64,000 nt of DNA from Streptomyces sp. LBL (GTDB taxonomy: Bacteria > Actinomycetota > Actinomycetes > Streptomycetales > Streptomycetaceae), in NCBI RefSeq assembly GCF_029893585.1, contig NZ_JARXYX010000043.1, positions 1 through 64,000 of the forward strand, read 5' to 3'. This document shows positions 1 through 64,000 of this stretch, in pieces; position 1 is the stretch's first letter; each line of letters starts with the position of its first letter. A model generated the notes under the pieces. That model was not told where the DNA came from. It ran no database searches and worked only from the letters and a program-made list of their open reading frames with translations. A program made the position numbers and the translations under genes.

Positions 1-1
1 C

Positions 2-877
2 ACAGTGGGCATTCCCCCCACCGGGCGGCGCTGGTGCGGCCGGGGCCGCTTGGGGCTCGCGGCCGAGCCACCGCGCGGGGGGGGGTGCCCCCCCCCCCCC
101 CCCCCCCACCCCGCCCGCCGTCCGACCCTCGCCGCATGGGCGGCGAACCTGCTGCTGCGCTCCCGACCGCAGGAGAGCGGGCGCTTCCTGGAACTCGGGC
201 AGGCGCTGCGCGAGGCGTATCAGACCCTGGACGCCGAGGGGATCAGGAAGCTGTCCGACCAGTGCCGCAGCGTCGTCGCCGCCCTGTCCGGGCAGGCTGC
301 CCAACTGGCGCGGGACGCCGGCCACCCGCTGTCGGACACAGCACAGCAGGACGTCGGCTCCACCCTGCGCGCCGTTCTCGCCGATCAGGACGCCGCCGAC
401 CGGTGGGCCACCGGTCGACTGGAGGGCGCCCTCACCCCGCCGTTGACATTCCCCTCCCCCGCCGCCGCCCCGGCCTCTCGCGCGGCGCGCGAACCGTCGA
501 GATCACCGTCACCGTCACCGTCGCGGACACAGGCGAAGGACGAAGTCGCCGAGCGCCGCCGCCGGCGGCAGGAGGACATCGCCCGGGCCAAAGAAACAGC
601 CAAGGCGGCCGAGCAGCGCCTGCGGGACCAGCACGCGGCACAGGCGGACGCCGACGCGGTGCTGCGGCAGGCCCGCGACCGGCACGACCAGGCCCGTCAG
701 CAGGCGTCCGCGGCCGAGGAACAACTGCGGCAGGCACGTCAGGAGCTCCAGCGAGCCGAACGGGAGCAGCGGGAAGCCGAGGACCGGCACCATGCTGCCT
801 CCGACGCCCTGACCCACGCCGAACAGGCAGCACATGTGGCCGCCCGGAAGGTGACGCGCCTGGCGTCCGGCCGCTAG
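2..877 (+). CDS. C-terminal part of a coiled-coil protein of unknown function (5' end outside window)
   Basis: The frame is open from the window edge to a TAG at 875-877, so the gene probably begins upstream. After about residue 40 the protein is helical. From about residue 180 it is rich in Glu, Arg, Gln and Ala in heptad-like order (AEQRLRDQHAAQADADAV, QARQELQRAEREQREAED), which predicts a long coiled coil. No catalytic motif was recognised. A run of nine G (77-85) followed by twenty C (88-107) lies inside the frame. The reading frame upstream of that run is therefore unreliable and the true N-terminal part may be in another frame. The downstream part has the codon usage of a real Streptomyces gene. 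Confidence 0.6.
   Translation, partial: TVGIPPTGRRWCGRGRLGLAAEPPRGGGCPPPPPPHPARRPTLAAWAANLLLRSRPQESGRFLELGQALREAYQTLDAEGIRKLSDQCRSVVAALSGQAAQLARDAGHPLSDTAQQDVGSTLRAVLADQDAADRWATGRLEGALTPPLTFPSPAAAPASRAAREPSRSPSPSPSRTQAKDEVAERRRRRQEDIARAKETAKAAEQRLRDQHAAQADADAVLRQARDRHDQARQQASAAEEQLRQARQELQRAEREQREAEDRHHAASDALTHAEQAAHVAARKVTRLASGR
77..107. repeat. G9-TG-C20 homopolymer tract
   Basis: Nine consecutive G are followed by TG and then twenty consecutive C. The two runs are complementary and could fold back on each other. Tracts this long are rare and are error-prone in sequencing and replication, so the reading frame across it cannot be trusted. Confidence 0.8.
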
Positions 878-938
878 GGCGTGCTGTTCGAGGGCCGGCA
901 ACGAAACGCGTCCGCCACGGGCCTTGATTAAAGACTCC

Positions 939-3281
939 TCAGCCGGGCAATCCCCAACGAGGGGCTTCCTCGTTCGGCTCGACGGGCGTGATCCGCAGGT
1001 CCGGACGGTCGCCCTTGGCGGTGATGAGCGCCGAATCACCCTTGCGCAGGGCGACTTTGATCGCGCCGTCGCTGACGGACTCGTACCGCAACGGACGTCC
1101 TCTGCCATCCCGTACCTCGATCGGGCCCGTGATGCCAGGCCGTACGACGCAGGGAGCGCCGGCCTCGCTGACCAGCCGGACCCAGCGGGTCACACCGCCC
1201 TTGCGTACCGCACTGAGCAGAAACGCCCCCTGGGTACGGAAGTTGTGCACCGTCAGATCGGCCCAGGCGGTCGGCAGGGCGGGGAAGACACGGATGATGC
1301 CGCCCCAGGACTGGCAGACCATGTCATGCAGGGACTGGGCGGCCGAGAGGGGGGTCTCGATGACCGGGCCCGATTCCTTGTACATGGTGTTGGGCTGGAT
1401 GAAGCGGCTCATCAGCTGGCCGAGGTAGGCAAGCGCGTCCTCGCCCTTGCCCAGCAGCGCCGACATCGAGGCCGCGCCCGTGAACGTATAGCCCTGGAGG
1501 GCGCCTTCGAAGCCGACCCAGTGGGCCAGCGACTTCTCGATCAGGGCCTTTTCGTCGGGCGTACGGCCGGTCAGTTCGTACAACGGGTACACCGCGAGGA
1601 GATGCGAGTAGTGGCGGTGCGACTTCGCGAAGGGTATGTCCGCGCCGATCATGAAGCCGTTGTCGTCGGTCGGGTACGGGGCCCGCCTGGCCAGGACCTC
1701 GCGCCAGCGCGGCGCCGACTTGTCGTCGATGCCGAGGACTTCGGCGGATTCGAGGAGGGTTCGGCAGCCCCACGTCAGCAGCATCAGGTCGTAGTTGCAA
1801 TCGCGTGAGTTGCCCCCGTACTCGGGCGAGAAGGTGGCCGGCAGGTGCAGTTTGCCGTCGGTTCCCGGCTCCAGGAAGTGCAGGTAGTAGTTGATCGCCT
1901 CGCGGAGGAGGGGGAAGAGGACGTCGCGGAGGATCGACTCGTCCATCGTGTGGCGGTAGCTGAGCCAGACGTTGTGCAGGGCCCAGGTGAGGTTACCGAC
2001 CTCGGGGGTCGGCGGGTCCTGGCCGGGAACGCCGACGCCGTAGCCGAGTGCGGGGTCCGTCGCGCCGCCGTTGACCAGCGAGGTGTCGGTGGTGCGCGGG
2101 ATGCCCAGCGAGTCGGCGCGATAGGCAGGCGCCATCTCCGCCTTGAGATGGTCCCTGAACTCGCTCAACGCCCTTGTCACGGCGTCGAGTTCGAGATGAT
2201 TGGAGCCATGGATGAGCCAGTACTCCAACTGCACGTTCAGGTTCCACCAGGTATTCGGCCACGGCGTGGACTCCAGCCAGGGGCCGCTCGTGGCCATCAC
2301 GGGCGCGTCGCGCCGGGCCGCGGACGCCGTCTTGTAGAGCTGGATCCAGTAGAAGCGCTGCATGCGCGCATCGGGCAGCGAGAGGAAGCTCTGCCGGTAG
2401 AAGGCATGCCACCAGGCACGATGCGCCACGGCCAGCAGGTCGTACGAGAGTTTCGAGGCGCCCCGGACCGCGGCCAGCGCCCGCCCGAGCGCCGTCGACT
2501 TCGGATACGAGTGCGCGACATGCACGTACAGCGTCCGCGTACGCCCCCACGTGCGCTCCCGCCACGCGGTGACATGCTGTCCGCCGGACAGCAGCGGCTG
2601 TACGGCGGCGGAGATGCCGTCGTACTTCCCGGTCTCGGCGGGCGGGTTGGCCGTGTACCCCTCGGGCAGTGGCCGGAACGCGGCGCGTGGGCTGATCGCC
2701 TCCGCCGGGTGGAACACCCACGTGAAGTCACGCTCCCCCTCGCTCGGCGTCACCTCGACGGCCAGTACGGAGCGGAAGTTGTGCACCAGCGCACGGATCG
2801 TGAGGGTGCCCCGGTCCGTGGTGAGCGTTCCGGTCAGCTCGGCGTCGCGCAGCCCGAGCCGCCAGTCCAGGCCGGTAATCGTGCCCACCGGCTCCAGCGT
2901 GAAGTGGCCGATCGGCAGCCGCGCGAGCCCGAACAGCGAGCCGAACTGCGGGCGGTGGTCCTGGACTTCGGAGTGCTGCACGTTGAAGCGGACAGCCCGG
3001 ACGGTGTCGGCCTCGGCGCCCGGTTCGGCGTAGATCCCCGAACCGAGGAGGCCGTTGCCCAGGTAGGGGCCCTCGTACCAGGTCTTCGGCATCCGCTGCC
3101 AGACCAGGTCGGCGTCGTCAAGGACGGTGCGCCACGGATCCGAGCCGACACCAGCGGCGGTCGCCGCTCCGGCCTGGACCGGCAGTCCGCCCGCGAGCAG
3201 CGTCCCGCCGAGCGCGGAGCCGGTGGCAAGCACGGTACGTCTGGACGGACGGCGGGAACGACGGCTGGACGTGCTGGGCAT
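939..3281 (-). CDS. Tat-exported glycoside hydrolase, GH95 (alpha-L-fucosidase)-like
   Basis: The protein has 780 residues. The start chosen is the ATG at 3281, preceded by AGGAGG at 3285-3290; the open frame runs much further upstream but without coding character. The N-terminus carries a twin-arginine leader (RRPSRR, then a hydrophobic stretch ending near AGAA), so export by Tat is expected. The mature part resembles GH95-type enzymes: an N-terminal beta domain (YLGNGLLGSGIY near residue 75), a central alpha/alpha barrel with HRHYSHLLAVYPLYELTG, and a C-terminal beta domain. Family members cleave alpha-L-fucosides or related glycans outside the cell. It is a single gene with its own promoter. 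The exact substrate cannot be told from sequence. Confidence 0.8.
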   Translation of the reverse strand: MPSTSSRRSRRPSRRTVLATGSALGGTLLAGGLPVQAGAATAAGVGSDPWRTVLDDADLVWQRMPKTWYEGPYLGNGLLGSGIYAEPGAEADTVRAVRFNVQHSEVQDHRPQFGSLFGLARLPIGHFTLEPVGTITGLDWRLGLRDAELTGTLTTDRGTLTIRALVHNFRSVLAVEVTPSEGERDFTWVFHPAEAISPRAAFRPLPEGYTANPPAETGKYDGISAAVQPLLSGGQHVTAWRERTWGRTRTLYVHVAHSYPKSTALGRALAAVRGASKLSYDLLAVAHRAWWHAFYRQSFLSLPDARMQRFYWIQLYKTASAARRDAPVMATSGPWLESTPWPNTWWNLNVQLEYWLIHGSNHLELDAVTRALSEFRDHLKAEMAPAYRADSLGIPRTTDTSLVNGGATDPALGYGVGVPGQDPPTPEVGNLTWALHNVWLSYRHTMDESILRDVLFPLLREAINYYLHFLEPGTDGKLHLPATFSPEYGGNSRDCNYDLMLLTWGCRTLLESAEVLGIDDKSAPRWREVLARRAPYPTDDNGFMIGADIPFAKSHRHYSHLLAVYPLYELTGRTPDEKALIEKSLAHWVGFEGALQGYTFTGAASMSALLGKGEDALAYLGQLMSRFIQPNTMYKESGPVIETPLSAAQSLHDMVCQSWGGIIRVFPALPTAWADLTVHNFRTQGAFLLSAVRKGGVTRWVRLVSEAGAPCVVRPGITGPIEVRDGRGRPLRYESVSDGAIKVALRKGDSALITAKGDRPDLRITPVEPNEEAPRWGLPG

Positions 3282-3339
3282 CGTGCCTCCTGGCGGCTCG
3301 TACAACTTGCCGAGATTCATCGGAGCTATCTCAGTGCGC

Positions 3340-3368
3340 AAGGTAGAGATGATGCGAGAGCACGTCAA
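3340..3368 (-). promoter_or_regulatory. Sigma-70-type promoter of the GH95-like gene
   Basis: On the minus strand, TTGACG (3368-3363) and TACCTT (3345-3340) are separated by exactly 17 bases. This matches the HrdB-type consensus and would start transcription about 50 bases before the ATG at 3281. The rest of the 337-base gap 3282-3618 shows no gene. Confidence 0.5.
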
Positions 3369-3618
3369 TAATTTGGAAGAGATCCGATGTGTTGAGTTGG
3401 TGGACGGATGAAGCGGGTGACGGAACGTGCGTCTCCACAGCGGCCCGTGTCGCGGCGGCGGGCCGGGGCACCGGCCGCCCTCGCAGCCGGGCCGACCGGC
3501 CTTCGGCCGCCGCTGGAACAGCACACCCCCCGGCCATGAGAATGCCGTACTCGCGGCCGAAGCGGGGTGCCTCCCGTCATGTTGCCGGTCCGGGAACAAC
3601 TCGCCGGCGAGGACACTG

Positions 3619-4299
3619 TCAGTGGTTGGGCCCGCGGTGTGGGCCCAACCCCCGTAGAACGCCGTCCAGTTGGGTCGCGCTGAGCGCGGGGGCGGGGAGC
3701 GGGAGGGCTGCCGGGCCGGCCCGCAGACCGTCGAGGAGCAGGCTGAGGGGGCGGCGCCAGGCGTCCGGGGCCACCTCCTCGGCGAGAGAGGGAACAGCGC
3801 GCCCCAGGGCGGCCAGCGCGAACAGGACGTCTTCGACCGTGGCGTCCGCGCGTACGGCTCCCTGCTCACGGCCGCGCTCCAGCAGCAACTCCACCGTCTC
3901 CCGGTTGTGGGCGTGGACGGCTCGTAGCGTCTCGACACCCTCCACATGGGTGGTCATCAGGTCGTTCGCGCCGCGGTCGGCCGACAGGACCCCGAAGACG
4001 GAGTGCAGATAGGCGGTCAGCCCGGCCCAGGCGTCCTCAGCGGCCCGCGCCCGTTCGCCGGCGGCCATCGTGTCCGTGAGCAGGTTCCGGAAGACAGAGT
4101 CGACGAGTGCGGCCCGACTGGGAAAGTGGCGGTAGAGCGTGGCGTTGCCGACCCCGGCCCGACGGGCGATGACGTCCAGCGGCGCTTCGAGGCCCTGCTC
4201 TGTGAACACCTCGTGGGCCGCCGCGACCAGGAGCTCCTGGTTGCGCCGGGCATCGCGCCGCCGTACCGGTGTGCCCGCGCCTTCACTGCCGGCCGCCAT
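3619..4299 (-). CDS. TetR family transcriptional regulator
   Basis: The protein has 226 residues. An N-terminal HTH lies at about residues 14-60 (NQELLVAAAHEVFTEQGLEA, then VGNATLYRHFPSRAALVDSVF), followed by a helical ligand-binding domain. Three start codons lie in a row (GTG 4305, ATG 4302, ATG 4299). The GGAGG at 4306-4310 gives normal spacing only for 4299. It is divergent from the P450 at 4400, and the intervening 100 bases hold two inverted repeats, so it probably represses itself and the P450. Confidence 0.85.
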   Translation of the reverse strand: MAAGSEGAGTPVRRRDARRNQELLVAAAHEVFTEQGLEAPLDVIARRAGVGNATLYRHFPSRAALVDSVFRNLLTDTMAAGERARAAEDAWAGLTAYLHSVFGVLSADRGANDLMTTHVEGVETLRAVHAHNRETVELLLERGREQGAVRADATVEDVLFALAALGRAVPSLAEEVAPDAWRRPLSLLLDGLRAGPAALPLPAPALSATQLDGVLRGLGPHRGPNH

Positions 4300-4311
4300 C
4301 ATCACCCTCCG

Positions 4312-4339
4312 CCCTTCCGGGGAGTCTTCCCCGGAAGGG
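4312..4339. promoter_or_regulatory. 11-bp perfect inverted repeat between tetR and P450 (candidate operator)
   Basis: CCCTTCCGGGG (4312-4322) and CCCCGGAAGGG (4329-4339) are perfect inverted arms around six bases. The repeat sits just upstream of the TetR start. It could be an operator or a leader hairpin. Confidence 0.4.
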
Positions 4340-4362
4340 ATGCTACCGTCGGATCCTTAAGC

Positions 4363-4376
4363 GGGGAGCACTCCCC
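4363..4376. promoter_or_regulatory. Inverted repeat GGGGAG-CA-CTCCCC near the P450 start (candidate operator)
   Basis: Six-base arms around CA, flanked by the only AT-rich bases of the gap, lie 24 bases before the P450 start. The position suits a TetR operator. The flanking bases CTTAAG and ATTTAA add partial symmetry. Confidence 0.35.
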
Positions 4377-4399
4377 ATTTAACTGGGAGGTCTACACGA

Positions 4400-5653
4400 G
4401 TGAACGGCCCAACGTTCCACGAACCGGAGCGGAGCGCGATGAAAGCGCCCACCCTGGAAGACCTGGCACCCGACGGTCACGACATCGCCGTGGACCCGTA
4501 TCCCGCCTACGCGGCCCTGCGCGCCAAGGGCCCCGTCCACCGCGTCATGGTCCCAGGCAGTGGGGAAACCTGGCTGGTCGTCACACGTGACGCCGCGCGG
4601 GACGCGCTGACCGACCCGCGCCTGCGCAACGACATCCGGCACTCCTCGTCGTGGCGGAGCGACGGGGGTCACGCCATCGGCCACAACATGCTCCAGTCCG
4701 ATCCACCGCAGCACACCCGGCTGCGCCGACTGGTAGCCGGTCACTTCACGGCGGCGCGGATCGCAGCGCTGCGTCCGAGGATCGAAGGCATCGCCACCGG
4801 ACTGCTCGACGGGCTCCCGGAGCACGGCACAGCGGACCTGGTGAGCGGATACGCCCTGCCGCTGCCGGTCACAGTGATCTGTGACCTCCTGGGCGTCCCG
4901 CCGGCGGACCGCGCCGCCTTCCACACATGGTCCGCCGAACTGGTCATGCCCACCTCGCCCGAGGCGGCATCACAGGCCACCGCCGCGCTGAGCACGTACC
5001 TGGCCGAGCTGACCGACCGCAAGCGCCGTACACCGGACGCCGATCTGCTCACCGACCTGGTTGCCATGACCCACCCGGGCCCGGCACCTGACGGAACGGC
5101 CGACGACGCCGCCCTCACCCCCGAAGAGCTCCTGGGGATGGCCTTCCTCATCCTCGTCGCCGGTCATGAGACCACGGTGAACCTCATCTCCGCGACCGTC
5201 CACGCCCTGCTCGCCCACCCGGAACAACTCGCGTTGCTCCGCACCGATCCGGGTCTCACCGCTTCCTGCGTCGAGGAGTCACTGCGCCACAACTCACCGG
5301 TCCACGCTGCCGCGTTCCGTTTCGCGGCCGAGTCCCTGGACGTGGCGGGCACGCGCATAGCCGCCGGAGACTCGGTGATGATCTCCCTCGCCGCCGCCTC
5401 CCGCGATCCGCTCCGCTTCCCCGATCCGGACCGTTTCGACATACGTCGCGAGCAACGCGGCCACCTGGGCTTCGGCCACGGCCTCCATCACTGCCTCGGC
5501 GCGCCCCTGGCCCGCGCCGAAGCCACCATCGCCCTGAGTCAACTCCTCCGTCAGCGCCCCCGGTTCGGGTTCGCCACCGACCCGGACACGCTTGTCTGGC
5601 GGAGCAGCATGCTTGTGCGGGGGCTGACCGGACTTCCGCTGAGCTTCGGTTGA
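4400..5653 (+). CDS. Cytochrome P450
   Basis: The protein has 417 residues and is a complete class I bacterial P450. The I-helix oxygen-binding motif AGHETT is near residue 254, the K-helix ExxR is in EESLRHN, and the heme loop is FGHGLHHCLG with the proximal ligand Cys365. The GTG start has GGGAGG nine bases upstream; an internal ATG at 4439 is an alternative. No ferredoxin or reductase is adjacent, so electrons must come from partners elsewhere. It is divergent from a TetR gene that probably controls it. The substrate is unknown. Confidence 0.9.
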   Translation: MNGPTFHEPERSAMKAPTLEDLAPDGHDIAVDPYPAYAALRAKGPVHRVMVPGSGETWLVVTRDAARDALTDPRLRNDIRHSSSWRSDGGHAIGHNMLQSDPPQHTRLRRLVAGHFTAARIAALRPRIEGIATGLLDGLPEHGTADLVSGYALPLPVTVICDLLGVPPADRAAFHTWSAELVMPTSPEAASQATAALSTYLAELTDRKRRTPDADLLTDLVAMTHPGPAPDGTADDAALTPEELLGMAFLILVAGHETTVNLISATVHALLAHPEQLALLRTDPGLTASCVEESLRHNSPVHAAAFRFAAESLDVAGTRIAAGDSVMISLAAASRDPLRFPDPDRFDIRREQRGHLGFGHGLHHCLGAPLARAEATIALSQLLRQRPRFGFATDPDTLVWRSSMLVRGLTGLPLSFG

Positions 5654-5816
5654 CACCTGGGTTTCTGCGCGTCGACCCGCCGCGAGGCGCCGGCCCCGGG
5701 ACTGATCAAGCTGCTTCCCTGAAGAGACAAAGGGGCGCGAGTCGCCCGCGCCGGGTCCGGTTGCGACCGCTTTCGCCCACCCATGGACAGAAGGCCGAGT
5801 TCCCCTTCCTCCTCGG

Positions 5817-6626
5817 TCAGTGCTGCGGCCGGTCGGTGGTGTGGGAGTCGGCGAAGTCCCAGAGCACCGGCAGGAGTTGCTCGGGCGTCTCAGTCTGAGG
5901 CATGTGGCCGGTGCCCTCCATCAGACGGAACTCCGCGTCGGGAACGGCCTGCGCGTACGCACGTCCGTAGTCGGCGTCCACGACCTGGTCGCTCGCGCCC
6001 CACGCCACCAGGGTCGGGCAGGTGATCTTGGCGAGGCGGTCGGCGAGGGTGGGGTCGGTCATGGCGTGCGGGCCCGAATAGACCTGCAGCGCGGCACGGT
6101 TCGTGGCCATGACCGCGCGCTGCACGTCGGTCAGCGTGCTGGGGTCGAAGCGGAACTTCGCGGGGTCGTGGAAGGAGAGGCGCGACAACTCGACGGGCGT
6201 CAGGGAGAAGGTGTCGGCTACCGGGTGGCCGGGGACGTGGATGCCGACGGCGTTGACGAGCGTGACGCTGCTGATCCGATCGCCGCCCAGGGCCGCCAGT
6301 TCGGCGGCGATCCAGCCGCCGATCGAGTTTCCGACGACGGCGACGTCCCGCAGGTCGAGCGTGTCGAGCAGCTCTGCGTAGACCTGGGCCAGAGTCGTGA
6401 CGTCGGACAGCCACTCGGGGCGAGCGGTGCCGCCGAATCCGGGATGGACGGGGGTGAACACCCTGGCCGGGCGCTGCTGGGCCAGGAAGCCGGCGAAGGG
6501 GGTGACGGTCTGCGGACCGCCACCTCCGTGCAGGAGCAGGAAGGGACGCCCCTGCTGCCCGTCCAGGCTGACGCTGACGTCGACGGTGCCCTGGTCGAGC
6601 GTGAGAGTGTGGGTGCTGGTGGTCAT
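5817..6626 (-). CDS. Alpha/beta hydrolase
   Basis: The protein has 269 residues with the usual fold order: oxyanion HGGGG near residue 34, nucleophile elbow GNSIGG with Ser101, acid in GASDQVVDADYG and His in GTGHMPQTE. The ATG start has GAGGAGC upstream. It lies 46 bases downstream of the cupin gene on the same strand, and the two are probably one transcript opposed by the TetR at 7262. The substrate is unknown; a small ester or C-C bond hydrolase is typical of the family. Confidence 0.85.
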   Translation of the reverse strand: MTTSTHTLTLDQGTVDVSVSLDGQQGRPFLLLHGGGGPQTVTPFAGFLAQQRPARVFTPVHPGFGGTARPEWLSDVTTLAQVYAELLDTLDLRDVAVVGNSIGGWIAAELAALGGDRISSVTLVNAVGIHVPGHPVADTFSLTPVELSRLSFHDPAKFRFDPSTLTDVQRAVMATNRAALQVYSGPHAMTDPTLADRLAKITCPTLVAWGASDQVVDADYGRAYAQAVPDAEFRLMEGTGHMPQTETPEQLLPVLWDFADSHTTDRPQH

Positions 6627-6672
6627 GTGGTGCTCCTCAAGTGGATCGCGCCAAGGGGAAAGCGGGTCGCCG

Positions 6673-7131
6673 TCACGCGAAGTCGGTTGCGGGGACCGTG
6701 GCGTAGCGGCTCATCACCGCGACGGTCGACTCCGGGGTCAGTTCCCGGCCGCCGGCGATCATGTTCCGCAGGTCGCGGAAGTACTGCACGTACAGGTCGG
6801 GCGTAAAGGTGTTGAGCACCACCGCGGGCGTGTCCCCGAGGTTGGCGAAGGTGTGCGGGGCCCCGGGAGGGATCATGGCCAGCGTGCCGGCCCGGGCCAC
6901 GTGGGTCGTCTCCCCGATGGTGAAGTGCACGGTGCCGGAGACGACGTAGAAGCCCTCGTCATGCCGGGCGTGGCGGTGCTGCGGCGGGCCCTGGGTGTGC
7001 GGGGCGATGGTGATCTCCCCGATGCCGAGGCGGTGCCCGGTGGTGCTGCCGTCCTCGAGGATGCGCATCCGCATGGGGCCCAACTGGATCGTCTCACCGT
7101 CGTCCGGACCGACCAGGGAAACCGTGCTCAT
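6673..7131 (-). CDS. Cupin-domain protein
   Basis: The protein has 152 residues and is a single-domain cupin. Motif 1 is PPQHRHARHDEGFYVVSG (metal ligands H, H, E) and motif 2 is PPGAPHTFANLGDTPA. The ATG is preceded by AAGGAGGAG. The architecture fits a small metal-dependent dioxygenase or a binding protein. It is co-oriented with the alpha/beta hydrolase and divergent from a TetR regulator, a layout common for small detoxification or catabolic units. Confidence 0.8.
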   Translation of the reverse strand: MSTVSLVGPDDGETIQLGPMRMRILEDGSTTGHRLGIGEITIAPHTQGPPQHRHARHDEGFYVVSGTVHFTIGETTHVARAGTLAMIPPGAPHTFANLGDTPAVVLNTFTPDLYVQYFRDLRNMIAGGRELTPESTVAVMSRYATVPATDFA

Positions 7132-7149
7132 TACTCCTCCTTCGCGAGC

Positions 7150-7205
7150 CGACCCTCATGAGAATAGGGAAGTCGACCCTCTTTATGCAAGTGGACTCTC
7201 ATAAC
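7150..7205. promoter_or_regulatory. Direct repeats in the cupin/tetR divergent promoter region
   Basis: GACCCTC occurs twice (7151-7157, 7174-7180), and a related GGACTCTC lies at 7193-7200. The stretch is AT-rich compared with its surroundings and lies between the divergent starts at 7131 and 7262. It is a reasonable place for the TetR operator and both promoters. Confidence 0.3.
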
Positions 7206-7261
7206 AAGAGGCCACTGCTAGAATGAGGGATCAAAGGTGGTCCAACAGGAGGAGTCGCACC

Positions 7262-7867
7262 ATGACGGCGCGAGCGGGCACCGGCCGCACCAACCAGAAG
7301 CAGCGCACGCGGACGGCGATCGTGGCGGCCGCCCGGGACCTCATCGGCACGGGCACCGAGGTGACCATGCCCGCGATCGCCCGCGCGGCCCTGGTGTCCG
7401 AGGCCACCGCCTACCGGTACTTCCCCGACCTCCCGTCGCTGATCAGCGAGGCCCTGGCCGGCGTCTGGCCGCCCCCCGCCGAGGCGCTCGCACCGGTCGC
7501 CCACTCCACCGACCCCGTCGAACGCGTCGCCTTCGCCTGCGAGTTCCTGCTCCGCGGCATTCTGGCCCGCCAGAGTTCGGTTCGCGCGATGATCGCTGCC
7601 ACCATCACCCGGCCCGAGACCGCGACCGCACGCCCCGGCATCCGCTTCGGACTGATCGACCACGCGCTCCGGCCCCTCGAAGACACGCTCGGGGCGACCG
7701 ATCCGGCGGCCTTCGCCCAACTCAAGCGAGACCTCGCGGTGGTCGTGAGCGCCGAGGCTCTCTTCACCCTCACCGATCTGTGCCGGCTCGATCCCGATGA
7801 GGCCGTCACCAGCGCCGTACGGACCGCCACCACCCTGACCCGGGCCGCGGGGCGCTCCATCGGCTAG
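7262..7867 (+). CDS. TetR family transcriptional regulator
   Basis: The protein has 201 residues. The start is the ATG at 7262 with AGGAGG just upstream; the open frame begins earlier at 7223 without a ribosome binding site. The HTH covers about residues 8-55 (QKQRTRTAIVAAARDLIG, then VSEATAYRYFPDLPSLI). The C-terminal domain is helical. It is divergent from the cupin and hydrolase genes and is their likely repressor. Confidence 0.85.
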   Translation: MTARAGTGRTNQKQRTRTAIVAAARDLIGTGTEVTMPAIARAALVSEATAYRYFPDLPSLISEALAGVWPPPAEALAPVAHSTDPVERVAFACEFLLRGILARQSSVRAMIAATITRPETATARPGIRFGLIDHALRPLEDTLGATDPAAFAQLKRDLAVVVSAEALFTLTDLCRLDPDEAVTSAVRTATTLTRAAGRSIG

Positions 7868-7882
7868 CGGCTAGCGGCTAGC
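7862..7882. repeat. Heptamer tandem repeat GGCTAGC x3 at the tetR stop codon
   Basis: Three exact copies of a 7-base unit; the TAG stop of the TetR gene lies in the first copy. The following 160 bases to the convergent MFS gene hold no gene. Confidence 0.8.
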
Positions 7883-8042
7883 GGTCAGGGCACATCAGGG
7901 AGCCCTGTGATCGGCTCGGCGTGCACCGGCCGGTCGGCTCGCCCGCGATGGACAGCTCCCGGTCGACCGGGTCGGCGTTCATCTCGGGGGCACCACCCGG
8001 GAGCGCGGGTCGCAGGGCAGACCTCCGGCCGGTCCCCGACAG

Positions 8043-9227
8043 CTATCGGGGTGCCGGGGTCGTTGCGCGGTGGGTGGCGAGAAGGAAGGCGGAGCCGGTG
8101 GCCAGGAGTACGGCGAGGACTGCGAAGCCGTAGGAGAGGGTGGTGAGGACGGCGGCTGCGGCGACGAGGAGTGGGCCGCCGGCGTCGCCGAGTTCGCGGC
8201 CGAGTTCGGCCGATCCCATGGTCTGGCCGAGGCGTTCGGCGGGTGTGGTGGCGGCCAGGGCGGCGAAGCCGAGGGGAGTGATCAGTCCGGTTCCGGATCC
8301 GATCAGGGCCGCGCCGGTCAGGATGCCGAGCAGACCGGGCAGCGTGGCACATCCGAGGCCGGCTGCGGTGGTCAGCAGTCCGGCGGCCAGGCCGGTGCGG
8401 GTGGTGAGGCGCTCGGTGTCCAGGGCTCGTCCGGCTGCCGGTTGGACGACGGCCGCGCACGCGGCCAGGACGGAGACGGCGGCGCCCGTGGCCACGGTGC
8501 CGAGCCCGGCCCTCGCGCCGGAGACAGGCAGGAAGCCGACGCCGACGGAGAGCGCGGCGGTCGCTCCGGCCAGCGCGGCGGTCGGGACGAGGAAGGAGCC
8601 GGACGTGAGCCGCCGCGCCAGGTCGAGAACGGTCTGGCGCCTGCGGGGCAGCGGGGCTGTGGCAGGGACGGCGAGCGCCGCCCATACGGCCACAGCCGCG
8701 CCGAGCACCATCATCACAGCGAAGAGCAGTCGCAGCCCGCCGGCCCGGACCAGGACGCCACCGAGCAGGGGGCCGAGGGTGTAGCCGATGGACTTGTAGA
8801 AACCGTAACTGCCGAACGCCCGGCCGCGCTTGGCGGCCGGGTTGAGCCGGGCGACCAGCGCGGAGGCCGAAGGCGAGAAGGCCGAGGCTGCGGCCCCCTG
8901 ACCGAGTCGGGCCGCCCACAGCCAGCCGGGGCTGTCCACCATCGCGTACAAGGCCGAGGCCGCGGCGAACGCGACAAGCCCGCCGAGCAGGACGGGCCGC
9001 GCGCCGACACGGTCCGCAAGGGTCCCGAAGACCGGTTTGAGCAGGACCTCGGCCCCGTCGTACAGAGCGAGCAGCCCGCCGAGGACCAGCAGCGACGTGA
9101 CCGCGTCGTCGGAGAAGCCACCGAGGTTGGCGGCGATGCCGTGGGCACCGAACGCGGTGGTGAAGCCGGCCGCGTACAGCGGCCACATCGTCCGCCGCGG
9201 CGCCGAAACGCCTCCCTGCGCGCTCAC
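8043..9227 (-). CDS. MFS transporter coupled to a ChrB-like gene
   Basis: The protein has 394 residues with about twelve hydrophobic segments. A loop 2-3 signature reads GTLADRVGARPVLL. The GTG start (9227) overlaps the TGA of the upstream ChrB-like gene as GTGA, so translation is coupled. MFS drug or toxicant efflux is the family role. Linkage to a ChrB N-terminal-domain protein suggests export of chromate or another oxyanion or toxicant, but the substrate is inferred only from the neighbour. Confidence 0.8.
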   Translation of the reverse strand: MSAQGGVSAPRRTMWPLYAAGFTTAFGAHGIAANLGGFSDDAVTSLLVLGGLLALYDGAEVLLKPVFGTLADRVGARPVLLGGLVAFAAASALYAMVDSPGWLWAARLGQGAAASAFSPSASALVARLNPAAKRGRAFGSYGFYKSIGYTLGPLLGGVLVRAGGLRLLFAVMMVLGAAVAVWAALAVPATAPLPRRRQTVLDLARRLTSGSFLVPTAALAGATAALSVGVGFLPVSGARAGLGTVATGAAVSVLAACAAVVQPAAGRALDTERLTTRTGLAAGLLTTAAGLGCATLPGLLGILTGAALIGSGTGLITPLGFAALAATTPAERLGQTMGSAELGRELGDAGGPLLVAAAAVLTTLSYGFAVLAVLLATGSAFLLATHRATTPAPR

Positions 9228-9790
9228 ACCTGATCCGCCTCGCTCTGGTGCAGCGCGGCAAAGACGCGTTCCGCGTAGTCCTCACAGACCGACTGGCACT
9301 GCCTGAGCCGTTCACGGGCCTCGGCGGACTCCGGCGCGCCGAAGACATCGCGTGCCGTCAGGTCCCGGTGCCAGCGCCGCAGCCGTTCCAGGCTCTGTTC
9401 CTCTTCTTCCAGCTCGGCCAGGGTGAACTTGGAGATCCGGATCTCCTTGGCGATCTCCTCCTCGAACTTGCCGCAGTCCCCGAGGAACTCGGTCCAGTCC
9501 TCGGACCGCGCGGCGGTGAACAGCGCCTCGAAACGGGCCGCGTCCTCGGGGTCGCGTCCGGTCGCCTGCAGCGTCACTGCCTGTCCCTCGGCGCGCTCGG
9601 TCAGCTCCACCGCGCGCCGCACCCCCTCGGCGAAGGCCGGCACGTCCGGCACGGCCCAGATTCCCTGGCCCAGCGACAGTGCGCCGACCTTACGCAGCTC
9701 TCGCCAGACCGCCACCCGGTGCCGCGACGGCTCGCCGGGCAGCCTGATCACCAGGACCAGCCACCGCGCCCCTGCCTGGTCGTTCGTCAC
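9224..9790 (-). CDS. ChrB N-terminal-domain protein (chromate-resistance type)
   Basis: About 188 residues from the GTG at 9790 (TNDQAGARWLVLVIRLP). The sequence WRELRKVGALSLGQGIWAVPD is typical of ChrB N-terminal domains, and the C-terminal half is charged and helical. ChrB proteins sense chromate or regulate chromate efflux. No ribosome binding site is visible, but TACATT lies seven bases before the GTG. That is the position expected for a -10 element of a leaderless mRNA. The open frame reaches 9820. It is the first gene of a two-gene unit with the MFS transporter. Confidence 0.7.
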   Translation of the reverse strand: MTNDQAGARWLVLVIRLPGEPSRHRVAVWRELRKVGALSLGQGIWAVPDVPAFAEGVRRAVELTERAEGQAVTLQATGRDPEDAARFEALFTAARSEDWTEFLGDCGKFEEEIAKEIRISKFTLAELEEEEQSLERLRRWHRDLTARDVFGAPESAEARERLRQCQSVCEDYAERVFAALHQSEADQV

Positions 9791-9900
9791 GGCACGAAAT
9801 GTAGCAGGCGTTACGTCCACCCGGGCGTCCCGAGTTGTTCGCGGGCGGGGTCGACGGGGAGCCCCCGACCCGGCGTGAGGTAAGGGGTCGGCGCGTCACG

Positions 9901-9932
9901 CGGAAAGCGGAAAGCGGAAAGCGGAAAGCGGA
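9901..9932. repeat. Heptamer tandem repeat CGGAAAG x4.6
   Basis: Four exact copies of CGGAAAG plus a partial fifth, in the 280-base gap between two minus-strand operons. The following bases contain a weaker CTCAAG repeat (CTCAAGctCAAG). Nothing else is visible in the gap. Confidence 0.85.
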
Positions 9933-10071
9933 GCTCAAGGCACAGGCTCAAGCTCAAGCTGCTGCGGTATCGGCACAGGTCACCGATGGCCGCTCAGCGG
10001 CACCGGGCCGGGTCTCGACGGCTGACCGGCATCCATGCGCCCGCGGTCGTCAGTCTGCTGACCGGCGTCCC

Positions 10072-11277
10072 TCACCCGCGGTGGTCGGTCTCCTGAGCGG
10101 GGGATCTGGCCTGGCGTGCGGCGACGACCATGACAATGACGGAGACCAGGCAGATACCGGCGCCGACGTAGAGCGGCGAGGCGTAGCCGAGGCCGGCGGT
10201 GATGGCCAGGCCCCCGAGCCAGGCGCCGAGCGCGTTGCCGATGTTGGACGCGGACACATTGGCACTGGCGGCCAGCGCCGCACCGTGGGCGAAGTCGGTG
10301 ACGCGAGTGATCATGCCGGGGACGCTGGCGAAACCGGACAGCCCCATCAGGAACACCAGTATGACCGACGCGGTGGCGCTGCCGGCCAGCAGACCGAACA
10401 CGGCGAGGGTGATGGTGAGTCCGACCAAGGAGAGGACAAGAGCGCGGTCACGGTCCTGGTCGGCCGCCCTCCCACCGACCAGGTTTCCGACGACGAGGCC
10501 GACGCCGTACACCATCAGCAACCAGGCGACATCCTCCGAGGAGAAGCCACCGACCTCGGTGAACGTGTAGGCGATGTAGCTGAACGCACCGAACATCCCG
10601 CCATAGCTGAGCGCGGTGGCCGTCAGGGTCAGCCAGACCTGCCAGGACCGGAACGCGCGGAACTGGGCCCGCAGGCTGTCGGCCGGTACCGAGTCCGCGC
10701 GGCCCGTCACGGCCGACGGTGCCGCCTCTGCCGCGCCTGCGGGGACGAGGGCGACGATTCCCGCCAGCGCGATCACGCCGATGGCGGTGACCGCCCAGAA
10801 GGCCGCCCTCCAGCCCCAGCGCTCACCGACCAACGCACCGAACGGCACGCCCAGCACGTTGGCAACCGTCAGCCCGGCGAACATGACCGCCACCGCGCGG
10901 GACTTCTTCTCCGGCGCGACCAGACTGCGAGCGACCAACGAGCCGATACCGAAGAACGAACCGTGGCACAACGCCGCGACGATCCGCCCGAACAGCATCA
11001 CCGGATAGTTCGGCGCGAGGGCGGACAACAGGTTGCCGAGGACGAACAACACCACCAGGCCGATCAGGACCCCCTTGCGGGGCAGCCGCGCCGTCGCCGC
11101 GGTCAGCGCTATCGCGCCGATCGCGACACTCAACGCGTACCCGGAGATCAGCCAGCCGGCGGCCGCCTCGGACACCGCGAAACTCGACGCCACCTGCGGC
11201 AGCAGCCCGGCGATCAGGAACTCGGTCAGACCGATGCCGAAACCGCCGAGTGCCAGCGCGATGAGTCCACCTGGCAT
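10072..11277 (-). CDS. MFS transporter, AraJ/Cml-type DHA1 exporter
   Basis: The protein has 401 residues with twelve predicted membrane segments. It opens with MPGGLIALALGGFGIGLTEF, the typical start of the DHA1 AraJ/chloramphenicol-resistance group. The ATG has GGAGA upstream. Family members export drugs or sugars by proton antiport in the cytoplasmic membrane. It is monocistronic, with no regulator next to it. Confidence 0.85.
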   Translation of the reverse strand: MPGGLIALALGGFGIGLTEFLIAGLLPQVASSFAVSEAAAGWLISGYALSVAIGAIALTAATARLPRKGVLIGLVVLFVLGNLLSALAPNYPVMLFGRIVAALCHGSFFGIGSLVARSLVAPEKKSRAVAVMFAGLTVANVLGVPFGALVGERWGWRAAFWAVTAIGVIALAGIVALVPAGAAEAAPSAVTGRADSVPADSLRAQFRAFRSWQVWLTLTATALSYGGMFGAFSYIAYTFTEVGGFSSEDVAWLLMVYGVGLVVGNLVGGRAADQDRDRALVLSLVGLTITLAVFGLLAGSATASVILVFLMGLSGFASVPGMITRVTDFAHGAALAASANVSASNIGNALGAWLGGLAITAGLGYASPLYVGAGICLVSVIVMVVAARQARSPAQETDHRG

Positions 11278-11409
11278 GCGCAGTTCTCCGATCGACCGCC
11301 CGAACGAGTGCGCGGCGTACGGGACTTGCCGCCCCGCCCTACGGACCGCCCGGAGGCCGAACCGCCCGCGCTACGGCCCGATGCCGGACCGCGCGACGCC
11401 GAGGCACCA

Positions 11410-11562
11410 CTATGCCATTTGGCGTATGGAGTTCGTACAGGCGTCCGTCACCTTGTACTGCCGGCGACCCAACTCCTCCTGTGCGCCGGTGCAGTAGCCC
11501 CTGGTGGCGGGATCCTGGCAGGCGACCTCGCCCGCCGAGGCCCATGCGGCCGTCGGCTTCAC
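11410..11562 (-). CDS. Possible 50-residue protein or 3' gene remnant
   Basis: A short frame (GTG 11562 to TAG 11410) encodes a polar peptide with three cysteines (GEVACQDPATRGYCTGAQEE and a later TDACTN). It has no ribosome binding site and is bounded upstream by a stop, so it may be the end of a lost gene. It is the only protein-like signal in the 570-base gap 11278-11847. Confidence 0.25.
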   Translation of the reverse strand: MKPTAAWASAGEVACQDPATRGYCTGAQEELGRRQYKVTDACTNSIRQMA

Positions 11563-11847
11563 CCGGGGAACTGCGCGGTGCGGTCACGGGGGGACATACG
11601 CGCCCGCCTGTCGATCGTCGGCAGCCGACGACAGGCCGCGCTCACGGGGCGAAGCATGAGGCGGCTCCGCAGGCCTACGCCGGACAGGGGAGCGTCGCCG
11701 TGCGATCACCCACCGCCCACGACCTCAAGACCGGCGAGCGGTTGGTAAGCGGGTGAAGCCTGAGCCGTTGTCCGCGGTGCGGGGCATGCATGAGATTCCC
11801 GGCCATTTCCGGCCGAAGCGGCGGATACGACGCGCTGGAGGCGAGTG

Positions 11848-13503
11848 ATGAACGAAAGAGCCGGTCAATCCGGCGACACGGTCCACGAGGTCCCCGTCCT
11901 GATCGTCGGCGGCTCGCTGGTGGGTCTGTCGACCTCTCTGTTCCTGGGCCGACTGGGTGTGCCGCACACACTGGTGGAGCGCCACGCCGGCACATCCATC
12001 CATCCCCGCGGGCGCGGCAACAACGTACGCACGATGGAGTTGTTCCGGGTGGCCGGCGTCGAGCGGGCAATCCGTGAGGCCGCGGCCACACTGGCGGACA
12101 ACCACGGCATCCTGCAGACGCCCACCCTGGTGGGTGACGCCGGCGAATGGCTGTTCCGGGACATCGACCCGGGTGGCGGACTGGCCCGGTTCAGCCCGAG
12201 TTCCTGGTGTCTGTGCAGCCAGAACGACCTGGAGCCGGTCCTGCTCGACCAGGCCACCGCACTCGGCGGCGACCTGCGGTTCCACACCGAACTGATGTCG
12301 TTCGACAGCGGTCCCGACGGCGTCACCGCGGTGGTCAAGAACCGGGAGACGGGCGAACACAGCACCATCCGCGCGGACTACCTGGTCGCCGCCGACGGCC
12401 CTCGCAGCCCCCTGCGGGAACAACTCGGAATCGGCCAGAGCGGACCCGGCGACCTGTTCCACAACATCAGCATCACCTTCCGCTCCCGGCGCCTCGCCGA
12501 GGTGGTGGGGGATCGCCGCTTCATCGTCTGCTACCTGACCAGCCCGGACACCGACGGCGCGCTGCTGCCGGTCGACAACCGCGAGAACTGGGTCTTCCAC
12601 GCCCCCTGGCACCCCGAAGACGGCGAATCCATCGATGCCTTCACCGACGAGCGCTGCGCGGACCACATCCGCCGAGCGGTCGGCGACCCGAACCTCGACG
12701 TCGAGATCACCGGCAGAGCCCCCTGGCACGCCGCCCAACGCGTCGCACGGACCTACCGGGCGGGCCGTGTCCTCCTGGCCGGCGACTCGGCCCACGAGAT
12801 GTCCCCCACCGGAGCCTTCGGCTCCAACACCGGTATCCAGGACGCGCACAACCTCGCCTGGAAACTGGCCGCGGTACTCGGCGGCTGGGCAGGCGAGGGA
12901 CTGCTGGACACCTACGACGCCGAACGGCGCCCGGTGGCGGAGGCGACCAGCGCCCGCGCGGCCGCCCGTTCCGTCGAGCACAGTCACCCCGGCTTCGCCC
13001 CGCCGCCCGGCCCCGGTGGGGCACCTCAGCGCGGCATCCTCAACGTGGCCCTCGGCTACCGCTACCCGAACGGCGCCGTCGTCGGCACCGATCCCGCCAC
13101 CGCCGTGGTCCCGGAGAAACTCGCCCTGACGGGGGAGCCCGGCAGCAGGGCACCCCACCTGTGGGTACGGCACTGGGGCGAGCGGATCTCCACCCTCGAC
13201 CTGTACGAGCGGTCCCTGGTCCTGCTCAGCGACGCCGCCGAGCCGAACGGCTGGCACGAGTGTGCCACCCGCCTCGCGAAAGAGATGGACCTCCCTCTGG
13301 CCACGTACCGGGTGGGCGGCGGGCCCGAAGCCGAGCTTGTGCCCGAGGAAGGCGCGGACTGGCGGGAAGGGCACGGCCTGGCGCCCGGGGGCGCCGTACT
13401 CGTGCGGCCCGACGGGTTCGTCGCCTGGCGCTCGACTGGCCCGGTCCCGGATGCCGAGTCGACGCTGCGCCATGTCCTGACCCTGACGCTGGCTCTGAGG
13501 TGA
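11848..13503 (+). CDS. FAD-dependent aromatic polyketide hydroxylase, WhiE-ORFVIII-like
   Basis: The protein has 551 residues and follows the PHBH-type flavin monooxygenase plan: Rossmann VLIVGGSLVGLSTSLFL near residue 16, the DG motif YLVAADGPRSPLR near 175, the GD motif VLLAGDSAHEMSPTGAFG near 305, and a C-terminal thioredoxin-like domain. The ATG at 11848 has GGAGG six bases upstream. It resembles the hydroxylase of whiE-type spore-pigment clusters, which oxidises the cyclised polyketide. In the classic arrangement that gene is divergent from the core. Here it is co-oriented and separated from the core by a secreted protein and a sortase. Confidence 0.8.
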   Translation: MNERAGQSGDTVHEVPVLIVGGSLVGLSTSLFLGRLGVPHTLVERHAGTSIHPRGRGNNVRTMELFRVAGVERAIREAAATLADNHGILQTPTLVGDAGEWLFRDIDPGGGLARFSPSSWCLCSQNDLEPVLLDQATALGGDLRFHTELMSFDSGPDGVTAVVKNRETGEHSTIRADYLVAADGPRSPLREQLGIGQSGPGDLFHNISITFRSRRLAEVVGDRRFIVCYLTSPDTDGALLPVDNRENWVFHAPWHPEDGESIDAFTDERCADHIRRAVGDPNLDVEITGRAPWHAAQRVARTYRAGRVLLAGDSAHEMSPTGAFGSNTGIQDAHNLAWKLAAVLGGWAGEGLLDTYDAERRPVAEATSARAAARSVEHSHPGFAPPPGPGGAPQRGILNVALGYRYPNGAVVGTDPATAVVPEKLALTGEPGSRAPHLWVRHWGERISTLDLYERSLVLLSDAAEPNGWHECATRLAKEMDLPLATYRVGGGPEAELVPEEGADWREGHGLAPGGAVLVRPDGFVAWRSTGPVPDAESTLRHVLTLTLALR

Positions 13504-13586
13504 GCTGACCCGCCTTCGGAAACGGCCTCCGCTCCCCTGGCCCGGGATCGACAACGGCGGTCCAGGAGACGGCACGTCACGTGAAC

Positions 13587-13628
13587 CACCACTTGGGGCG
13601 CTCACCCGGGTGAGCGCCCCAAGTGGTG
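13587..13628. terminator. 42-base perfect palindrome, probable bidirectional terminator
   Basis: Arms 13587-13606 and 13609-13628 are perfect 20-base complements around CG. It lies 84 bases after the hydroxylase stop and before the secreted-protein gene. No T-run follows, as is usual in Streptomyces. Confidence 0.7.
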
Positions 13629-13724
13629 CGAGACGGACGCCTGGCTGACGGTGGATCACGTCAGGGCCGGGTCACCTCAGCCGGCAACGTGCCAGCTGCC
13701 CTGCCATGGCGAAAGGACCCTCTT

Positions 13725-14279
13725 ATGCGTTCTCCTCGCATGCTCCTGGCCGCCGCCGCGGCCTCGGCCGTCCTCGCGGTCACCGCGCCCGGCGCCTACG
13801 CGGCCGGTGACTGGGACCACGACGACTCGTCCTACAGCAAGGAACACGACAAGGGCGGCAGCCATGACTCACCGCACGGTGGCATGCACACGGGTGGTGG
13901 TGCGCTGACCGCGGTGAGCGACGGCGGCTCGGACAGCGGCTACAGCTCCAAGCAGGACCCGGAGGCCTCGAAGGACAGCGAGCAGGGCAAGGACTCCACC
14001 TGGACCAAGGACAGTGAGGACTCCGGGGCCAAGGCCAGCGAGAGCTCCGGAGCCAAGGACAGCGAGAGCTCCTGGACCAAGGACAGCGAGGACTCCGAGA
14101 CCAAGGGCGGCGAGGGCTCCGGGAGCGGCGGCCACAAAAAGCCCAGCGGCGGGATCCACACCGGAGGCGGCGCGCTGGCCACGCCTGGCGTGACCACGGG
14201 CGGACTGGCGGCCCTGGCCGTCGTCGGGACCGGCCTGTACGCCGCCCGTCGCAAGAAGTCGGCCTACAGCGCGGCCTGA
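13725..14279 (+). CDS. Secreted low-complexity protein, probable class F sortase substrate
   Basis: The protein has 184 residues. A signal peptide ends near AYA-A (residue 27). The middle (about 70-130) is Ser/Asp/Glu/Lys-rich with internal repeats (SWTKDSEDS, GAKxSES). A motif HTGGGAL occurs twice, at 55-61 and 145-151. The second copy is followed by a Gly/Ala hydrophobic segment (about 153-173) and a positive tail ARRKK. This is the layout of a cell-wall sorting signal, though LPXTG is absent. The sortase gene follows 118 bases downstream on the same strand. ATG 13725 has GAAAGGA upstream. Confidence 0.7.
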   Translation: MRSPRMLLAAAAASAVLAVTAPGAYAAGDWDHDDSSYSKEHDKGGSHDSPHGGMHTGGGALTAVSDGGSDSGYSSKQDPEASKDSEQGKDSTWTKDSEDSGAKASESSGAKDSESSWTKDSEDSETKGGEGSGSGGHKKPSGGIHTGGGALATPGVTTGGLAALAVVGTGLYAARRKKSAYSAA

Positions 14280-14397
14280 TCCATGCCGGACGCGATAGCA
14301 GCGCGGCCGCCACCGGTGCCTCGTGTGGCGGCCGCTCCGCTGACGGCTCTCGGCCGCTCCGTCCGCCCCGCTTCCGCGCACCAATGAGGTGATCCCC

Positions 14398-15117
14398 ATG
14401 GCTGTCCCTCCGCCCTCCCCCACCGACGACAAGCCGGTACCGACCCCCCAAGGCCCTCGGGGGGGCGTGATGGTGCTGTGCGCCACGGCCCTCCTGATCC
14501 TGGCGACGAGCCTGGCCGGCGGCCACGACACGTCGTCCGACAACTCCGGCCCGCCGCAGAGCCACCCCGCCCCGCAGGCTCCTCGAACCCCGCAAGCCGC
14601 CCCGCCGGTCTCCCCGCGAGCCATCCCGTCGGCTTCCCCTTCCGTCCTGCCGGTCGGCAAGCACCTGCCGCGATCGAGGCCCGTTCGTCTGCTCATTCCG
14701 AAAATCTGGGTGGACGCCCCCTTCACCGCCCTCGAGATCGGGCCCACCGGGCAACTCGAACCCCCGCCCGCCGCCGACACCAACCTCGTGGGCTGGTACA
14801 CAGGGGGCGCCTCTCCCGGCGAGACCGGCACCTCGGTCATCGCCGGGCACGTCGACACGGTCGTCTCGGCGGCGGTCTTCGCCGGCCTCGGTGAACTGAA
14901 GAAGGACGACACCTTCCGGGTCGTCAGGGCCGACCGGCGTACGGCGACCTTCGTGGTCGACAGCGTGGAGCAGTTCGACAAGGACCACTTCCCCAGCCGG
15001 CGGGTGTACGACGACACACCGCGGGCCCAGGTCCGGCTCATCACCTGCGCGGGTGACTACGACCGCACGGTCAAGGACTACACGGCCAATCTGGTGGTCT
15101 TCGCCCACCTCGTGTGA
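14398..15117 (+). CDS. Class F sortase
   Basis: The protein has 239 residues. One membrane segment (about 22-41) is followed by a Pro/Ser-rich linker to about residue 90 and then the sortase barrel. Catalytic residues are visible as His151 in VIAGHVD, Cys217 in LITCAGDYDR and Arg223. GWYTGGASPGETGTSVIAGH is characteristic of actinobacterial class F enzymes, which attach or process surface proteins. ATG 14398 has GAGG at 14386-14389. The neighbouring secreted protein with a sorting-like tail is the obvious partner. Confidence 0.85.
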   Translation: MAVPPPSPTDDKPVPTPQGPRGGVMVLCATALLILATSLAGGHDTSSDNSGPPQSHPAPQAPRTPQAAPPVSPRAIPSASPSVLPVGKHLPRSRPVRLLIPKIWVDAPFTALEIGPTGQLEPPPAADTNLVGWYTGGASPGETGTSVIAGHVDTVVSAAVFAGLGELKKDDTFRVVRADRRTATFVVDSVEQFDKDHFPSRRVYDDTPRAQVRLITCAGDYDRTVKDYTANLVVFAHLV

Positions 15118-15263
15118 CCTCCTCCGCCGGCCGGCCCGGTCACCCTCGTAGTCCATACGAATCGCGCGCCGGAGGGGACCGGCACAGGATCGAGTCACGC
15201 TCACATCGGAGCACCGCAGCCCAGTTCGCTGTTTTCCCTCCCCTCGAAGGAGTAGTGCCCAGG

Positions 15264-16418
15264 ATGACCACCACGTCTGCACCTGCCTCACAGCCGCGGA
15301 CCGGACCTGCGTCGCCGCGTGTCTCCCAGTCAGTGTTCGACGGCTCCACGCTCCGGGTCGTCCTGCTGGTGGACGTCTACGACGGAGCCCAGCAGCAGTT
15401 CCTGGAGGCGTACGAGCAACTCTGCAACCAGGTTGCGTCCGTCCCCGGGCACGTCAGCGACCAGCTGTGCCAGTCGATCGAAAACCCCTCCCAATGGCTC
15501 ATCACCAGTGAGTGGGAGAGTGCTCCGCCCTTCCTCACCTGGGTGAACAGCGAGGCGCACGTACGGATGGTGGAGCCGCTGCACAGCTGTGTCCGGGACA
15601 CCCGGTCGCTTCGCTTCCACGTCGTCCGTGAGACCGGCCGCCCGGTGGCGCACGCCAAGGCAGGTGAGCGCGGGCTCCAGACCGCGCCCCGGATCGGTGA
15701 CGGCGTGATCCGGCACGCGCTCACGTTCACGGTCAAGCCCGGCAGTGAGGCGACCGTCGCCGGGATCCTCGCCGGCTACGCCTCGCCCGAGCCGCGGGTC
15801 GACGACACCACCCGGCTGTGCCGCACCTCCCTGTTCATGCACGGCAACCGGGTGGTGCGCGCCATCGAGGTACGGGGCGACCTGCTCGCGGCGCTGCGCC
15901 ATGTCTCCCGGCAGCCCGAGGTACGGGCCGTCGAGGAGGCCATCAACCCGTATCTGGAGCAGGACCGGGACCTCAACGACCCCGAGTCCGCCCGGGTCTT
16001 CTTCACCCGGGCCGCGCTGCCGGCCGTACACCATGTGACGGCCGAGCAGGAGAACCCGGCGGCGGAACGGCACGCGTTGCACTACCCGGCCCGGCCCGGG
16101 TGCGGTCTGCGGCTGGCCGAGTTGCTGGCGCAGCAGGACGAGGCGGCCGCGGACGATCCGCGCAGCCCGGTCCTGCGCAGCACGATCTTCCAGCGCGACG
16201 ACGTCGTGGTGCGGCTGGTCGACCTGCGCGGTGGCCTCGACGCCGGCGACCCCGCGCTGTCCCTCGGCCTCCTGGACCCCGCCGAGGCGACCGAGCTGAC
16301 GACGTTCCTGGACGGCAGCGCTGGTGCGGGCGGCGCCGCGAAGGACGGCGATCTCACCCACCTGCTCAAGCTCGCCCGCATGGAACTCGTCACCGACCGC
16401 CGTTCGCCCGAGGCCTGA
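15264..16418 (+). CDS. SchA/CurD-like protein, WhiE-ORFI homologue
   Basis: The protein has 384 residues. It is recognised as the first gene of whiE-type spore-pigment clusters. It has duplicated ferredoxin-like/monooxygenase-type domains: [22 protein letters not shown] near 30, then [20 protein letters not shown] near 155. Its biochemical role in the pigment pathway is unclear in the family. ATG 15264 is preceded by AAGGAG eleven bases upstream; GTG 15255 would be too close to it. It leads a run of seven co-oriented pigment genes. Confidence 0.85.
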
Positions 16419-16486
16419 TTCCTCCAGCAGCCGGGCGCGGCGGCCACCGCGCCCGCGTCGACACAGCACACGATCGGAGCAACGTC

Positions 16487-16948
16487 GTGAAGAAGAACCG
16501 TCCCAGAATCGTGGAGCTCGGCGAAATCGAGCCCAACACCCGGCGCGGCGGCGATCTGCGCGCCCTGCTCACTCCCGCCACGGTCGGCTCCACCAGCGGT
16601 TTCATGGGCGTGGCCATCGTGCAGCCCGGCGACCGTATCGCCGAGCACTACCACCCGTACTCCGAGGAGTTCATCTACGTCCTGTGCGGGCGGCTGGAGG
16701 TCGACCTCGACGGTGACCCCCACCCGCTGCAGCCTGAGCAGGGGCTCATGATCCCCGCCCATATGCGGCACCGCTTCCGCAACGTCGGCAACGTGGAGGC
16801 CCGCATCGTCTTCCATCTCAGCCCGCTGGCCCCGACTCCGCCGCTCGGCCACGTCGACACCGAGGAGACCGACGCCGCCCCGGCCCCGACGGAGGCGGCC
16901 CCCGCCGGTGTGGGCCGGACGGTCGCAGGATCTCAGGTGGGTTCATGA
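16487..16948 (+). CDS. Cupin, WhiE-ORFII homologue
   Basis: The protein has 153 residues and one cupin barrel ([20 protein letters not shown], then [21 protein letters not shown]), matching the ORFII cupin of spore-pigment clusters. It starts with GTG at 16487 after a short GGAG. It ends by overlapping the KS-alpha start as ATGA, so it is translationally coupled to the minimal polyketide synthase. A role as an auxiliary cyclase or modifying enzyme is inferred from position. Confidence 0.85.
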
Positions 16949-18213
16949 CCAGGCGCGTAGCGGTCACCGGCATAGGTGTCGTCGCCCCGGGCGGCATCGG
17001 CGTACCGGCGTTCTGGGGTCTGCTGGCGGACGGGCGCACGGCGACGCGGGGCATCACCTTCTTCGACCCGTCCAGCCTGCGTTCGCGGATCGCCGCCGAG
17101 TGCGACTTCGACCCGGCGGCCCATGGGCTGGACGCGGAAGACGTCGCACGGTGCGACCGCTACATCCAGTTCGCGCTGGTCGCCGGGGAGGAGGCGGTAC
17201 GGGACTCCGGCCTCGACCTCGCCCGGGAGAACCCCTGGCGGGTAGGGGTCTCCCTGGGGACCGCGGTCGGCGGCACCACGCGGCTGGAGAACGACTACGT
17301 CCTGGTCAGCCACGGCGGGCAGCGCTGGGACGTGGGCCACGAGGAGGCGGGCCCGCATCTGCACCGCGCGTTCTCGCCCAGCACCCTCGCCTCGGCGGTG
17401 GCGGAACGGTTCGAGGCGCACGGGCCGGTGCAGACCGTCTCCACGGGCTGCACCTCGGGGCTCGACGCGGTCGGGTACGCCTTCCACACGATCGAGGAGG
17501 GCAGGGCCGACGTGTGCCTGGCCGGCGCCTCGGACTCGCCGATCTCACCGATCACCATGGCCTGCTTCGACGCGATCAAGGCCACGTCCTCGAGCAACGA
17601 CGACCCCGCGCACGCCTCACGTCCCTTCGACGCCGACCGCAACGGGTTCGTCATGGGCGAGGGCGGCGCGGTGCTCGTCCTGGAGGAGCTCGAACACGCC
17701 CGGGCTCGCGGCGCGCGCGTGTACTGCGAGCTCAGTGGCTATGCGACCTTCGGCAACGCCTATCACATGACCGGTCTGACCACCGAGGGCGTGGAGATGG
17801 CCCGGGCCATCGAGAACGCTCTCGGTCACGCCCGGCTCGACGGAACGGCGATCGACTACGTCAACGCGCACGGGTCGGGCACGCAGCAGAACGACCGTCA
17901 CGAGACCGCCGCGGTGAAACGGGCCCTGGGGCAGCACGCCTACGACACCCCCATGAGTTCCATCAAATCCATGGTGGGCCACTCCCTGGGCGCGATCGGG
18001 GCGATCGAGGTGGTCGCCTGTGTGCTGGCCCTGGACCACCAGGTGGTACCGCCCACCGCCAACTACGAGACCCCGGACCCCGAGTGTGACCTGGACTACG
18101 TCCCGCGCGTCGCGCGCGAACGGAAACTGAACAGCGTGCTCTCCGTGGGCAGCGGGTTCGGCGGCTTCCAGTCCGCGGTGGTCCTGAGCCGGCCGAGGGA
18201 GAGGACACGATGA
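16945..18213 (+). CDS. Type II polyketide synthase ketosynthase alpha (WhiE-ORFIII type)
   Basis: The protein has 422 residues. The catalytic triad is intact: Cys169 in VSTGCTSG, His309 in [12 protein letters not shown] and His346 in VGHSLGAIG. It condenses malonyl units on the acyl carrier protein together with the KS-beta subunit. ATGA overlaps join it to the cupin upstream and to KS-beta downstream (18210), which fits equimolar synthesis of the heterodimer. The cluster order matches whiE spore-pigment synthases. Confidence 0.95.
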
Positions 18214-19460
18214 GCGAACCGCATCCACGGCGCGCCGCCGTCACCGGAATCGGTGTGGTCGCGCCCAACGGAACCAGCACCGAGGCCTTCTGGAAGTCCA
18301 CCCAGGAAGGCATCAGCGTCCTCGACCGGGTCACCCGCGAGGGGTGCGAGCACCTGCCGTTGCGGGTGGCCGGTGAAATCCGCGCCTTCGAGCCGACGGC
18401 GGCGGTCGAGGAACGCTACCTCGTCCAGACCGACCGGTTCACGCACTTCGCGCTGGCCGCGGCCGACCTCGCGCTGGACGACGCCCGCCTCAGCCAGGCC
18501 GACACCGACGACACGCCGTTCTCCGTGGGCGTGGTCACCGCGGCCGGTTCCGGCGGCGGTGAGTTCGGGCAGCGGGAGTTGCAACAGCTGTGGGGAAAGG
18601 GCAGCCGCTTCGTCGGGCCGTACCAGTCCATTGCCTGGTTCTACGCCGCCAGCACCGGCCAGATCTCCATCCGCCGCGGCTTCAAGGGCCCCTGCTCGGT
18701 GGTCGCCGCCGACGAGGCCGGCGGTCTGGACGCGCTCGCGCACGCGGCGCGGGCCGTGCGGCGCGGCACCGACGTCCTCGTGGCCGGTTCGACCGAGGCA
18801 CCGCTCGCCCCGTACTCGGTGGTCTGCCAGCTCGGTTACCGGGAGCTGAGCCGCGCCGACGACCCGACGCGCGCCTATCGCCCGTTCACCGCTTCGGCCT
18901 GCGGGTTCGTGCCCGCCGAGGGCGGTGCGATGCTCGTCGTGGAAGAGGAGGCCGCGGCCCGGGAACGGGGCGCGCGGGTACGGGCCGTCCTGGCCGGACA
19001 CGCGGCGACGTTCACCGGCGCCTCCCGCTGGGAGGCGTCCCGGGAAGGGCTCGCGCAGGCCATCCGCGGTGCCCTGGACGAGGCCGGCTGCGCGCCCGAG
19101 GAGATCGACGTGGTCTTCGCGGACGCCCTCGGTGTACCGGAGGCGGACCGGGCCGAGGCGCTGGCGATCGCGGACGCGCTGGGCACTCACGCCAAGCGCG
19201 TGCCGGTCACCGCGCCGAAGACCGGTATCGGACGCGGTTACTGCGCGGCGCCCGTGCTGGACGTCGCGGCGGCGGTGCTCTCGATGGAGCACGGCCTGAT
19301 CCCGCCCACCCCCAACGTCTTCGACGTCTGCCATGACCTCGACCTGGTGACCAGTCGTGCCCGCGCCGCCGAGGCGCGCACGGCGCTGGTCCTCAGCCGG
19401 GGGCTCATGGGCTCCAACTCGGCGCTGGTGCTGCGGCACGGTGCCACCGGCGCCTCCTGA
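18210..19460 (+). CDS. Ketosynthase beta / chain-length factor (WhiE-ORFIV type)
   Basis: The protein has 416 residues, a homologue of KS-alpha without the active-site Cys. The position aligned with Cys169 is Glu169 in [11 protein letters not shown]. Most chain-length factors have Gln here, so the Glu deserves attention. The His residues of the triad are also lost, as is normal. It partners KS-alpha and sets chain length. It is translationally coupled to KS-alpha by ATGA and is followed by the ACP gene after 32 bases. Confidence 0.95.
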
Positions 19461-19492
19461 CGAGGCGCCGCACAGCAAAGGAGAGGAACCAC

Positions 19493-20231
<739 letters not shown>

Positions 20232-20252
20232 GCAGGACGGAGGACAGTCCCC

Positions 20253-20576
20253 ATGCACCAAGCCCTGATCGTCGCCCGTATGGCTCCGGGCACGGCCCCG
20301 AACATCGCCCAGCTCTTCGAGGAGTCCGACCGGGGAGAGCTGCCCCATCTCGTCGGGGTCGCCCGGCGCAGCCTCTTCCAGTTCGGCGACGTGTACATGC
20401 ACCTCATCGAGTCCGACCAGGACCCCGGGCCCGCCATCGCCAAGGCGGCCGGACACCCCGAGTTCCGGAACATCAGCGAGCGGCTGTCGGCGTACGTCAC
20501 GGCGTACGATCCCGAGACCTGGCGCTCGCCGAAGGACGCGATGGCGCACCGCTTCTATGTCTGGGAGCGCGGCTGA
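20253..20576 (+). CDS. TcmI-type polyketide cyclase (WhiE-ORFVII type)
   Basis: The protein has 107 residues with a ferredoxin-like fold of the TcmI family (ALIVARMAPGTAPNIAQLFEES, then RRSLFQFGDVYMHLIES). It would cyclise later rings of the polyketide. It is the last gene of the co-directional pigment operon. Its 3' end overlaps by 22 bases with the end of the convergent methyltransferase frame. Confidence 0.9.
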   Translation: MHQALIVARMAPGTAPNIAQLFEESDRGELPHLVGVARRSLFQFGDVYMHLIESDQDPGPAIAKAAGHPEFRNISERLSAYVTAYDPETWRSPKDAMAHRFYVWERG

Positions 20577-21730
20577 ACGCACCGTTCTCCCCGTGGACGG
20601 CCACTGGTCGCCGGGGCCCCCCCGCGGCGGGCCCCCGCCCACCGGGGGGGCAGTGACCCCGGGGCGGGGGCGTCGAACCCGTGGCGGTAGGGGGTGTCCC
20701 GCCGGCCCAACACGATTACCAGGCCCGCTTCGGTCAGCCGGCTGACCATGCTGTCGGTGGTGTGCTTGGCCCCGCCGACGTTGAGGAGCAGCAGCAGGTC
20801 CATGGCGGTGCTGAACCGCATCGAGGGCGTGTCGTCGACCAGGTTCTCGATGACCACGACCCGCGACCCGGCTCCGCCCGCCTCGATGACATTGCGCAGG
20901 GTCCGGGCGGTGCTCTCGTCGTCCCACTCCAGGATGTTCTTGATGACGTAGACGTCGGCCTTGACCGGGACGGCCTCGCGGACGTCGCCGGGCACGATCC
21001 GTGCCCGGTCCGCGAGATCGCCGCCCGCACGCAGCCGCGGCACGGCGTTCTCGACCACGCGGGGCAGATCGAGCAGAGTGCCGTGCATCGAGGGGTACTT
21101 GTCCAGCAGGCTCGCCACCACATGCCCCTGGCCGCCGCCGATGTCCGCGACCGACGCGCTGCCCGACAGGTCGAGCAGCGCCGCGACGTCCCGCGCCGAC
21201 TGCTCGCTGGAGGTCGTCATCGCGCGGTTGAAGACCGCGGCCGATTCGGGGGCGTCCTCGTTGAGGTAGGTGAAGAACTCCTTGCCGTACAGGCCCTCGA
21301 CCACGTTGTGGCCGGTGCGCACCGCCTCGTCCAGCTGGGGCCACGCGTCCCAGGTCCACGGCTCGGTGCACCACAGTGTGATGTTGCGGAGGCTGTGCGG
21401 GTCGTCCTCGCGCAGCAGCCGGGACATGCCGGTGTGCGCGAACGTCCCGTCCTGCTGCTCGGCGAAGACTCCGTAGCAGGACAGGGCCCGCAACAACCGT
21501 CGTAGCGGCCGGGGTTCGGTCTTCACCGCTGCCGCGAGGTCCTCCACGGCCATGGGGCTGTCGCCGAGAGAGTCGGCGACCCCCAGCCGGGCGGCCGCGC
21601 GGAGGGCTGCGGCACACGCCGCCCCGAACGCGAGCTCCCTCAGCCGCATGGACGGCGGTGGGGTGGTGGTCTGCGCGGCGTCTTCGGTCTGTGCGGTGGG
21701 TGCGGTGGGTGCGGTCTGTGCGGTCGTCAT
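20555..21730 (-). CDS. SAM-dependent O-methyltransferase
   Basis: The protein has 391 residues. An N-terminal winged-helix dimerisation domain (about 45-110) is followed by a class I methyltransferase fold with SAM motif VADIGGGQGHVVASLL near 200 and LLDLPRVVENA. It resembles polyketide O-methyltransferases of the tetracenomycin/mitomycin group and probably tailors the pigment. The ATG at 21730 is preceded by AAGGAAGAG. The last 60 residues, after RRDTPYR, are Pro/Arg/Gly-rich and unlike the family. They run over G and C tracts into the end of the cyclase gene, so a frameshift near 20700 is possible. Confidence 0.8.
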   Translation of the reverse strand: MTTAQTAPTAPTAQTEDAAQTTTPPPSMRLRELAFGAACAAALRAAARLGVADSLGDSPMAVEDLAAAVKTEPRPLRRLLRALSCYGVFAEQQDGTFAHTGMSRLLREDDPHSLRNITLWCTEPWTWDAWPQLDEAVRTGHNVVEGLYGKEFFTYLNEDAPESAAVFNRAMTTSSEQSARDVAALLDLSGSASVADIGGGQGHVVASLLDKYPSMHGTLLDLPRVVENAVPRLRAGGDLADRARIVPGDVREAVPVKADVYVIKNILEWDDESTARTLRNVIEAGGAGSRVVVIENLVDDTPSMRFSTAMDLLLLLNVGGAKHTTDSMVSRLTEAGLVIVLGRRDTPYRHGFDAPAPGSLPPRWAGARRGGAPATSGRPRGERCVQPRSQT

Positions 21731-21779
21731 GTGCCGTCTCTCTTCCTTCTCGGGTCCACGGGTGACCACGGTCGACCGG

Positions 21780-22838
21780 TCAGCACAGGCCCGCGGGCTT
21801 GGACGCCTGGCAGGTGTTGCCTTCGAAGATGTTGCCCTCGCCGGTGTCCGCGTTCACGATGTCCGCCGGGGAGTTGTCCTGCAGCACGTTGTCGCTGATC
21901 CGGTTCCGCTCGCTGGTGACGCCCACGAAGCTCTTGAACAGGACGATGCCGCCCGACAGCGGGGACGTGCCGACGTTTTCCGTGATCTCGTTTCCCGTCA
22001 CCAGCGTCTCCTCGGCGCCGGTCAGGACGATGCCGGAACCCTGCAGTGCGGGCAGCCGTTCGGTCTTCGGGCAGGACTTGTTGTTCTGCTCGATGATGTT
22101 GTCGCGCACGGTCAGGTGGCCGGTCTTCGGCTTGTTCTCGTCACCGACGACGAACACCGCCGCGCAGTTGCCGGTGAGGCGGTTGCTCTGCACGCTGACG
22201 TTCTGCAGGCGCCGCACCGTGATGCCGATCCGGTTGCCCTCCAGCCGGTTGTGTTCGACCACCGTTCCCAGGGCGTCGGTGGCGCCCTGCTCTGCCGTGA
22301 TGGTGTTGGCGAGGAACAGGCCCGCGTCGCCGTTGTCCCGGGCGGTGTTCATCCGGAACGCGCCACGGACCGACTGCTCCTGGGCGATGCCCCACACCCC
22401 GTTCTTCACCGCGGTCACGTTCCGCACGGTCAGCCCGTCCGTCGCCATGGCGAACACGCCGTCACCGGTGAAGCCGGTCACGGTCAGGGAAGCGACGGTG
22501 ACACCCTCGACGTTGGCGTCCTTCGTCCCCACCACACAGATGCCGTTGCCGCGCTCGGCACAACTGTTCGCGGCCTTGTCCGTGCCCGGCTTGATCACCG
22601 TGCGGGCACCCATGCCGCGCAGGGTCAGCCCGGGCTTGCTCACCTTGACGCTCTCCTGGAAGGTCCCAGGGGAGACGAGGACGGTGTCACCCGGTGCGGC
22701 AGCGTCCACTGCCTTCTGGATCGATTCCCCCGGGCGGACCACGTGGGTCGTGTGACCGGCGCTCGGCGGAGCGGCCCCGAGGCCTGCCCCGACGACCACT
22801 GCGGCGCAGGCCCAGTACGCAATATGACATTTCTTCAT
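21780..22838 (-). CDS. Secreted right-handed parallel beta-helix protein
   Basis: The protein has 352 residues. A signal peptide (about 1-28) is followed by [20 protein letters not shown], the usual start of pectate-lyase/NosD-like beta-helices. Many N-rich turns follow ([27 protein letters not shown] type). Cysteine pairs suggest disulfides. No catalytic motif was recognised; it may bind or modify a surface polysaccharide. The start is uncertain between ATG 22838 and GTG 22847. It lies just upstream of the methyltransferase on the same strand, with a 49-base gap. Confidence 0.75.
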
Positions 22839-23122
22839 ATTCTGCACGATATTGCCCAGAGATGCGCAAACGGCCTGGATGGGCCATTCGGTGGCGTGTC
22901 ACGGGCCGCGTGGTGCGGTGCACGCGGCGGGCTTGTCCAGGCCTTCGGCCGGACCTGGACCCGCGCCGAGAACAGCGGGAAAGCCCTGAACGACAGCCCC
23001 GCACCACCGGACGACACCCCTCGCCCATCGCATCGGACGCCGACATGAACCGCTGGGAGCTGCCCCTTTGCCGGACACCGGCAGCAGGAGCGTTGTCAGT
23101 GGTGGCGTGCAGGATGACGGGC

Positions 23123-25234
23123 ATGACAACACCTGTTGCAGTGATCGTGGATGCTGCCGCCTACGCGCAGGCGGTCGAGGACGCGGTGAAGGCGTCGGCC
23201 GGCTACTACGCGGGCGGCACGTCGTCGCTGGACGACGACGCCTACGACCGGCTGATGCGCGGCATCGCGGCGTGGGAGGCCGAGCATCCCGACCAGGTAC
23301 TGCCCGAATCCCCCACCGGGAAAGTCGCCGGCGGAGCCGTGGAAGGCGACGTCCCGCACACGGTGGCGATGCTGAGCCTGGACAACGTGTTCTCGCCGGA
23401 GGAGTTCACCGCCTGGACCGCGTCGTTGGCCCGGCGTATCGGCCACCAGGCGGAGCAGTTCAGTGTCGAGCCGAAGCTGGACGGCCTCGCGACAGCCGCC
23501 CGTTACACCCGCGGCCGCCTGAGCCGGTTGATCACGCGCGGCGACGGGACGGCCGGGGAGGACGTCTCGCACGCCATCGGCACGATCGAGGGCCTGCCGT
23601 CGGAGCTGGCGGAGCCGGTCACGGTGGAGGTGCGCGGCGAAGTCCTGATGACCACGGCCCAGTTCGAGCACGCCAACGAGGTCCGTACGGCGCACGGCGG
23701 GCAGCTGTTCGCCAACCCGCGCAACGCCGCCGCGGGCACCCTGCGCGCGAAAGACCGCGCTTACACCGTGCCGATGACCTTTTTCGGCTACGGCCTGCTA
23801 CCCCTCCCGGACACCGACACGGCGCTCGCCGCGCGCTTGGGTGAGGGCGCGCACAGCGACCTCATGGCGCAGGTCGCCGCGTACGGCGTGAACACCACCG
23901 CCACAACCGCCGTGCCCGACGTCACCGCCCGTACGGCTGAGCAGGTCCTGGCCCGGGTGAAGGAGATCGCCGCACTGCGGGCCGAGTTGCCGTTCGGGAT
24001 CGACGGGATCGTCATCAAGGCGGACCTGGCCGCCGACCAGCAGACCGCCGGATCCGGCTCCCGCGCCCCGCGTTGGGCAATCGCCTACAAACTGCCGGCC
24101 GTCGAGAAGATCACCCGGCTGCTGGAGGTGGAGTGGAACGTCGGTCGCACCGGCATCATCGCCCCCCGCGGCGTCCTGGAGCCGGTCGAGATCGACGGCG
24201 CCACCATCACCTACGCCACCCTCCACAACCCGGCCGACATCACCCGCCGCGACCTGCGCCTGGGCGACCACGTCATGGTCCACCGCGCCGGCGACGTCAT
24301 CCCCCGCATCGAAGCCCCCGTCGCCCACCTGCGCACCGGCGACGAACAGCCCATCGCCTTCCCCGAGGCCTGCCCGCGCTGCGGCGCCGCCATCGACAGC
24401 AGCGAACAGCGCTGGCGCTGCGAGAACGGCCGAAACTGCCACCTCGTGGCCGCCCTCACCTACGCCGTCGGCCGCGACCAGCTCGACATCGAGGGCCTGG
24501 GCCACACCCGCGTCGTCCAGCTCGTCGAAGCCTGCCTCGTCACCGACCTCGCCGACCTGTTCACCCTCACCCGCGACCAGCTCCTGCGCCTGGAGCGAAT
24601 GGGTGAGACCAGCGCCGACAACCTCCTCACCGCGATCGCGTCCGCCAAGGACCGGCCGCTGTCACGGGTGCCGTGCGCGCTCGGGATCCGCGGCACCGGC
24701 CGTTCCATGTCCCGCCGCATCGCCCGGCACTTCGCCACCATGGACACCATCCGAGCCGCCGACGCCGAAACCATGCAACAGGTCGACGGCATCGGCACCG
24801 AGAAGGCCCCCTCCATCGTCGCCGAACTCGCCGAGCTCTCCCCTCTCATCGACAAACTCGCCGCCGCCGGGGTCAACATGATCGAGCCCGGCGCCACCCC
24901 ACCCTCCCCCACGACCGGCGACACCATGGACGGCGACAGCCCGGAGGCCACCAAGGCCACCAAGGCCACGGAGGCCACGGCGATGCCGCTGGCCGGGATG
25001 ACGGTCGTGGTCACCGGCGCGATGACCGGCCCCCTGGAAAAGCTCAGCCGCAACCAGATGAACGAACTCATCGAACGCGCCGGCGGCCGCTCCTCCTCCA
25101 GCGTCTCCAAGAAGACCACCCTGGTCGTTGCCGGAGAAGGAGCCGGCTCCAAACGCGCCAAGGCCGAAACTCTGGGTATCCGCCTGGCCACATCCGACGA
25201 ATTCGCCACCCTCATCGCCGACTTCATCGGCTGA
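23123..25234 (+). CDS. ligA: NAD-dependent DNA ligase (LigA family)
   Basis: The protein has 703 residues with a complete domain set. The Ia domain has [17 protein letters not shown]. The adenylation domain has the catalytic Lys118 in EPKLDGLA. An OB fold follows, then a four-Cys zinc finger (CPRCGA and later CENGRNC), HhH repeats with [10 protein letters not shown], and a BRCT domain from about 625. [11 protein letters not shown] linker precedes the BRCT domain. LigA seals nicks using NAD. ATG 23123 and ATG 23114 are both possible and neither has a strong ribosome binding site. Nearby genes are not replication genes, so this may be a second copy of the ligase; I cannot confirm that from this window. 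Confidence 0.9.
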
Positions 25235-25451
25235 GTGGCGGGTAGCCCGCAGGCGAGCTTTCCCCCTGCCTGCGGGCTGTCCCGCAGTTGTCCGATCGGT
25301 GAGTCTCCTGGCCCACGGCCTCGGCACCAGCGCCCTCACCGTGCCCGCGGCCCTTGGCCCGCGCGGCCTCCGGCGGCGCTTGCCGTATGTGGTGCCCTGA
25401 CCCCTACGTCCCGGTGGACGGGCATCTTCCGCTGCGCCCGGACCGCCCCGG

Positions 25452-25553
25452 GTGGGCGTCGAGATCGACGAGACGGTGCTCAAGGACGACGACTGGGTGA
25501 CCTGGCGCCGGAAGGTGCCGGTACGTCCGGACGGCTCGACAGCCTGGATGTGA
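25452..25553 (+). pseudogene. Possible 3' gene remnant in the gap after ligA
   Basis: A short frame from GTG 25452 to TGA 25553 reads VGVEIDETVLKDDDWVTW and more. Its acidic, balanced composition looks protein-coding, but there is no ribosome binding site and no upstream extension beyond 25401. It is the only coding-like signal in the 719-base gap 25235-25953. I do not recognise the family. Confidence 0.25.
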
Positions 25554-25953
25554 GAACGCGTCTCGTGGGTTGACCACAAGAGGGCGGTTTCCGTCACAGT
25601 CGCCGCGTCGGACACTCCTGCCTCGGCGGCGAAACCGCAGTTCAGGCGCCCGAATACCATCAGGTTATGGGTCCTGTGATTCTCAGGCATTGGACGCATG
25701 CATCCGGAAGCTCGCAGGCTGGTCGCTGTCCCGTACCCGACCGTTCAGGAGCAGTCATGGGCAGCCGGTGGAGCAGCGTCGATGGTCTCATCGGCACGAC
25801 CGCCCGCGGACCTGCCGTACTGAGGCCGCCGCGCCGGTCACCACCGAGGCGGCCTCGCTCGGGCTTTCCCGCGCCCCCCTGCCGCTGTTCTTCGAGCTGG
25901 TGGGCTGACCCCGTTGTCCGCTCTCCGGCCCGGCATGCGAAAGGACACGGTCC

Positions 25954-27729
25954 ATGAGTCCAGCGGCAGCGGCGCGACCGGAACGTCCGCGCCGTACGTC
26001 CCGCCTGCGGTGGCCGCGTTCCGCCGCCCGCCTCGCACCCGTATCCCTGCCCCTGCCCCTGCCCCTGCCCCTGGCAGCGGCGGCACGGGGCGCCTTCGCC
26101 CTGGCTCTGCCGCTGTTCGTCGGGGTGTGCACCGGGTGGGTGATGCCGTCCGTGATCGCGGCGATCGGCGCCCTGTGGGGCGTGAGCCAGGACGGCTCCG
26201 ATCCCTACCGGGTACGGGTGCGACGGCTGGGCTGGACCGGCGTGTCCAGTGCGTTCGGACTGCTCGCCGGTGAACTCGCCCTGCGCAGCGCGGAGTCGGC
26301 GGCCGTGACCGGATGCCTGGTGGCTGCCGCGCTGGTCGCGGGCACCGTCAGTCTGCGGGGGCGGATCGCGTCCGTCTCGGGCATGCACCTGCTCCTCGGC
26401 GTCACGATCGGCACCGGCATCCCCGTGCCGGGGCCGTGGTGGCAGCCGCCGCTGGCCCTGCTCGCCGGTGTCGCCCTCGTCCTGGTGCTGTCCGCGGCCC
26501 CGTGGCTGTGGCGCCGGCACCACGTCGAGCGGGCCGCCGTCCTCGCCGTGTACCGGAGCGCGGGCGATGCGCTCGCCGCGGCCGGTACGCAGGACGCCGA
26601 GGAGGCCCGCCGACGGATGACACTCGCGCTCAACCACGCCCACGAGGTGATGGCCGTCCACCTCACACCGCGAACCCGGCGACGACAGCAGACGGAAGTC
26701 CGAGAACTGGTCCGGGCGTTCCACCACGCCGTACGGCTGGGCGAGGCCGTGACGGCGCTCGTCTGGGAGGCCCGCCCGCTCCCACCCGCACTGACCGGCG
26801 TACCGCTGCGGCTGGCCGAGCGGCTGCTGCCGGGGCAGGTCTCGGCTCCCGCACCGGCCGGGACGGCGGCCGAACAGTCGGTGCCCGGCCCCCTCGACGC
26901 CGACTCACCGGGCAGGTCCGCGCTGGCCGCGCTGTGGGCGGGCATCGACGAACCGGACGCCGCCGATCCGACACTGCGTCTGCCGGCCCACACCTGGCCC
27001 GGAGGGGCGGCACGCCTGCGCTACGCCGTCCTGCTGGCAGGCTGCGTCCTCGTCGCCCATCTGCTCGCCGAGGCGCTGCACGGTCCGCGCGGCTACTGGC
27101 TCCCCATGACGGTGGCCTTCGTCTACAAGCCCGACTTCGGCCCGGTGTTCACCCGGGCGCTGCACCGCTCGGCCGGCACGGTCGTCGGCGTGGCCGCGAT
27201 CGGAGCGGTGTCGGTGGCGGCCACCGGCACTTACACCGTGATCGGTGTCGTGGCCGTCTTCGGGGCGCTGATGGCCGTTGGCGTGCGCCATCACTACGCG
27301 CTCGCCACCGTGGGGCTGACCGCGGTCGTGTTCGTGCTGCTCGACCTGCTCGGCGACCACCGGGCGCTGTACGGCACGCGCATTCTGGACACCGCTCTGG
27401 CCTCCGCGCTGGTGCTCGCCGCGCACTTCGTGGTGTGGCCCGACTCCGCCGGGCACCGCGCCCTTGCGCAGACCGAGGCCGCCGTCGCCGCCGCCCGCCG
27501 CTACCACGACGTCGCTCCGGAAGCGGGCCCGGCCCAGCGGCAGTCACTGCGCCGCACCGCGTACCACCAGCTGGCCCAGGCCCGCCGGGCGATCGCTCAC
27601 GCCCGCGGTGAACCGGTGCGCCCCGGCCGCTCACTGGCCGACTGGGAGGACGCGATCACGGTCGCCGAGCGGCTCTGCGACAGGGTGACCGCGCAGGTGG
27701 TGGCGGGCGCGGCCCACCCGCGGCGGTAG
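25954..27729 (+). CDS. FUSC-family integral membrane protein
   Basis: The protein has 591 residues. Two blocks of about five membrane segments each (about 35-185 and 360-490) flank cytoplasmic helical regions, as in the aromatic-acid exporter/FUSC superfamily (GYWLPMTVAFVYKPDFGPVF). A CTGCCC hexamer repeat encodes a Leu-Pro run near residue 31. The ATG is preceded by GAAAGG. Family members are thought to export aromatic acids or organise envelope functions; the substrate is unknown. A hairpin separates it from the downstream LysR gene. Confidence 0.8.
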   Translation: MSPAAAARPERPRRTSRLRWPRSAARLAPVSLPLPLPLPLAAAARGAFALALPLFVGVCTGWVMPSVIAAIGALWGVSQDGSDPYRVRVRRLGWTGVSSAFGLLAGELALRSAESAAVTGCLVAAALVAGTVSLRGRIASVSGMHLLLGVTIGTGIPVPGPWWQPPLALLAGVALVLVLSAAPWLWRRHHVERAAVLAVYRSAGDALAAAGTQDAEEARRRMTLALNHAHEVMAVHLTPRTRRRQQTEVRELVRAFHHAVRLGEAVTALVWEARPLPPALTGVPLRLAERLLPGQVSAPAPAGTAAEQSVPGPLDADSPGRSALAALWAGIDEPDAADPTLRLPAHTWPGGAARLRYAVLLAGCVLVAHLLAEALHGPRGYWLPMTVAFVYKPDFGPVFTRALHRSAGTVVGVAAIGAVSVAATGTYTVIGVVAVFGALMAVGVRHHYALATVGLTAVVFVLLDLLGDHRALYGTRILDTALASALVLAAHFVVWPDSAGHRALAQTEAAVAAARRYHDVAPEAGPAQRQSLRRTAYHQLAQARRAIAHARGEPVRPGRSLADWEDAITVAERLCDRVTAQVVAGAAHPRR

Positions 27730-27744
27730 GCACTCCGGTCCGGC

Positions 27745-27819
27745 GGGCGGGCAGGCAGACAGACAGACAGACAGAAAGACAGACAGGACATCCCTGCCTG
27801 CCCGCCTGCCTGCCCGCCC
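27745..27819. terminator. Hairpin with a CAGA microsatellite in its loop
   Basis: Arms 27745-27758 and 27806-27819 are perfect 14-base complements. A nearer copy of the right arm (27794-27806) could pair instead. The loop holds a tetranucleotide repeat (CAGA, one unit changed) from about 27755 to 27786. The hairpin starts 15 bases after the FUSC stop. Confidence 0.6.
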
Positions 27820-27894
27820 GGCCGCCCGGCCGTCCGTGACCCATGTTGCTGCAGTCTGGATCCCGCCTCATCCATGAGGGAGGAGAATGACCGT

Positions 27895-28812
27895 ATGGAT
27901 CTTCAGGTACTGCGCTCCTTCCAGGCCGTGGCGCAGGGGACGACGGTGACCGAGGCCGCGGCGGACGCCCAGGTCACCCAACCCGCCCTGTCACGGGCCC
28001 TGAACCGACTGGAGGACGAGGTCGGCGCGGAACTCTTCCAACGCGTCGGACGCGTCCTGCGCCTGACCCCGGCGGGACGGGTGTTCAAGGAGCACGTCGA
28101 CACGATGCTCGACAGCTACGACCGGGGTCGGCGAGCCGTGGCCGAGTTGGTCGACCCCGACGCCGGTGTGGTGTCGCTGGCCTTTCTGCACACCCTGGGC
28201 AGCTGGCTCGTACCCCGGTTGGTCACGGACTTCCGGCAGGCGTTTCCGCAGGCCCAGTTCGAGCTGCGTCAGGACGGTGAGGTCGGCCTGGTCCGGCACC
28301 TCCTCGACACCACGGCCGACCTGATCATCACCAGCAGCGAGCCCGTTCACCCACTGATCACCTGGCGCCGCCTCCTGGTGGAGCCCCTGCGGTTGGCCGT
28401 CCCCGCCCGGCACCGGCTGGCCGGGCGCCGCCGGGTCCGCCTGGCCGAGGTGGCCGAGGAGCGGTTCATCCTGCTCAAGCGCGGATACGGGCTGCGCGAC
28501 CTCACCGAGACGCTGTGTCACAAGGCGGGCTTCACCCCACTCGTCGGCTTCGAGGGCGAGGAGGTGGAGACCTTGCGCGGCCTGGTCGCCGCCGGTCTGG
28601 GCGTGTCCCTGATCCCCTCGTCGCCGGACACCACGGCGAGCCCGCAGTCCCCGATCCGCTACCTGGAGATCACCGACGTACGCGGTTCCCGGGACATCGG
28701 AATCGCCTGGCTCGGCTCGCGCGCCGTACCGCCGATCGCCCAACGCTTCCTCGACCATGCCCTGAAGTCGGCCGACACACCCACGGCGTCGAGGTCAGCC
28801 TCGCGCGCCTGA
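27895..28812 (+). CDS. LysR family transcriptional regulator
   Basis: The protein has 305 residues. The N-terminal winged HTH is at 1-60 (MDLQVLRSFQAVAQGTTVTE, QPALSRALNRLEDEVG). A periplasmic-binding-like effector domain follows (SLAFLHTLGSWLVPRLVTDF). ATG 27895 has GGAGGAG nine bases upstream. It follows the FUSC gene on the same strand but beyond a hairpin. LysR genes often regulate a neighbouring transporter, and the FUSC gene is the only candidate here. Confidence 0.85.
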   Translation: MDLQVLRSFQAVAQGTTVTEAAADAQVTQPALSRALNRLEDEVGAELFQRVGRVLRLTPAGRVFKEHVDTMLDSYDRGRRAVAELVDPDAGVVSLAFLHTLGSWLVPRLVTDFRQAFPQAQFELRQDGEVGLVRHLLDTTADLIITSSEPVHPLITWRRLLVEPLRLAVPARHRLAGRRRVRLAEVAEERFILLKRGYGLRDLTETLCHKAGFTPLVGFEGEEVETLRGLVAAGLGVSLIPSSPDTTASPQSPIRYLEITDVRGSRDIGIAWLGSRAVPPIAQRFLDHALKSADTPTASRSASRA

Positions 28813-28835
28813 GACCGAGGCCCCGCCTGAGGGCG

Positions 28836-29093
28836 GCCAGGGCGTCCGGCGATGAGCGGACCGCCGGGGATGTCGAGGCGGAGCGGCGTACGCGTTTGCG
28901 CCGCACCCTGCTCGCCGATCCTGCCGCCGCTTCTGAACTGCGGGCAGTACTCGTCGAATTGGCGCCTCACCAGTGCAGTCAGCAGGTCGTGGATGTCCAC
29001 AACACGATCAGCGGGGGCGTGCAGCACGGCCTGGTGATCCAGACGGGCACCGTGGATCCGCTCACCTTCGGCTCTCCCCCTGGTCAGGACTGA
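28836..29093 (+). pseudogene. 5'-truncated remnant of a protein with a C-terminal VHNTISGG module
   Basis: The frame (EAERRTRLRRTLLADPAAAS, then VVDVHNTISGGVQHGLVIQ) ends at TGA 29093. Such ends (NNTISGG..HGPVIQ) are common in Streptomyces proteins of unknown function. No start codon or ribosome binding site exists in frame downstream of the LysR gene, so the 5' part is missing. Its last ten bases overlap the convergent DUF2071 gene. Confidence 0.45.
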
Positions 29094-29875
29094 GGCCGAC
29101 GGTTCTTCCGTTGCGGGGTACCGGCAGGGCGGGCGAAGCGGGCCGGGACGCCGGGTGAGTACAGGACACTCACCGGCTCACCGGCCGGCGTGGGCAGGCC
29201 GGCCGCCGCCACCAGGTCTTCGTCGCAGGCGAGGAGCTCGGCCTGGTGCAGGGGCCAGCGCGGGTGGCTGTTGGGTACGTATACCGGCCGGCCGAAGAGG
29301 GTGCTGTGCAGGCCCCAGCGGGCGGTCAGGAAATGGTCCAACTCGGTGGGCCGCGCTATGGGTTCGCCCACCCGTACGGAGATACGGCTGCGGACGCCGC
29401 GCGGACCGGGCCACCGTCGTGTACTGGTGTAGGTGACGGTGTCATCACGGGTGCCGACAGCCATGCGTGACCACACGTACGGCATGCCGAAGCCGACACG
29501 CCCCACCGCGACGGGCAGGAGGCGGGAGGCGTCCAGCGAACGGAAGACGACCCCCCGACGCCCGTGTGCGTCCACCGTGTAGAGGCGGATGTTGGTCTCG
29601 GGGAAGCTGCCGAGATACGGCACCGGGGGCAGACCGAGCCAGCCGGAACGGTGTACCCGGAAGGCCACCAGGCCCACGTAGGTGACGCCGTCCACGGTGT
29701 CGGGCACGATTCCCGGCGGCAGCGCGCCGGCCACGTCGGCCGGATCCGCGGGCCAGTGCAGGAACGTCGCATCCAGCCAGGACTGGGTGAGGAGCGGGCG
29801 CCGGATCCGGTGGGGCGCGTCCCCGGTGACGGGCTCATCCGGTGTCGACGACTGCGGTGGGGAGAGTGACGTCAC
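29084..29875 (-). CDS. DUF2071 (YqjF-like) protein
   Basis: The protein has 263 residues. It matches the DUF2071 pattern: LLTQSWLDATFLHWPADPADVAGALPPG, then GLVAFRVHRSGWLGLPPVPY and a late VLYSPGVPARFARP. The biochemical role of the family is not established; the fold is related to acetoacetate decarboxylase. The start is a GTG at 29875 without a clear ribosome binding site. It stands alone, converging on a gene remnant. Confidence 0.75.
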   Translation of the reverse strand: MTSLSPPQSSTPDEPVTGDAPHRIRRPLLTQSWLDATFLHWPADPADVAGALPPGIVPDTVDGVTYVGLVAFRVHRSGWLGLPPVPYLGSFPETNIRLYTVDAHGRRGVVFRSLDASRLLPVAVGRVGFGMPYVWSRMAVGTRDDTVTYTSTRRWPGPRGVRSRISVRVGEPIARPTELDHFLTARWGLHSTLFGRPVYVPNSHPRWPLHQAELLACDEDLVAAAGLPTPAGEPVSVLYSPGVPARFARPAGTPQRKNRRPQS

Positions 29876-30071
29876 CGCTCCAGTATCACAGGCGGCGCAT
29901 CACTCCCCACCACCAGCGCCGTCACAGTCGGCCTGCCCGGGCTGCACGACCGTAGGCGTCCTCCACCGGCCCGCTCGGTGTCCCACCCGGACGACGGGCC
30001 ACCTCACCAGTTCCGCTTACCAGCACACGGCGTGAGCCACTGCCGGGTGGTGGTGGCGCCACCGGTCGGTG

Positions 30072-30208
30072 TTGACCTTCGTGGGGGTTGCGTTCGTGGG
30101 AGTTCCTTCGTGGGGTGCCTTCATGAGGTGCCTTCATGAGGTGCCTTCATGGGGTGCCTTCGAGCGGTTGACCTTCGAGTTGGTTGACCTTCGAGTTGGT
30201 TGAAGCTC
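30072..30208. repeat. Degenerate tandem repeats upstream of the MerR gene
   Basis: The 345-base gap before the MerR gene contains a run of related units. GGTGCCTTCATGA-type 13-mers run from about 30114 to 30160. Two exact 16-mers GGTTGACCTTCGAGTT follow (30166-30181, 30182-30197), then a partial third. The last units form the MerR promoter itself, so the array multiplies the operator-like sequence. Confidence 0.7.
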
Positions 30209-30214
30209 AATGAT
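30184..30214 (+). promoter_or_regulatory. MerR-type promoter with 19-bp spacer, leaderless start
   Basis: TTGACC (30184-30189) and AATGAT (30209-30214) are separated by 19 bases, the spacing typical of MerR-activated promoters. Between them lies a near-perfect dyad, TGACCTTC (30185-30192) and GAAGCTCA (30202-30209), 7 of 8 matching. The GTG at 30221 is seven bases after the -10, so the mRNA probably begins at the start codon. Confidence 0.6.
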
Positions 30215-30220
30215 GGCGGG

Positions 30221-30874
30221 GTGCCACATTCCGAGCTGATGCCGATCGGCGTCTTCGCCCAACGCAGTGGTCTGACCTCGAGCGCGCTGCGGTTCTACGC
30301 CGACTCCGGGCTGCTGCGTCCCGCCGAGGTCGACCCGGTCTCGGGCTACCGCTACTACACCGCTGACCAGGTGGCGCGGGCAACCGCCCTTCGCCGGCTC
30401 CGTGAGATCGCCATGCCTCTCACCGCTGTCGAGGCCGCCCTCGACGCCGGACCTGATGAAGCGGCACGGCTGATCGACGAGCACGTCGCACAGGTCCTCG
30501 AAGACGCGGTGACGGCGCAGCACAGGGCCGTTCACATCAAGGCATCACTCGCGGACGTACGACGTCTGCCGATTGCCACGTTGAAGGGTCCTGTGCTGGC
30601 TGACGCGGTCGAACAGGTCCTGACCGCAACCGCACGCGAGCCGGACATGCCGGTGCTCGGTGCTCTGCGCGTCGAGGCGACCCGGGAAGCGGTCACGCTG
30701 ACCGCGACCGACCGTTACCGGCTTTCCACACGCACCTTGGTGCCGCCCGAGCCACCCGCCACGACGTGGGCGGCCACGATCGACGGCGAGCAGCTGCGGG
30801 CCGCGGTCTCCGAGATCCGCCGCAGCGCGCTGGTGCGCGTCGACGTCGGCTACCGTCGGTCTCTCGATCCCTGA
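30221..30874 (+). CDS. MerR family regulator fused to a truncated DNA polymerase beta-clamp-like domain
   Basis: The protein has 217 residues. The MerR HTH (IGVFAQRSGLTSSALRFYADSGLLRPAEV, about 8-37, first 20: IGVFAQRSGLTSSALRFYAD) is followed by a helical dimerisation segment to about 125. The C-terminal part (VLGALRVEATREAVTLTATD, then RYRLSTR and GEQLRAAVSEIRR) resembles one beta-clamp subdomain. In actinobacterial fusions of this type the clamp-like part is usually longer, so this copy seems to end early. GTG 30221 was chosen because the promoter places the transcript start there. Autoregulation is likely. Confidence 0.7.
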   Translation: MPHSELMPIGVFAQRSGLTSSALRFYADSGLLRPAEVDPVSGYRYYTADQVARATALRRLREIAMPLTAVEAALDAGPDEAARLIDEHVAQVLEDAVTAQHRAVHIKASLADVRRLPIATLKGPVLADAVEQVLTATAREPDMPVLGALRVEATREAVTLTATDRYRLSTRTLVPPEPPATTWAATIDGEQLRAAVSEIRRSALVRVDVGYRRSLDP

Positions 30875-31039
30875 CCCCTGGCCGGGTCACGGTGAAACCG
30901 GCCGGCGGGTAACCGCATGCCGATCCGAGCCACCGGACCCACCCACGCCGGGCTGCGCAGCGCCGTCGCCGTCACCGCCTGACCGCGACGGCCTCTGGTC
31001 CATGGCGGTGTTCGCGGTGCGCGCCGAACGCGCTGCCTC

Positions 31040-31627
31040 TCAGTCGTCCCAGCGGGCGGCGGCGAGGACCGCGGCCGCCGCGCCCGTTCCCAGGAGCGCG
31101 CCGGCGATGACGTCGCCCGGGTAGTGCACGCCGGTGTGGATCCGCGAGTAGCCCACCGCGCAGGCCAGCAGGCCGAGCGGAACCGTGGCGACCGGGAAGG
31201 CCGGCCCGACCGCCGCGGCGAAGGCGACAGCCGAGGCCGTGTGACCCGAAGGGAAGGACGCGGAGGCCGGCATCGGCACATGCCGCCCGGGGAACGGCGA
31301 GTCCTCGGCGCGGTGGGGACGCGGACGCCGGACGAGGCGCTTGCCGAGCAGGTTCGCGGTCGTCGAGGCGACACCGACGGCCGCGAGACCGAGCACCGCG
31401 GCTCGGCGTGGCCGGCCGGGGAACAGTGCCAGGAGCCCGGCGGTCACGAAGGAGATCTTGGAGTGGTCCGCCGCCGCGGACAGCCGCCGCAGGGCGGAGT
31501 CCAGTGCGGGTGTCCTGGTGACCGTGACGGCCTCGTAGAGCGCCTGGTCGAGGGCGGCGAGATCACGCATCAGGTCTCGCCGGGCCCGGTGTTCCGGCGA
31601 CGGGCGGTGCGACGGGCGGTCAAGCAT
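31040..31627 (-). CDS. PAP2-superfamily phosphatase
   Basis: The protein has 195 residues. The three phosphatase motifs are present: KRLVRRPRPHR, PSGHT and SRIHTGVHYPGD. Several membrane segments are predicted. Family members dephosphorylate lipid phosphates such as phosphatidate or undecaprenyl diphosphate at the membrane. The start (31627) overlaps the 3' end of the diacylglycerol-kinase-like gene by eight bases, so the two form a coupled lipid-phosphate pair. ATG 31570 is an alternative start. Confidence 0.85.
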   Translation of the reverse strand: MLDRPSHRPSPEHRARRDLMRDLAALDQALYEAVTVTRTPALDSALRRLSAAADHSKISFVTAGLLALFPGRPRRAAVLGLAAVGVASTTANLLGKRLVRRPRPHRAEDSPFPGRHVPMPASASFPSGHTASAVAFAAAVGPAFPVATVPLGLLACAVGYSRIHTGVHYPGDVIAGALLGTGAAAAVLAAARWDD

Positions 31628-33077
31628 CGCTCTGCTCCTGGTTCTTGTCGACGTTCTTGTGGTGGACGTTCCTGTGGTCGGCGTTCTTGTGGTGAACGTT
31701 CTCGTGGTGGATGTTCTCGTGGAAGGGGAGGGATGCCCGGCCGAGGGCGAGGCGGACGATGCGCTGCCAGTCCACGGACGGTGCGACGTACGGGGCGCCG
31801 GGACGTTGTCTGGGCACCCGCACCCGAAGGACGCCGGGCCGCACGGTGCACACGACCGGCGGAGGCAAGGTGAGCGCTTCTCCGTCGACGGCGACCGGGA
31901 TGAGCTCCGCGTCGGCCTCGACGACCACGCGCCGCGACGTCAGCGCGGTGATACTGCTGGCGCGTTCGCCCCGCAACGCCAGTTCGGCGGCCTGCGCCGG
32001 GCCGTCCACGCGGACCGCGATCACACCGAGAGTGCCTCCGTCGAGTCGCGGTCTTCGTCCGCCGCCCAGGGGGTCGGCCCGGGCGTAGGCGTTGTTGCTC
32101 ACCAGCAGTGTCTGCGGGGCGGTCAGCCGCTCGTCGTCCGTCCGGACGTCCAACGGGGTGGCGGCGTCGCCGACCAGCAGGTCCGGCAGGTGGTCGAGTG
32201 CGGTGGCCGCCTTGGCGTCCCGGTAGTCGGGGCTCTGCACGATCTCCGCGTACGCCCCGAACGAGACGGTGTTGACGAACGGCTGCCCGGCCACGTCGCC
32301 CAGGTCGACGCGGAGTTCCACACCGTCCGTCAGGGCGTCCAGGCCGGTGGCCGGGTCGTCACGGTCCAGGCCGAGGTCCATCGCGAAGTGGTTACGGGTC
32401 CCGGCGGCCACGACGAGGAAAGGCAGACCGTGCTCGGCGGCCACTCCCGCCACCAGTGCCTGCGTGCCGTCGCCGCCGGCCACGCCGAGCAGGTCGGCGC
32501 CCTCGGCCACGGCCCGCCGCGCCAGGGCCACCGGATCCGGATCGGTGTCCAGGTCGAGCAGCACCACGCGGGCGCCCAGCGCCTCGGCCCGCTCCACGAG
32601 ACCGTACTGGCCGACCTTGCCGCCCCCGGAGCGCGGGTTCATGATCAGTACCGCGCGGCGGGGCGGCCGGGCCGACCGGGTGTGCATGCCGTGCGGCTTG
32701 CGCAGGCGGCGCAGCGCGCTTCTGGCACAGGCCAGCCCCGCGCCCCACAAGGCGAGCGCCGTCACCGCCACCGCCCACAGACCCGAGACGGCGTACAGCA
32801 CGAGGACGCAGACAGGTGCGGCCAGCGCCAGCAGGGCGCCCAGCAGGCGGGCGGCTCTTCGGTGGGCCAGCGCCCACCAGAGGCCCGCGCCGGTCACGGC
32901 GAGTCCGGCGAGGCCCAGCAGCAGGATCAGCCATCGGCCTGATCCGGCGCCGACAACCACGGCTGCGACGGCGCCGGCGACGCACAGCAGGGCGAGCCGG
33001 GCCAGTCCCCGGGCCGCCCGGACCGCATTGTCGGTGCCGGCGGGGCCGGCCTCGCCGGTCGTTCGGGTCGCGTTCAT
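31620..33077 (-). CDS. Diacylglycerol kinase-like lipid kinase with membrane N-terminus and His-rich tail
   Basis: The protein has 485 residues. Three or four hydrophobic segments (about 25-125) precede a DAGK catalytic domain with LIMNPRSGGGKV near 145 and VAGGDGTQALVAG near 205. It would phosphorylate a lipid or sphingoid-like substrate at the membrane. The last 35 residues form a repeat (HENIHHENVHHKNADHRNVH, HHKNVDKN) encoded by a 15-base tandem repeat at about 31642-31720, which could bind metal. The ATG at 33077 lacks a strong ribosome binding site; the open frame reaches 33176. Confidence 0.8.
   Translation of the reverse strand: MNATRTTGEAGPAGTDNAVRAARGLARLALLCVAGAVAAVVVGAGSGRWLILLLGLAGLAVTGAGLWWALAHRRAARLLGALLALAAPVCVLVLYAVSGLWAVAVTALALWGAGLACARSALRRLRKPHGMHTRSARPPRRAVLIMNPRSGGGKVGQYGLVERAEALGARVVLLDLDTDPDPVALARRAVAEGADLLGVAGGDGTQALVAGVAAEHGLPFLVVAAGTRNHFAMDLGLDRDDPATGLDALTDGVELRVDLGDVAGQPFVNTVSFGAYAEIVQSPDYRDAKAATALDHLPDLLVGDAATPLDVRTDDERLTAPQTLLVSNNAYARADPLGGGRRPRLDGGTLGVIAVRVDGPAQAAELALRGERASSITALTSRRVVVEADAELIPVAVDGEALTLPPPVVCTVRPGVLRVRVPRQRPGAPYVAPSVDWQRIVRLALGRASLPFHENIHHENVHHKNADHRNVHHKNVDKNQEQSDA
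31642..31720. repeat. 15-base tandem repeat coding a His/Asn-rich tail
   Basis: About five imperfect copies of a GTTCT(C/T)GTGGTGGAC-like 15-mer (plus-strand view) encode repeated HHxNV units at the C-terminus of the lipid kinase. Confidence 0.8.
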
Positions 33078-33294
33078 GATGCGTCGGGTGGTTCCCCCTG
33101 AGGTTCCGCGTGCCGCGTGTACGACGCCATCGGTCTCCCCACGTGTTCCGGGTCCCTGCCCTGCCTCCCCCTCCATCGTCGTTCACGTCCCGTCGGTTCG
33201 GCATCCCGGCATCCGTGGCACCAGCGCCGCGGAATCGGTCGGACCGGTGCCTCGGGGATTTCGGAGAGCCAACGATCTCATGAGACCGCGGGCC

Positions 33295-33809
33295 GCGGGC
33301 CGCATCATCTGGCGTCCGCAGTTCATCGTGGCCGGCCTGGGCACCAACGACTTCTCCACGCCCCTCGACCCAGGTGAACGCTGGGCCGCACAGGCGGAGT
33401 TGGCCGCCACCTCCGGGCCGCCCGTCACGGCTTCCTGGACCGGCTGGGGGCCCGGAACGGCCGCAGGAGGTTCTTCATCCTGGTCAGCTCCGCGTACCCC
33501 GCCAACACGACACGGCCGCGTTCGCCCGGAGCCCAGAACACCGAGCGCCGAGCGCCGAGCGCCGAGCAACGAGCAACGAGCAACGAGCAACGAGCAACGA
33601 GCAACGAGCAACGAGCAACGAGCAACGAGCAACGAGCACACCGTCCAGGAACGCGAGCGGCGTGGGGACAACCGGTTGCGCCTCCACTGGCACTACGACG
33701 ATCCCGGCGTCGACCGTCTTGGCTGCGACTGGCCCCCTCCCTCCACGACCACCGGATCATCTCCGGCCCGCTGGGCCGCTTCCTCACCGGACTGCCCCTG
33801 TGCCGGTAG
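33295..33809 (+). pseudogene. Decayed SGNH/GDSL hydrolase
   Basis: Three pieces in different frames add up to the C-terminal half of an SGNH esterase. The first has FIVAGLGTNDFSTPLDPGER, including the conserved GxND block. The second (about 33423-33530) has FLDRLGARNGRRRFFILVSS. The third (from about 33660) has LRLHWHYDDPGVDRLGCDWP, and after a shift in a C-rich run HDHRIISGPLGRFLTGLP to TAG 33809. The catalytic Asp/His block DW(H)P is partly kept. A heptamer repeat array sits between pieces two and three. The 5' half with the nucleophile is absent. Confidence 0.65.
33543..33639. repeat. Heptamer tandem array: GAGCGCC x3 then GAGCAAC x10
   Basis: Three exact copies of GAGCGCC (33543-33563) are followed by ten exact copies of GAGCAAC (33564-33633) and a partial unit. 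The array lies inside the decayed SGNH hydrolase. Confidence 0.95.
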
Positions 33810-33916
33810 CCGGGCGGAAGTTCACGGCCCGGCCGGGCTCGACGCGTGAACGGGGGGCAGGTCCGCCCCGTACATCCGAGGGACGGATCAGCCCCTGCCC
33901 CGCATTTGGAGTTCCG

Positions 33917-34357
33917 ATGCACCGCCCCCTCCGCCGCCTGCTCAGTGGTCCGGCGCTCATGACCGCCGCGGCGCTCCTTCTCGCCGGCTGTGCCGGCGCC
34001 TCGACCGAGGAACGGGTCGACCACAAGCAGACCGTGCCCAGCGCGAAGCCGATGACCCTGGAGAAGCTCGCCGCAGCGGTCGACTGCGGGAAGCCCAAGG
34101 TTCCGGGCAAGACCCTCGACTACCGTCAGGGCATGTGCAAGTCAGGCTCGGCCGAGTATGTGCTGCTGACGTTCGACACGGCCAAAGGCCAGCGCGAATG
34201 GCTCGACGTCGCGCAGATGTACGGCGGTGTGTACCTCGTCGGGAGCCGCTGGGTGCTCTCGGCGACCCCGCGCTCGGCCATGGAAGCGGCACGCGCGAAG
34301 CTCGGCGGCACCATCGAGGAAGGGCGGTCGTCCGGCGCCTCCCCCTCAGCCGGTTAG
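33917..34357 (+). CDS. Small lipoprotein of unknown function
   Basis: The protein has 146 residues. A lipoprotein signal peptide ends in LLLAGC (lipobox Cys near residue 25). The mature part (LEKLAAAVDCGKPKVPGKTL, with Cys near 60 and 73) has two cysteines that could form a disulfide and resembles small Streptomyces membrane-anchored proteins of unknown role. The ATG has TGGAG six bases upstream. It follows the decayed hydrolase on the same strand. Confidence 0.75.
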   Translation: MHRPLRRLLSGPALMTAAALLLAGCAGASTEERVDHKQTVPSAKPMTLEKLAAAVDCGKPKVPGKTLDYRQGMCKSGSAEYVLLTFDTAKGQREWLDVAQMYGGVYLVGSRWVLSATPRSAMEAARAKLGGTIEEGRSSGASPSAG

Positions 34358-34371
34358 ACCGAGCCGGCCGG

Positions 34372-34421
34372 GCACATCGTCAGCCTGGTCGGGCGTCGGC
34401 TCGACCAGGCCGGCGATGTGC
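34372..34421. terminator. Imperfect long hairpin between convergent genes
   Basis: GCACATCG (34372-34379) pairs with CGATGTGC (34414-34421), and inside it CCTGGTCG pairs with CGACCAGG. The hairpin lies between the convergent lipoprotein and YceI genes and suits a bidirectional terminator. Confidence 0.5.
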
Positions 34422-34490
34422 GCGGTGCCCGTGCCGACGGTGTCGGTCCAGCCCGCTGTGTCACCGAGTACCAGGTGGTTGAGGGTGTGA

Positions 34491-35150
34491 TCAGCCCGCG
34501 GGGAGGGCGCGGATGGCGGCGATGTCGAATTGGAGACGGACCTTCTCACTCACCATGGCGCCGCCTTCGGCCAGTTTGGAGCTGTACGTCAGACCCCATT
34601 CCGAGCGGTTGATGGTGGTGGTTCCGTCGAAGCCCACCCGCTCGTAGCCGAACGGGTCGGTGACATGTCCTATGTAGGTGAGCTCCAGGACGACGGGCCG
34701 GGTCGTGGCCTTGATGGTGAGGTCGCCGGCCATCCGGTAGACGTCCGCGCCCGCCACGTCCACGGCGGTGCTGACGAACCGTATGCGCGGATGAGCCCTG
34801 GCATCCAGGAAGTCCCGCCCGACCAGATGGGCGTCCCGCTGTTCCACACCCGTGTCGACACTGGAGGTGGACAGGATGATCTCCGCCGTCGACCTGTCCG
34901 GTTCGAGGCCGTCGAAGTAGAGGCGGCTCTCGTACTCCGTGAAAGCTCCCCGCACCGTGGTCACCATGGCGTGTCGCACGGAGAAACCGATCCTGCTGTG
35001 TGCGGGGTCGATGATCCATTCTCCGGTCAGAGCCGTCAGACGGGGATCCGGGAGGAGCGCCGGGTCGGGGACCGGCGACAGGGTGGAGGGCGAGGGAGCG
35101 ACGGCGGGCTCCGGGCGGCGGAACACGGTGCCACGGCTGAACAAGTTCAT
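34491..35150 (-). CDS. YceI family protein
   Basis: The protein has 219 residues. The YceI lipocalin-like barrel begins at about residue 42 (GEWIIDPAHSRIGFSVRHAM) and continues with VGRDFLDARAHPRIRFVST and INRSEWGLTYSSKLAEGGAM. Family members bind isoprenoid-type lipids. The N-terminal 40 residues are Pro-rich and not a clear signal peptide, so a cytoplasmic location is likely. The ATG has AGGTG upstream. It stands alone. Confidence 0.85.
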   Translation of the reverse strand: MNLFSRGTVFRRPEPAVAPSPSTLSPVPDPALLPDPRLTALTGEWIIDPAHSRIGFSVRHAMVTTVRGAFTEYESRLYFDGLEPDRSTAEIILSTSSVDTGVEQRDAHLVGRDFLDARAHPRIRFVSTAVDVAGADVYRMAGDLTIKATTRPVVLELTYIGHVTDPFGYERVGFDGTTTINRSEWGLTYSSKLAEGGAMVSEKVRLQFDIAAIRALPAG

Positions 35151-35278
35151 GATTCACCTGATTACTGCACGAGAGATCTTGTCGCAAGCCCCGTAACGAA
35201 AACCGGCGCTTTCCGGGCCCACCACCACACAACCCGCACACCCTCTGGGCATGAGCAGGCACCAAAAGCTCCACACAT

Positions 35279-35491
35279 TCACCACCCGATTCCCAGAAAG
35301 CAGAGGGAATGGGCGGTGAATGCAAGCCCGATGATCAATGACTTCCCGGCCGACCATCTCGAATACCAAACGCCGGAGAATGTGACCACGATCACGACCA
35401 CGGACAGGAAGAGCACGAGCGTCAGTTGCAGGCCGAAGCGGTCCGCGTACAGACCGAAGCGGTCCACGACAGCGCCCCCTGCCGCCGCCAT
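35279..35491 (-). CDS. Possible small membrane protein
   Basis: A 70-residue frame from ATG 35491 has a strong hydrophobic segment (LTLVLFLSVVVIVVTFSGVW) and a second weaker one near the C-terminus. A short duplication codes DRFGLYADRFGL. There is no convincing ribosome binding site and no homologue was recognised. It is the main signal in the gap 35151-35843; the AT-rich part 35590-35700 may hold promoters. Confidence 0.3.
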   Translation of the reverse strand: MAAAGGAVVDRFGLYADRFGLQLTLVLFLSVVVIVVTFSGVWYSRWSAGKSLIIGLAFTAHSLCFLGIGW

Positions 35492-35843
35492 GGGCGGAAC
35501 CACCCGCGCCGGGGGCACCTTCCCTGCCGCTTCACCAGCCGCCGCGCACCCGGCTCTTGTGAGCTGTCGGCCAACAACCCGCAGGCTCCAAAGGCACACC
35601 CGATTGATGCTCTGTGGGACTTTGTGGGGGTTCATGAAACCGCAATTCGAGTGATTCGAATTTTGGTGACCGAGAGCCTTGTTCGGCGCCCGGCCTATAC
35701 GCCGACGGATGACGACGACGCCGGGAGGGCATTTGTCGCAGTACTCCCCGTTGAACTATCAACAGGCGGGATCTTTCGATTTCTGGGCTGACTCGTTCAG
35801 GCGCTTCAGCGTGTAGCTTTACGCACGGGGCCGGGCCGGACCC

Positions 35844-36117
35844 TCAGGCGTCGTGAGCCATGGCGACGGGCATCGTCCAGCCCAGCGAGTGCGGTTCGGG
35901 GTCGTCCAGGGCCGCCGCGTGAGGTTCCTCTCCCGCGGGCGCGTTGAACGCGGTGAGCGCCTCGACGAGTGTGGCCCGCTGCTGGGGTGCGAGGTCTCCG
36001 ACGATCGCGGCGATCTCCGCGCGGCGCCGGGCGGTGACGTCCTCGACGGTGCGTCGTCCTTCGTCAGTGAGCCGCAGCCGGGTCTCCCGGCGGTTGTCAG
36101 GGTTGGTCTGCCCGACA
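35844..36117 (-). pseudogene. 5'-truncated MarR family regulator
   Basis: The last 85 residues of a MarR protein are clear: TNPDNRRETRLRLTDEGRRT (wing), then a dimerisation helix AEIAAIVGDLAPQQRATLVE. The HTH and N-terminal helix are missing. The frame breaks at about 36117, directly beside a hairpin and a tRNA-like element. Confidence 0.6.
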
Positions 36118-36120
36118 TGC

Positions 36121-36156
36121 AGGAACCCCACCCTGCATACACGGGGTGGGGTTCCT
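36121..36156 (-). terminator. 13-bp perfect hairpin downstream of the tRNA-like element
   Basis: AGGAACCCCACCC (36121-36133) and GGGTGGGGTTCCT (36144-36156) are perfect complements around ten bases. Read on the minus strand, it begins seven bases after the tRNA-like structure ends, as expected for its terminator. Confidence 0.6.
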
Positions 36157-36162
36157 TGTTCG

Positions 36163-36232
36163 AGCGCTGGGCAGGCCTTGCACCTGCATCTCCCCGCAGG
36201 AAGCGGGGCGTCTTTCCTTGGACCACCAACGC
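36163..36232 (-). tRNA. tRNA-like element, non-canonical, anticodon position UCC
   Basis: On the minus strand the 70 bases fold into a full cloverleaf. The acceptor stem is GCGTTGG with CCAGCGC (7 bp, one G-U). The D arm is GTC-CAAGGAAA-GAC with the GG pair. The anticodon arm is CCCCG-CTTCCTG-CGGGG with U33 and UCC at 34-36. The variable loop has 4 bases, and the T arm is GCAGG-TGCAAGG-CCTGC. The T-loop has G instead of U at position 55 and the base after the anticodon is U, so it is not a normal glycine tRNA. It may be a tRNA pseudogene or an unusual tRNA. A terminator hairpin follows directly. Confidence 0.5.
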
Positions 36233-36421
36233 ACTGTCGGACACCGGAAGTTCGGCGCCGCGTTCTGGATCAAGCATACCCCAGGCGGCAGGTGCCGCTC
36301 CCCAAGGAGGCCGGCCGGGGGACATCGCCGGTCGACACCGCGTTTCGGTCGTCAAAGCTCCCCCGAGACCCAGTACGGCAGGACGTAGGACGTCGGGTTC
36401 CTGCTCGGCCGGGACGACCGC

Positions 36422-36445
36422 GAGGGGAGGGGAGGGGAGGGGAGG
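36422..36445. repeat. GGGGA tandem repeat (four G4 runs)
   Basis: Four runs of GGGG are separated by single A, a G-quadruplex-capable tract. It lies in the gap 36233-36677, which otherwise shows no gene. Confidence 0.7.
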
Positions 36446-36677
36446 CCGGAGCGTCGGGCCCTGCGTGAGGCGCAGGGCCATTGGCTCGGAGGGTTTTTGG
36501 CTCCGGCTCCCGTTCACCGCCTTCACCGCGAGCGCGACAGCGCGACACGGTAGGGCCGGGAGTGGACACCTCCAACGCCACGGGGGCGGGGTTACCCCGG
36601 CTGTACGGCCGCCATGGCGTGCGGGTGCACCACGCCGTCGAGACGCGGGTAGCGGTGGGGGCGCCGAGCGGGCCCGT

Positions 36678-38216
36678 TCAGCGGACGCCGCTGTACTGGC
36701 CTTCCACCTGGTACAGGTCCGTGGAGGTGCTGATCAGTTCCTGCTGTTCTTCCTGCGAACCGACCATCGGCTGCGAGCCGTTGAGCGGGACCTGGGAGCT
36801 CTCCGGCAGGAACCTCACCGTCACCAGGCCGATGACGCCGGCCAGCATCAGGTAGTAGGCGGGCATCAGGTCGTCACCGGTGAGGCTGATCAGCGCCTCG
36901 GTCACCAACGGGGTGGTGCCTCCGAAGATGGCGACGGCGAAGTTGAAGCCGATGCCCATGGCGGCGTAGCGGACGGCGGTCGGGAACAGCGCGGGCAGGG
37001 TGGCGGCGCTCGGGGCGGCGAAGCAGGCCAGCAGGGTGGAGAGGATGAGGACGCCGAAGATCGGTGGCCAGGTTCCGTCCGCCTTGATCAGGAGGAAGGA
37101 CGGAACGGCAAGGACGATCATCGCGGCCGCCGAGACGCCGTAGAGGGGCCGTCGGCCGACGCGGTCGCTGAGCCGGCCGAGGAAGGTGATCAGCAGCACG
37201 ATCCACACCATGCCGATCAGGACCAGGACGTCGGCGGAACCGCTGGAACGGTTCAGGGTCTCCGTCTGATAGGTGGGCAGGAAGCCGGTGACCATGTAGT
37301 TGGTGACGTTGTAGAGCAGGACGAGGCCCATGCAGATGAGCAGGGGCCGCCAGTGGTCCTTGACGATGGTCCGCAGCTCGTCGCCGGTCGACTCCTGGGC
37401 GAGGCTCTTCTCGTGCTCGTCCAACTGCTGCTGGAAGGCCGGGGACTCCTCCAGCTTGAGCCGCATGTACAGGCCGATGACGCCGAGGGGCCCGGCGATC
37501 AGGAACGGGATGCGCCAGCCCCACGAGAGCATCTCCGTGTCGGAGAGCAGCAGGTTCAGTACGGTGACCAGGGCCGAGCCGAGCGCGTAGCCGGTGAAGG
37601 TGCCGAAGTCGAGCCAGCTGGAGAGGAACCCGCGGCGGCGGTCCGGTGAGTACTCGGCGACGAAGGTGGTGGCGCCGCCGTACTCGCCGCCGGTGGAGAA
37701 GCCCTGGACCATGCGGGCGAGCAGCAGAAGGACCGGGGCGGCGATGCCGATCGTGCCGTAACTGGGAATCAGGCCGATGGCGAAGGTGCCGACCGCCATC
37801 ATGATCATGGTGGTGGCCAGCACCTTCTGCCGGCCGATACGGTCGCCCAGCGGGCCGAAGACGAGGCCACCGAGGGGCCGTACGACGAACGCCGCCGCGA
37901 AGGTCGCGAAGGACGAGATCACCTGGGCGGCCGGCGAGGCTCCCGGGAAGAACACCTTTCCGATGGTGGCGGCGAGGTAGCTGTAGACGCCGAAGTCGAA
38001 CCATTCCATGCAGTTGCCGAGTGCGGAGGCGCTGACGGCCCGCTTCAGCAGCGGCCGTTCGACGACCTGGACGTCCTCCTCGCGGAAGGCACCCTTGTTC
38101 CGGCGCAGCCGCCGGGTCAGTTCCTCCCGGACCTGGTGCGGGAGGTTCGCGACGGACTTCGGGACGGGCCCCCTGTTCGGCGGATCGGGCTGATCCTCCA
38201 GCTTCGCGCCTACCAC
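36678..38216 (-). CDS. MFS metabolite:H+ symporter, ProP-like
   Basis: The protein has 512 residues with twelve membrane segments. Signatures of the metabolite:H+ symporter group are clear: GNCMEWFDFGVYSYLAATIG near 67, LGDRIGRQKVL and GFSTGGEYGGATTFVAEYSP. ProP-type members import proline, betaine or carboxylates. The C-terminal tail (SQEEQQELISTSTD) is polar. The start is a GTG at 38216 with GAAAGG upstream. It stands alone, divergent from the FHA-like gene. Confidence 0.85.
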   Translation of the reverse strand: MVGAKLEDQPDPPNRGPVPKSVANLPHQVREELTRRLRRNKGAFREEDVQVVERPLLKRAVSASALGNCMEWFDFGVYSYLAATIGKVFFPGASPAAQVISSFATFAAAFVVRPLGGLVFGPLGDRIGRQKVLATTMIMMAVGTFAIGLIPSYGTIGIAAPVLLLLARMVQGFSTGGEYGGATTFVAEYSPDRRRGFLSSWLDFGTFTGYALGSALVTVLNLLLSDTEMLSWGWRIPFLIAGPLGVIGLYMRLKLEESPAFQQQLDEHEKSLAQESTGDELRTIVKDHWRPLLICMGLVLLYNVTNYMVTGFLPTYQTETLNRSSGSADVLVLIGMVWIVLLITFLGRLSDRVGRRPLYGVSAAAMIVLAVPSFLLIKADGTWPPIFGVLILSTLLACFAAPSAATLPALFPTAVRYAAMGIGFNFAVAIFGGTTPLVTEALISLTGDDLMPAYYLMLAGVIGLVTVRFLPESSQVPLNGSQPMVGSQEEQQELISTSTDLYQVEGQYSGVR

Positions 38217-38576
38217 AATTTCCGCCTTTCTTCCGATATTGCCTGGGTCGCGCCGATCGTCCGGCGCACGTCACTTCTACTGCCCGGGTTTGCGCGCGCC
38301 ACACAGCAAACGCCCACCCCGACGAGGACATCGAGGTGGGCGGCCCCTTGCCGCCCACGCTCAGCCGCTGCCACATCTCCAGGTGTTTGTCGATCAGTCG
38401 GGCGTGGGCCCGGTAAGCGACCGCCGGGCTGCCGCCGGTGATTCCGTCGATGTTCGGATCCGGTCAGGGCGGCGGCGCCCGCGAGAAGAAGGGGTCGAGA
38501 ACGACCTGTTCCGGCGTTCCGGGAAAGGTCATCGGGACCTTAAAATCCCCATGACCACGACGGGGGAACGAGTGTT

Positions 38577-39452
38577 ATGGACACCGTTATCGTGCAGTTG
38601 CCCGAAGAAACACCGGCACGCCACAGAAGAATGAGACAGAAACCGCGACTTCTGCACATGGGGCCTGGTGAGACGAAGGACTTCGGCCGGGGAGTTCCCG
38701 GCGAGTTACCGGCCATCGTGCTGACCGATCCGGGGGTGTCGCGCAACGCCGGACGCATCGAGGCCGCCGGGGATTTCTGGAGGTTGTCGAACTTCAGCGC
38801 CACGTCCACCTATGTGGTGGAGAACCTCGAAGGGGCCGGCGAATACGTCAAGGTCGCGCCGGGGCGGCTCGGTGCCCCCATTCCGTTCGAGTTCTCACGG
38901 GTCGTACTGCCCGCGCTGGACGGCACCGCCATGTTCAAGGTATTCGCGCCGCAGCACGCCTACGCGCAGGACGGGGCGGGTCCCGACTACGGGGAGCGGA
39001 CCGTCAGTCCCTTCTCGCTCGACCCGACGTCGAAGTACTTCCTGGTCCTGGTCGCGCTGTGCGAGCCCAGGCTGCGCAGTTCCTCCGGCGCGGCCCTGCC
39101 CGGTGCCGGGGAGATCGTCGAGCGGCTGCGTCCCCTGGAGTCGTGCCGTGACCTGACCCGCTCGGCGGTGAACTACCACATCGACTACCTGACGTCCGCG
39201 AAGCTGAGGCTGCGCACCGTCCAGGAGGACGACCTGCCCGCGTACGGTCCGAAGGACGGCGGCCGGGTGGGCGCCAAGCGCGAGGACGTCGTGACGCTGG
39301 CGCTGCGCTTCAACCTGGTGCACGAGGAGCATCTCTCGCTGCTGCCCCGGCGCGGCGTCGCACCCTGTCCGACGGCGGCGGATGCGGCGGCGTCCGAAGC
39401 TGCGGCGTCGTCGCCTCCCGCGCACGAGCGGCTGATCCGGCGCCGTCTCTGA
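38577..39452 (+). CDS. FHA-like domain protein with C-terminal winged helix
   Basis: The protein has 291 residues. Residues about 45-125 (GVSRNAGRIEAAGDFWRLSN, then NLEGAGEYVKVAPG) look like a forkhead-associated phosphothreonine-binding domain. Residues about 155-225 (LVLVALCEPRLRSS, VNYHIDYLTSAKLRL) look like a winged HTH of the type seen in Streptomyces FHA/response proteins. It probably links Ser/Thr-kinase signalling to transcription. The Ala-rich tail is low complexity. The ATG has no strong ribosome binding site. Confidence 0.6.
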   Translation: MDTVIVQLPEETPARHRRMRQKPRLLHMGPGETKDFGRGVPGELPAIVLTDPGVSRNAGRIEAAGDFWRLSNFSATSTYVVENLEGAGEYVKVAPGRLGAPIPFEFSRVVLPALDGTAMFKVFAPQHAYAQDGAGPDYGERTVSPFSLDPTSKYFLVLVALCEPRLRSSSGAALPGAGEIVERLRPLESCRDLTRSAVNYHIDYLTSAKLRLRTVQEDDLPAYGPKDGGRVGAKREDVVTLALRFNLVHEEHLSLLPRRGVAPCPTAADAAASEAAASSPPAHERLIRRRL

Positions 39453-39738
39453 CATCTGCCTGGGTGAAAGCCCTGATCTCCGCGGCGGCCAGAAGATCGT
39501 CCGCGGCGGAGAAAAGATCGAGGGGCCCCGCCGGACTGCCGGCCTCGGTCCGCCCGCCACCGGCGCCCACTGCCGAGCTTGCGGGGGCAGGGCCGTGCGG
39601 TGCACCGGCTGCCGTGCGGCAGGCTCAGTGCCGTGCGACACACCCGCTGCTGAGAACCCCGGCTCGCCTTCCCGGCGCGGCCGGGGTTCTCGGCACGTGA
39701 TAGGACGATCCGCTAGAGATCGCGATCGAGGAGTGCAC

Positions 39739-40242
39739 GTGACAGATATGGCAGCGGCGGCCACCGGCGTACGGGTCTTCGTCGACAAGCAGAGTCCCGA
39801 GGCGTACCAGGCCCTGACGGCCACGGCCGAAGCCGTGCGGGGCGTCGCCGCCGCGGCGGGGCTGGACCGGCCGCTCGTCGAACTCGTCAACATCCGGGTG
39901 TCCCAGCTCAACGCTTGCGCGTACTGCCTCAACCTGCACACCAGGGCCGCGCTGCGGGCCGGGGAGACCACCCAGCGACTGGGTGTCCTTCCGGCCTGGC
40001 GGGACACCCAGCTGTTCACGGCCCGGGAGCGGGCCGCGCTCGCACTTGCGGAGGCCACCACGCATCCGGCGGACGCCCGGGCACAGGAGAGCGCCTACGC
40101 CGAGGCACGGGCCGTCCTGTCCGACGACGAGATGTCGGCGGTGATCTGGGTGGCGATCACGATCAACGCTTTCAACCGGGTGTCGGTCATGAGCAAGCAT
40201 CCCGTGCGTGCTGCTGCGGTGCCGCCGCCGTCATCGGTGTGA
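39739..40242 (+). CDS. Carboxymuconolactone decarboxylase / AhpD-like protein
   Basis: The protein has 167 residues with the AhpD fold. The redox site is Cys60-x2-Cys63 with His67 in NACAYCLNLHTRAAL. Family members act in peroxide or disulfide redox chemistry. The GTG at 39739 has GAGGAG five bases upstream; ATG 39748 is an alternative. It stands alone and converges on the ribosomal-protein operon across a terminator. Confidence 0.85.
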   Translation: MTDMAAAATGVRVFVDKQSPEAYQALTATAEAVRGVAAAAGLDRPLVELVNIRVSQLNACAYCLNLHTRAALRAGETTQRLGVLPAWRDTQLFTARERAALALAEATTHPADARAQESAYAEARAVLSDDEMSAVIWVAITINAFNRVSVMSKHPVRAAAVPPPSSV

Positions 40243-40318
40243 CGGCTCTCGGCCGGCCGATGCCCCACGAGGCTGCCCGTCGGCCGGTCTGCCGCATCGC
40301 GGGGCCCGCACAGCGGTC

Positions 40319-40351
40319 GGCCCGGCCACCGCGTGTCGTGGTGGCCGGGCC
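40319..40351. terminator. 12-bp perfect hairpin, bidirectional terminator
   Basis: GGCCCGGCCACC (40319-40330) and GGTGGCCGGGCC (40340-40351) are perfect complements. They sit between the AhpD-like gene and the convergent rpmJ. Confidence 0.7.
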
Positions 40352-40371
40352 GGCCTGAGGGACGCGTCGCC

Positions 40372-40494
40372 TCAGCCCTGGCGGGCCTTGAAGCGCGGAT
40401 CCTTCTTGTTGATCACGTACGTCACGCCCCGGCGGCGTACCACCTGGGCTCCCGGCTTGGACTTCAGCGAACGCAGGGAATTGCGCACCTTCAT
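40372..40494 (-). CDS. rpmJ: Ribosomal protein L36, cysteine-free paralogue
   Basis: The protein has 40 residues ([20 protein letters not shown] and a basic tail [12 protein letters not shown]). Zinc-binding cysteines of ordinary L36 are absent, so this is the zinc-independent form. Its ATG overlaps the rpmE stop (ATGA). It is the last gene of the rpmG-rpmE-rpmJ operon. Such paralogues replace zinc-containing versions when zinc is scarce. Confidence 0.95.
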
Positions 40495-40787
40495 GTCCTG
40501 CCCTCCTTCCTGCTCGGACTCTGGACTGCGGTCAGCGGCGGGCGGTGGCCGCCGTAGCGTCGCTCGAACCGCTCCACCCGGCCCGCGGTGTCCACGACCC
40601 GCGACGTTCCGGTGTAGAACGGGTGGCTGGCCGACGAGATCTCGACGTCGATCAGCGGGTAGGTGACTCCGTCCGTCCACTCGGTCGTCCGCGTCGAGGG
40701 CGCGGTCGAGCGGGTGAGGAACGTGGCTCCCGCCGCACGGTCGTGGAAAACGACCGGGCGGGAGACGGGGTGGATGTCGGGCCTCAT
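40491..40787 (-). CDS. rpmE: Ribosomal protein L31 type B (cysteine-free)
   Basis: The protein has 98 residues: [20 protein letters not shown], then [20 protein letters not shown] and [10 protein letters not shown]. The CxxC zinc motif of type A L31 is missing. The ATG has AAGGAAGGA upstream. It lies 47 bases after rpmG and is translationally coupled to rpmJ. Confidence 0.95.
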
Positions 40788-40834
40788 GGTGTGTCCTTCC
40801 TTACGGCCGTCCGGGCGAGGGGAGTTGGTTGTGG

Positions 40835-40999
40835 TCATCGCTCCTCGCGGAAGGCGACGTGCTCCCCGGTCACCGGGTCGTACTTGCGCAGGACCAGTCG
40901 GTCGGGGTCGTTGAGACGGTTCTTGCGGGTCACGTAGGTGGTGCCGGTCCCGGCCGTCGACCTCAGCGTGACGACGGGGCGCACGGTGTTGCGTGCCAT
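40835..40999 (-). CDS. rpmG: Ribosomal protein L33, cysteine-free paralogue
   Basis: The protein has 54 residues ([40 protein letters not shown]) without the usual cysteines. AGGAGGACCT precedes the ATG. It is the first gene of a zinc-sparing ribosomal operon. Zur control is expected from knowledge of the family, but I see no AT-rich TGAAAAT-type Zur box upstream. Confidence 0.95.
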
Positions 41000-41472
41000 G
41001 AGGTCCTCCTTCCGCCCACATCCACGGATCCACGGGCTTCTTGGTCCGCGCATGTCAGCTACGTGGGGTTCAACGCAGCCCCCCGCCGGTACATTCCCGC
41101 CTCTTCGGGGGGCATCTCCGGGCCTCTTCGGGGCCTCTTCGGAGGACGACCGCCGAATCCCGCCGGCTGTGATCAGCCGGACCGGAACGATGATGGCGCG
41201 TGCGGTCCCGACCGCCGGTCCGTCGGCTCCCATGTCAGCGACTCCTGCGGTGGATGAGGGTGAAGTCCTGCTCCCAGGCGACCGGGCCGTCGGACGGTGA
41301 GGTCTCCCGGGTGACGGTGGCAGCGGGGAAAACTCATCGTCCCGTCGTGTTTCTTCCTGTTGTTCCTCATGGTGCGGGCGGCGGCCCCGAAAGTTTGATG
41401 GATCACGCCGCTCCGTCGGCCCTGACCACCTGATCCACCAAGGGAGTCGTCATCAGCACCACCGCTCCCCCT
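41000..41472. other. Gap upstream of rpmG with a possible gene remnant
   Basis: No complete gene is visible. GGCCTCTTCGG-type direct repeats lie at about 41110-41143. On the minus strand a stop-bounded fragment ([20 protein letters not shown] and LIHRRSR, ending TGA at 41235) looks like the last 31 residues of a lost protein. Confidence 0.3.
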
Positions 41473-42076
41473 TCAGGTGTGCCGGAGTCCCGCGGCGAGC
41501 GCCTCCAGCCAGGCGGCGACCGGACCGAGACTCAGCAACCCGCTGCCGGCGCCCGCGAGTTCCCCCGCTGCCGGTGCGAGCGCGGTGTGGGCCCGCCGCA
41601 TCGTCGTACGGTCACCCACGCGGATCGCCGTGTGCGCGAGCAAACACCACAGCGCCTCGTGCAGCAGGTCGCGGGGCGGGGACGGTAAGGACGTGAGCAG
41701 GCGCGCGGCCTCCTCCTCGCGCCCCTCGGCCACCAGCAGCAGCGGACGCACCCACGGCTCGTACGGTCCCCAGTCACCCAGCGGCTCCGGGACGAGGTGC
41801 TGTTCGTGACGCACGTACAGGCACAGCAGGGCCAGCGGCAGCAGCCCGGACTCGAGACCGGGCATTCCGCAGCCGTCCAGCAGTGCGGCGGCGCCGCGGT
41901 AGGCGGCTTCGGCTGTGTACAGGGGCTCGGTCATCGAGGTGCGCAGCGCCCGGTACCAGGTGGTGAAGACGGACGCCAGGGGGAGTTCGTGGCGCTCGGC
42001 CAGGGCGTCGGCGGCCTGTGCGTGGTGGTCGGCTCCGGCCAGATCGGCCCGTGCACAGCGGGCCTGGAGACGGCTC
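41473..42076 (-). pseudogene. 5'-truncated C-terminal part of a BTAD/SARP-type regulator
   Basis: About 190 residues match the TPR-like C-terminal end of large Streptomyces regulators (ALAERHELPLASVFTTWYRA, then GMPGLESGLLPLALLCLYVR and HTALAPAAGELAGAGSGLLS). The DNA-binding and BTAD parts are missing. The homology stops at about 42076, where a hydrolase fragment of the opposite strand begins. Confidence 0.55.
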
Positions 42077-42268
42077 GGATACGACGCCGCCGCCCTGTGG
42101 GGCGCCTGGGCGACGGACCTGCGGCACTCGACTGTGACCTGCGGACACTTCATGGCCGAGGAGGCGCCGGCGGACATCGCCAAGGCGCTGCGCGACCTGC
42201 TCGGCACGCCGGCTCCCAGCCGGTCCACGAGGAACGACCGAGGCCCGGGCACCGATGTTCCGCGGTGA
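42077..42268 (+). pseudogene. 5'-truncated alpha/beta hydrolase, dehalogenase-like 3' end
   Basis: The last 63 residues (YDAAALWGAWATDLRHSTVT, CGHFMAEEAPADIAKALRDL) match the end of haloacetate-dehalogenase-like hydrolases, with the catalytic His in CGHFMAEEAP. No nucleophile region is present. It abuts, head to head, the truncated regulator on the other strand. Confidence 0.55.
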
Positions 42269-42463
42269 CCGGGCCTGCGGGTGAGCCGGTGTCAGCTGCC
42301 GTCGAGTCGCGCGCAGGAGCCCCTTGCCCAGTTCGGCGCCTTCACGGCTGCGTCACGGGAGCGCGACCGGTCCCCCGTTCCGGTCGTGCCCCCGTGGTGC
42401 GTAGAACCTACGTGGCGGGAAGAACCGTTGGGAATCGCGTCCATGCGCGCTGCGCCGCCCTGA

Positions 42464-42489
42464 GGACTCACCCGTGCACAGGTGAGTCC
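42464..42489. terminator. 9-bp hairpin at the end of the PucR-type gene
   Basis: GGACTCACC (42464-42472) pairs with GGTGAGTCC (42481-42489). It overlaps the stop codon of the minus-strand regulator. It could stop transcription from the minus side. Confidence 0.4.
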
Positions 42490-44000
42490 GGATAGCCCGG
42501 TTTGGTCCGGTCGAGGACCGGTGGTTCGAGATCACCGACGGCGAGATGGGCGAGGACGACCTCGTAGAGGTCGCTGCCGGCGGCGAGGAGCCGGCGTTCG
42601 AGGACGGGCTCCGCGCTGCGGACGTGGTCGCGCACGGTCTGGGCGTGCATGCCCAGGGCGTGCGCGGCGCGTTCGGCGTTGCCTCCGGCGGCGATCCAGC
42701 CGCGCAGGGTCCGGCGCAGGTCGCGGGCGTCCGTGTCCAGCCGTCCGAGAAGGTCGCAGGCCCAAGCCCGTACGGCGGTCCCTGCCAGCAGGTCGATGAG
42801 CCGGGCGGAGGCCGGCGCCGGCCCGGAGCCCTCGGCCGGCGCCTCGGAGAGACCGATCTGGGTGTTGAGGGCCAGGTGGGCGACCGCGCGGACGGGGAGG
42901 TGGGCGAAGTCCGTGCACAGCAGGCCTTCGACACGTTCCATGCGGGCCCGCACGGTGTTGCGGCTCACGCCGAGGATCTTGGCGGCGCTGACGGCGGTGA
43001 ACTCCAGTCCCAGCCGGGTGGTGGCGAGGAGTTCGGCGCGGGTGTGGTGCGCAAGGGTGTCGAGGGGCCGCAGCAGGAGGGCGGTCCATGCGCGGAGCAC
43101 AGCCGGGTCCATCAGGCGTTCGGGGTGGGTGCGTTCGGCGTAGACGGCCGTCTTCTCCGGCCGGAAGTGGGCCACGGCGAGGGCGCTGACGGCCTGTCCG
43201 TAGGCGGTGGCGGTGCGGGCGAGGCTCTGCCGGACGCTGCCGCCGAGGAAGGTGCCGGGGTACCGGTCGATCAGCGACCGCAGGGCCTCGGCGGCGGACT
43301 CGCCGGGAGTCACGACGATCACGTGTTCGTCGACGGCGGGACAGCGCACCACCAGGGCCTGTCCCTCCGTCGCGTCGAGGCATGCCTCGGCGAGCCGGTC
43401 GCGTGCCGCGGCGTCGCCCTCCAGGACGTAGACGCAGGCGGTGTCCGTGTCGAGGAGTCCTGGCCACAGCCCTGCGGCGACGCGGCGGGCCGAGACAGTG
43501 TCCTCCACCATCAGCAGTTGCAGGATCGCCAGCCGCAGATCGGACGCCGCCCGCCGCAGCCGGTGGCCGGCCGCGGTCGTCTCCCGGGCCCGCAGCAGCA
43601 GTTCGAGGACCTGGGCGGTGCGCAGCACGACCTCCGAGGCACGCCGGTCGAACGGGGCGGGGCGGGACACGGCGAGCACTGCGGCGGCGCCCGGTTGTGG
43701 GCGCTCCACCCGCACCAGGCGCAGGTGGTGCCGCTGCCCTTCCCAGGAGACGGAGGCGATGCGGCCGGTGACGAGGTCCGCGACCAGGTTCTCGTCCACC
43801 GCGACGCGGGTGCCGGCGAGGAGGGCGCCGCTGCCGTCCTGGAGGGATGCGGCGCCCTGGACGGCGTCCGCGAGCCAGGCGACGACCCGGCGGACGTCGC
43901 GCTCGGCCGGCCGCAGATGGTCGAGGAGTTCCCGCGCCCAGGCCGCCTCCTCGCCGCCCCGCGCCTCCGAACGACGTTCCCTGTTCTCCCGTCCCGCCAC
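42468..44000 (-). CDS. PucR-like regulator with duplicated C-terminal HTH regions
   Basis: The protein has 510 residues. A GAF-like N-terminal half (about 20-190; LADAVQGAASLQDGSGALLA) and a central GGDEF-like segment are followed by an HTH (FTAVSAAKILGVSRNTVRAR) near 340. A second HTH (GGNAERAAHALGMHAQTVRD) lies near 460. PucR/CdaR regulators respond to small molecules. The GTG at 44000 has GAGGAAGG at 44007-44014; the longer frame to 44174 is low complexity. It stands alone, so its targets are unknown. Confidence 0.75.
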   Translation of the reverse strand: MAGRENRERRSEARGGEEAAWARELLDHLRPAERDVRRVVAWLADAVQGAASLQDGSGALLAGTRVAVDENLVADLVTGRIASVSWEGQRHHLRLVRVERPQPGAAAVLAVSRPAPFDRRASEVVLRTAQVLELLLRARETTAAGHRLRRAASDLRLAILQLLMVEDTVSARRVAAGLWPGLLDTDTACVYVLEGDAAARDRLAEACLDATEGQALVVRCPAVDEHVIVVTPGESAAEALRSLIDRYPGTFLGGSVRQSLARTATAYGQAVSALAVAHFRPEKTAVYAERTHPERLMDPAVLRAWTALLLRPLDTLAHHTRAELLATTRLGLEFTAVSAAKILGVSRNTVRARMERVEGLLCTDFAHLPVRAVAHLALNTQIGLSEAPAEGSGPAPASARLIDLLAGTAVRAWACDLLGRLDTDARDLRRTLRGWIAAGGNAERAAHALGMHAQTVRDHVRSAEPVLERRLLAAGSDLYEVVLAHLAVGDLEPPVLDRTKPGYPDSPVHG

Positions 44001-44017
44001 GTCGCCCTTCCTCTCGC

Positions 44018-44048
44018 GCCCGTTCGCCCGTTCGCCCTTCGCCCGTTC
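44018..44048. repeat. GCCCGTTC tandem repeat (8,8,7,8 bases)
   Basis: Four copies, the third one base shorter, lie just upstream of the PucR-type start. Confidence 0.7.
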
Positions 44049-44171
44049 CGCGGCATACCGTCCGGTACGGTACCTCACCCCTTCCGGTCGAACAGGTGCC
44101 GCAGGGGCCCGGCTTGTCCGGCTACCCACGGACGCGGACGTGGACGTGGATGTGCCGGGCATCCGCCGCCG

Positions 44172-44294
44172 CAACGCCTCCCCGTCCCGGCCGCACTGGC
44201 CCTGCTCTGGCGCGCGGACGACACCCGTGCCGAGGTCGCCGAGTTCGTCGCCGCGTTCCCGGCATCGTCGTCCGGCCCAGGCAGCATTCGGTAG
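44172..44294 (+). pseudogene. 3' remnant of a LysR-type regulator
   Basis: A stop-terminated fragment (LPVPAALALLWRADDTRAEV, AEFVAAF) looks like the last strand and helix of a LysR effector domain. There is no upstream part in frame. It lies in the 456-base gap between the PucR-type and Sua5 genes. Confidence 0.35.
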
Positions 44295-44456
44295 GCCGGC
44301 AGTCGGTGGGCCCGGCGCACACCGGATCTCCGCCCGCCGAGCGACCGGCCCACCTCAGTGGCGTACGACCGGCCCGCCCCGGCGGCATACGGCTCCGGGT
44401 GGGCCCCACGTGGGGGCCCGGCCGCCGGACACCCGCGTGGGGCATAAGCTCGGCAG

Positions 44457-45077
44457 ATGGCGAAGTACTTCGACGTGCACCCCGAAAACCCCCAGCCGCG
44501 CACCATCTCGCAGGTCGCCGACAGCATCCGCTCCGGCGCGCTCATCGCGTACCCGACGGATTCCTGCTACGCACTGGGCTGCCGGCTCGGCAGCCGTGAC
44601 GGCATCGACCGGATCCGGACCATCCGCCGGCTGGACGACCGGCACCACTTCACCCTCGTGTGCCAGGACTTCGCGCAGCTCGGCCAGTTCGTACGGATCG
44701 ACAACGACGTGTTCCGCGCGATCAAGGCGTCGACCCCGGGCAGCTACACCTTCATTCTGCCCGCGACGAAGGACGTGCCGCGGATGCTCCAGCACCCCAA
44801 GAAGAAGACCGTCGGCGTTCGCATCCCCGACCATGTCGTCACTCAGGCGCTCCTCACCGAGCTCGGGGAGCCGCTGCTGTCGAGCACGCTGCTGCTGCCC
44901 GACGAGGAGGAGCCGATGACCCAGGGCTGGGAGATCAAGGACCGGCTCGATCACGTCCTGGACGCGGTGGTCGACTCGGGCGACTGCGGCACCGAGCCGA
45001 CCACGGTCATCGACTTCTCCGGCGGCGAGGCCGAGATCATCCGCAAGGGCGCGGGCGACACGACACGGTTCGAGTAG
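44457..45077 (+). CDS. Sua5/YciO/YrdC family protein
   Basis: The protein has 206 residues and a single YrdC domain: GALIAYPTDSCYALGCRLGS near 28, then KASTPGSYTFILPATKDVPR and VGVRIPDHVV. YrdC/Sua5 proteins make threonylcarbamoyl-AMP for tRNA t6A37. The short form without the Sua5 C-terminal domain is closest to YciO/YrdC. The ATG follows directly after a GC-rich leader. It stands alone. Confidence 0.85.
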   Translation: MAKYFDVHPENPQPRTISQVADSIRSGALIAYPTDSCYALGCRLGSRDGIDRIRTIRRLDDRHHFTLVCQDFAQLGQFVRIDNDVFRAIKASTPGSYTFILPATKDVPRMLQHPKKKTVGVRIPDHVVTQALLTELGEPLLSSTLLLPDEEEPMTQGWEIKDRLDHVLDAVVDSGDCGTEPTTVIDFSGGEAEIIRKGAGDTTRFE

Positions 45078-45094
45078 GAGTTCTGCCGGAACTG

Positions 45095-45142
45095 GAGCGG
45101 GAGCAGGAGCAGGAGCAGGAGCGGGAGCCGGAGCCCGGGCCG
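45095..45142. repeat. Hexamer tandem repeat GAGC(A/G/C)G x8
   Basis: Eight units of GAGCAG, GAGCGG, GAGCCG and relatives lie between the Sua5 stop and the dienelactone hydrolase gene. Confidence 0.8.
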
Positions 45143-45260
45143 GAGCATGCGGGGGCGGGCGTGGCGGGACAAGGGCCGCGTGCCACCATGATCCGGCCTG
45201 GCCCCCTCCTGGCGGGCAGGGCGTGCGCCGACTCCCCCGCTTCAGAGAGGCAGCCCCGAC

Positions 45261-46016
45261 ATGACCGCCGTACAGGGCACAGTTGTCGACATCCCCACCG
45301 AGGACGGCATCGCGGACGCCTACCTCGCCCATCCCGCTGACGGGAAACCGCACCCCGGGGTCGTGCTCTACATGGACGCCTTCGGACTGCGCCCGCAGCT
45401 GAGGTCGATGGCGGACCGGCTGGCCGAGGCCGGTTACACGGTCCTGGTGCCCAACCTGTTTTACCGGCACGGGCGTGCGCCCGTGGTCGACCTGCCGGAG
45501 TTCATCGATCCGGCCGCGCGTCCGGAGATCTTCGAGGAGATCGTCCCGCTCATACGGTCGTTGACTCCGGAGCTCGCGGCGCGGGACGCCGACGCCTACC
45601 TGCGCCGGCTGGCCGGCTCCCCGGCGGTCGTCGACGGTCCGGTCGCCCTCACCGGCTACTGCATGGGCGCCCGGCTCGCCCTGCTCACCGCGGGCACCTA
45701 CCCGGAGCGGGTCGCCGCGGCGGCCGGCTTCCACGGCGGGCACCTCGCGACCGACGCCCCGGACAGCTGGCATCTGGTGGCCGAAAACATCACCGCCGAA
45801 CTGTACTTCGGGCACGCCGACCAGGACCCGTCGCTGCCCGTCGAGCAGATCGAACGCCTGGAGGAGGCCCTCACCGCGGCCGGTGTCCGCCACACCTGCG
45901 AGGTCTACACCGGCGCACACCACGGATACACGCAGGTCGACACCTCCGCGTACGACCGCGCGGGCGACGAACGGCACTGGGCCGCTCTGCTGGACCTCCT
46001 GAAGCGAACGTTCTGA
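45261..46016 (+). CDS. Dienelactone hydrolase family protein
   Basis: The protein has 251 residues. The fold is alpha/beta hydrolase with a Cys nucleophile, Cys134 in LTGYCMGARLA, Asp in GHADQDPSLP and His in GAHHGYTQ. These match dienelactone hydrolase, which opens the lactone ring in chloroaromatic breakdown; many members act on other esters. AGAGAGGCAG precedes the ATG at 45261. No catabolic neighbours are present. Confidence 0.85.
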   Translation: MTAVQGTVVDIPTEDGIADAYLAHPADGKPHPGVVLYMDAFGLRPQLRSMADRLAEAGYTVLVPNLFYRHGRAPVVDLPEFIDPAARPEIFEEIVPLIRSLTPELAARDADAYLRRLAGSPAVVDGPVALTGYCMGARLALLTAGTYPERVAAAAGFHGGHLATDAPDSWHLVAENITAELYFGHADQDPSLPVEQIERLEEALTAAGVRHTCEVYTGAHHGYTQVDTSAYDRAGDERHWAALLDLLKRTF

Positions 46017-46239
46017 CTCGACGTCGGAGCGGACGACCGGAGAGCCTGCCTACCGCTATGTACCGGGAGAGGGCGAGTGGCCGAAACTCGCTGTTCAGTG
46101 GCTCAAACTCTTCCGTGGATGGCCGAATTCGATCCCAATGATCGCGAGTTGGCCTCCTACCAGCGGTAACGCCTTGCTTTACTCGTGTCATACCCGTAGA
46201 CCTTCCCCAGAAAGCGGTGGCTCTGGGGGAGAGTTGGCT

Positions 46240-47154
46240 ATGGAAGGCACGATTGACGGGTTCCGCTATGGAGCGGTCACCCCCGTCGCGGCGTACTTGA
46301 TGGCGTGTATCGGTGGGGCTCTGGGGCTGCGGTGCATTGTCCGTACCCTGCTGGACGACCAGGCGTGGAAGACCGGGTGGCTGGCGCTGGGCGCCGCCTC
46401 GATCGGCTGCGGCATCTGGACGATGCACTTCATCGCCATGATGGGTTTCCAGGTCGAGGAAGCCGGGATCCACTACGACGTGCCGCTGACGTTGCTCAGT
46501 CTCGCCGTGTCGGTCGTCGTCGTCGGCATCGGCGTGTTCATCGTCGGCCGGCGCGGCGCGGGCCGCACCACGCTCGGCGTCGCCGGCGTGATCACCGGTC
46601 TCGGTGTCGCCGCGATGCACTACCTGGGCATGGCGGCGATGCAGTTGAACGGGGACTTCAGCTTCGACCCGGTGGTCGTCGCGCTCTCCGTGGTGATCGC
46701 GATCGCCGCGGCCACGGCGGCCCTGTGGGCGGCCGTTTCCGTCCGCGGCTTCCTGACGAGCCTCGGCGCGAGCATGATCATGGGTGTGGCCGTGTCCGGG
46801 ATGCACTACACGGGGATGGCCGCCGTCAGTGTGCACGTGCACAACGGCGACAGCGGTGCCTGGGCGGAAGACTCGCCCGCTGAGCTGCTGCTGCCCATGC
46901 TGCTGGGGCCGGTCGTCTTCCTGGTGCTGGCGGGCGTGGTCGTCATGTTCGATCCCCTGCTGGTCCTGGGCGACGGCGAGTGGAACGAGGGCGGGCAGCC
47001 CCGGAGGGCCAGGGCCGAAGCACCGGCGGCTCCCCCGCCCGACGCCCGGCCCGGCTCCCCCTACGGGGCGGTCGCCGATTCCGTACACCGGCACGGCCCC
47101 GCTCTCGCACCACCGGATCCGCACCAGGGCGCTCTTCGCGGGCGGCGATGGTAG
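46240..47154 (+). CDS. MHYT-domain integral membrane sensor
   Basis: The protein has 304 residues. Seven membrane segments carry three MHYT-type motifs (MHFIAMMGF, MHYLGMAAM, MHYTGMAAV), thought to bind copper and sense a diatomic gas. Unlike many relatives there is no GGDEF, EAL or kinase domain; the C-terminal 70 residues are a Pro/Ala/Arg-rich tail. The start is ATG 46240 with GGGGGAGAG upstream. The relatively AT-rich 200-base leader probably holds the promoter. Confidence 0.85.
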   Translation: MEGTIDGFRYGAVTPVAAYLMACIGGALGLRCIVRTLLDDQAWKTGWLALGAASIGCGIWTMHFIAMMGFQVEEAGIHYDVPLTLLSLAVSVVVVGIGVFIVGRRGAGRTTLGVAGVITGLGVAAMHYLGMAAMQLNGDFSFDPVVVALSVVIAIAAATAALWAAVSVRGFLTSLGASMIMGVAVSGMHYTGMAAVSVHVHNGDSGAWAEDSPAELLLPMLLGPVVFLVLAGVVVMFDPLLVLGDGEWNEGGQPRRARAEAPAAPPPDARPGSPYGAVADSVHRHGPALAPPDPHQGALRGRRW

Positions 47155-47310
47155 CCGTCGGTCCGGTCCGATCCCGGTGCCGTACACAAGACTCCTGACC
47201 GCCCGTACGGCGACGTGAGGCAATGGCAGTGACGGTGTCGGGGCCCGGCGGCGCCCGGTCCGGGTCGGGGTCCCTCCCGGCCGGTTCCAGCTCGTTGTTA
47301 CGGTGCACCG

Positions 47311-48813
47311 GTGTCTGACTCCTCACGTGATACCGCCGAAGGCGCCGGCTGGGGTACGGCGGAACACGGCCGGTACCGGCGGCTGATGCCGTCCAAGGTC
47401 GAGAAAATCTCCTGGTTGAACCCGAAGACGCTGTGGGCCGCCCGCAACGGCGTACTGGCCTCCTGGTTCGGGGACCCCACGGGCCGGACCCGCAGCCGGT
47501 GGGCGGCCCAGCGGGCGGCGGCCGGCGCCCCCGCCGACAAGGTGATCCGGCGCGACGACCCGGACACGTTCTCCTTCATGGTCATCGGTGACACGGGCGA
47601 GGGCGACGACTCCCAGTACGCCGTCGTACCGGGCTTCCTGAAGGTCGGTCAGGACACCCGGTTCGCCGTGATCGCCAGTGACGTGATCTATCCGGTGGGC
47701 AGCGCCGACGACTACGGCACCAAGTTCTTCCGCCCGTACCAGGACTACCGGGCGCCGATCTACGCGATACCCGGCAACCACGACTGGTATGAGGACCTCG
47801 GCGCCTTCATGCGCGTCTTCTGCGACGACGCCCCTCCTCCGGCTCCCGAGCCCGCGCCGCGCCCCCTCACCCGGGCCTGGCTGCGGTCCCTGCTGTGGCA
47901 CCGACCGCACCCGCACGACGGCCGACACCTCGACCAGGCCCGCCGGTTGCGTGCCGCGCAGGCCCAACAGGCCGTGCAACCGGGCCCGTACTGGGCCGTG
48001 GACGCCGGACCGGTGCGGATCATAGGGATCGACACGGGACTGCTGGGCACCCTCGACGCCGAGCAGGGCGCCTGGCTCCGCGAGGTCTCCCGGGGCTCCC
48101 GCCCGAAGATCCTCATCACCGGCTCGCCGCTGTACGTGGACGGCGAGCACCACCCCTGCCCGATAGAGGGCGGCGGCACGGTCGACGACATCGTCCGCGA
48201 TCCCCACCACCACTACGTGGCCGCGATAGGCGGCGACATCCACAACTACCAGCGTTATCCGGTGCAGGTGGACGGCCGCACCCTCCAGTACGTCGTCTCG
48301 GGCGGCGGCGGGGCGTTCATGCACGCCACCCACACGATCCCCCGCGTCTCGGTCGCCGACATCGCCGAGAAGGACTTCCGCTGCTACCCGCTGCGTGGTG
48401 ACTCCCTCGCCTTCTACAGCAGGCTCTACGGCCGCCGGCTGCGGCTGCGCCGCTTCTTCACCCTCACCGAGGCCGAGGCGACGGCCGTGATCGCCGAACG
48501 GCTCGGCATCCCGCCGACCCGCACCCCCGGCGAGGCCGCCCGGGTCACCCCGCGCATCCGGCTGGTGGCCAGTCTCCTGGGCGCCGGGGGCCGCCCCGAC
48601 CGCACCTCGCGGTTCCGCCTCCCGGTCCGCAAGATCTACACGCAGTTGTTCTCGCCGAGCTCGACGACGTACAGCCCACCGTTCTTCAAGTGTTTCCTGC
48701 GCCTGGACGTCACCCCGGAGGCGATCCGGCTGCGCTGCCACGCCGCCACCGGGAACCTCGCCCAGGAGATCGACCCGCCGGTCGAGGACGAGGTGACCAT
48801 TCCGCTTGCCTGA
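47311..48813 (+). CDS. Calcineurin-like metallophosphoesterase
   Basis: The protein has 500 residues. Metal-binding motifs are visible: IGDTGEG (Asp94), ASDVIYPVG (Asp124), GNHDW at 155-159 and GGDIHNYQ near 308. Motif two is usually GDxxY, so SDVIY is a mild variant. No signal peptide is seen, so it is probably cytoplasmic. The start is a GTG. Substrates of the family range from nucleotides to phospholipids. Confidence 0.85.
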   Translation: MSDSSRDTAEGAGWGTAEHGRYRRLMPSKVEKISWLNPKTLWAARNGVLASWFGDPTGRTRSRWAAQRAAAGAPADKVIRRDDPDTFSFMVIGDTGEGDDSQYAVVPGFLKVGQDTRFAVIASDVIYPVGSADDYGTKFFRPYQDYRAPIYAIPGNHDWYEDLGAFMRVFCDDAPPPAPEPAPRPLTRAWLRSLLWHRPHPHDGRHLDQARRLRAAQAQQAVQPGPYWAVDAGPVRIIGIDTGLLGTLDAEQGAWLREVSRGSRPKILITGSPLYVDGEHHPCPIEGGGTVDDIVRDPHHHYVAAIGGDIHNYQRYPVQVDGRTLQYVVSGGGGAFMHATHTIPRVSVADIAEKDFRCYPLRGDSLAFYSRLYGRRLRLRRFFTLTEAEATAVIAERLGIPPTRTPGEAARVTPRIRLVASLLGAGGRPDRTSRFRLPVRKIYTQLFSPSSTTYSPPFFKCFLRLDVTPEAIRLRCHAATGNLAQEIDPPVEDEVTIPLA

Positions 48814-48979
48814 CGGGGCACGGAGCTGACGGGCCACTGTCTTGACGGGACAGGGGCCTGACGGGACGGGCCTGACAGGAAAGGGGCCTGACCTGGCTGG
48901 GGAACACTTCCCCGCACGGTCCGGTTGGCACTTTCGTACGCCACGTACGCCACGTACGCCACGTACGCCACGTACGCCA
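48814..48979. repeat. Two tandem-repeat blocks before the luciferase-like gene
   Basis: Degenerate GGCCTGACGGGA-like units run from about 48811 to 48895. CGTACGCCA is repeated exactly five times at 48935-48979. The second block ends 14 bases before the ribosome binding site of the next gene. Confidence 0.8.
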
Positions 48980-49004
48980 TGATCGAAGAACGCCGGAGGA
49001 GCCC

Positions 49005-50051
49005 GTGCCGCCCACCTCACGCCCGTTGCGCAAGCTGGGATTCCTGACCATCGGCCTGTTCGACGAGGCGGATCCGCGCCGGGGCCACGAGTCCACTCTG
49101 GAGATCATCGAGCTGGGTGAGCGGCTGGGCTTCGACAGCGCGTGGCTGCGCCACCGCCATCTGCAGTACGGCATCTCCTCCCCCGTCGCGGTCCTGGCGG
49201 CGGCCTCACAGCGCACCAGCCGGATCGAACTCGGCACCGCCGTGATCCCGCTGGGCTGGGAGAACCCGCTGCGCCTCGCCGAGGACCTGGCGACCGTCGA
49301 CCTGCTCTCCGGCGGGCGCCTCAACCCGGGAGTGAGCGTGGGCCCGCCGATGCACTACGACCAGCTCAAGGGCGCGCTGTATCCCGACACGGCGGACACC
49401 GAGGACTTCAGCTACGAACGGGTGCGGCGACTGCTGGACTTCGTGCGGGGCGAGCCGGCCACCGACTTCAGCGGGGTCGAGGGCTTCGAGGTGTTCTCCG
49501 ACCGGGTACAGCCCCACTCCCCTGGTCTGGGCCGCCGCCTCTGGTACGGCGGCGGCAGTCTCGGTTCGGCGCGCTGGGCCGGTGAGCACGGTATGAACTT
49601 CCTGGTCAGCAGTGTCGTCAAGGCGGAAGAGGCGGAAGAGGCCGAAGAGGCCGAGGGGACACCGGACTTCGCCGGGATCCAGCTGTCCCACATCCGCGCC
49701 TTCCGGGCCGCCCACCCCGACGGCGAGGGCGCCCGCGTCTCCCAGGGCCTCGTCGTCATCCCCACCGACTCCGCCTCTCCCGGACAGCGCGCGAAGTACG
49801 AGGAGTACGCGGCTGCCCGCACCCCTCGTACCGCCGCACCGCAGGGTCCCGCCCGGCTGATGTTCGCGCCCGACATCGTCGGCACCTCGGACGAGATCGC
49901 CGAACGGCTCCACGCACACGCCGCGTTCCGCGAGGTCGACGAGGTGGCGTTCGCGCTGCCGTTCACCTTCGAGCACGAGGACTACGTGCAGATCCTCACC
50001 GACATGGCGACCAGGCTCGGGCCCGCCCTGGGCTGGCAGCCGGGCGTCTGA
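49005..50051 (+). CDS. Luciferase-like FMN-dependent monooxygenase (LLM class)
   Basis: The protein has 348 residues and a TIM-barrel LLM pattern: GFLTIGLFDEADPRRGHEST, LGFDSAWLRHRHLQYGISSP and LWYGGGSLGSARWAGEHGMN. An acidic EEAEEAEEAEG insertion lies near residue 210. The GTG at 49005 has GGAGGAG upstream. It oxidises an organic substrate with reduced FMN. It converges on the TauD-type dioxygenase with 24 bases between. Confidence 0.85.
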   Translation: MPPTSRPLRKLGFLTIGLFDEADPRRGHESTLEIIELGERLGFDSAWLRHRHLQYGISSPVAVLAAASQRTSRIELGTAVIPLGWENPLRLAEDLATVDLLSGGRLNPGVSVGPPMHYDQLKGALYPDTADTEDFSYERVRRLLDFVRGEPATDFSGVEGFEVFSDRVQPHSPGLGRRLWYGGGSLGSARWAGEHGMNFLVSSVVKAEEAEEAEEAEGTPDFAGIQLSHIRAFRAAHPDGEGARVSQGLVVIPTDSASPGQRAKYEEYAAARTPRTAAPQGPARLMFAPDIVGTSDEIAERLHAHAAFREVDEVAFALPFTFEHEDYVQILTDMATRLGPALGWQPGV

Positions 50052-50075
50052 AAAGCCCGCGTCCGGTCCTGTAGG

Positions 50076-51050
50076 TCACCAGCGCCCGGATGCGGTGCCG
50101 GCCATCGGCTCCGACGGCTTTCCGTCCACGCCGACCGGAACGTCCCCGGCGAGCATCACCCGGTGCATGGTCCGGGGAAAGTCGAGGTGGGCGTTGTCGC
50201 CGGGCGCGAGATGGATGGTGGCCCGGTTGTCCCAGAAGGCCACGCTGCCCGGCTCCCAGCGGAAGCGGACCGTGTACTCGGGCCGGGTCGCCTGCTCCAG
50301 CAGCATCTCGAGGATCGCGGCGCTCTCGGCCCGGGAGAGGCCGGCGATCTGCTCGACGTAGTAGCCGTTGACGTACAGGATCCGCTCCCCGGACTCCGGG
50401 TGGACCCGCACCAGCGGGTGCAGGGAGGCGACCTGGTGGTCCAGCAGATGCCGGACGTACGCGTCGTCGCCGGTCCTCGGCTGATAGCCGACGCCGAGCC
50501 GGTGCTCCGCCCGGAGCCCGTCCACGAACTCCCGTACCGGGCCGGAGAGTCCGTCGTACGCGGCCGCCAGATTGGACCAGGTGGTGTCGCCGCCGTACGG
50601 CGGGACAGTCTCGGCACGCAGGATCGTCGCGGCCGGCGGGTCGATGCGGGCGCCGTGGTCGCAGTGCCAGCCGCGCAGCAGGCTGTGCCGCCGGCGGCGC
50701 AGCCATTCCTCGTGCTCCATGCCGAACCTGCCGCCCAGCTCCAGCCGGTCGGCGGTCGTCTCGATCTCCGGGAAGTCCTGCGGGGAGGCGCTGCCGCGCC
50801 TGCTCTGCACCACCGGTTCGCCGAAGCGTCGCGCGAACGCCACCTGCCCGGCGTGGTCGAGTCGCTGCCCCCTGAAGAACACCACCTTCCAGCGCAGCAC
50901 CGCCGCGCGGATCGCGGCGACCACGGCGTCGTCGAGATCGCCGGCCAGGTCGACACCCGTGATCTCGGCGCCGATGTGTCCGGCGACCGGGTTCGCCTCG
51001 ATCCCCGTGGTCTCGTCCGAGCGGTCCGCAGTGGCCCTGTCCGTCGTCAT
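50076..51050 (-). CDS. TauD/TfdA family Fe(II)/2-oxoglutarate dioxygenase
   Basis: The protein has 324 residues. The iron-binding HxD is His129-Asp131 in WHCDHG. The distal His lies in FWDNRATIHLAPGD and the 2-oxoglutarate Arg in TMHRVML. Family members hydroxylate taurine, alkylsulfonates, herbicides or natural-product intermediates. A 30-residue polar N-terminus precedes the fold. No sulfonate transporter is nearby, so the substrate is open. Confidence 0.85.
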   Translation of the reverse strand: MTTDRATADRSDETTGIEANPVAGHIGAEITGVDLAGDLDDAVVAAIRAAVLRWKVVFFRGQRLDHAGQVAFARRFGEPVVQSRRGSASPQDFPEIETTADRLELGGRFGMEHEEWLRRRRHSLLRGWHCDHGARIDPPAATILRAETVPPYGGDTTWSNLAAAYDGLSGPVREFVDGLRAEHRLGVGYQPRTGDDAYVRHLLDHQVASLHPLVRVHPESGERILYVNGYYVEQIAGLSRAESAAILEMLLEQATRPEYTVRFRWEPGSVAFWDNRATIHLAPGDNAHLDFPRTMHRVMLAGDVPVGVDGKPSEPMAGTASGRW

Positions 51051-51260
51051 ACGCGCTCCGATGATCCGTCCGTCCGCACCGGCCGGTCCGGGCCGGCTCC
51101 CTGAAGATCGTGACAGTGTTTGCCCTGTGGGGCGACAGGGCGTCGTACGGTCATGGCCCCTTCAGCTGGACGCCTGTGTTCGTTCTGGCCCGTCCGGTTG
51201 ATCGCCCCGCGCCCCGTCCGTGAGGGTGGGGGTACGACACAGTCAAGGGAAGGTCCGGCA

Positions 51261-52091
51261 GTGAGCAGCATCCCGACGTACACCCTCAACGACGGCACGA
51301 CGATCCCCGCCTTCGGTCTGGGCACCTGGCCGATGGACGACACCCAGGCGGAGCGGGAGGTACGCGACGCCCTGGAGACGGGCTACCGGCTCGTCGACAC
51401 GGCGACGAACTACCGCAACGAGACCGGCGTCGGTCGCGGTGTGGCCGCCGCTTCGGTGCCCCGCGAGGAGGTCGTGGTGACGACGAAGCTCCCCGGCCGG
51501 CACCACGGCTACGAGAAGACCCTCGCCTCCTTCGAGGAGTCCCGCGCCCGCCTCGGCCTCGACTACGTGGACCTGTACCTGATCCACTGGCCGCTCCCAC
51601 GCGTCGACCGGTATGTCGACTCCTGGAAGGCCATGATCAAGCTCCGTGAGGAGGGCCTCGTCCGCTCGATCGGCGTCTCCAACTTCACCGCCGGTCACAT
51701 CGAGCGGCTGGAGAAGGAGACCGGCGTCCTGCCCTCCGTCAACCAGATCGAGCTGCACCCCTTCTTCCCGCAGGACGAGCTGCGCGCCTTCCACGCCGGC
51801 AAGGGCATCGTGACCGAGAGCTGGAGCCCGCTGGGCCGGGGCACAGCCCTGCTCGACGACCCCGCCGTCGCGGCCGCCGCCGAGGCCCACGGCGTGACAC
51901 CGGGCCAGGTCGTCCTGCGCTGGCACATCCAGCTGGGGGCGCTTCCCATCCCGAAGTCGGCGAACGCCGAGCGCCGGCGCCAGAACCTCGACGTCTTCGG
52001 TTTCGAACTGAGCCCCGCCCAGGTGGAGGCGATCGCGGACCGCCCCCACCGGCGCGTCGGCGGGGACCCGGAGACACACGAGGAGTTCTGA
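51261..52091 (+). CDS. Aldo/keto reductase
   Basis: The protein has 276 residues and a TIM-barrel reductase. Catalytic tetrad residues are visible in GYRLVDTATNYRNE (Asp, Tyr), TTKLPG (Lys) and LIHWPLP (His). The C-terminal LPIPKSANAERRRQN binds NADPH. It resembles 2,5-diketo-gluconate reductase-type enzymes. The GTG has GGAAGG seven bases upstream. Confidence 0.9.
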   Translation: MSSIPTYTLNDGTTIPAFGLGTWPMDDTQAEREVRDALETGYRLVDTATNYRNETGVGRGVAAASVPREEVVVTTKLPGRHHGYEKTLASFEESRARLGLDYVDLYLIHWPLPRVDRYVDSWKAMIKLREEGLVRSIGVSNFTAGHIERLEKETGVLPSVNQIELHPFFPQDELRAFHAGKGIVTESWSPLGRGTALLDDPAVAAAAEAHGVTPGQVVLRWHIQLGALPIPKSANAERRRQNLDVFGFELSPAQVEAIADRPHRRVGGDPETHEEF

Positions 52092-52157
52092 CGCCGTGCG
52101 CCGCACGGCACGCTGTTCTCCGAGCGCGCGCCGAACCCGTGCTGCCCGTCCGGGTGA

Positions 52158-54530
52158 TCAGAACTCCGGCGTCAGCGACTGTTCGGCCCAGATCGTCTTG
52201 CCGCCGCCGGTCTGCCGGCTGCCCCAGCGCTGGGTGAGCTGGGCGACCAGGAGCAGGCCGCGGCCTCCCTCGTCGTAGGCGTGCGCCCGGCGCAGGTGCG
52301 GTGAGGTGGAACTGCCGTCGGAGACCTCGCAGATGAGGGTCTGGTCGCGGATCAGCCGCAGCTGGATGGGCGGTTCGCCGTACCGGATCGCGTTGGTGAC
52401 CAGTTCGCTGACGACGAGTTCGGTGACGAAGGCCGCCTCGTCCAGTCCCCACGCGGCGAGTTGCTCGGTGGCGTCCTGCCGGGTGGCGGCCACCTGGGCG
52501 GGGTCCGGGGTGACGTCCCAGGTGGCGACGCGGTCCCCGCCCAGCGCCCGGGTACGGGCGAGCAGCAGGGCCACGTCGTCGCTGGGTTCCTCCGGCAGTA
52601 CGGCCTTCAGGACCGTGTCGCACAGGGCGTCGAGGGTGTCGGTGCGGGCGGTCAGGGCGCGGCACAGCTCCTCGGTGGAGTGGTCGACGTCGCGGTCGCG
52701 GTCCTCGACGAGTCCGTCCGTGTACAGGGCGACGACCGCCCCCTCGGGCAGCTCCAGCTCGGTCGCCTCGAACGGCAGGCCACCGACGCCGAGCGGTGGG
52801 CCGGCGGCGAGCGGGACGAGGCTCGCCGTGCCGTCGGGCAGCACCAGCGCGGGCGGCGGATGACCGGCGGAGGCCAGGGTGAGAGAGCGGGAGACCGGGT
52901 CGTAGACGGCGTAGAGGCAGGTGGCGCCGAGTTCCGCGACCTCGTCCTCGCGGTCGCCGGAGTCCAGGTGGGTGACCAGGTCGTCGAGATGGGTGAGCAG
53001 CTCGTCGGGTGGCAGGTCCACGTCGGCGAGGGTGCGCACGGCCGTGCACAGGCGGCCCATGGTCGCCGAGGACGGGATGCCGTGTCCGACGACGTCGCCG
53101 ACGACCAGGGCGACCCTGCTGCCGGAGAGGGGGATGACGTCGAACCAGTCGCCGCCGATGCCGGCCAGCGAGCCGGAGGGCAGATAGCGGTGGGCGACCT
53201 CGACCGCGGCCTGTCCGGGCAGGCCGCGGGGCAGCAGGCTGTTCTGGAGAGCCAGGGCGGTGGTGCGTTCCCGGGCGAAGCGGCGGGCGTTGTCGATGCA
53301 GACGGCGGCGCGGCCGGCGAGTTCCCCGGCCAGGACGTCGTCGTCCTCGCCGTAGTCGTCCGGGTGGGCGATGCGGACGGCGACGGCGACGCCCAGGGTG
53401 GTGCCGCGGGCCCGCAGCGGCACGGCCAGCATCGAGTGGACGCCCCTGCGGTGGGAGCGGCCGGCGGGGGCCCGCGTGTTGCGTTCGGCGACCCAGCGCA
53501 CGAAGCCGGGCTCGCCCGCCTGGCTGAGGACCGCCCGGCCCTGCCGCAGCGCTCGCGCGGGCGGCGAGTAGGCGGGGTAGACATCCACCTCGCCCAGGTG
53601 CACGGCCGCCTCCGGGGTGCCTTCGGTGACGGATCCGTGGGCGACACGGCGCAGGACGATCTCACTGTCCAGGGCCGTCGGTGGCTCGTCCGCCCCGAGG
53701 ACCCACTCCAGCAGGTCCACGCTGGCGAAGTCGGCGTACCGCGGGACGAGGAGCCCGACCAGTTCCTCGGCGGTGCGCACCACATCCAGGGTGGTGCCGA
53801 GGGCCGCCGCCGCCTCGTCCAGCATGGCCAGCCGCTGCCGGGCCCAGTACTGCTCGGTGCTGTCGAGCGCCGCGAGAGCGACCCCGGTCACCTCGCCGGA
53901 AGGGTTCCGCACGGGCCACATCTCGATGCTCCAGGCGTGTTCCCGGTTGAGGGAGGGGGCGCCGGTGAAGCTCTCGTAGCGGACGGGCCAGCCCGTCTCG
54001 GCCACGTGGCGCAGATTGCGCTGGAAGCCGCGGTTGGCCTCGGCGTCCTCGACGGACTCGGGGAAGTGTCGGCCGAGCAGGGTCTCCTCCGAGACACCCA
54101 TCACCCGGCAGGCCGTGCCGTTGAGGCGCAGGTAGCGCTGCCGGGTGTCGAAGACGGACATCGACACCGACGCCTGCTCGAAGGCCTGCTCGGCGAGGGT
54201 CGCTTCCCGCTCGCCGGGCTGCCCGGTGAAGGGCGGTTCCCGCTCGCCGGGCTGCTCGGTGATCACATAGCCGTTCGGTGCGCCGTCCGCGCCGAACACG
54301 GGGTGCGCCCGCAGGGCGAGGGTGACGAGGGCGCCGTCCCGGTGTCGGAGGACGACGGCGCCCGCCAGCTCCGCCACGGCTCTGTCCGGCGGGTCCTCGG
54401 CGAGCAGTTCCCGCGCCGTGCGTCCCACGACCTCCTCGGCCGTGTGGCCCGTCAGCTGCCGGGCACCCTCGCTCCACCCCGTCACGATGCCCTGGGCATC
54501 CGTGGTCGCCGCAGCGGAGACGTGCTCCAT
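52158..54530 (-). CDS. PAS-GAF-SpoIIE phosphatase-HATPase regulator
   Basis: The protein has 790 residues. Two PAS domains (about 5-75, 115-220) are followed by a GAF domain (about 235-400), a PP2C/SpoIIE phosphatase (about 430-640; GGDWFDVIPLSGSRVALVVG) and a C-terminal GHKL/HATPase domain (LVTNAIRYGEPP, DEGGRGLLLVAQL). It combines an anti-sigma-kinase-like module with the opposing phosphatase and probably adjusts a partner-switch system controlling a sigma factor. No anti-anti-sigma gene is adjacent. The ATG at 54530 is preferred; GTG 54566 is possible. Confidence 0.9.
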   Translation of the reverse strand: MEHVSAAATTDAQGIVTGWSEGARQLTGHTAEEVVGRTARELLAEDPPDRAVAELAGAVVLRHRDGALVTLALRAHPVFGADGAPNGYVITEQPGEREPPFTGQPGEREATLAEQAFEQASVSMSVFDTRQRYLRLNGTACRVMGVSEETLLGRHFPESVEDAEANRGFQRNLRHVAETGWPVRYESFTGAPSLNREHAWSIEMWPVRNPSGEVTGVALAALDSTEQYWARQRLAMLDEAAAALGTTLDVVRTAEELVGLLVPRYADFASVDLLEWVLGADEPPTALDSEIVLRRVAHGSVTEGTPEAAVHLGEVDVYPAYSPPARALRQGRAVLSQAGEPGFVRWVAERNTRAPAGRSHRRGVHSMLAVPLRARGTTLGVAVAVRIAHPDDYGEDDDVLAGELAGRAAVCIDNARRFARERTTALALQNSLLPRGLPGQAAVEVAHRYLPSGSLAGIGGDWFDVIPLSGSRVALVVGDVVGHGIPSSATMGRLCTAVRTLADVDLPPDELLTHLDDLVTHLDSGDREDEVAELGATCLYAVYDPVSRSLTLASAGHPPPALVLPDGTASLVPLAAGPPLGVGGLPFEATELELPEGAVVALYTDGLVEDRDRDVDHSTEELCRALTARTDTLDALCDTVLKAVLPEEPSDDVALLLARTRALGGDRVATWDVTPDPAQVAATRQDATEQLAAWGLDEAAFVTELVVSELVTNAIRYGEPPIQLRLIRDQTLICEVSDGSSTSPHLRRAHAYDEGGRGLLLVAQLTQRWGSRQTGGGKTIWAEQSLTPEF

Positions 54531-54593
54531 ATTGTCCAGGATGGCCCCTTTGTCACACCGCTTCAAGCGCGATGCGCAACAGGAGCCCCCGAG

Positions 54594-55061
54594 TCACTTC
54601 CGGTGGGCGCGCAGTGCGTCGAGGGCCCGGTCGGCGTGGGCGTTCATCCGCAGTTCACTGCGTACGACCTCCAGGACGGTCCGGTCCTCGGCGATGACGA
54701 AGGTGGCCCGCTTGGTGGGCGCGAGGGAGAAGCCCCGCTTCACTCCGAACCGTTCCCGGACCGTCCCGTCGGCGTCGGACAGCAGGGGCATGCCGAGGCT
54801 GTGCTGTCCGGCGAACTCCTGCTGGCGTTCGACGGGGTCGCCGCTGATGCCCACGGGCCGGGCGCCCACGGCGGCGAACTCGGCGGCAAGGTCACGGAAG
54901 TGGCAAGCCTCCGCCGTGCAGCCGGCGGTGAGAGCCGCGGGGTAGAAGAACAACACGACGGGCCCGTCGGCGAGGAGTCCGGTGAGGCTGCGCGGCGTGC
55001 CGGTCTCGTCCGGCAGCTCGAAGTCCTCGACCGTGACGCCCACCTCCGTACGTCCGCTCAT
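54594..55061 (-). CDS. Peroxiredoxin (AhpC/TSA, BCP-like)
   Basis: The protein has 155 residues. The active site is ALTAGCTAEACHF, with peroxidatic Cys and a second Cys five residues later as in BCP-type enzymes. It reduces peroxides. The ATG at 55061 overlaps the stop of the DoxX gene (ATGA), so the two are translationally coupled and probably act together in redox defence. Confidence 0.9.
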   Translation of the reverse strand: MSGRTEVGVTVEDFELPDETGTPRSLTGLLADGPVVLFFYPAALTAGCTAEACHFRDLAAEFAAVGARPVGISGDPVERQQEFAGQHSLGMPLLSDADGTVRERFGVKRGFSLAPTKRATFVIAEDRTVLEVVRSELRMNAHADRALDALRAHRK

Positions 55062-55438
55062 GACCGGCCCTCCCCGTTCCCGGCGACGCCGCGCGCCCAC
55101 AGGACGAGGGGCACCTGAAGGGGCAGCCGGCTGAAGGCCGCGGCCTTCAGCGGGGCGGGGCGGTGCCGCCAGTCCAGGGCCATCTTGACGTTGGCGGGGA
55201 ACACCCCGACGAAGAACGCGGCCGTGGCCAGCGCGGCCCTGCGCCGGGTCCGCGGCAGGGCCACGCCCGCGGCCAGCGCCAGTTCGGCGACGCCGCTCGC
55301 GTACGTCCAGGCCCGGGGCGATCCCGGAAGGCCGTTCGGGATGGTCGCGTCGTAGGAGCGGGGAGCGGCGAAATGGGTGACGCCCGCTGTGGCCAACAGG
55401 CCGGCGAGCAGCAGGGGTGAGCGTTCGGACCGGAGCAC
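55058..55438 (-). CDS. DoxX family membrane protein
   Basis: The protein has 126 residues and four membrane segments (LLLAGLLATAGVTHFAAPRS, YASGVAELALAAGVAL). DoxX-type proteins support redox and thiol stress responses. The GTG at 55438 has GAGGAGG upstream. It is the first gene of a two-gene unit with peroxiredoxin. Confidence 0.85.
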   Translation of the reverse strand: MLRSERSPLLLAGLLATAGVTHFAAPRSYDATIPNGLPGSPRAWTYASGVAELALAAGVALPRTRRRAALATAAFFVGVFPANVKMALDWRHRPAPLKAAAFSRLPLQVPLVLWARGVAGNGEGRS

Positions 55439-55469
55439 GGTTCCTCCTCAGGTGACCTGCCGCGCGATA

Positions 55470-55483
55470 TTACTGGACGGTAA
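55470..55483. promoter_or_regulatory. TTAC-N6-GTAA inverted repeat upstream of the DoxX/peroxiredoxin unit
   Basis: The repeat lies 32 bases upstream of the DoxX start in a locally AT-rich patch. It is a candidate operator for a MarR/HxlR-type redox regulator, possibly the MarR gene that follows in the window. Confidence 0.35.
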
Positions 55484-55650
55484 ACCTCAGGTGCCCGCCG
55501 GGCCCCTGTCCGTCGGGGAACGCCGGATGTGCGTGCCCGGTGTGCAGGCGTTCGGGGCTGCCATCGTCGGGGCGCGGAAGTGGGCGAGGATCGGTTCGCG
55601 CAGGAGCGGGCCGACCGCGAGGACGGTCGGGGGTCAGGCCGAGCGGGTTG

Positions 55651-55689
55651 GCCCCCGGCTGGTCGGGCAGTCCGACCAGCCGGGGGCCG
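55651..55689 (-). terminator. 17-bp perfect hairpin downstream of marR
   Basis: Arms 55651-55667 and 55673-55689 are perfect complements around five bases. The hairpin lies about 100 bases after the MarR stop. The 347-base gap 55439-55785 otherwise holds no recognisable gene. Confidence 0.75.
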
Positions 55690-55785
55690 GGGCGGCGGTG
55701 GGCACGGTGGTCACGGAGGGCGCCGCGGGCGCCGTGGGCGCGGAGGGCGCCGCGGACAGCCGCTGTCGGCCGGAGGACCGGCGGT

Positions 55786-56307
55786 TCAGGCGGTGCCGGC
55801 CGGTTCTGCCGGCCGCGGGTCGGTCTCGTCGTCGGCGGCGTGGGACAGGAAGTCGTCGACCATGCGGTGGAAGAGCGTGGCGAGTTGCCGCAGTTCCTCG
55901 GGCGACCAGTCGGCCAGGGCCAGCTCCATGCCTCGGGCGCCCACGTCCCGGATACGGGCGATGGCCTGCCGGCCGGTCTCGGTGAGCTGGATGCGCTGGG
56001 CACGGCGGTCCTGCGGGTCGGGGACACGGGTGACGTACCCCGACTTCTGCAGTTGCTGCGCGGTGCGCGTGACGTGGGAGGCCTCCACGCCCAGCCGGTT
56101 GGCCAGCTCCCCCGGCCGCAGCGGCTCGGAATCGGCGACCTGACGCAGCAGCGCCACGGCGGCCCGGTCGAGCGGCACGTCGGCCAGGGCCATGAGCCGT
56201 TCGTGCTGCCGGGCGCGTGTGCTCAGGTACGTGATCCGGGTGAGCGCCCGCTCGATCTCGGTGACTTCCGGGGATGCGGGGATGCCGGGGAGCGGCTGTG
56301 TGGGCAT
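55786..56307 (-). CDS. MarR family transcriptional regulator
   Basis: The protein has 173 residues with a winged HTH: LRPGELANRLGVEASHVTRT (recognition) and DPQDRRAQRIQLTETGRQAI (wing). ATG 56307 is preferred over GTG 56316 because a 19-base element begins 22 bases upstream, exactly as for the response regulator at 60224. It probably autoregulates and may control that second gene as well. Confidence 0.8.
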   Translation of the reverse strand: MPTQPLPGIPASPEVTEIERALTRITYLSTRARQHERLMALADVPLDRAAVALLRQVADSEPLRPGELANRLGVEASHVTRTAQQLQKSGYVTRVPDPQDRRAQRIQLTETGRQAIARIRDVGARGMELALADWSPEELRQLATLFHRMVDDFLSHAADDETDPRPAEPAGTA

Positions 56308-56328
56308 GCGAGCCACTTTACCATCTTG

Positions 56329-56347
56329 TTGCGTAACTCAAGTAATT
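56329..56347 (-). promoter_or_regulatory. Copy 1 of a 19-bp shared promoter/operator element
   Basis: The plus-strand sequence TTGCGTAACTCAAGTAATT matches the element at 60246-60264 in 18 of 19 bases. It begins 22 bases upstream of the MarR ATG. The AT-rich composition contrasts with its surroundings. An AGTAAATTACT palindrome overlaps it. Confidence 0.6.
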
Positions 56348-56507
56348 TACTGTGCGCGTTGACGCGGAGTACGGCCCGTGTACAGACATCGACCGCTCCG
56401 CAAAGCCCAAGCCGGTCACGACGTGGGCCGGTTACGACGTGGGCCGGTCACGACGTGCGGCCGACGCCTGCGAAGGCGTCGGCCTCTTCCGATCAGGTCT
56501 CCTTCGA

Positions 56508-57716
56508 TCAGACCTCGCTCGCCGCGACCTCCGCGCGAACGGTCTCATGCCACGCCGCTCCGGCCGCGACGGCCTGCCGCCACAGCCGGATCACCTTCGG
56601 CGGCATCCCGACCGCGAGGACACCGCTCACCCGGTCGCCGGTGCGGTACACGGCGACGAACCGGCGCTCCGCCAGGTCACCCTCCACCACGCCGACCTCG
56701 TCGTGGCCCCGCAGGAAGCCGTACGCCTGGATCTTCATGTCGTACTGGTCGGACCAGAAGTACGGCACCGGGGCGAACGGCTTGCGGGCCTCAGGACGGA
56801 GCAGGTTGCGTGCTGCGGCCATGCCCTGTTCGGCGGCGTTGGTGCGGTGCTCGATGCGCATCGAGGTACCGAACAGCGGGTTGTGCCAGCGCGCGACGTC
56901 ACCGGCCGCGTACACTCCCCCAGCCTTCGGCCCGGGGGATCCCCAGGCGGCCTCGCAGTACTCGTCGCAGATCACCCCGTCACCGAGCGCCAGGCCGCTG
57001 CCCTCCAGCCACTCGGTGTTCGGCAGTGAGCCGATGGCGACCAGCACCTCGTCGGCCTCGATCAGTTCGCCGTCCGCGAGCCGCACCCCGTCCTCGGTCA
57101 CCTCGGTCACGGTGACCCCGCAGCGCAGATCCACACCCCGGTCCAGATGGGCCCGGGTCAGCACCTCGCCGACCTCGGCGCCGACGGCGTGGGCCAGCGG
57201 CACCGGGGCGGGTTCGAGGAGGGTCACCCGGGCACCGAGGCGCCACGCGACGGCGGCGGCCTCCGCGCCGAGGAAGCCGGCGCCCACCACGACCAGGTGC
57301 CGTCCCGGCGCCAGCCCCTCCCGCAGCATCAGAGCGTCGTCGAGGGTGCGCAGGACATGCGCGCCCGCGCCGGGCAGTCGACGCGGGCGGACGCCGGTGG
57401 CCACGATCAGCCCGTCGTAGGGCACTTCGGAACCGTCGGCCAACTCCACTGTGCGGCCGACGAGTTCGAGTCCGGTCGCGGCCACGCCGAGGCGCAGGTC
57501 GAGGCCGAGCGCGCCCAGGTCGTCCGGCGTGCGCAGAGTCAGCCGGTCCGCCTCCCACTCCGCGGCGAGGAGTTGCTTGGACAGCGGCGGTCGGTCGTAG
57601 GGAGCCAGGGGCTCGTCGCCGACGAGGGTGAGCGTGCCGTCGTAGCCCTCGCGACGGAGGGTCTCGGCCGCCGCGAGTCCGGCGGCCGAGGCACCGACGA
57701 CGACAACACGCCTCAC
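56508..57716 (-). CDS. FAD-dependent ferredoxin reductase
   Basis: The protein has 402 residues. Two dinucleotide-binding motifs are present: VVVGASAAGLAAAE near 5 (FAD) and VVVGAGFLGAEAAA near 145 (NADH). A C-terminal reductase domain follows. It is the ferredoxin-reductase type that serves class I P450s. It overlaps the ferredoxin stop by ATGA, and the P450 lies just upstream, so the three genes form one redox chain. Confidence 0.9.
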   Translation of the reverse strand: MRRVVVVGASAAGLAAAETLRREGYDGTLTLVGDEPLAPYDRPPLSKQLLAAEWEADRLTLRTPDDLGALGLDLRLGVAATGLELVGRTVELADGSEVPYDGLIVATGVRPRRLPGAGAHVLRTLDDALMLREGLAPGRHLVVVGAGFLGAEAAAVAWRLGARVTLLEPAPVPLAHAVGAEVGEVLTRAHLDRGVDLRCGVTVTEVTEDGVRLADGELIEADEVLVAIGSLPNTEWLEGSGLALGDGVICDEYCEAAWGSPGPKAGGVYAAGDVARWHNPLFGTSMRIEHRTNAAEQGMAAARNLLRPEARKPFAPVPYFWSDQYDMKIQAYGFLRGHDEVGVVEGDLAERRFVAVYRTGDRVSGVLAVGMPPKVIRLWRQAVAAGAAWHETVRAEVAASEV

Positions 57717-57910
57717 TGATCCACCAACCGGATGGCGGCGGCCGGGCAGATCGCCACGGCCTCACGCACGTCGTCGAGGGAGTCCGCCGGGGGCTTCTCG
57801 ACCAGCAGGAAGGCGATGCCGTCCTCGTCACGCTGGTCGAAGACCTCGGGGGCGGCCATCACGCACTGACCCGACGCGACGCACTTCGGCTCGTCCAGTT
57901 CCACACGCAT
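57713..57910 (-). CDS. 3Fe-4S ferredoxin
   Basis: The protein has 65 residues. Cluster ligands are Cys10, Cys16 and Cys55; the fourth position of a 4Fe-4S site is Ala, which fits a 3Fe-4S ferredoxin of the P450 type. It carries electrons from the reductase encoded downstream to the P450 encoded upstream. The gene lies 74 bases after the P450. Confidence 0.9.
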   Translation of the reverse strand: MRVELDEPKCVASGQCVMAAPEVFDQRDEDGIAFLLVEKPPADSLDDVREAVAICPAAAIRLVDQ

Positions 57911-57984
57911 GATCTGTACCTCGTTCGTTCTCTGTGGGGGTCTTTGCACGGGGCTCAGTGAAGGGCCGGCCGTCGGTGCGGAAG

Positions 57985-59214
57985 TCACCAGGTGACGGGG
58001 AGTGCGTAGACGCCGTAGATCGAGCCGTCGTGCTTGAACGGCAGGCTGTCCACCTCGGCGGCGAGCCGGAGGGTCGGGATACGGCGGTAGAGGGTGCTGT
58101 AGACGACCTGGAGCTCCATGCGGGCCAGCGGCTGGCCGAGGCACTGGTGGACGCCGAACCCGAAGGCGACGTGCCGGCGGGCGTCGCGCGTGATGTCGAG
58201 CCGGTCGGGGTCGGGAAAGGCCGCGGGGTCGCGGTTGGCGATGTCGTTGGGCATGATCATGCCCTCGCCGGCCCGGATCACCTGCCCGGCGATCTCGATG
58301 TCCTCCAGGGCGGCCCGCCGCCGGCCGCCGTGCACGATGTTGAGGTAGCGCAGCAGTTCCTCCACCGCCGAGGCGACCAGCTTGGGGTCGTCGCTGTCAC
58401 GCAACAGGGCGAGCTGGTCCGGGTTCTCGAGCAGGGCCACGGTGCCGAGCGCGATCATGTTGGCGGTCGTCTCGTGGCCGGCCAGGAGCAGCAGCGCACC
58501 CATCTGGGCGGCGTCCAGCCGGGTCAGCTCGCCCGCCTCGACCCGCTCCACGAGACCGGAGAGCAGGTCGTCGCCGGGGTCGGCCATCTTCCGGCCCATG
58601 AGGTCGTCGAGGTAGTCGACCAGCCTTCCATGGGCGGCCATCCGGTCCTCGATGGCCGCGTCCCGCTTGATCAGGGTCTTGCTGTTCTCCTGGAAGAAGT
58701 CGTGGTCCGCGTACGGCACTCCGAGCAGCTGGCAGATCACCAGCGAGGGCACCGGCAGGGCGAACGCCTCGACCAGGTCGAGGGGTCCGCCGGCGGCGAG
58801 CATGTCGTCGATCAGGTCGTCCACGATCTTCTGCACGCCGGGCCGCAGCGCCTCGACGCGTTTCACGGCGAACGGCGCGGTCACCATGCGCCGCAGGCGG
58901 GCGTGCTCGGGGTCGTCCATGAGGATGAAGCTGATGGTGTTCTTGCCGTTGGACGGCGCCTGGTGCGGATATCCGGGGCTGGTGATGTCGGCGCTGACGC
59001 GGGGGTCCAGGAGCAGGGTGCGCTGGTCCTCGTAGCGGGTCACCATCCAGGGCGTACTGCCGTCCCAGAGGCGGACTTTCACGAGCCGGGCCTCGTCCTG
59101 CTGGGCCTGGAGGGCCGGGGGCGGGTCGAAGGGACAGCCCGCCGCCCTGGCCATCGGGAACTCGAGGACCGGTGCGGCCGCTTCGGGGTCGCTGCCGGTC
59201 AGGATGTCGGCCAT
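57985..59214 (-). CDS. Cytochrome P450, CYP105-like
   Basis: The protein has 409 residues. The I-helix has LLAGHETTANMIAL, the K-helix EELLRYL, and the heme loop FGFGVHQCLGQPLARMELQ with Cys358. The pattern matches the CYP105 family, known for broad drug and polyketide oxidations. The ATG has GAGGAGAACC upstream. It heads the P450-ferredoxin-reductase operon. A Crp-like site lies about 130 bases upstream. Confidence 0.9.
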   Translation of the reverse strand: MADILTGSDPEAAAPVLEFPMARAAGCPFDPPPALQAQQDEARLVKVRLWDGSTPWMVTRYEDQRTLLLDPRVSADITSPGYPHQAPSNGKNTISFILMDDPEHARLRRMVTAPFAVKRVEALRPGVQKIVDDLIDDMLAAGGPLDLVEAFALPVPSLVICQLLGVPYADHDFFQENSKTLIKRDAAIEDRMAAHGRLVDYLDDLMGRKMADPGDDLLSGLVERVEAGELTRLDAAQMGALLLLAGHETTANMIALGTVALLENPDQLALLRDSDDPKLVASAVEELLRYLNIVHGGRRRAALEDIEIAGQVIRAGEGMIMPNDIANRDPAAFPDPDRLDITRDARRHVAFGFGVHQCLGQPLARMELQVVYSTLYRRIPTLRLAAEVDSLPFKHDGSIYGVYALPVTW

Positions 59215-59343
59215 GGTTCTCCTCGGTGTGGGGGGCTCCGCCGGCCGGGCGGAGCGCCGGGGTGATGGGGTCGAGGTCTCGATGAGCACACGCAAACAGA
59301 GCGGGCTGACGTCAACCGGTCAGTTTCCTGACGGAAAGCTGAC

Positions 59344-59357
59344 GTGACCTAGATCAC
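59344..59357 (-). promoter_or_regulatory. Crp-like site upstream of the CYP105 operon
   Basis: The minus strand reads GTGATCTAGGTCAC, matching GTG-N6-GNCAC, the Crp consensus described for Streptomyces. It lies in the gap between the P450 and the response regulator. Short CTGAC repeats occur just downstream. A single match in a GC-rich genome is weak evidence. Confidence 0.3.
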
Positions 59358-59501
59358 GGTCGATTTCAGGACATGGCAAGCCGCCTTATTGGTACGGAAG
59401 TTGGGGAGACGAGAGCCCCGGGGACACCTGCCTGTGCACCGGCCGCCAGGGCAAGCCGCAGAGCGCCGACGGACACCCTCGGCGCGTTTGCTCTCCGACG
59501 C

Positions 59502-60224
59502 TCAGGACCCGGCGTCGGCACCGCCGAGCCAGTAGCCGAAGCCCCGGCGGGTGTGGATCAGGACGGGCGCGTCCCGGTCCACCTTGCGGCGCAGCCGGGA
59601 GACGAGTTGCTCGATGGCGTTGTCGCCACGGTGGTCGCCCCAGACATAGCGGCCGATCTGCTCCTTGGACAGCACCCGGTGCGCGTTGACCAGGAGATGG
59701 CGCAGCAGCCGGTACTCGGCCGGCGTGAGGTCGAGCGCCCGCGTACCGCGCCGCGCCTCGCACAGGGTGTCGTCCAGGACCAGGTCGCGGTAGCCCAGCG
59801 CGCCGGCGCGGGCCCGCCGGAGGCCCGGTCCGCGCAGCAGGACCTGCACCCGGGCGAGGACCTCGGCCACCCGGAAGGGCTTGGTGACGTAGTCCCGCTC
59901 CCCCAGGCCGAGTTCGGGCACCAGCCGGTCCAGGGACTCGCACACCATCAGCAGGAGCACCGGGGGGCGGTCGGTGACGGTCGGCCGGTCGCGGCCGAGG
60001 CCCTCCATGTCCGGGAGGGTCGCGTCGACGACCAGCAGGTCGAACCGGCGCTCGGCGAGCAGCGCCAGCGCCTCGGCTCCGCTGCCGACCACGGTGATGC
60101 GGTAGCCCGCCAGTTCGAGGGTGGTGGAGAGCAGTTCGGCGATGTCCGGCTCACCGACGACGAGCAGGAGGTGCTGCCCGGCCCCGCGGGCCGGCGCCGG
60201 TTTCTCACGGGTACTGCCGTACAT
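59502..60224 (-). CDS. OmpR/PhoB-type response regulator with degenerate receiver, orphan
   Basis: The protein has 240 residues. The receiver keeps Asp67 (VVDATLPD) and Lys115 (TKPF). The acidic pair is reduced to Gly24-Glu25 (VVGEPDI), and the conserved Thr/Ser is Met93. The C-terminal winged HTH (about 140-235) is normal (LTPAEYRLLRHLLVNAHRVL, AIEQLVSRLRRKV). No histidine kinase is adjacent. The protein may work without phosphorylation. Its ATG is 22 bases from a 19-bp element shared with the MarR gene. Confidence 0.85.
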   Translation of the reverse strand: MYGSTREKPAPARGAGQHLLLVVGEPDIAELLSTTLELAGYRITVVGSGAEALALLAERRFDLLVVDATLPDMEGLGRDRPTVTDRPPVLLLMVCESLDRLVPELGLGERDYVTKPFRVAEVLARVQVLLRGPGLRRARAGALGYRDLVLDDTLCEARRGTRALDLTPAEYRLLRHLLVNAHRVLSKEQIGRYVWGDHRGDNAIEQLVSRLRRKVDRDAPVLIHTRRGFGYWLGGADAGS

Positions 60225-60245
60225 GCGCTCACCCTACCTTACTGC

Positions 60246-60264
60246 TTGCCTAACTCAAGTAATT
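60246..60264 (-). promoter_or_regulatory. Copy 2 of a 19-bp shared promoter/operator element
   Basis: TTGCCTAACTCAAGTAATT (plus strand) differs from the copy at 56329-56347 at one base and has the same 22-base distance to the next start codon. It overlaps the end of the upstream TetR gene. Confidence 0.6.
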
Positions 60265-60914
60265 CGCGTTCCGCCGGTGACCGGCGCCAGCCACATCCCG
60301 ACGACCGCGTCCACGAGCCCGATGGTGGCGTCGTGCCAGCTGGACCGGGGTGTGGGGGTGTTCTCGGCCAGGGCGCGTTCCCGCTCGGCGCAGACGTGCA
60401 CGATGAGATGACGGGCCATGTCGCCGCGTTCGACACGCACCTCGTCCGTCATCTCGGGCAGGCAGCGCTTCAGCCCCTCGACGATCTGCCGCAGGGAGGG
60501 CGAGGAGAGGGACTCCTCCGCCATCAGCCGCCTCAGCGCCGGGTCGGTCATCACCTGCGCACAGAACCGCGCGTACCAGGTGGGACTGCCCAGCGCCGCG
60601 AGGTGTTCGGGCACCGGACGCACCAGACAGTCCACCCAGTCACGTACGTCGGTGGAGTCGCCGACGGCGGCCAGCAGCCGGGTGCGGATCTCCTCGATCC
60701 GCTCCGCGTGCTTGCGGATGATCGCCCGGACCAGGTCGGTCTTGGTGCCGAAGTGGTAGCCGACCGCGGTGTTGTTGCCCTGGCCCGCGGCCTCGCTGAC
60801 CTGGCGGTTGGAGACCGTGTACACACCGCGTTCGGCGAACAGCCGCTCCGCGGCGGTCAGAATCAACTCCCGTGTCACGCTGACCTGTTCGGCCCGTACC
60901 GTCCTGCCCGCCAT
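60255..60914 (-). CDS. TetR family transcriptional regulator
   Basis: The protein has 219 residues. The HTH (ILTAAERLFAERGVYTVSNR, then GQGNNTAVGYHFGTKTDLVR) is followed by a helical domain. The start is ATG 60914 (weak ribosome binding site); the frame opens earlier at GTG 60941. It is divergent from the DHA2-type MFS gene and is its likely repressor. Its stop lies 30 bases before the response-regulator start on the same strand. Confidence 0.85.
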   Translation of the reverse strand: MAGRTVRAEQVSVTRELILTAAERLFAERGVYTVSNRQVSEAAGQGNNTAVGYHFGTKTDLVRAIIRKHAERIEEIRTRLLAAVGDSTDVRDWVDCLVRPVPEHLAALGSPTWYARFCAQVMTDPALRRLMAEESLSSPSLRQIVEGLKRCLPEMTDEVRVERGDMARHLIVHVCAERERALAENTPTPRSSWHDATIGLVDAVVGMWLAPVTGGTRIT

Positions 60915-61029
60915 GCTCACCACCGCACCAGGACTTGCCACATCCCGCGCCGGCCAGTCCCGTGGAACCGCCGCAGGTCCGCCGCCCGGGCGGCACTCTT
61001 CCAGTGACGGAAGCGTACGCAGCCCGGCG

Positions 61030-61075
61030 TAGCCTCTAAGCTAAGTCAAGCAGCTGCCTTAATTCTGGCACGCTT
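61030..61075. promoter_or_regulatory. Operator-like region between tetR and the DHA2 MFS gene
   Basis: The AT-richer patch contains CTAAGCTAAGTCAAGCAG followed by CTGCCTTAATT. On the minus strand it reads CTTGACTTAG, close to the CTTGAGTTA core of the shared 19-bp element. GCAGCTGC is palindromic. It is a candidate TetR operator. Confidence 0.35.
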
Positions 61076-61104
61076 CTCTCTCTTCACGCCCCTGGAGGCC
61101 ACGC

Positions 61105-62586
61105 ATGTCCGACGCCCTTGCCCCATCCGCCGGCACCGGGGGCCCCGCCGCGCCGAGACCCAACGCCGTGGTGGCCGTGCTGGCCTTCTCCGGCATCGTC
61201 GTCGCGCTGATGCAGACCCTGGTGATCCCGATCGTGCCGGACCTCCCCCGGCTGCTGGACGCCCCGGCCTCCGACACCGCCTGGACGGTGACCGCGACCC
61301 TGCTGGCGGGGGCGGTGGCCACCCCGGTGATGGGCCGCCTCGGTGACATGTACGGCAAGCGCCGCATGCTGATGGTCAGCGTCGTGATGCTGGTGATCGG
61401 CTCGGTGGCCTGCGCGCTCAGCGACGCCCTGGTCCCGATGGTCATCGGCCGGGCCTTGCAGGGCCTGGCCTCCGGCGTGATCCCGCTGGGCATCAGCATC
61501 ATGCGGGACGAACTGCCCGCCGAGCGGCTGGCCGGATCGACCGCGCTGATGAGCGCCTCCCTCGGCGTCGGTGGCGCCCTCGGCCTGCCGACGGCGGCCC
61601 TGATCGCCGACAACTTCGACTGGCACGTCCTGTTCTGGGCCTCCGCCGCGATGGGCGTGATCGCCCTGGTGCTCGTCGTCGCCTTCGTGCCGGAGTCGCG
61701 GGTGCGTACCGGTGGCCGCTTCGACCTGGTCGGCGCGCTCGGCATGGCGACCGGTCTGGTGTGTCTGCTGCTGGCGATCTCCAAGGGCGCCGACTGGGGC
61801 TGGACCAGCGGCACCACGCTCGGTCTGATCGCCGCGGCCGTACTCGTCCTGCTGGCCTGGGGCGTCTTCGAACTGCGCACCACCCAGCCGCTGGTGGACC
61901 TACGCACCACCGCCCGCCGTCAGGTGCTGGTCACCAACCTGGCCTCGGTGGCGATCGGCTTCTCGATGTTCGCGATGTCGCTGGTTCTTCCGCAGCTGCT
62001 CCAGCTGCCGGAGCGGACCGGCTACGGCCTGGGCAAGTCGCTGCTCACGGCCGGCCTGGTGATGGCACCGTCCGGCCTGGTCATGATGGCGACCGCCCCC
62101 GTCTCCGCCGCCGTCTCCAAGGCCAGGGGACCGAAGGTGACGCTGATGATCGGCGCGGTCATCGTGGCCTGCGGGTACGGCCTGAACATCGTGCTGATGT
62201 CCGAGGTCTGGCACCTGGTGATGGTCTCCTGCGTGATCGGTGCCGGCATCGGCTTCACGTACGGCTCGATGCCCGCGCTGATCATGGGCGCGGTGCCCGC
62301 GAGCGAGACGGCCGCCGCGAACAGCCTCAACACCCTGATGCGGTCCATCGGTACGTCGGTGGCCAGCGCCATCGCGGGTGTCATCCTCTCCCAGATGACC
62401 GTCAGCCTGGGGGGCTTCGCCCTGCCGACGAAGGAAGCGTTCCGGACGGTCATGGCGGTCGGCGCGGGCGCCGCTCTGCTCGCCTTCGCGATCGCCGCCT
62501 TCATCCCCCGGCAACGGCCCGCCGTGATACCGACCGCGGCGCCGAAGGCCGGGGAACCGGCGGCCAACGCGCCCGCGGCGAACTGA
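61105..62586 (+). CDS. MFS drug transporter, DHA2 (14-TMS) type
   Basis: The protein has 493 residues and fourteen predicted membrane segments, with DHA2 signatures (VIPIVPDLPRLLDAPASDTA, GRLGDMYGKRRML). It exports drugs or toxic metabolites by proton antiport. The ATG is preceded by CCTGGAGG. It is divergent from the TetR gene. Confidence 0.9.
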   Translation: MSDALAPSAGTGGPAAPRPNAVVAVLAFSGIVVALMQTLVIPIVPDLPRLLDAPASDTAWTVTATLLAGAVATPVMGRLGDMYGKRRMLMVSVVMLVIGSVACALSDALVPMVIGRALQGLASGVIPLGISIMRDELPAERLAGSTALMSASLGVGGALGLPTAALIADNFDWHVLFWASAAMGVIALVLVVAFVPESRVRTGGRFDLVGALGMATGLVCLLLAISKGADWGWTSGTTLGLIAAAVLVLLAWGVFELRTTQPLVDLRTTARRQVLVTNLASVAIGFSMFAMSLVLPQLLQLPERTGYGLGKSLLTAGLVMAPSGLVMMATAPVSAAVSKARGPKVTLMIGAVIVACGYGLNIVLMSEVWHLVMVSCVIGAGIGFTYGSMPALIMGAVPASETAAANSLNTLMRSIGTSVASAIAGVILSQMTVSLGGFALPTKEAFRTVMAVGAGAALLAFAIAAFIPRQRPAVIPTAAPKAGEPAANAPAAN

Positions 62587-62622
62587 GGACCGGCCGGGCG
62601 CCCGGGGCCGGGCGCGGCCGGT

Positions 62623-62721
62623 GTGTCGCTCCTGGCAGCCCCGGCCTGCCGCTGGGTCGACGGCCAGGTGCTGCGCGCGGACGGCGGCATCATCCGACGG
62701 CCCGTGTCCCGCCCGGGGTGA
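62623..62721 (+). pseudogene. 3' remnant of a short-chain dehydrogenase
   Basis: A 33-codon fragment (LLAAPACRWVDGQVLRADGG and IIR) matches the end of SDR oxidoreductases (SPAARWVTGQVLRADGG type). It has no start or upstream part. A 10-base tandem repeat (GGGTGACACC x3, 62716-62745) begins at its stop codon. Confidence 0.55.
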
Positions 62722-62745
62722 CACCGGGTGACACCGGGTGACACC
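62716..62745. repeat. GGGTGACACC x3 tandem repeat
   Basis: Three exact 10-base copies beginning at the SDR remnant's stop codon. Confidence 0.85.
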
Positions 62746-62819
62746 CGTGGAGGACGCCGTTCAGGGGAAACCGGCGATCGGCGCGCGTGACGACGGGCGG
62801 GAGGGTCCACATCTGACCC

Positions 62820-63800
62820 GTGAACCTCCCGTTGATCCCGCCCATGCTCGCCACGCCCGGCACCCTGCCGTCCGCCGCGCAGGACGCGCGCTGGGCGTAC
62901 GAGACGAAGCAGGACGGCCAGCGGGTGGTGGTCTATCTCGACGGGGACGGCGGCGTGGTGCTGCGCGCCCGGTCCGGAGAGGTCGTCACCGTCGCCTACC
63001 CCGAGCTGCTGTCGCTGGGCCGCGCGCTCGGCACGACGCCCGCCGTGCTGGACGGGGAGGTGCTGGCGCTGGACGAACGGGGGCACGCCGACTTCCCGTT
63101 GCTGCAGTCCCGCATGGGTCTCGTGCAGTCGCCCGGCAGGGCGGCACGCAGGGCGGCGGATGTGCCCGTCCACCTCGTCCTGTTCGACGTGATGCACCTG
63201 GGAGGGCGATCCCTCGTCGCCCTCCCCTACACCCGTCGGCGTACACAGCTGGAGGAACTGGGCCTGACCGGCCCCTACTGGTCGACTCCGGGCGCCCTGG
63301 TCGGCCACGGCGAGCAGGCCCTGCGGGCCACCCGTGAGCACGGGCTGGAGGGCCTGGTCTGCAAACGGCTGGACTCCGCGTACCGACCCGGGGTCCGCTC
63401 CCGGGCCTGGATCAAGATCCGGAACATGCGCAGCGAGGACGTCGTCGTGGGCGGCTGGCTGCCCGGCAGGGGACGGCTGACGGGCCTGCCGGGCGCGGTG
63501 CTGGTCGGGCAGCGCGCAGCGGGTCGCCTGCGCTACGTCGGCGGGGTGGGCACCGGCTGGAGCGAGCCCGAGCGCGAGCAGCTCGGCGCGCTGCTGCGGA
63601 CCGCCGCGACCGACGTGTGCCCCTTCGACCCGGTTCCGCCGGTCGCGGGCGCCCATTGGGTGCTGCCCCGGCTGGTCGGCGAGGTCCGCTACAGCACCCG
63701 TACCCGGGCGGGCCTGCTGCGCCAGCCGTCCTGGCTGCGACTGCGGCCGGACCTCGCACCCGAGGAGTCGGCGGCCGATCTGCCGGACGACCTGATCTGA
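62820..63800 (+). CDS. ATP-dependent DNA ligase (LigC/LigD ligase-domain type)
   Basis: The protein has 326 residues. Motif I is KQDGQR with the adenylated Lys near residue 30, followed by DGEVLALDERG (motif III), EGLVCKRLDSAYRPG (motif IV) and WIKIRN (motif V). A C-terminal OB fold follows. Such ligases act in non-homologous end joining or repair. No Ku or LigD polymerase/nuclease domain is adjacent here. The GTG start has GGGAGGG about 14 bases upstream. Confidence 0.85.
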   Translation: MNLPLIPPMLATPGTLPSAAQDARWAYETKQDGQRVVVYLDGDGGVVLRARSGEVVTVAYPELLSLGRALGTTPAVLDGEVLALDERGHADFPLLQSRMGLVQSPGRAARRAADVPVHLVLFDVMHLGGRSLVALPYTRRRTQLEELGLTGPYWSTPGALVGHGEQALRATREHGLEGLVCKRLDSAYRPGVRSRAWIKIRNMRSEDVVVGGWLPGRGRLTGLPGAVLVGQRAAGRLRYVGGVGTGWSEPEREQLGALLRTAATDVCPFDPVPPVAGAHWVLPRLVGEVRYSTRTRAGLLRQPSWLRLRPDLAPEESAADLPDDLI

Positions 63801-63942
63801 CGGCACCTCAAGATCCGACTGTTGGGGCTGCCGTAACCAGAGAGACGCCCGCGCACTCTTGGCGCGGACATGAAAACCCGGGAAGCTGAACTCCCCTGCC
63901 CCCCACAGCCGTTGGGCTGCGCCCGGACATAAGGAGGACGCA

Positions 63943-64000
63943 GTGTCATCATCGTCGTTCAAGGCACACCGCAGGAGATGGCTCACCGGCCTGGCCGGCG
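63943..64000 (+). CDS. Start of a secreted protein (cut by window end)
   Basis: AAGGAGGA (63931-63938) precedes a GTG that opens MSSSSFKAHRRRWLTGLAG, the beginning of a signal peptide with basic n-region. The rest is outside the window, so the function is unknown. The 142-base leader contains a GGGAAGCTGAACTCCC hairpin. Confidence 0.7.
   Translation, partial: MSSSSFKAHRRRWLTGLAG

Follow-up and report, generated by a model that had tools for sequence, protein, structure and literature searches.

A dispersed family of atypical tRNA-Gly genes in Streptomyces and its candidate role outside translation

A segment of 70 nucleotides on the minus strand of a Streptomyces sp. LBL contig has the shape of a tRNA and the anticodon of a tRNA-Gly, and at several positions breaks the rules for a tRNA that serves the ribosome. 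The question raised by this locus is whether such a segment is a chance fold, a relic, a divergent tRNA that still decodes glycine codons, or an RNA employed elsewhere. The window, here and below, is the whole stretch of DNA analysed (64,000 nt); the features that matter are these.

36163..36232, minus: tRNA-Gly(UCC)-like core of 70 nt, its positions 1-70 running from 36232 to 36163, with discriminator U73 at 36163
36199..36201, minus: anticodon position, UCC, whose C35 and C36 are kept in the subtypes read
36176..36182, minus: T loop UGCAAGG, with GUGC replacing GTpsiC
36273..36278, minus: -10-like box, TATGCT, whose start lies 46 nt ahead of the core
36268-36271, minus: GATC after the -10-like box
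36233..36267, minus: GC-rich leader between box and core
36121..36156, minus: terminator-like hairpin with a 13-bp stem, 6 nt beyond the core, no U tract behind
36678..38216, minus: MFS sugar-type transporter (PF00083), the co-directional upstream neighbour of the tRNA
35844..36131, minus: ORF of 95 aa that starts inside the hairpin

The cloverleaf and its setting

The original prediction described a complete cloverleaf on the minus strand, and this is borne out by folding, by ARAGORN and by a whole-genome Rfam search, though an Rfam cmscan of the window alone listed no tRNA in either of two runs. The core has a 7-bp acceptor stem (including one G-U pair), a 3-bp D stem with GG in its loop, a 5-bp anticodon stem with the 7-nt loop CUUCCUG, a variable loop AGAU of 4 nt, and a 5-bp T stem with the loop UGCAAGG; C32 and G38 can pair, giving a 5-nt anticodon loop in the minimum free energy fold. 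That fold reaches -35.5 kcal/mol (z = -2.70), and only 2 of 200 shuffles are equally good, so the stems are better than those of shuffled sequence. ARAGORN makes a single call in the 64-kb window, tRNA-Gly(tcc) at 36162-36232(-). Run on 60 first-order shuffles of the window (3.84 Mb), it makes three tRNA calls, none of them Gly, which makes a chance call in a single 64-kb window unlikely. In the whole-genome search the Rfam tRNA model (RF00005) scores the core at 41.9 bits against a gathering score of 29, third lowest among 73 hits, and the second copy of the family in this genome (contig C61) is absent from those 73. A covariance model made from 20 distinct cores of the family (R1) scores the window core at 104.9 bits. 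The departures from tRNA rules pointed out at G55 and U37, and the reading of the anticodon as UCC, are all as claimed.

Copies of the family were compared in 85 stretches, of which 84 hold 86 copies (one a duplicate; L102 was retrieved incompletely). The 70-nt core is nearly invariant, the 86 copies reducing to 20 distinct cores with a mean column identity of 97%, while the flanks differ. Upstream, TANNNT lies between -66 and -40 in 84/86 copies, as against 0/86 in an equally wide control stretch, and starts at -47 in 45 copies and at -46 in 14. The bases ahead of this box tend towards TG-N-G (T in 84%, G in 78% and G in 86% of 84 aligned copies), and directly behind it stands GATC, in 79/86 copies versus 11/86 for the control; in 50/86 the motif extends to GATCWT, which is described in PMC9239103, in the portion available, as the consensus of the nucleoid protein Gbn, a protein that binds promoter regions of some S. 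coelicolor tRNA genes. The leader appears hairpin-like by eye in many copies, and a consensus fold of the family alignment A2 places no pairs in it. Past the core, a GC-rich hairpin follows nearly all aligned copies (by eye), its sequence varying with the pairing kept, and each of its 13 consensus pairs has both bases changed in between 2 and 40 of the 85 sequences. The window hairpin, predicted just beyond the 3' end of the core, is present (36121-36133 with 36144-36156). C74 is invariant in 85 sequences; CCA is encoded by many copies and is lacking in the window copy. Judged by this arrangement of box, core and terminator-like hairpin, each copy looks like its own transcription unit.

The closest upstream ORF is co-directional in 60/84 loci, with a median distance there of 151 nt from stop to core. 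A homologue of the window's MFS transporter is the upstream neighbour also in L067 and L072, and the stretch that the window shares with these two and with L099 and L110 runs roughly 135-178 bp, from box to hairpin. When relatives of the MFS neighbour in three genomes (G013, G016, G020) were examined for an empty site, none matched the window's sequence around the tRNA by blastn. On the other side, the 95-aa ORF has no Pfam match; its product presumably resembles the C-terminus of a MarR protein, and the ORF appears to have lost its 5' part, as though the tRNA cassette had been joined to the 3' end of a MarR-type gene by a rearrangement.

Distribution, subtypes and covariation

A search of other Streptomyces, proposed with the original prediction, finds the family widely. 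Matches by blastn occur in 109/199 Streptomyces genomes, often several per genome, and R1 finds 1-6 copies each in 108/199, two of them in the window's own genome, and none in the other 91. Among other genera of Streptomycetaceae the dispersed kind occurs in 1/51 genomes (G203; R1). In a class-wide sample, R1 at E <= 1e-7 matches 0/268 non-Streptomyces genomes versus 16/28 Streptomyces, under the stricter filters of large searches, which can lose weak matches. R1 hits in one genome (G212) were ordinary tRNA-Arg and were set aside.

The family is also carried on plasmids, with a blastn match in 69/72,556 records, and all seven of the plasmid stretches retrieved have a core that R1 recognises. 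The carriers are linear plasmids plus one small circular one, the 21-kb circular plasmid of S. angustmyceticus, which has one type B copy (see below); plasmid pCLA1 of S. clavuligerus ATCC 27064 carries two family copies on one 18-kb stretch. No family match was found in 50,697 phage records, and two exact patterns gave 0 matches in IMG/VR. In all, four stretches (L086, L138, L200, L295) hold two copies each, 1 to 7 kb apart; the L138 pair has similar leaders but different hairpins, and the L086 pair differs in both. The copies on G091:C1 lie at mirrored distances (37 and 49 kb) from the two ends of a linear chromosome, and are therefore probably located in its terminal inverted repeats. In our literature searches, which covered mostly openly readable papers, there is no report of this Streptomyces tRNA-Gly family, and the portions available of PMC3848588, PMC7609411 and PMC4810233 contain nothing on it; as far as that literature goes, the family is undescribed.

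Eighteen genomes were searched again, 17 of them with a match, and the divergent copies there belong mostly to two subtypes, B and C. Type A, to which the window copy belongs, has the 7-nt anticodon loop with U33 and UCC. Type B has a 6-nt loop reading CAACCG, CAGCCG or CUGCCG (14 copies read: 13 from G028, G064, G137, G175, G191 and G194, plus L148 of G203), and type C the 6-nt loop CUCCAA (nine copies read, from G031, G055, G058, G069, G096, G154 and G180); these counts leave out five listed copies, three of G175 and two of G058. Types B and C keep CC in the shortened loop and differ in their stems; common to both are a D loop tending to AAGG(A/N)AA, the T arm and the acceptor end, and most have the box and the hairpin. 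They make up a conserved set of tRNAs missed by a standard finder, as ARAGORN calls tRNA-Gly in 0/23 of the type B and C copies and makes one spurious tRNA-Leu call. An anticodon loop reduced to 6 nt with C35 and C36 inside it is unlikely to decode normally. On our reading of the sequences, types B and C would have lost decoding while keeping the bases that GlyRS reads, and this loss probably happened twice.

Where multiple copies were read in one genome they are of one subtype, except in G073 (the A-like L191 and the D-like L212) and G187 (types A and E; types D and E are described below). Degenerate-looking copies also occur: pairs are broken in L209 and L217, L297 has discriminator C and D-stem mismatches, and L147 is without a clear -10 box.

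Compensatory changes in the stems, looked for in the family alignment as a mark of function, are found. Among the 20 distinct type A cores (alignment A1) 99.8% of cells pair, with both-side changes in three pairs; in the T loop the columns T51, G52, C53, A55, G56 and G57 are invariant, and the D and T loops as a whole are nearly so. Joining types A, B and C, in an alignment fitted to the model and hence favouring the structure, gives 37 distinct rows in which 99.5% of 740 cells pair and both sides have changed in 7 pairs and 57 cells. Shuffled controls average 3.8 pairs and 11.8 cells with such changes, and slid partners reach at most 2 and 6. The cloverleaf is a real, conserved gene and not a chance fold, and the comparison of homologues argues that its structure is under selection. 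Of the options originally put forward, that of an atypical tRNA stands: a conserved family, with compensatory stem changes and with its own -10-like box and terminator-like hairpin.

Relatives with the GUGC T loop

A GUGC T loop marks the cell-wall tRNA-Gly species of staphylococci. A pattern consisting of a GUGCAA T arm and then CGCTCCA, based in part on staphylococcal sequence and run genome-wide, matched 38 stretches, which were sorted by eye and with ARAGORN. Ten are tRNA-Gly(UCC) clusters of Staphylococcus or Mammaliicoccus with the T loop UGCAAAU, eleven are a further Streptomyces tRNA that we call type E, one is Streptomyces type D (L237, to which L212 of G073 is similar), and 14 look like chance. 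Two more, from metagenome-assembled genomes (L219, L240), are tRNA-like with a GUGCAA T loop and apparently not tRNA-Gly.

Type E is a tRNA-Gly(UCC) found in 198/199 Streptomyces genomes (allowing up to 3 mismatches), mostly as one copy; the reversed pattern gave no type E among the matches listed. It is present also in 9/9 genomes of another genus (g7), where R1 scores it at 44-47 bits. An exact T-arm pattern searched across the class matched 11/296 genomes, all Streptomyces and all type A among the matches listed; with a reversed control at 12 genomes, this says little about type E. The type E gene of the window's own genome (L049; G000:C45:46971-47042) lies 80 nt before a tRNA-Gly(GCC), which ARAGORN calls while missing type E; elsewhere ARAGORN calls type E in some loci only. 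Its T arm is CAGUGUGCAAUUCCUG, whose stem contains an extra U, and it adjoins tRNA-Gly(GCC) wherever read. Type E resembles the dispersed family in its GUGCAA T loop and, if the extra U is a bulge, in A51-U63; it differs in being mostly single-copy and in its canonical D stem and D loop AGUAGUA, and its anticodon loop has 7 nt.

Staphylococcus uses non-proteinogenic tRNAs-Gly for the pentaglycine bridge of peptidoglycan (PMC4052509, PMC9976931, in the portions available), and the features compared here come from reviews besides the loci retrieved. The two groups share UCC, the glycine identity bases, A51-U63 and the presence of several copies per genome, and the T-loop run U54 G55 C56 A57 A58 of the staphylococcal loci (retrieved with a GUGC-containing pattern) occurs in the Streptomyces family also. 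GG is retained in the type A D loop, whereas at positions 18-19 the staphylococcal tRNAs have UU or CU instead, and where the staphylococcal tRNAs combine A49-U65 with A51-U63 the Streptomyces core has A51-U63 but G49-C65 (PMC4052509, in part). The Streptomyces copies are solitary, each with its own hairpin terminator and at many sites, whereas the staphylococcal ones stand in tRNA clusters; subtypes with a 6-nt anticodon loop, too, set the family apart. Because its D-loop and 49-65 features differ, we do not place it in the staphylococcal set.

Glycine identity and candidate roles

The bacterial glycine identity set is given as G1-C72, C2-G71, C35, C36 and U73 (PMC9976931, in part), and the window core has it in full; the exceptions among the copies read are L217 and L297. 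Features that serve translation are another matter. The T loop, UGCAAGG, lacks the UUC of TpsiC, its G55 being the same in all 20 variants of A1, and type A variants have U or C at position 37. The T stem has G49-C65, C50-G64 and A51-U63, so that the EF-Tu pairs G49-U65 and G51-C63 are both missing, and the change from G51-C63 to A51-U63 is among the EF-Tu-weakening ones named for S. aureus in the available part of PMC4052509. The genome's own canonical UCC, CCC and one GCC tRNA-Gly have G49-U65, C50-G64 and G51-C63 (by eye), and its canonical GCC genes in L048 and L049 have C51-G63; as two of the three canonical GCC genes are thus without G51-C63, that pair is weak evidence by itself. The same genome has a separate canonical tRNA-Gly(UCC) (L039), so decoding does not rest on the atypical gene, and one was found in all 11 other genomes searched for it. 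L039 shares with the window core the cloverleaf, UCC, U73, G1-C72 and C2-G71, and differs in its T loop (UUCGAUU versus UGCAAGG), in G51-C63 versus A51-U63, in its D arm, and in its RF00005 score (75.0 versus 41.9 bits).

These properties lead us to favour, with modest confidence, the reading that the window feature is one copy of a dispersed tRNA-Gly gene that is charged with glycine, does not translate, and feeds a FemABX-type or similar transferase; the family as a whole probably works like a non-proteinogenic tRNA-Gly. Its expression, charging and user enzyme are predictions. RNA polymerase would start about 40 nt upstream of the core, RNase P and CCA addition would mature the RNA, and GlyRS would charge it with glycine. 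EF-Tu would bind the charged tRNA poorly, and the glycine would pass to an aminoacyl-tRNA-dependent transferase, most likely of FemABX type, for a peptidoglycan glycine bridge, or to a related natural-product enzyme, in parallel with the unusual staphylococcal tRNAs-Gly that serve the pentaglycine bridge. Going on from a charged, non-translating RNA to a particular enzyme is our inference, and it is this parallel that gives it weight. Users of aminoacyl-tRNA in Streptomyces include FemX and VanK (PMC4052509), and Orf11 of BD-12 is a Streptomyces Gly-tRNA enzyme for an antibiotic (PMC12945691), both according to the portions of those papers available.

Does the family's neighbourhood point to a partner? 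About 45 gene contexts surround the family copies (hand count), and clustering of ORFs from a simple ORF caller at 84 loci shows no recurrent neighbour beyond shared sites, from which the larger neighbour clusters come, for example 14 loci behind a gene that we take to be tsaD. A FemX-like gene is near a family copy in only 1/85 stretches. FemAB is present in 199/199 Streptomyces genomes, a spread which that of type E (198/199) resembles, and the counts of FemAB matches are no different in genomes with and without the dispersed family (means 3.60 and 3.52, p = 0.97). The only difference between those genomes is size (9.09 versus 7.97 Mb, p = 1e-9), which may reflect clades. Against the transferase reading, then, the dispersed family was not found in 91/199 genomes although all have FemAB; the GUGC T loop occurs also in L219 and L240, which do not look like tRNA-Gly; and some copies look degenerate.

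A rather unlikely alternative is that charging is beside the point and that the family is a tRNA-shaped regulatory or decoy RNA, or bait for toxins that attack tRNAs. An accessory, multi-copy, dispersed family, found on plasmids and with D and T loops nearly invariant in sequence, would suit such a role, and there is a precedent in the B. cereus pseudo-tRNA called tRNA-Other, which is tRNA-shaped and is said to act outside translation, affecting the cell wall and antibiotic resistance; it differs in its Trp anticodon, its poor aminoacylation in vitro and its being part of a longer RNA (PMC3399842, in part). A decoy, however, need not keep the glycine identity bases, which persist in three subtypes with diverged anticodon arms, and no recurrent toxin or regulator adjoins the 84 loci. 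That the gene is instead a divergent but translating tRNA-Gly(UCC), adding decoding capacity for GGA and GGG codons, we regard as improbable. Type A does have the 7-nt loop, U33 and UCC, and is accepted by ARAGORN and, in the whole-genome search, by the Rfam model, but the canonical tRNA-Gly(UCC) is there already, in this genome as in the 11 others; the T loop departs from TpsiC, U or C occupies position 37, C32 can pair with G38, and types B and C stay conserved with their 6-nt loops, most with box and terminator-like hairpin.

The suggestion of a phage or plasmid tRNA relic, or of a selfish cassette that persists solely through its own copying, fares worse still and seems to us very improbable. 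The confinement of what the window shares with L067, L072, L099 and L110 to the stretch from box to hairpin speaks for it, as do the copies on linear plasmids and one small circular plasmid. The decay expected without selection is not seen, however, in cores that hold 97% mean column identity amid differing flanks and that show compensatory changes; matches are absent from the phage records and, for two exact patterns, from IMG/VR; and no transposase, terminal inverted repeat or target-site signature was noticed in the loci read. The reading as a charged, non-translating tRNA-Gly can be widened, as a tentative proposal that we would call possible but doubtful: a tRNA lineage without decoding but still charged, its members glycine carriers spread as promoter-tRNA-terminator cassettes of about 150 bp over Streptomyces chromosomes and plasmids, with the anticodon loop remade, probably twice, around the two bases that GlyRS reads, and supplying a non-ribosomal glycine reaction beyond that of type E.

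By what means cells withhold charged tRNAs from the ribosome for use in cell-wall chemistry is, according to the portion available of PMC4052509, somewhat unclear in most instances; if Streptomyces has a dedicated non-translating tRNA-Gly, that question would become directly testable in a genus with good genetics. Elsewhere in the window, at about 33183-33693, a short tandem repeat lies in overlapping ORFs, which read (ATSNEQR)n on one strand and (LVARCSL)n on the opposite strand.
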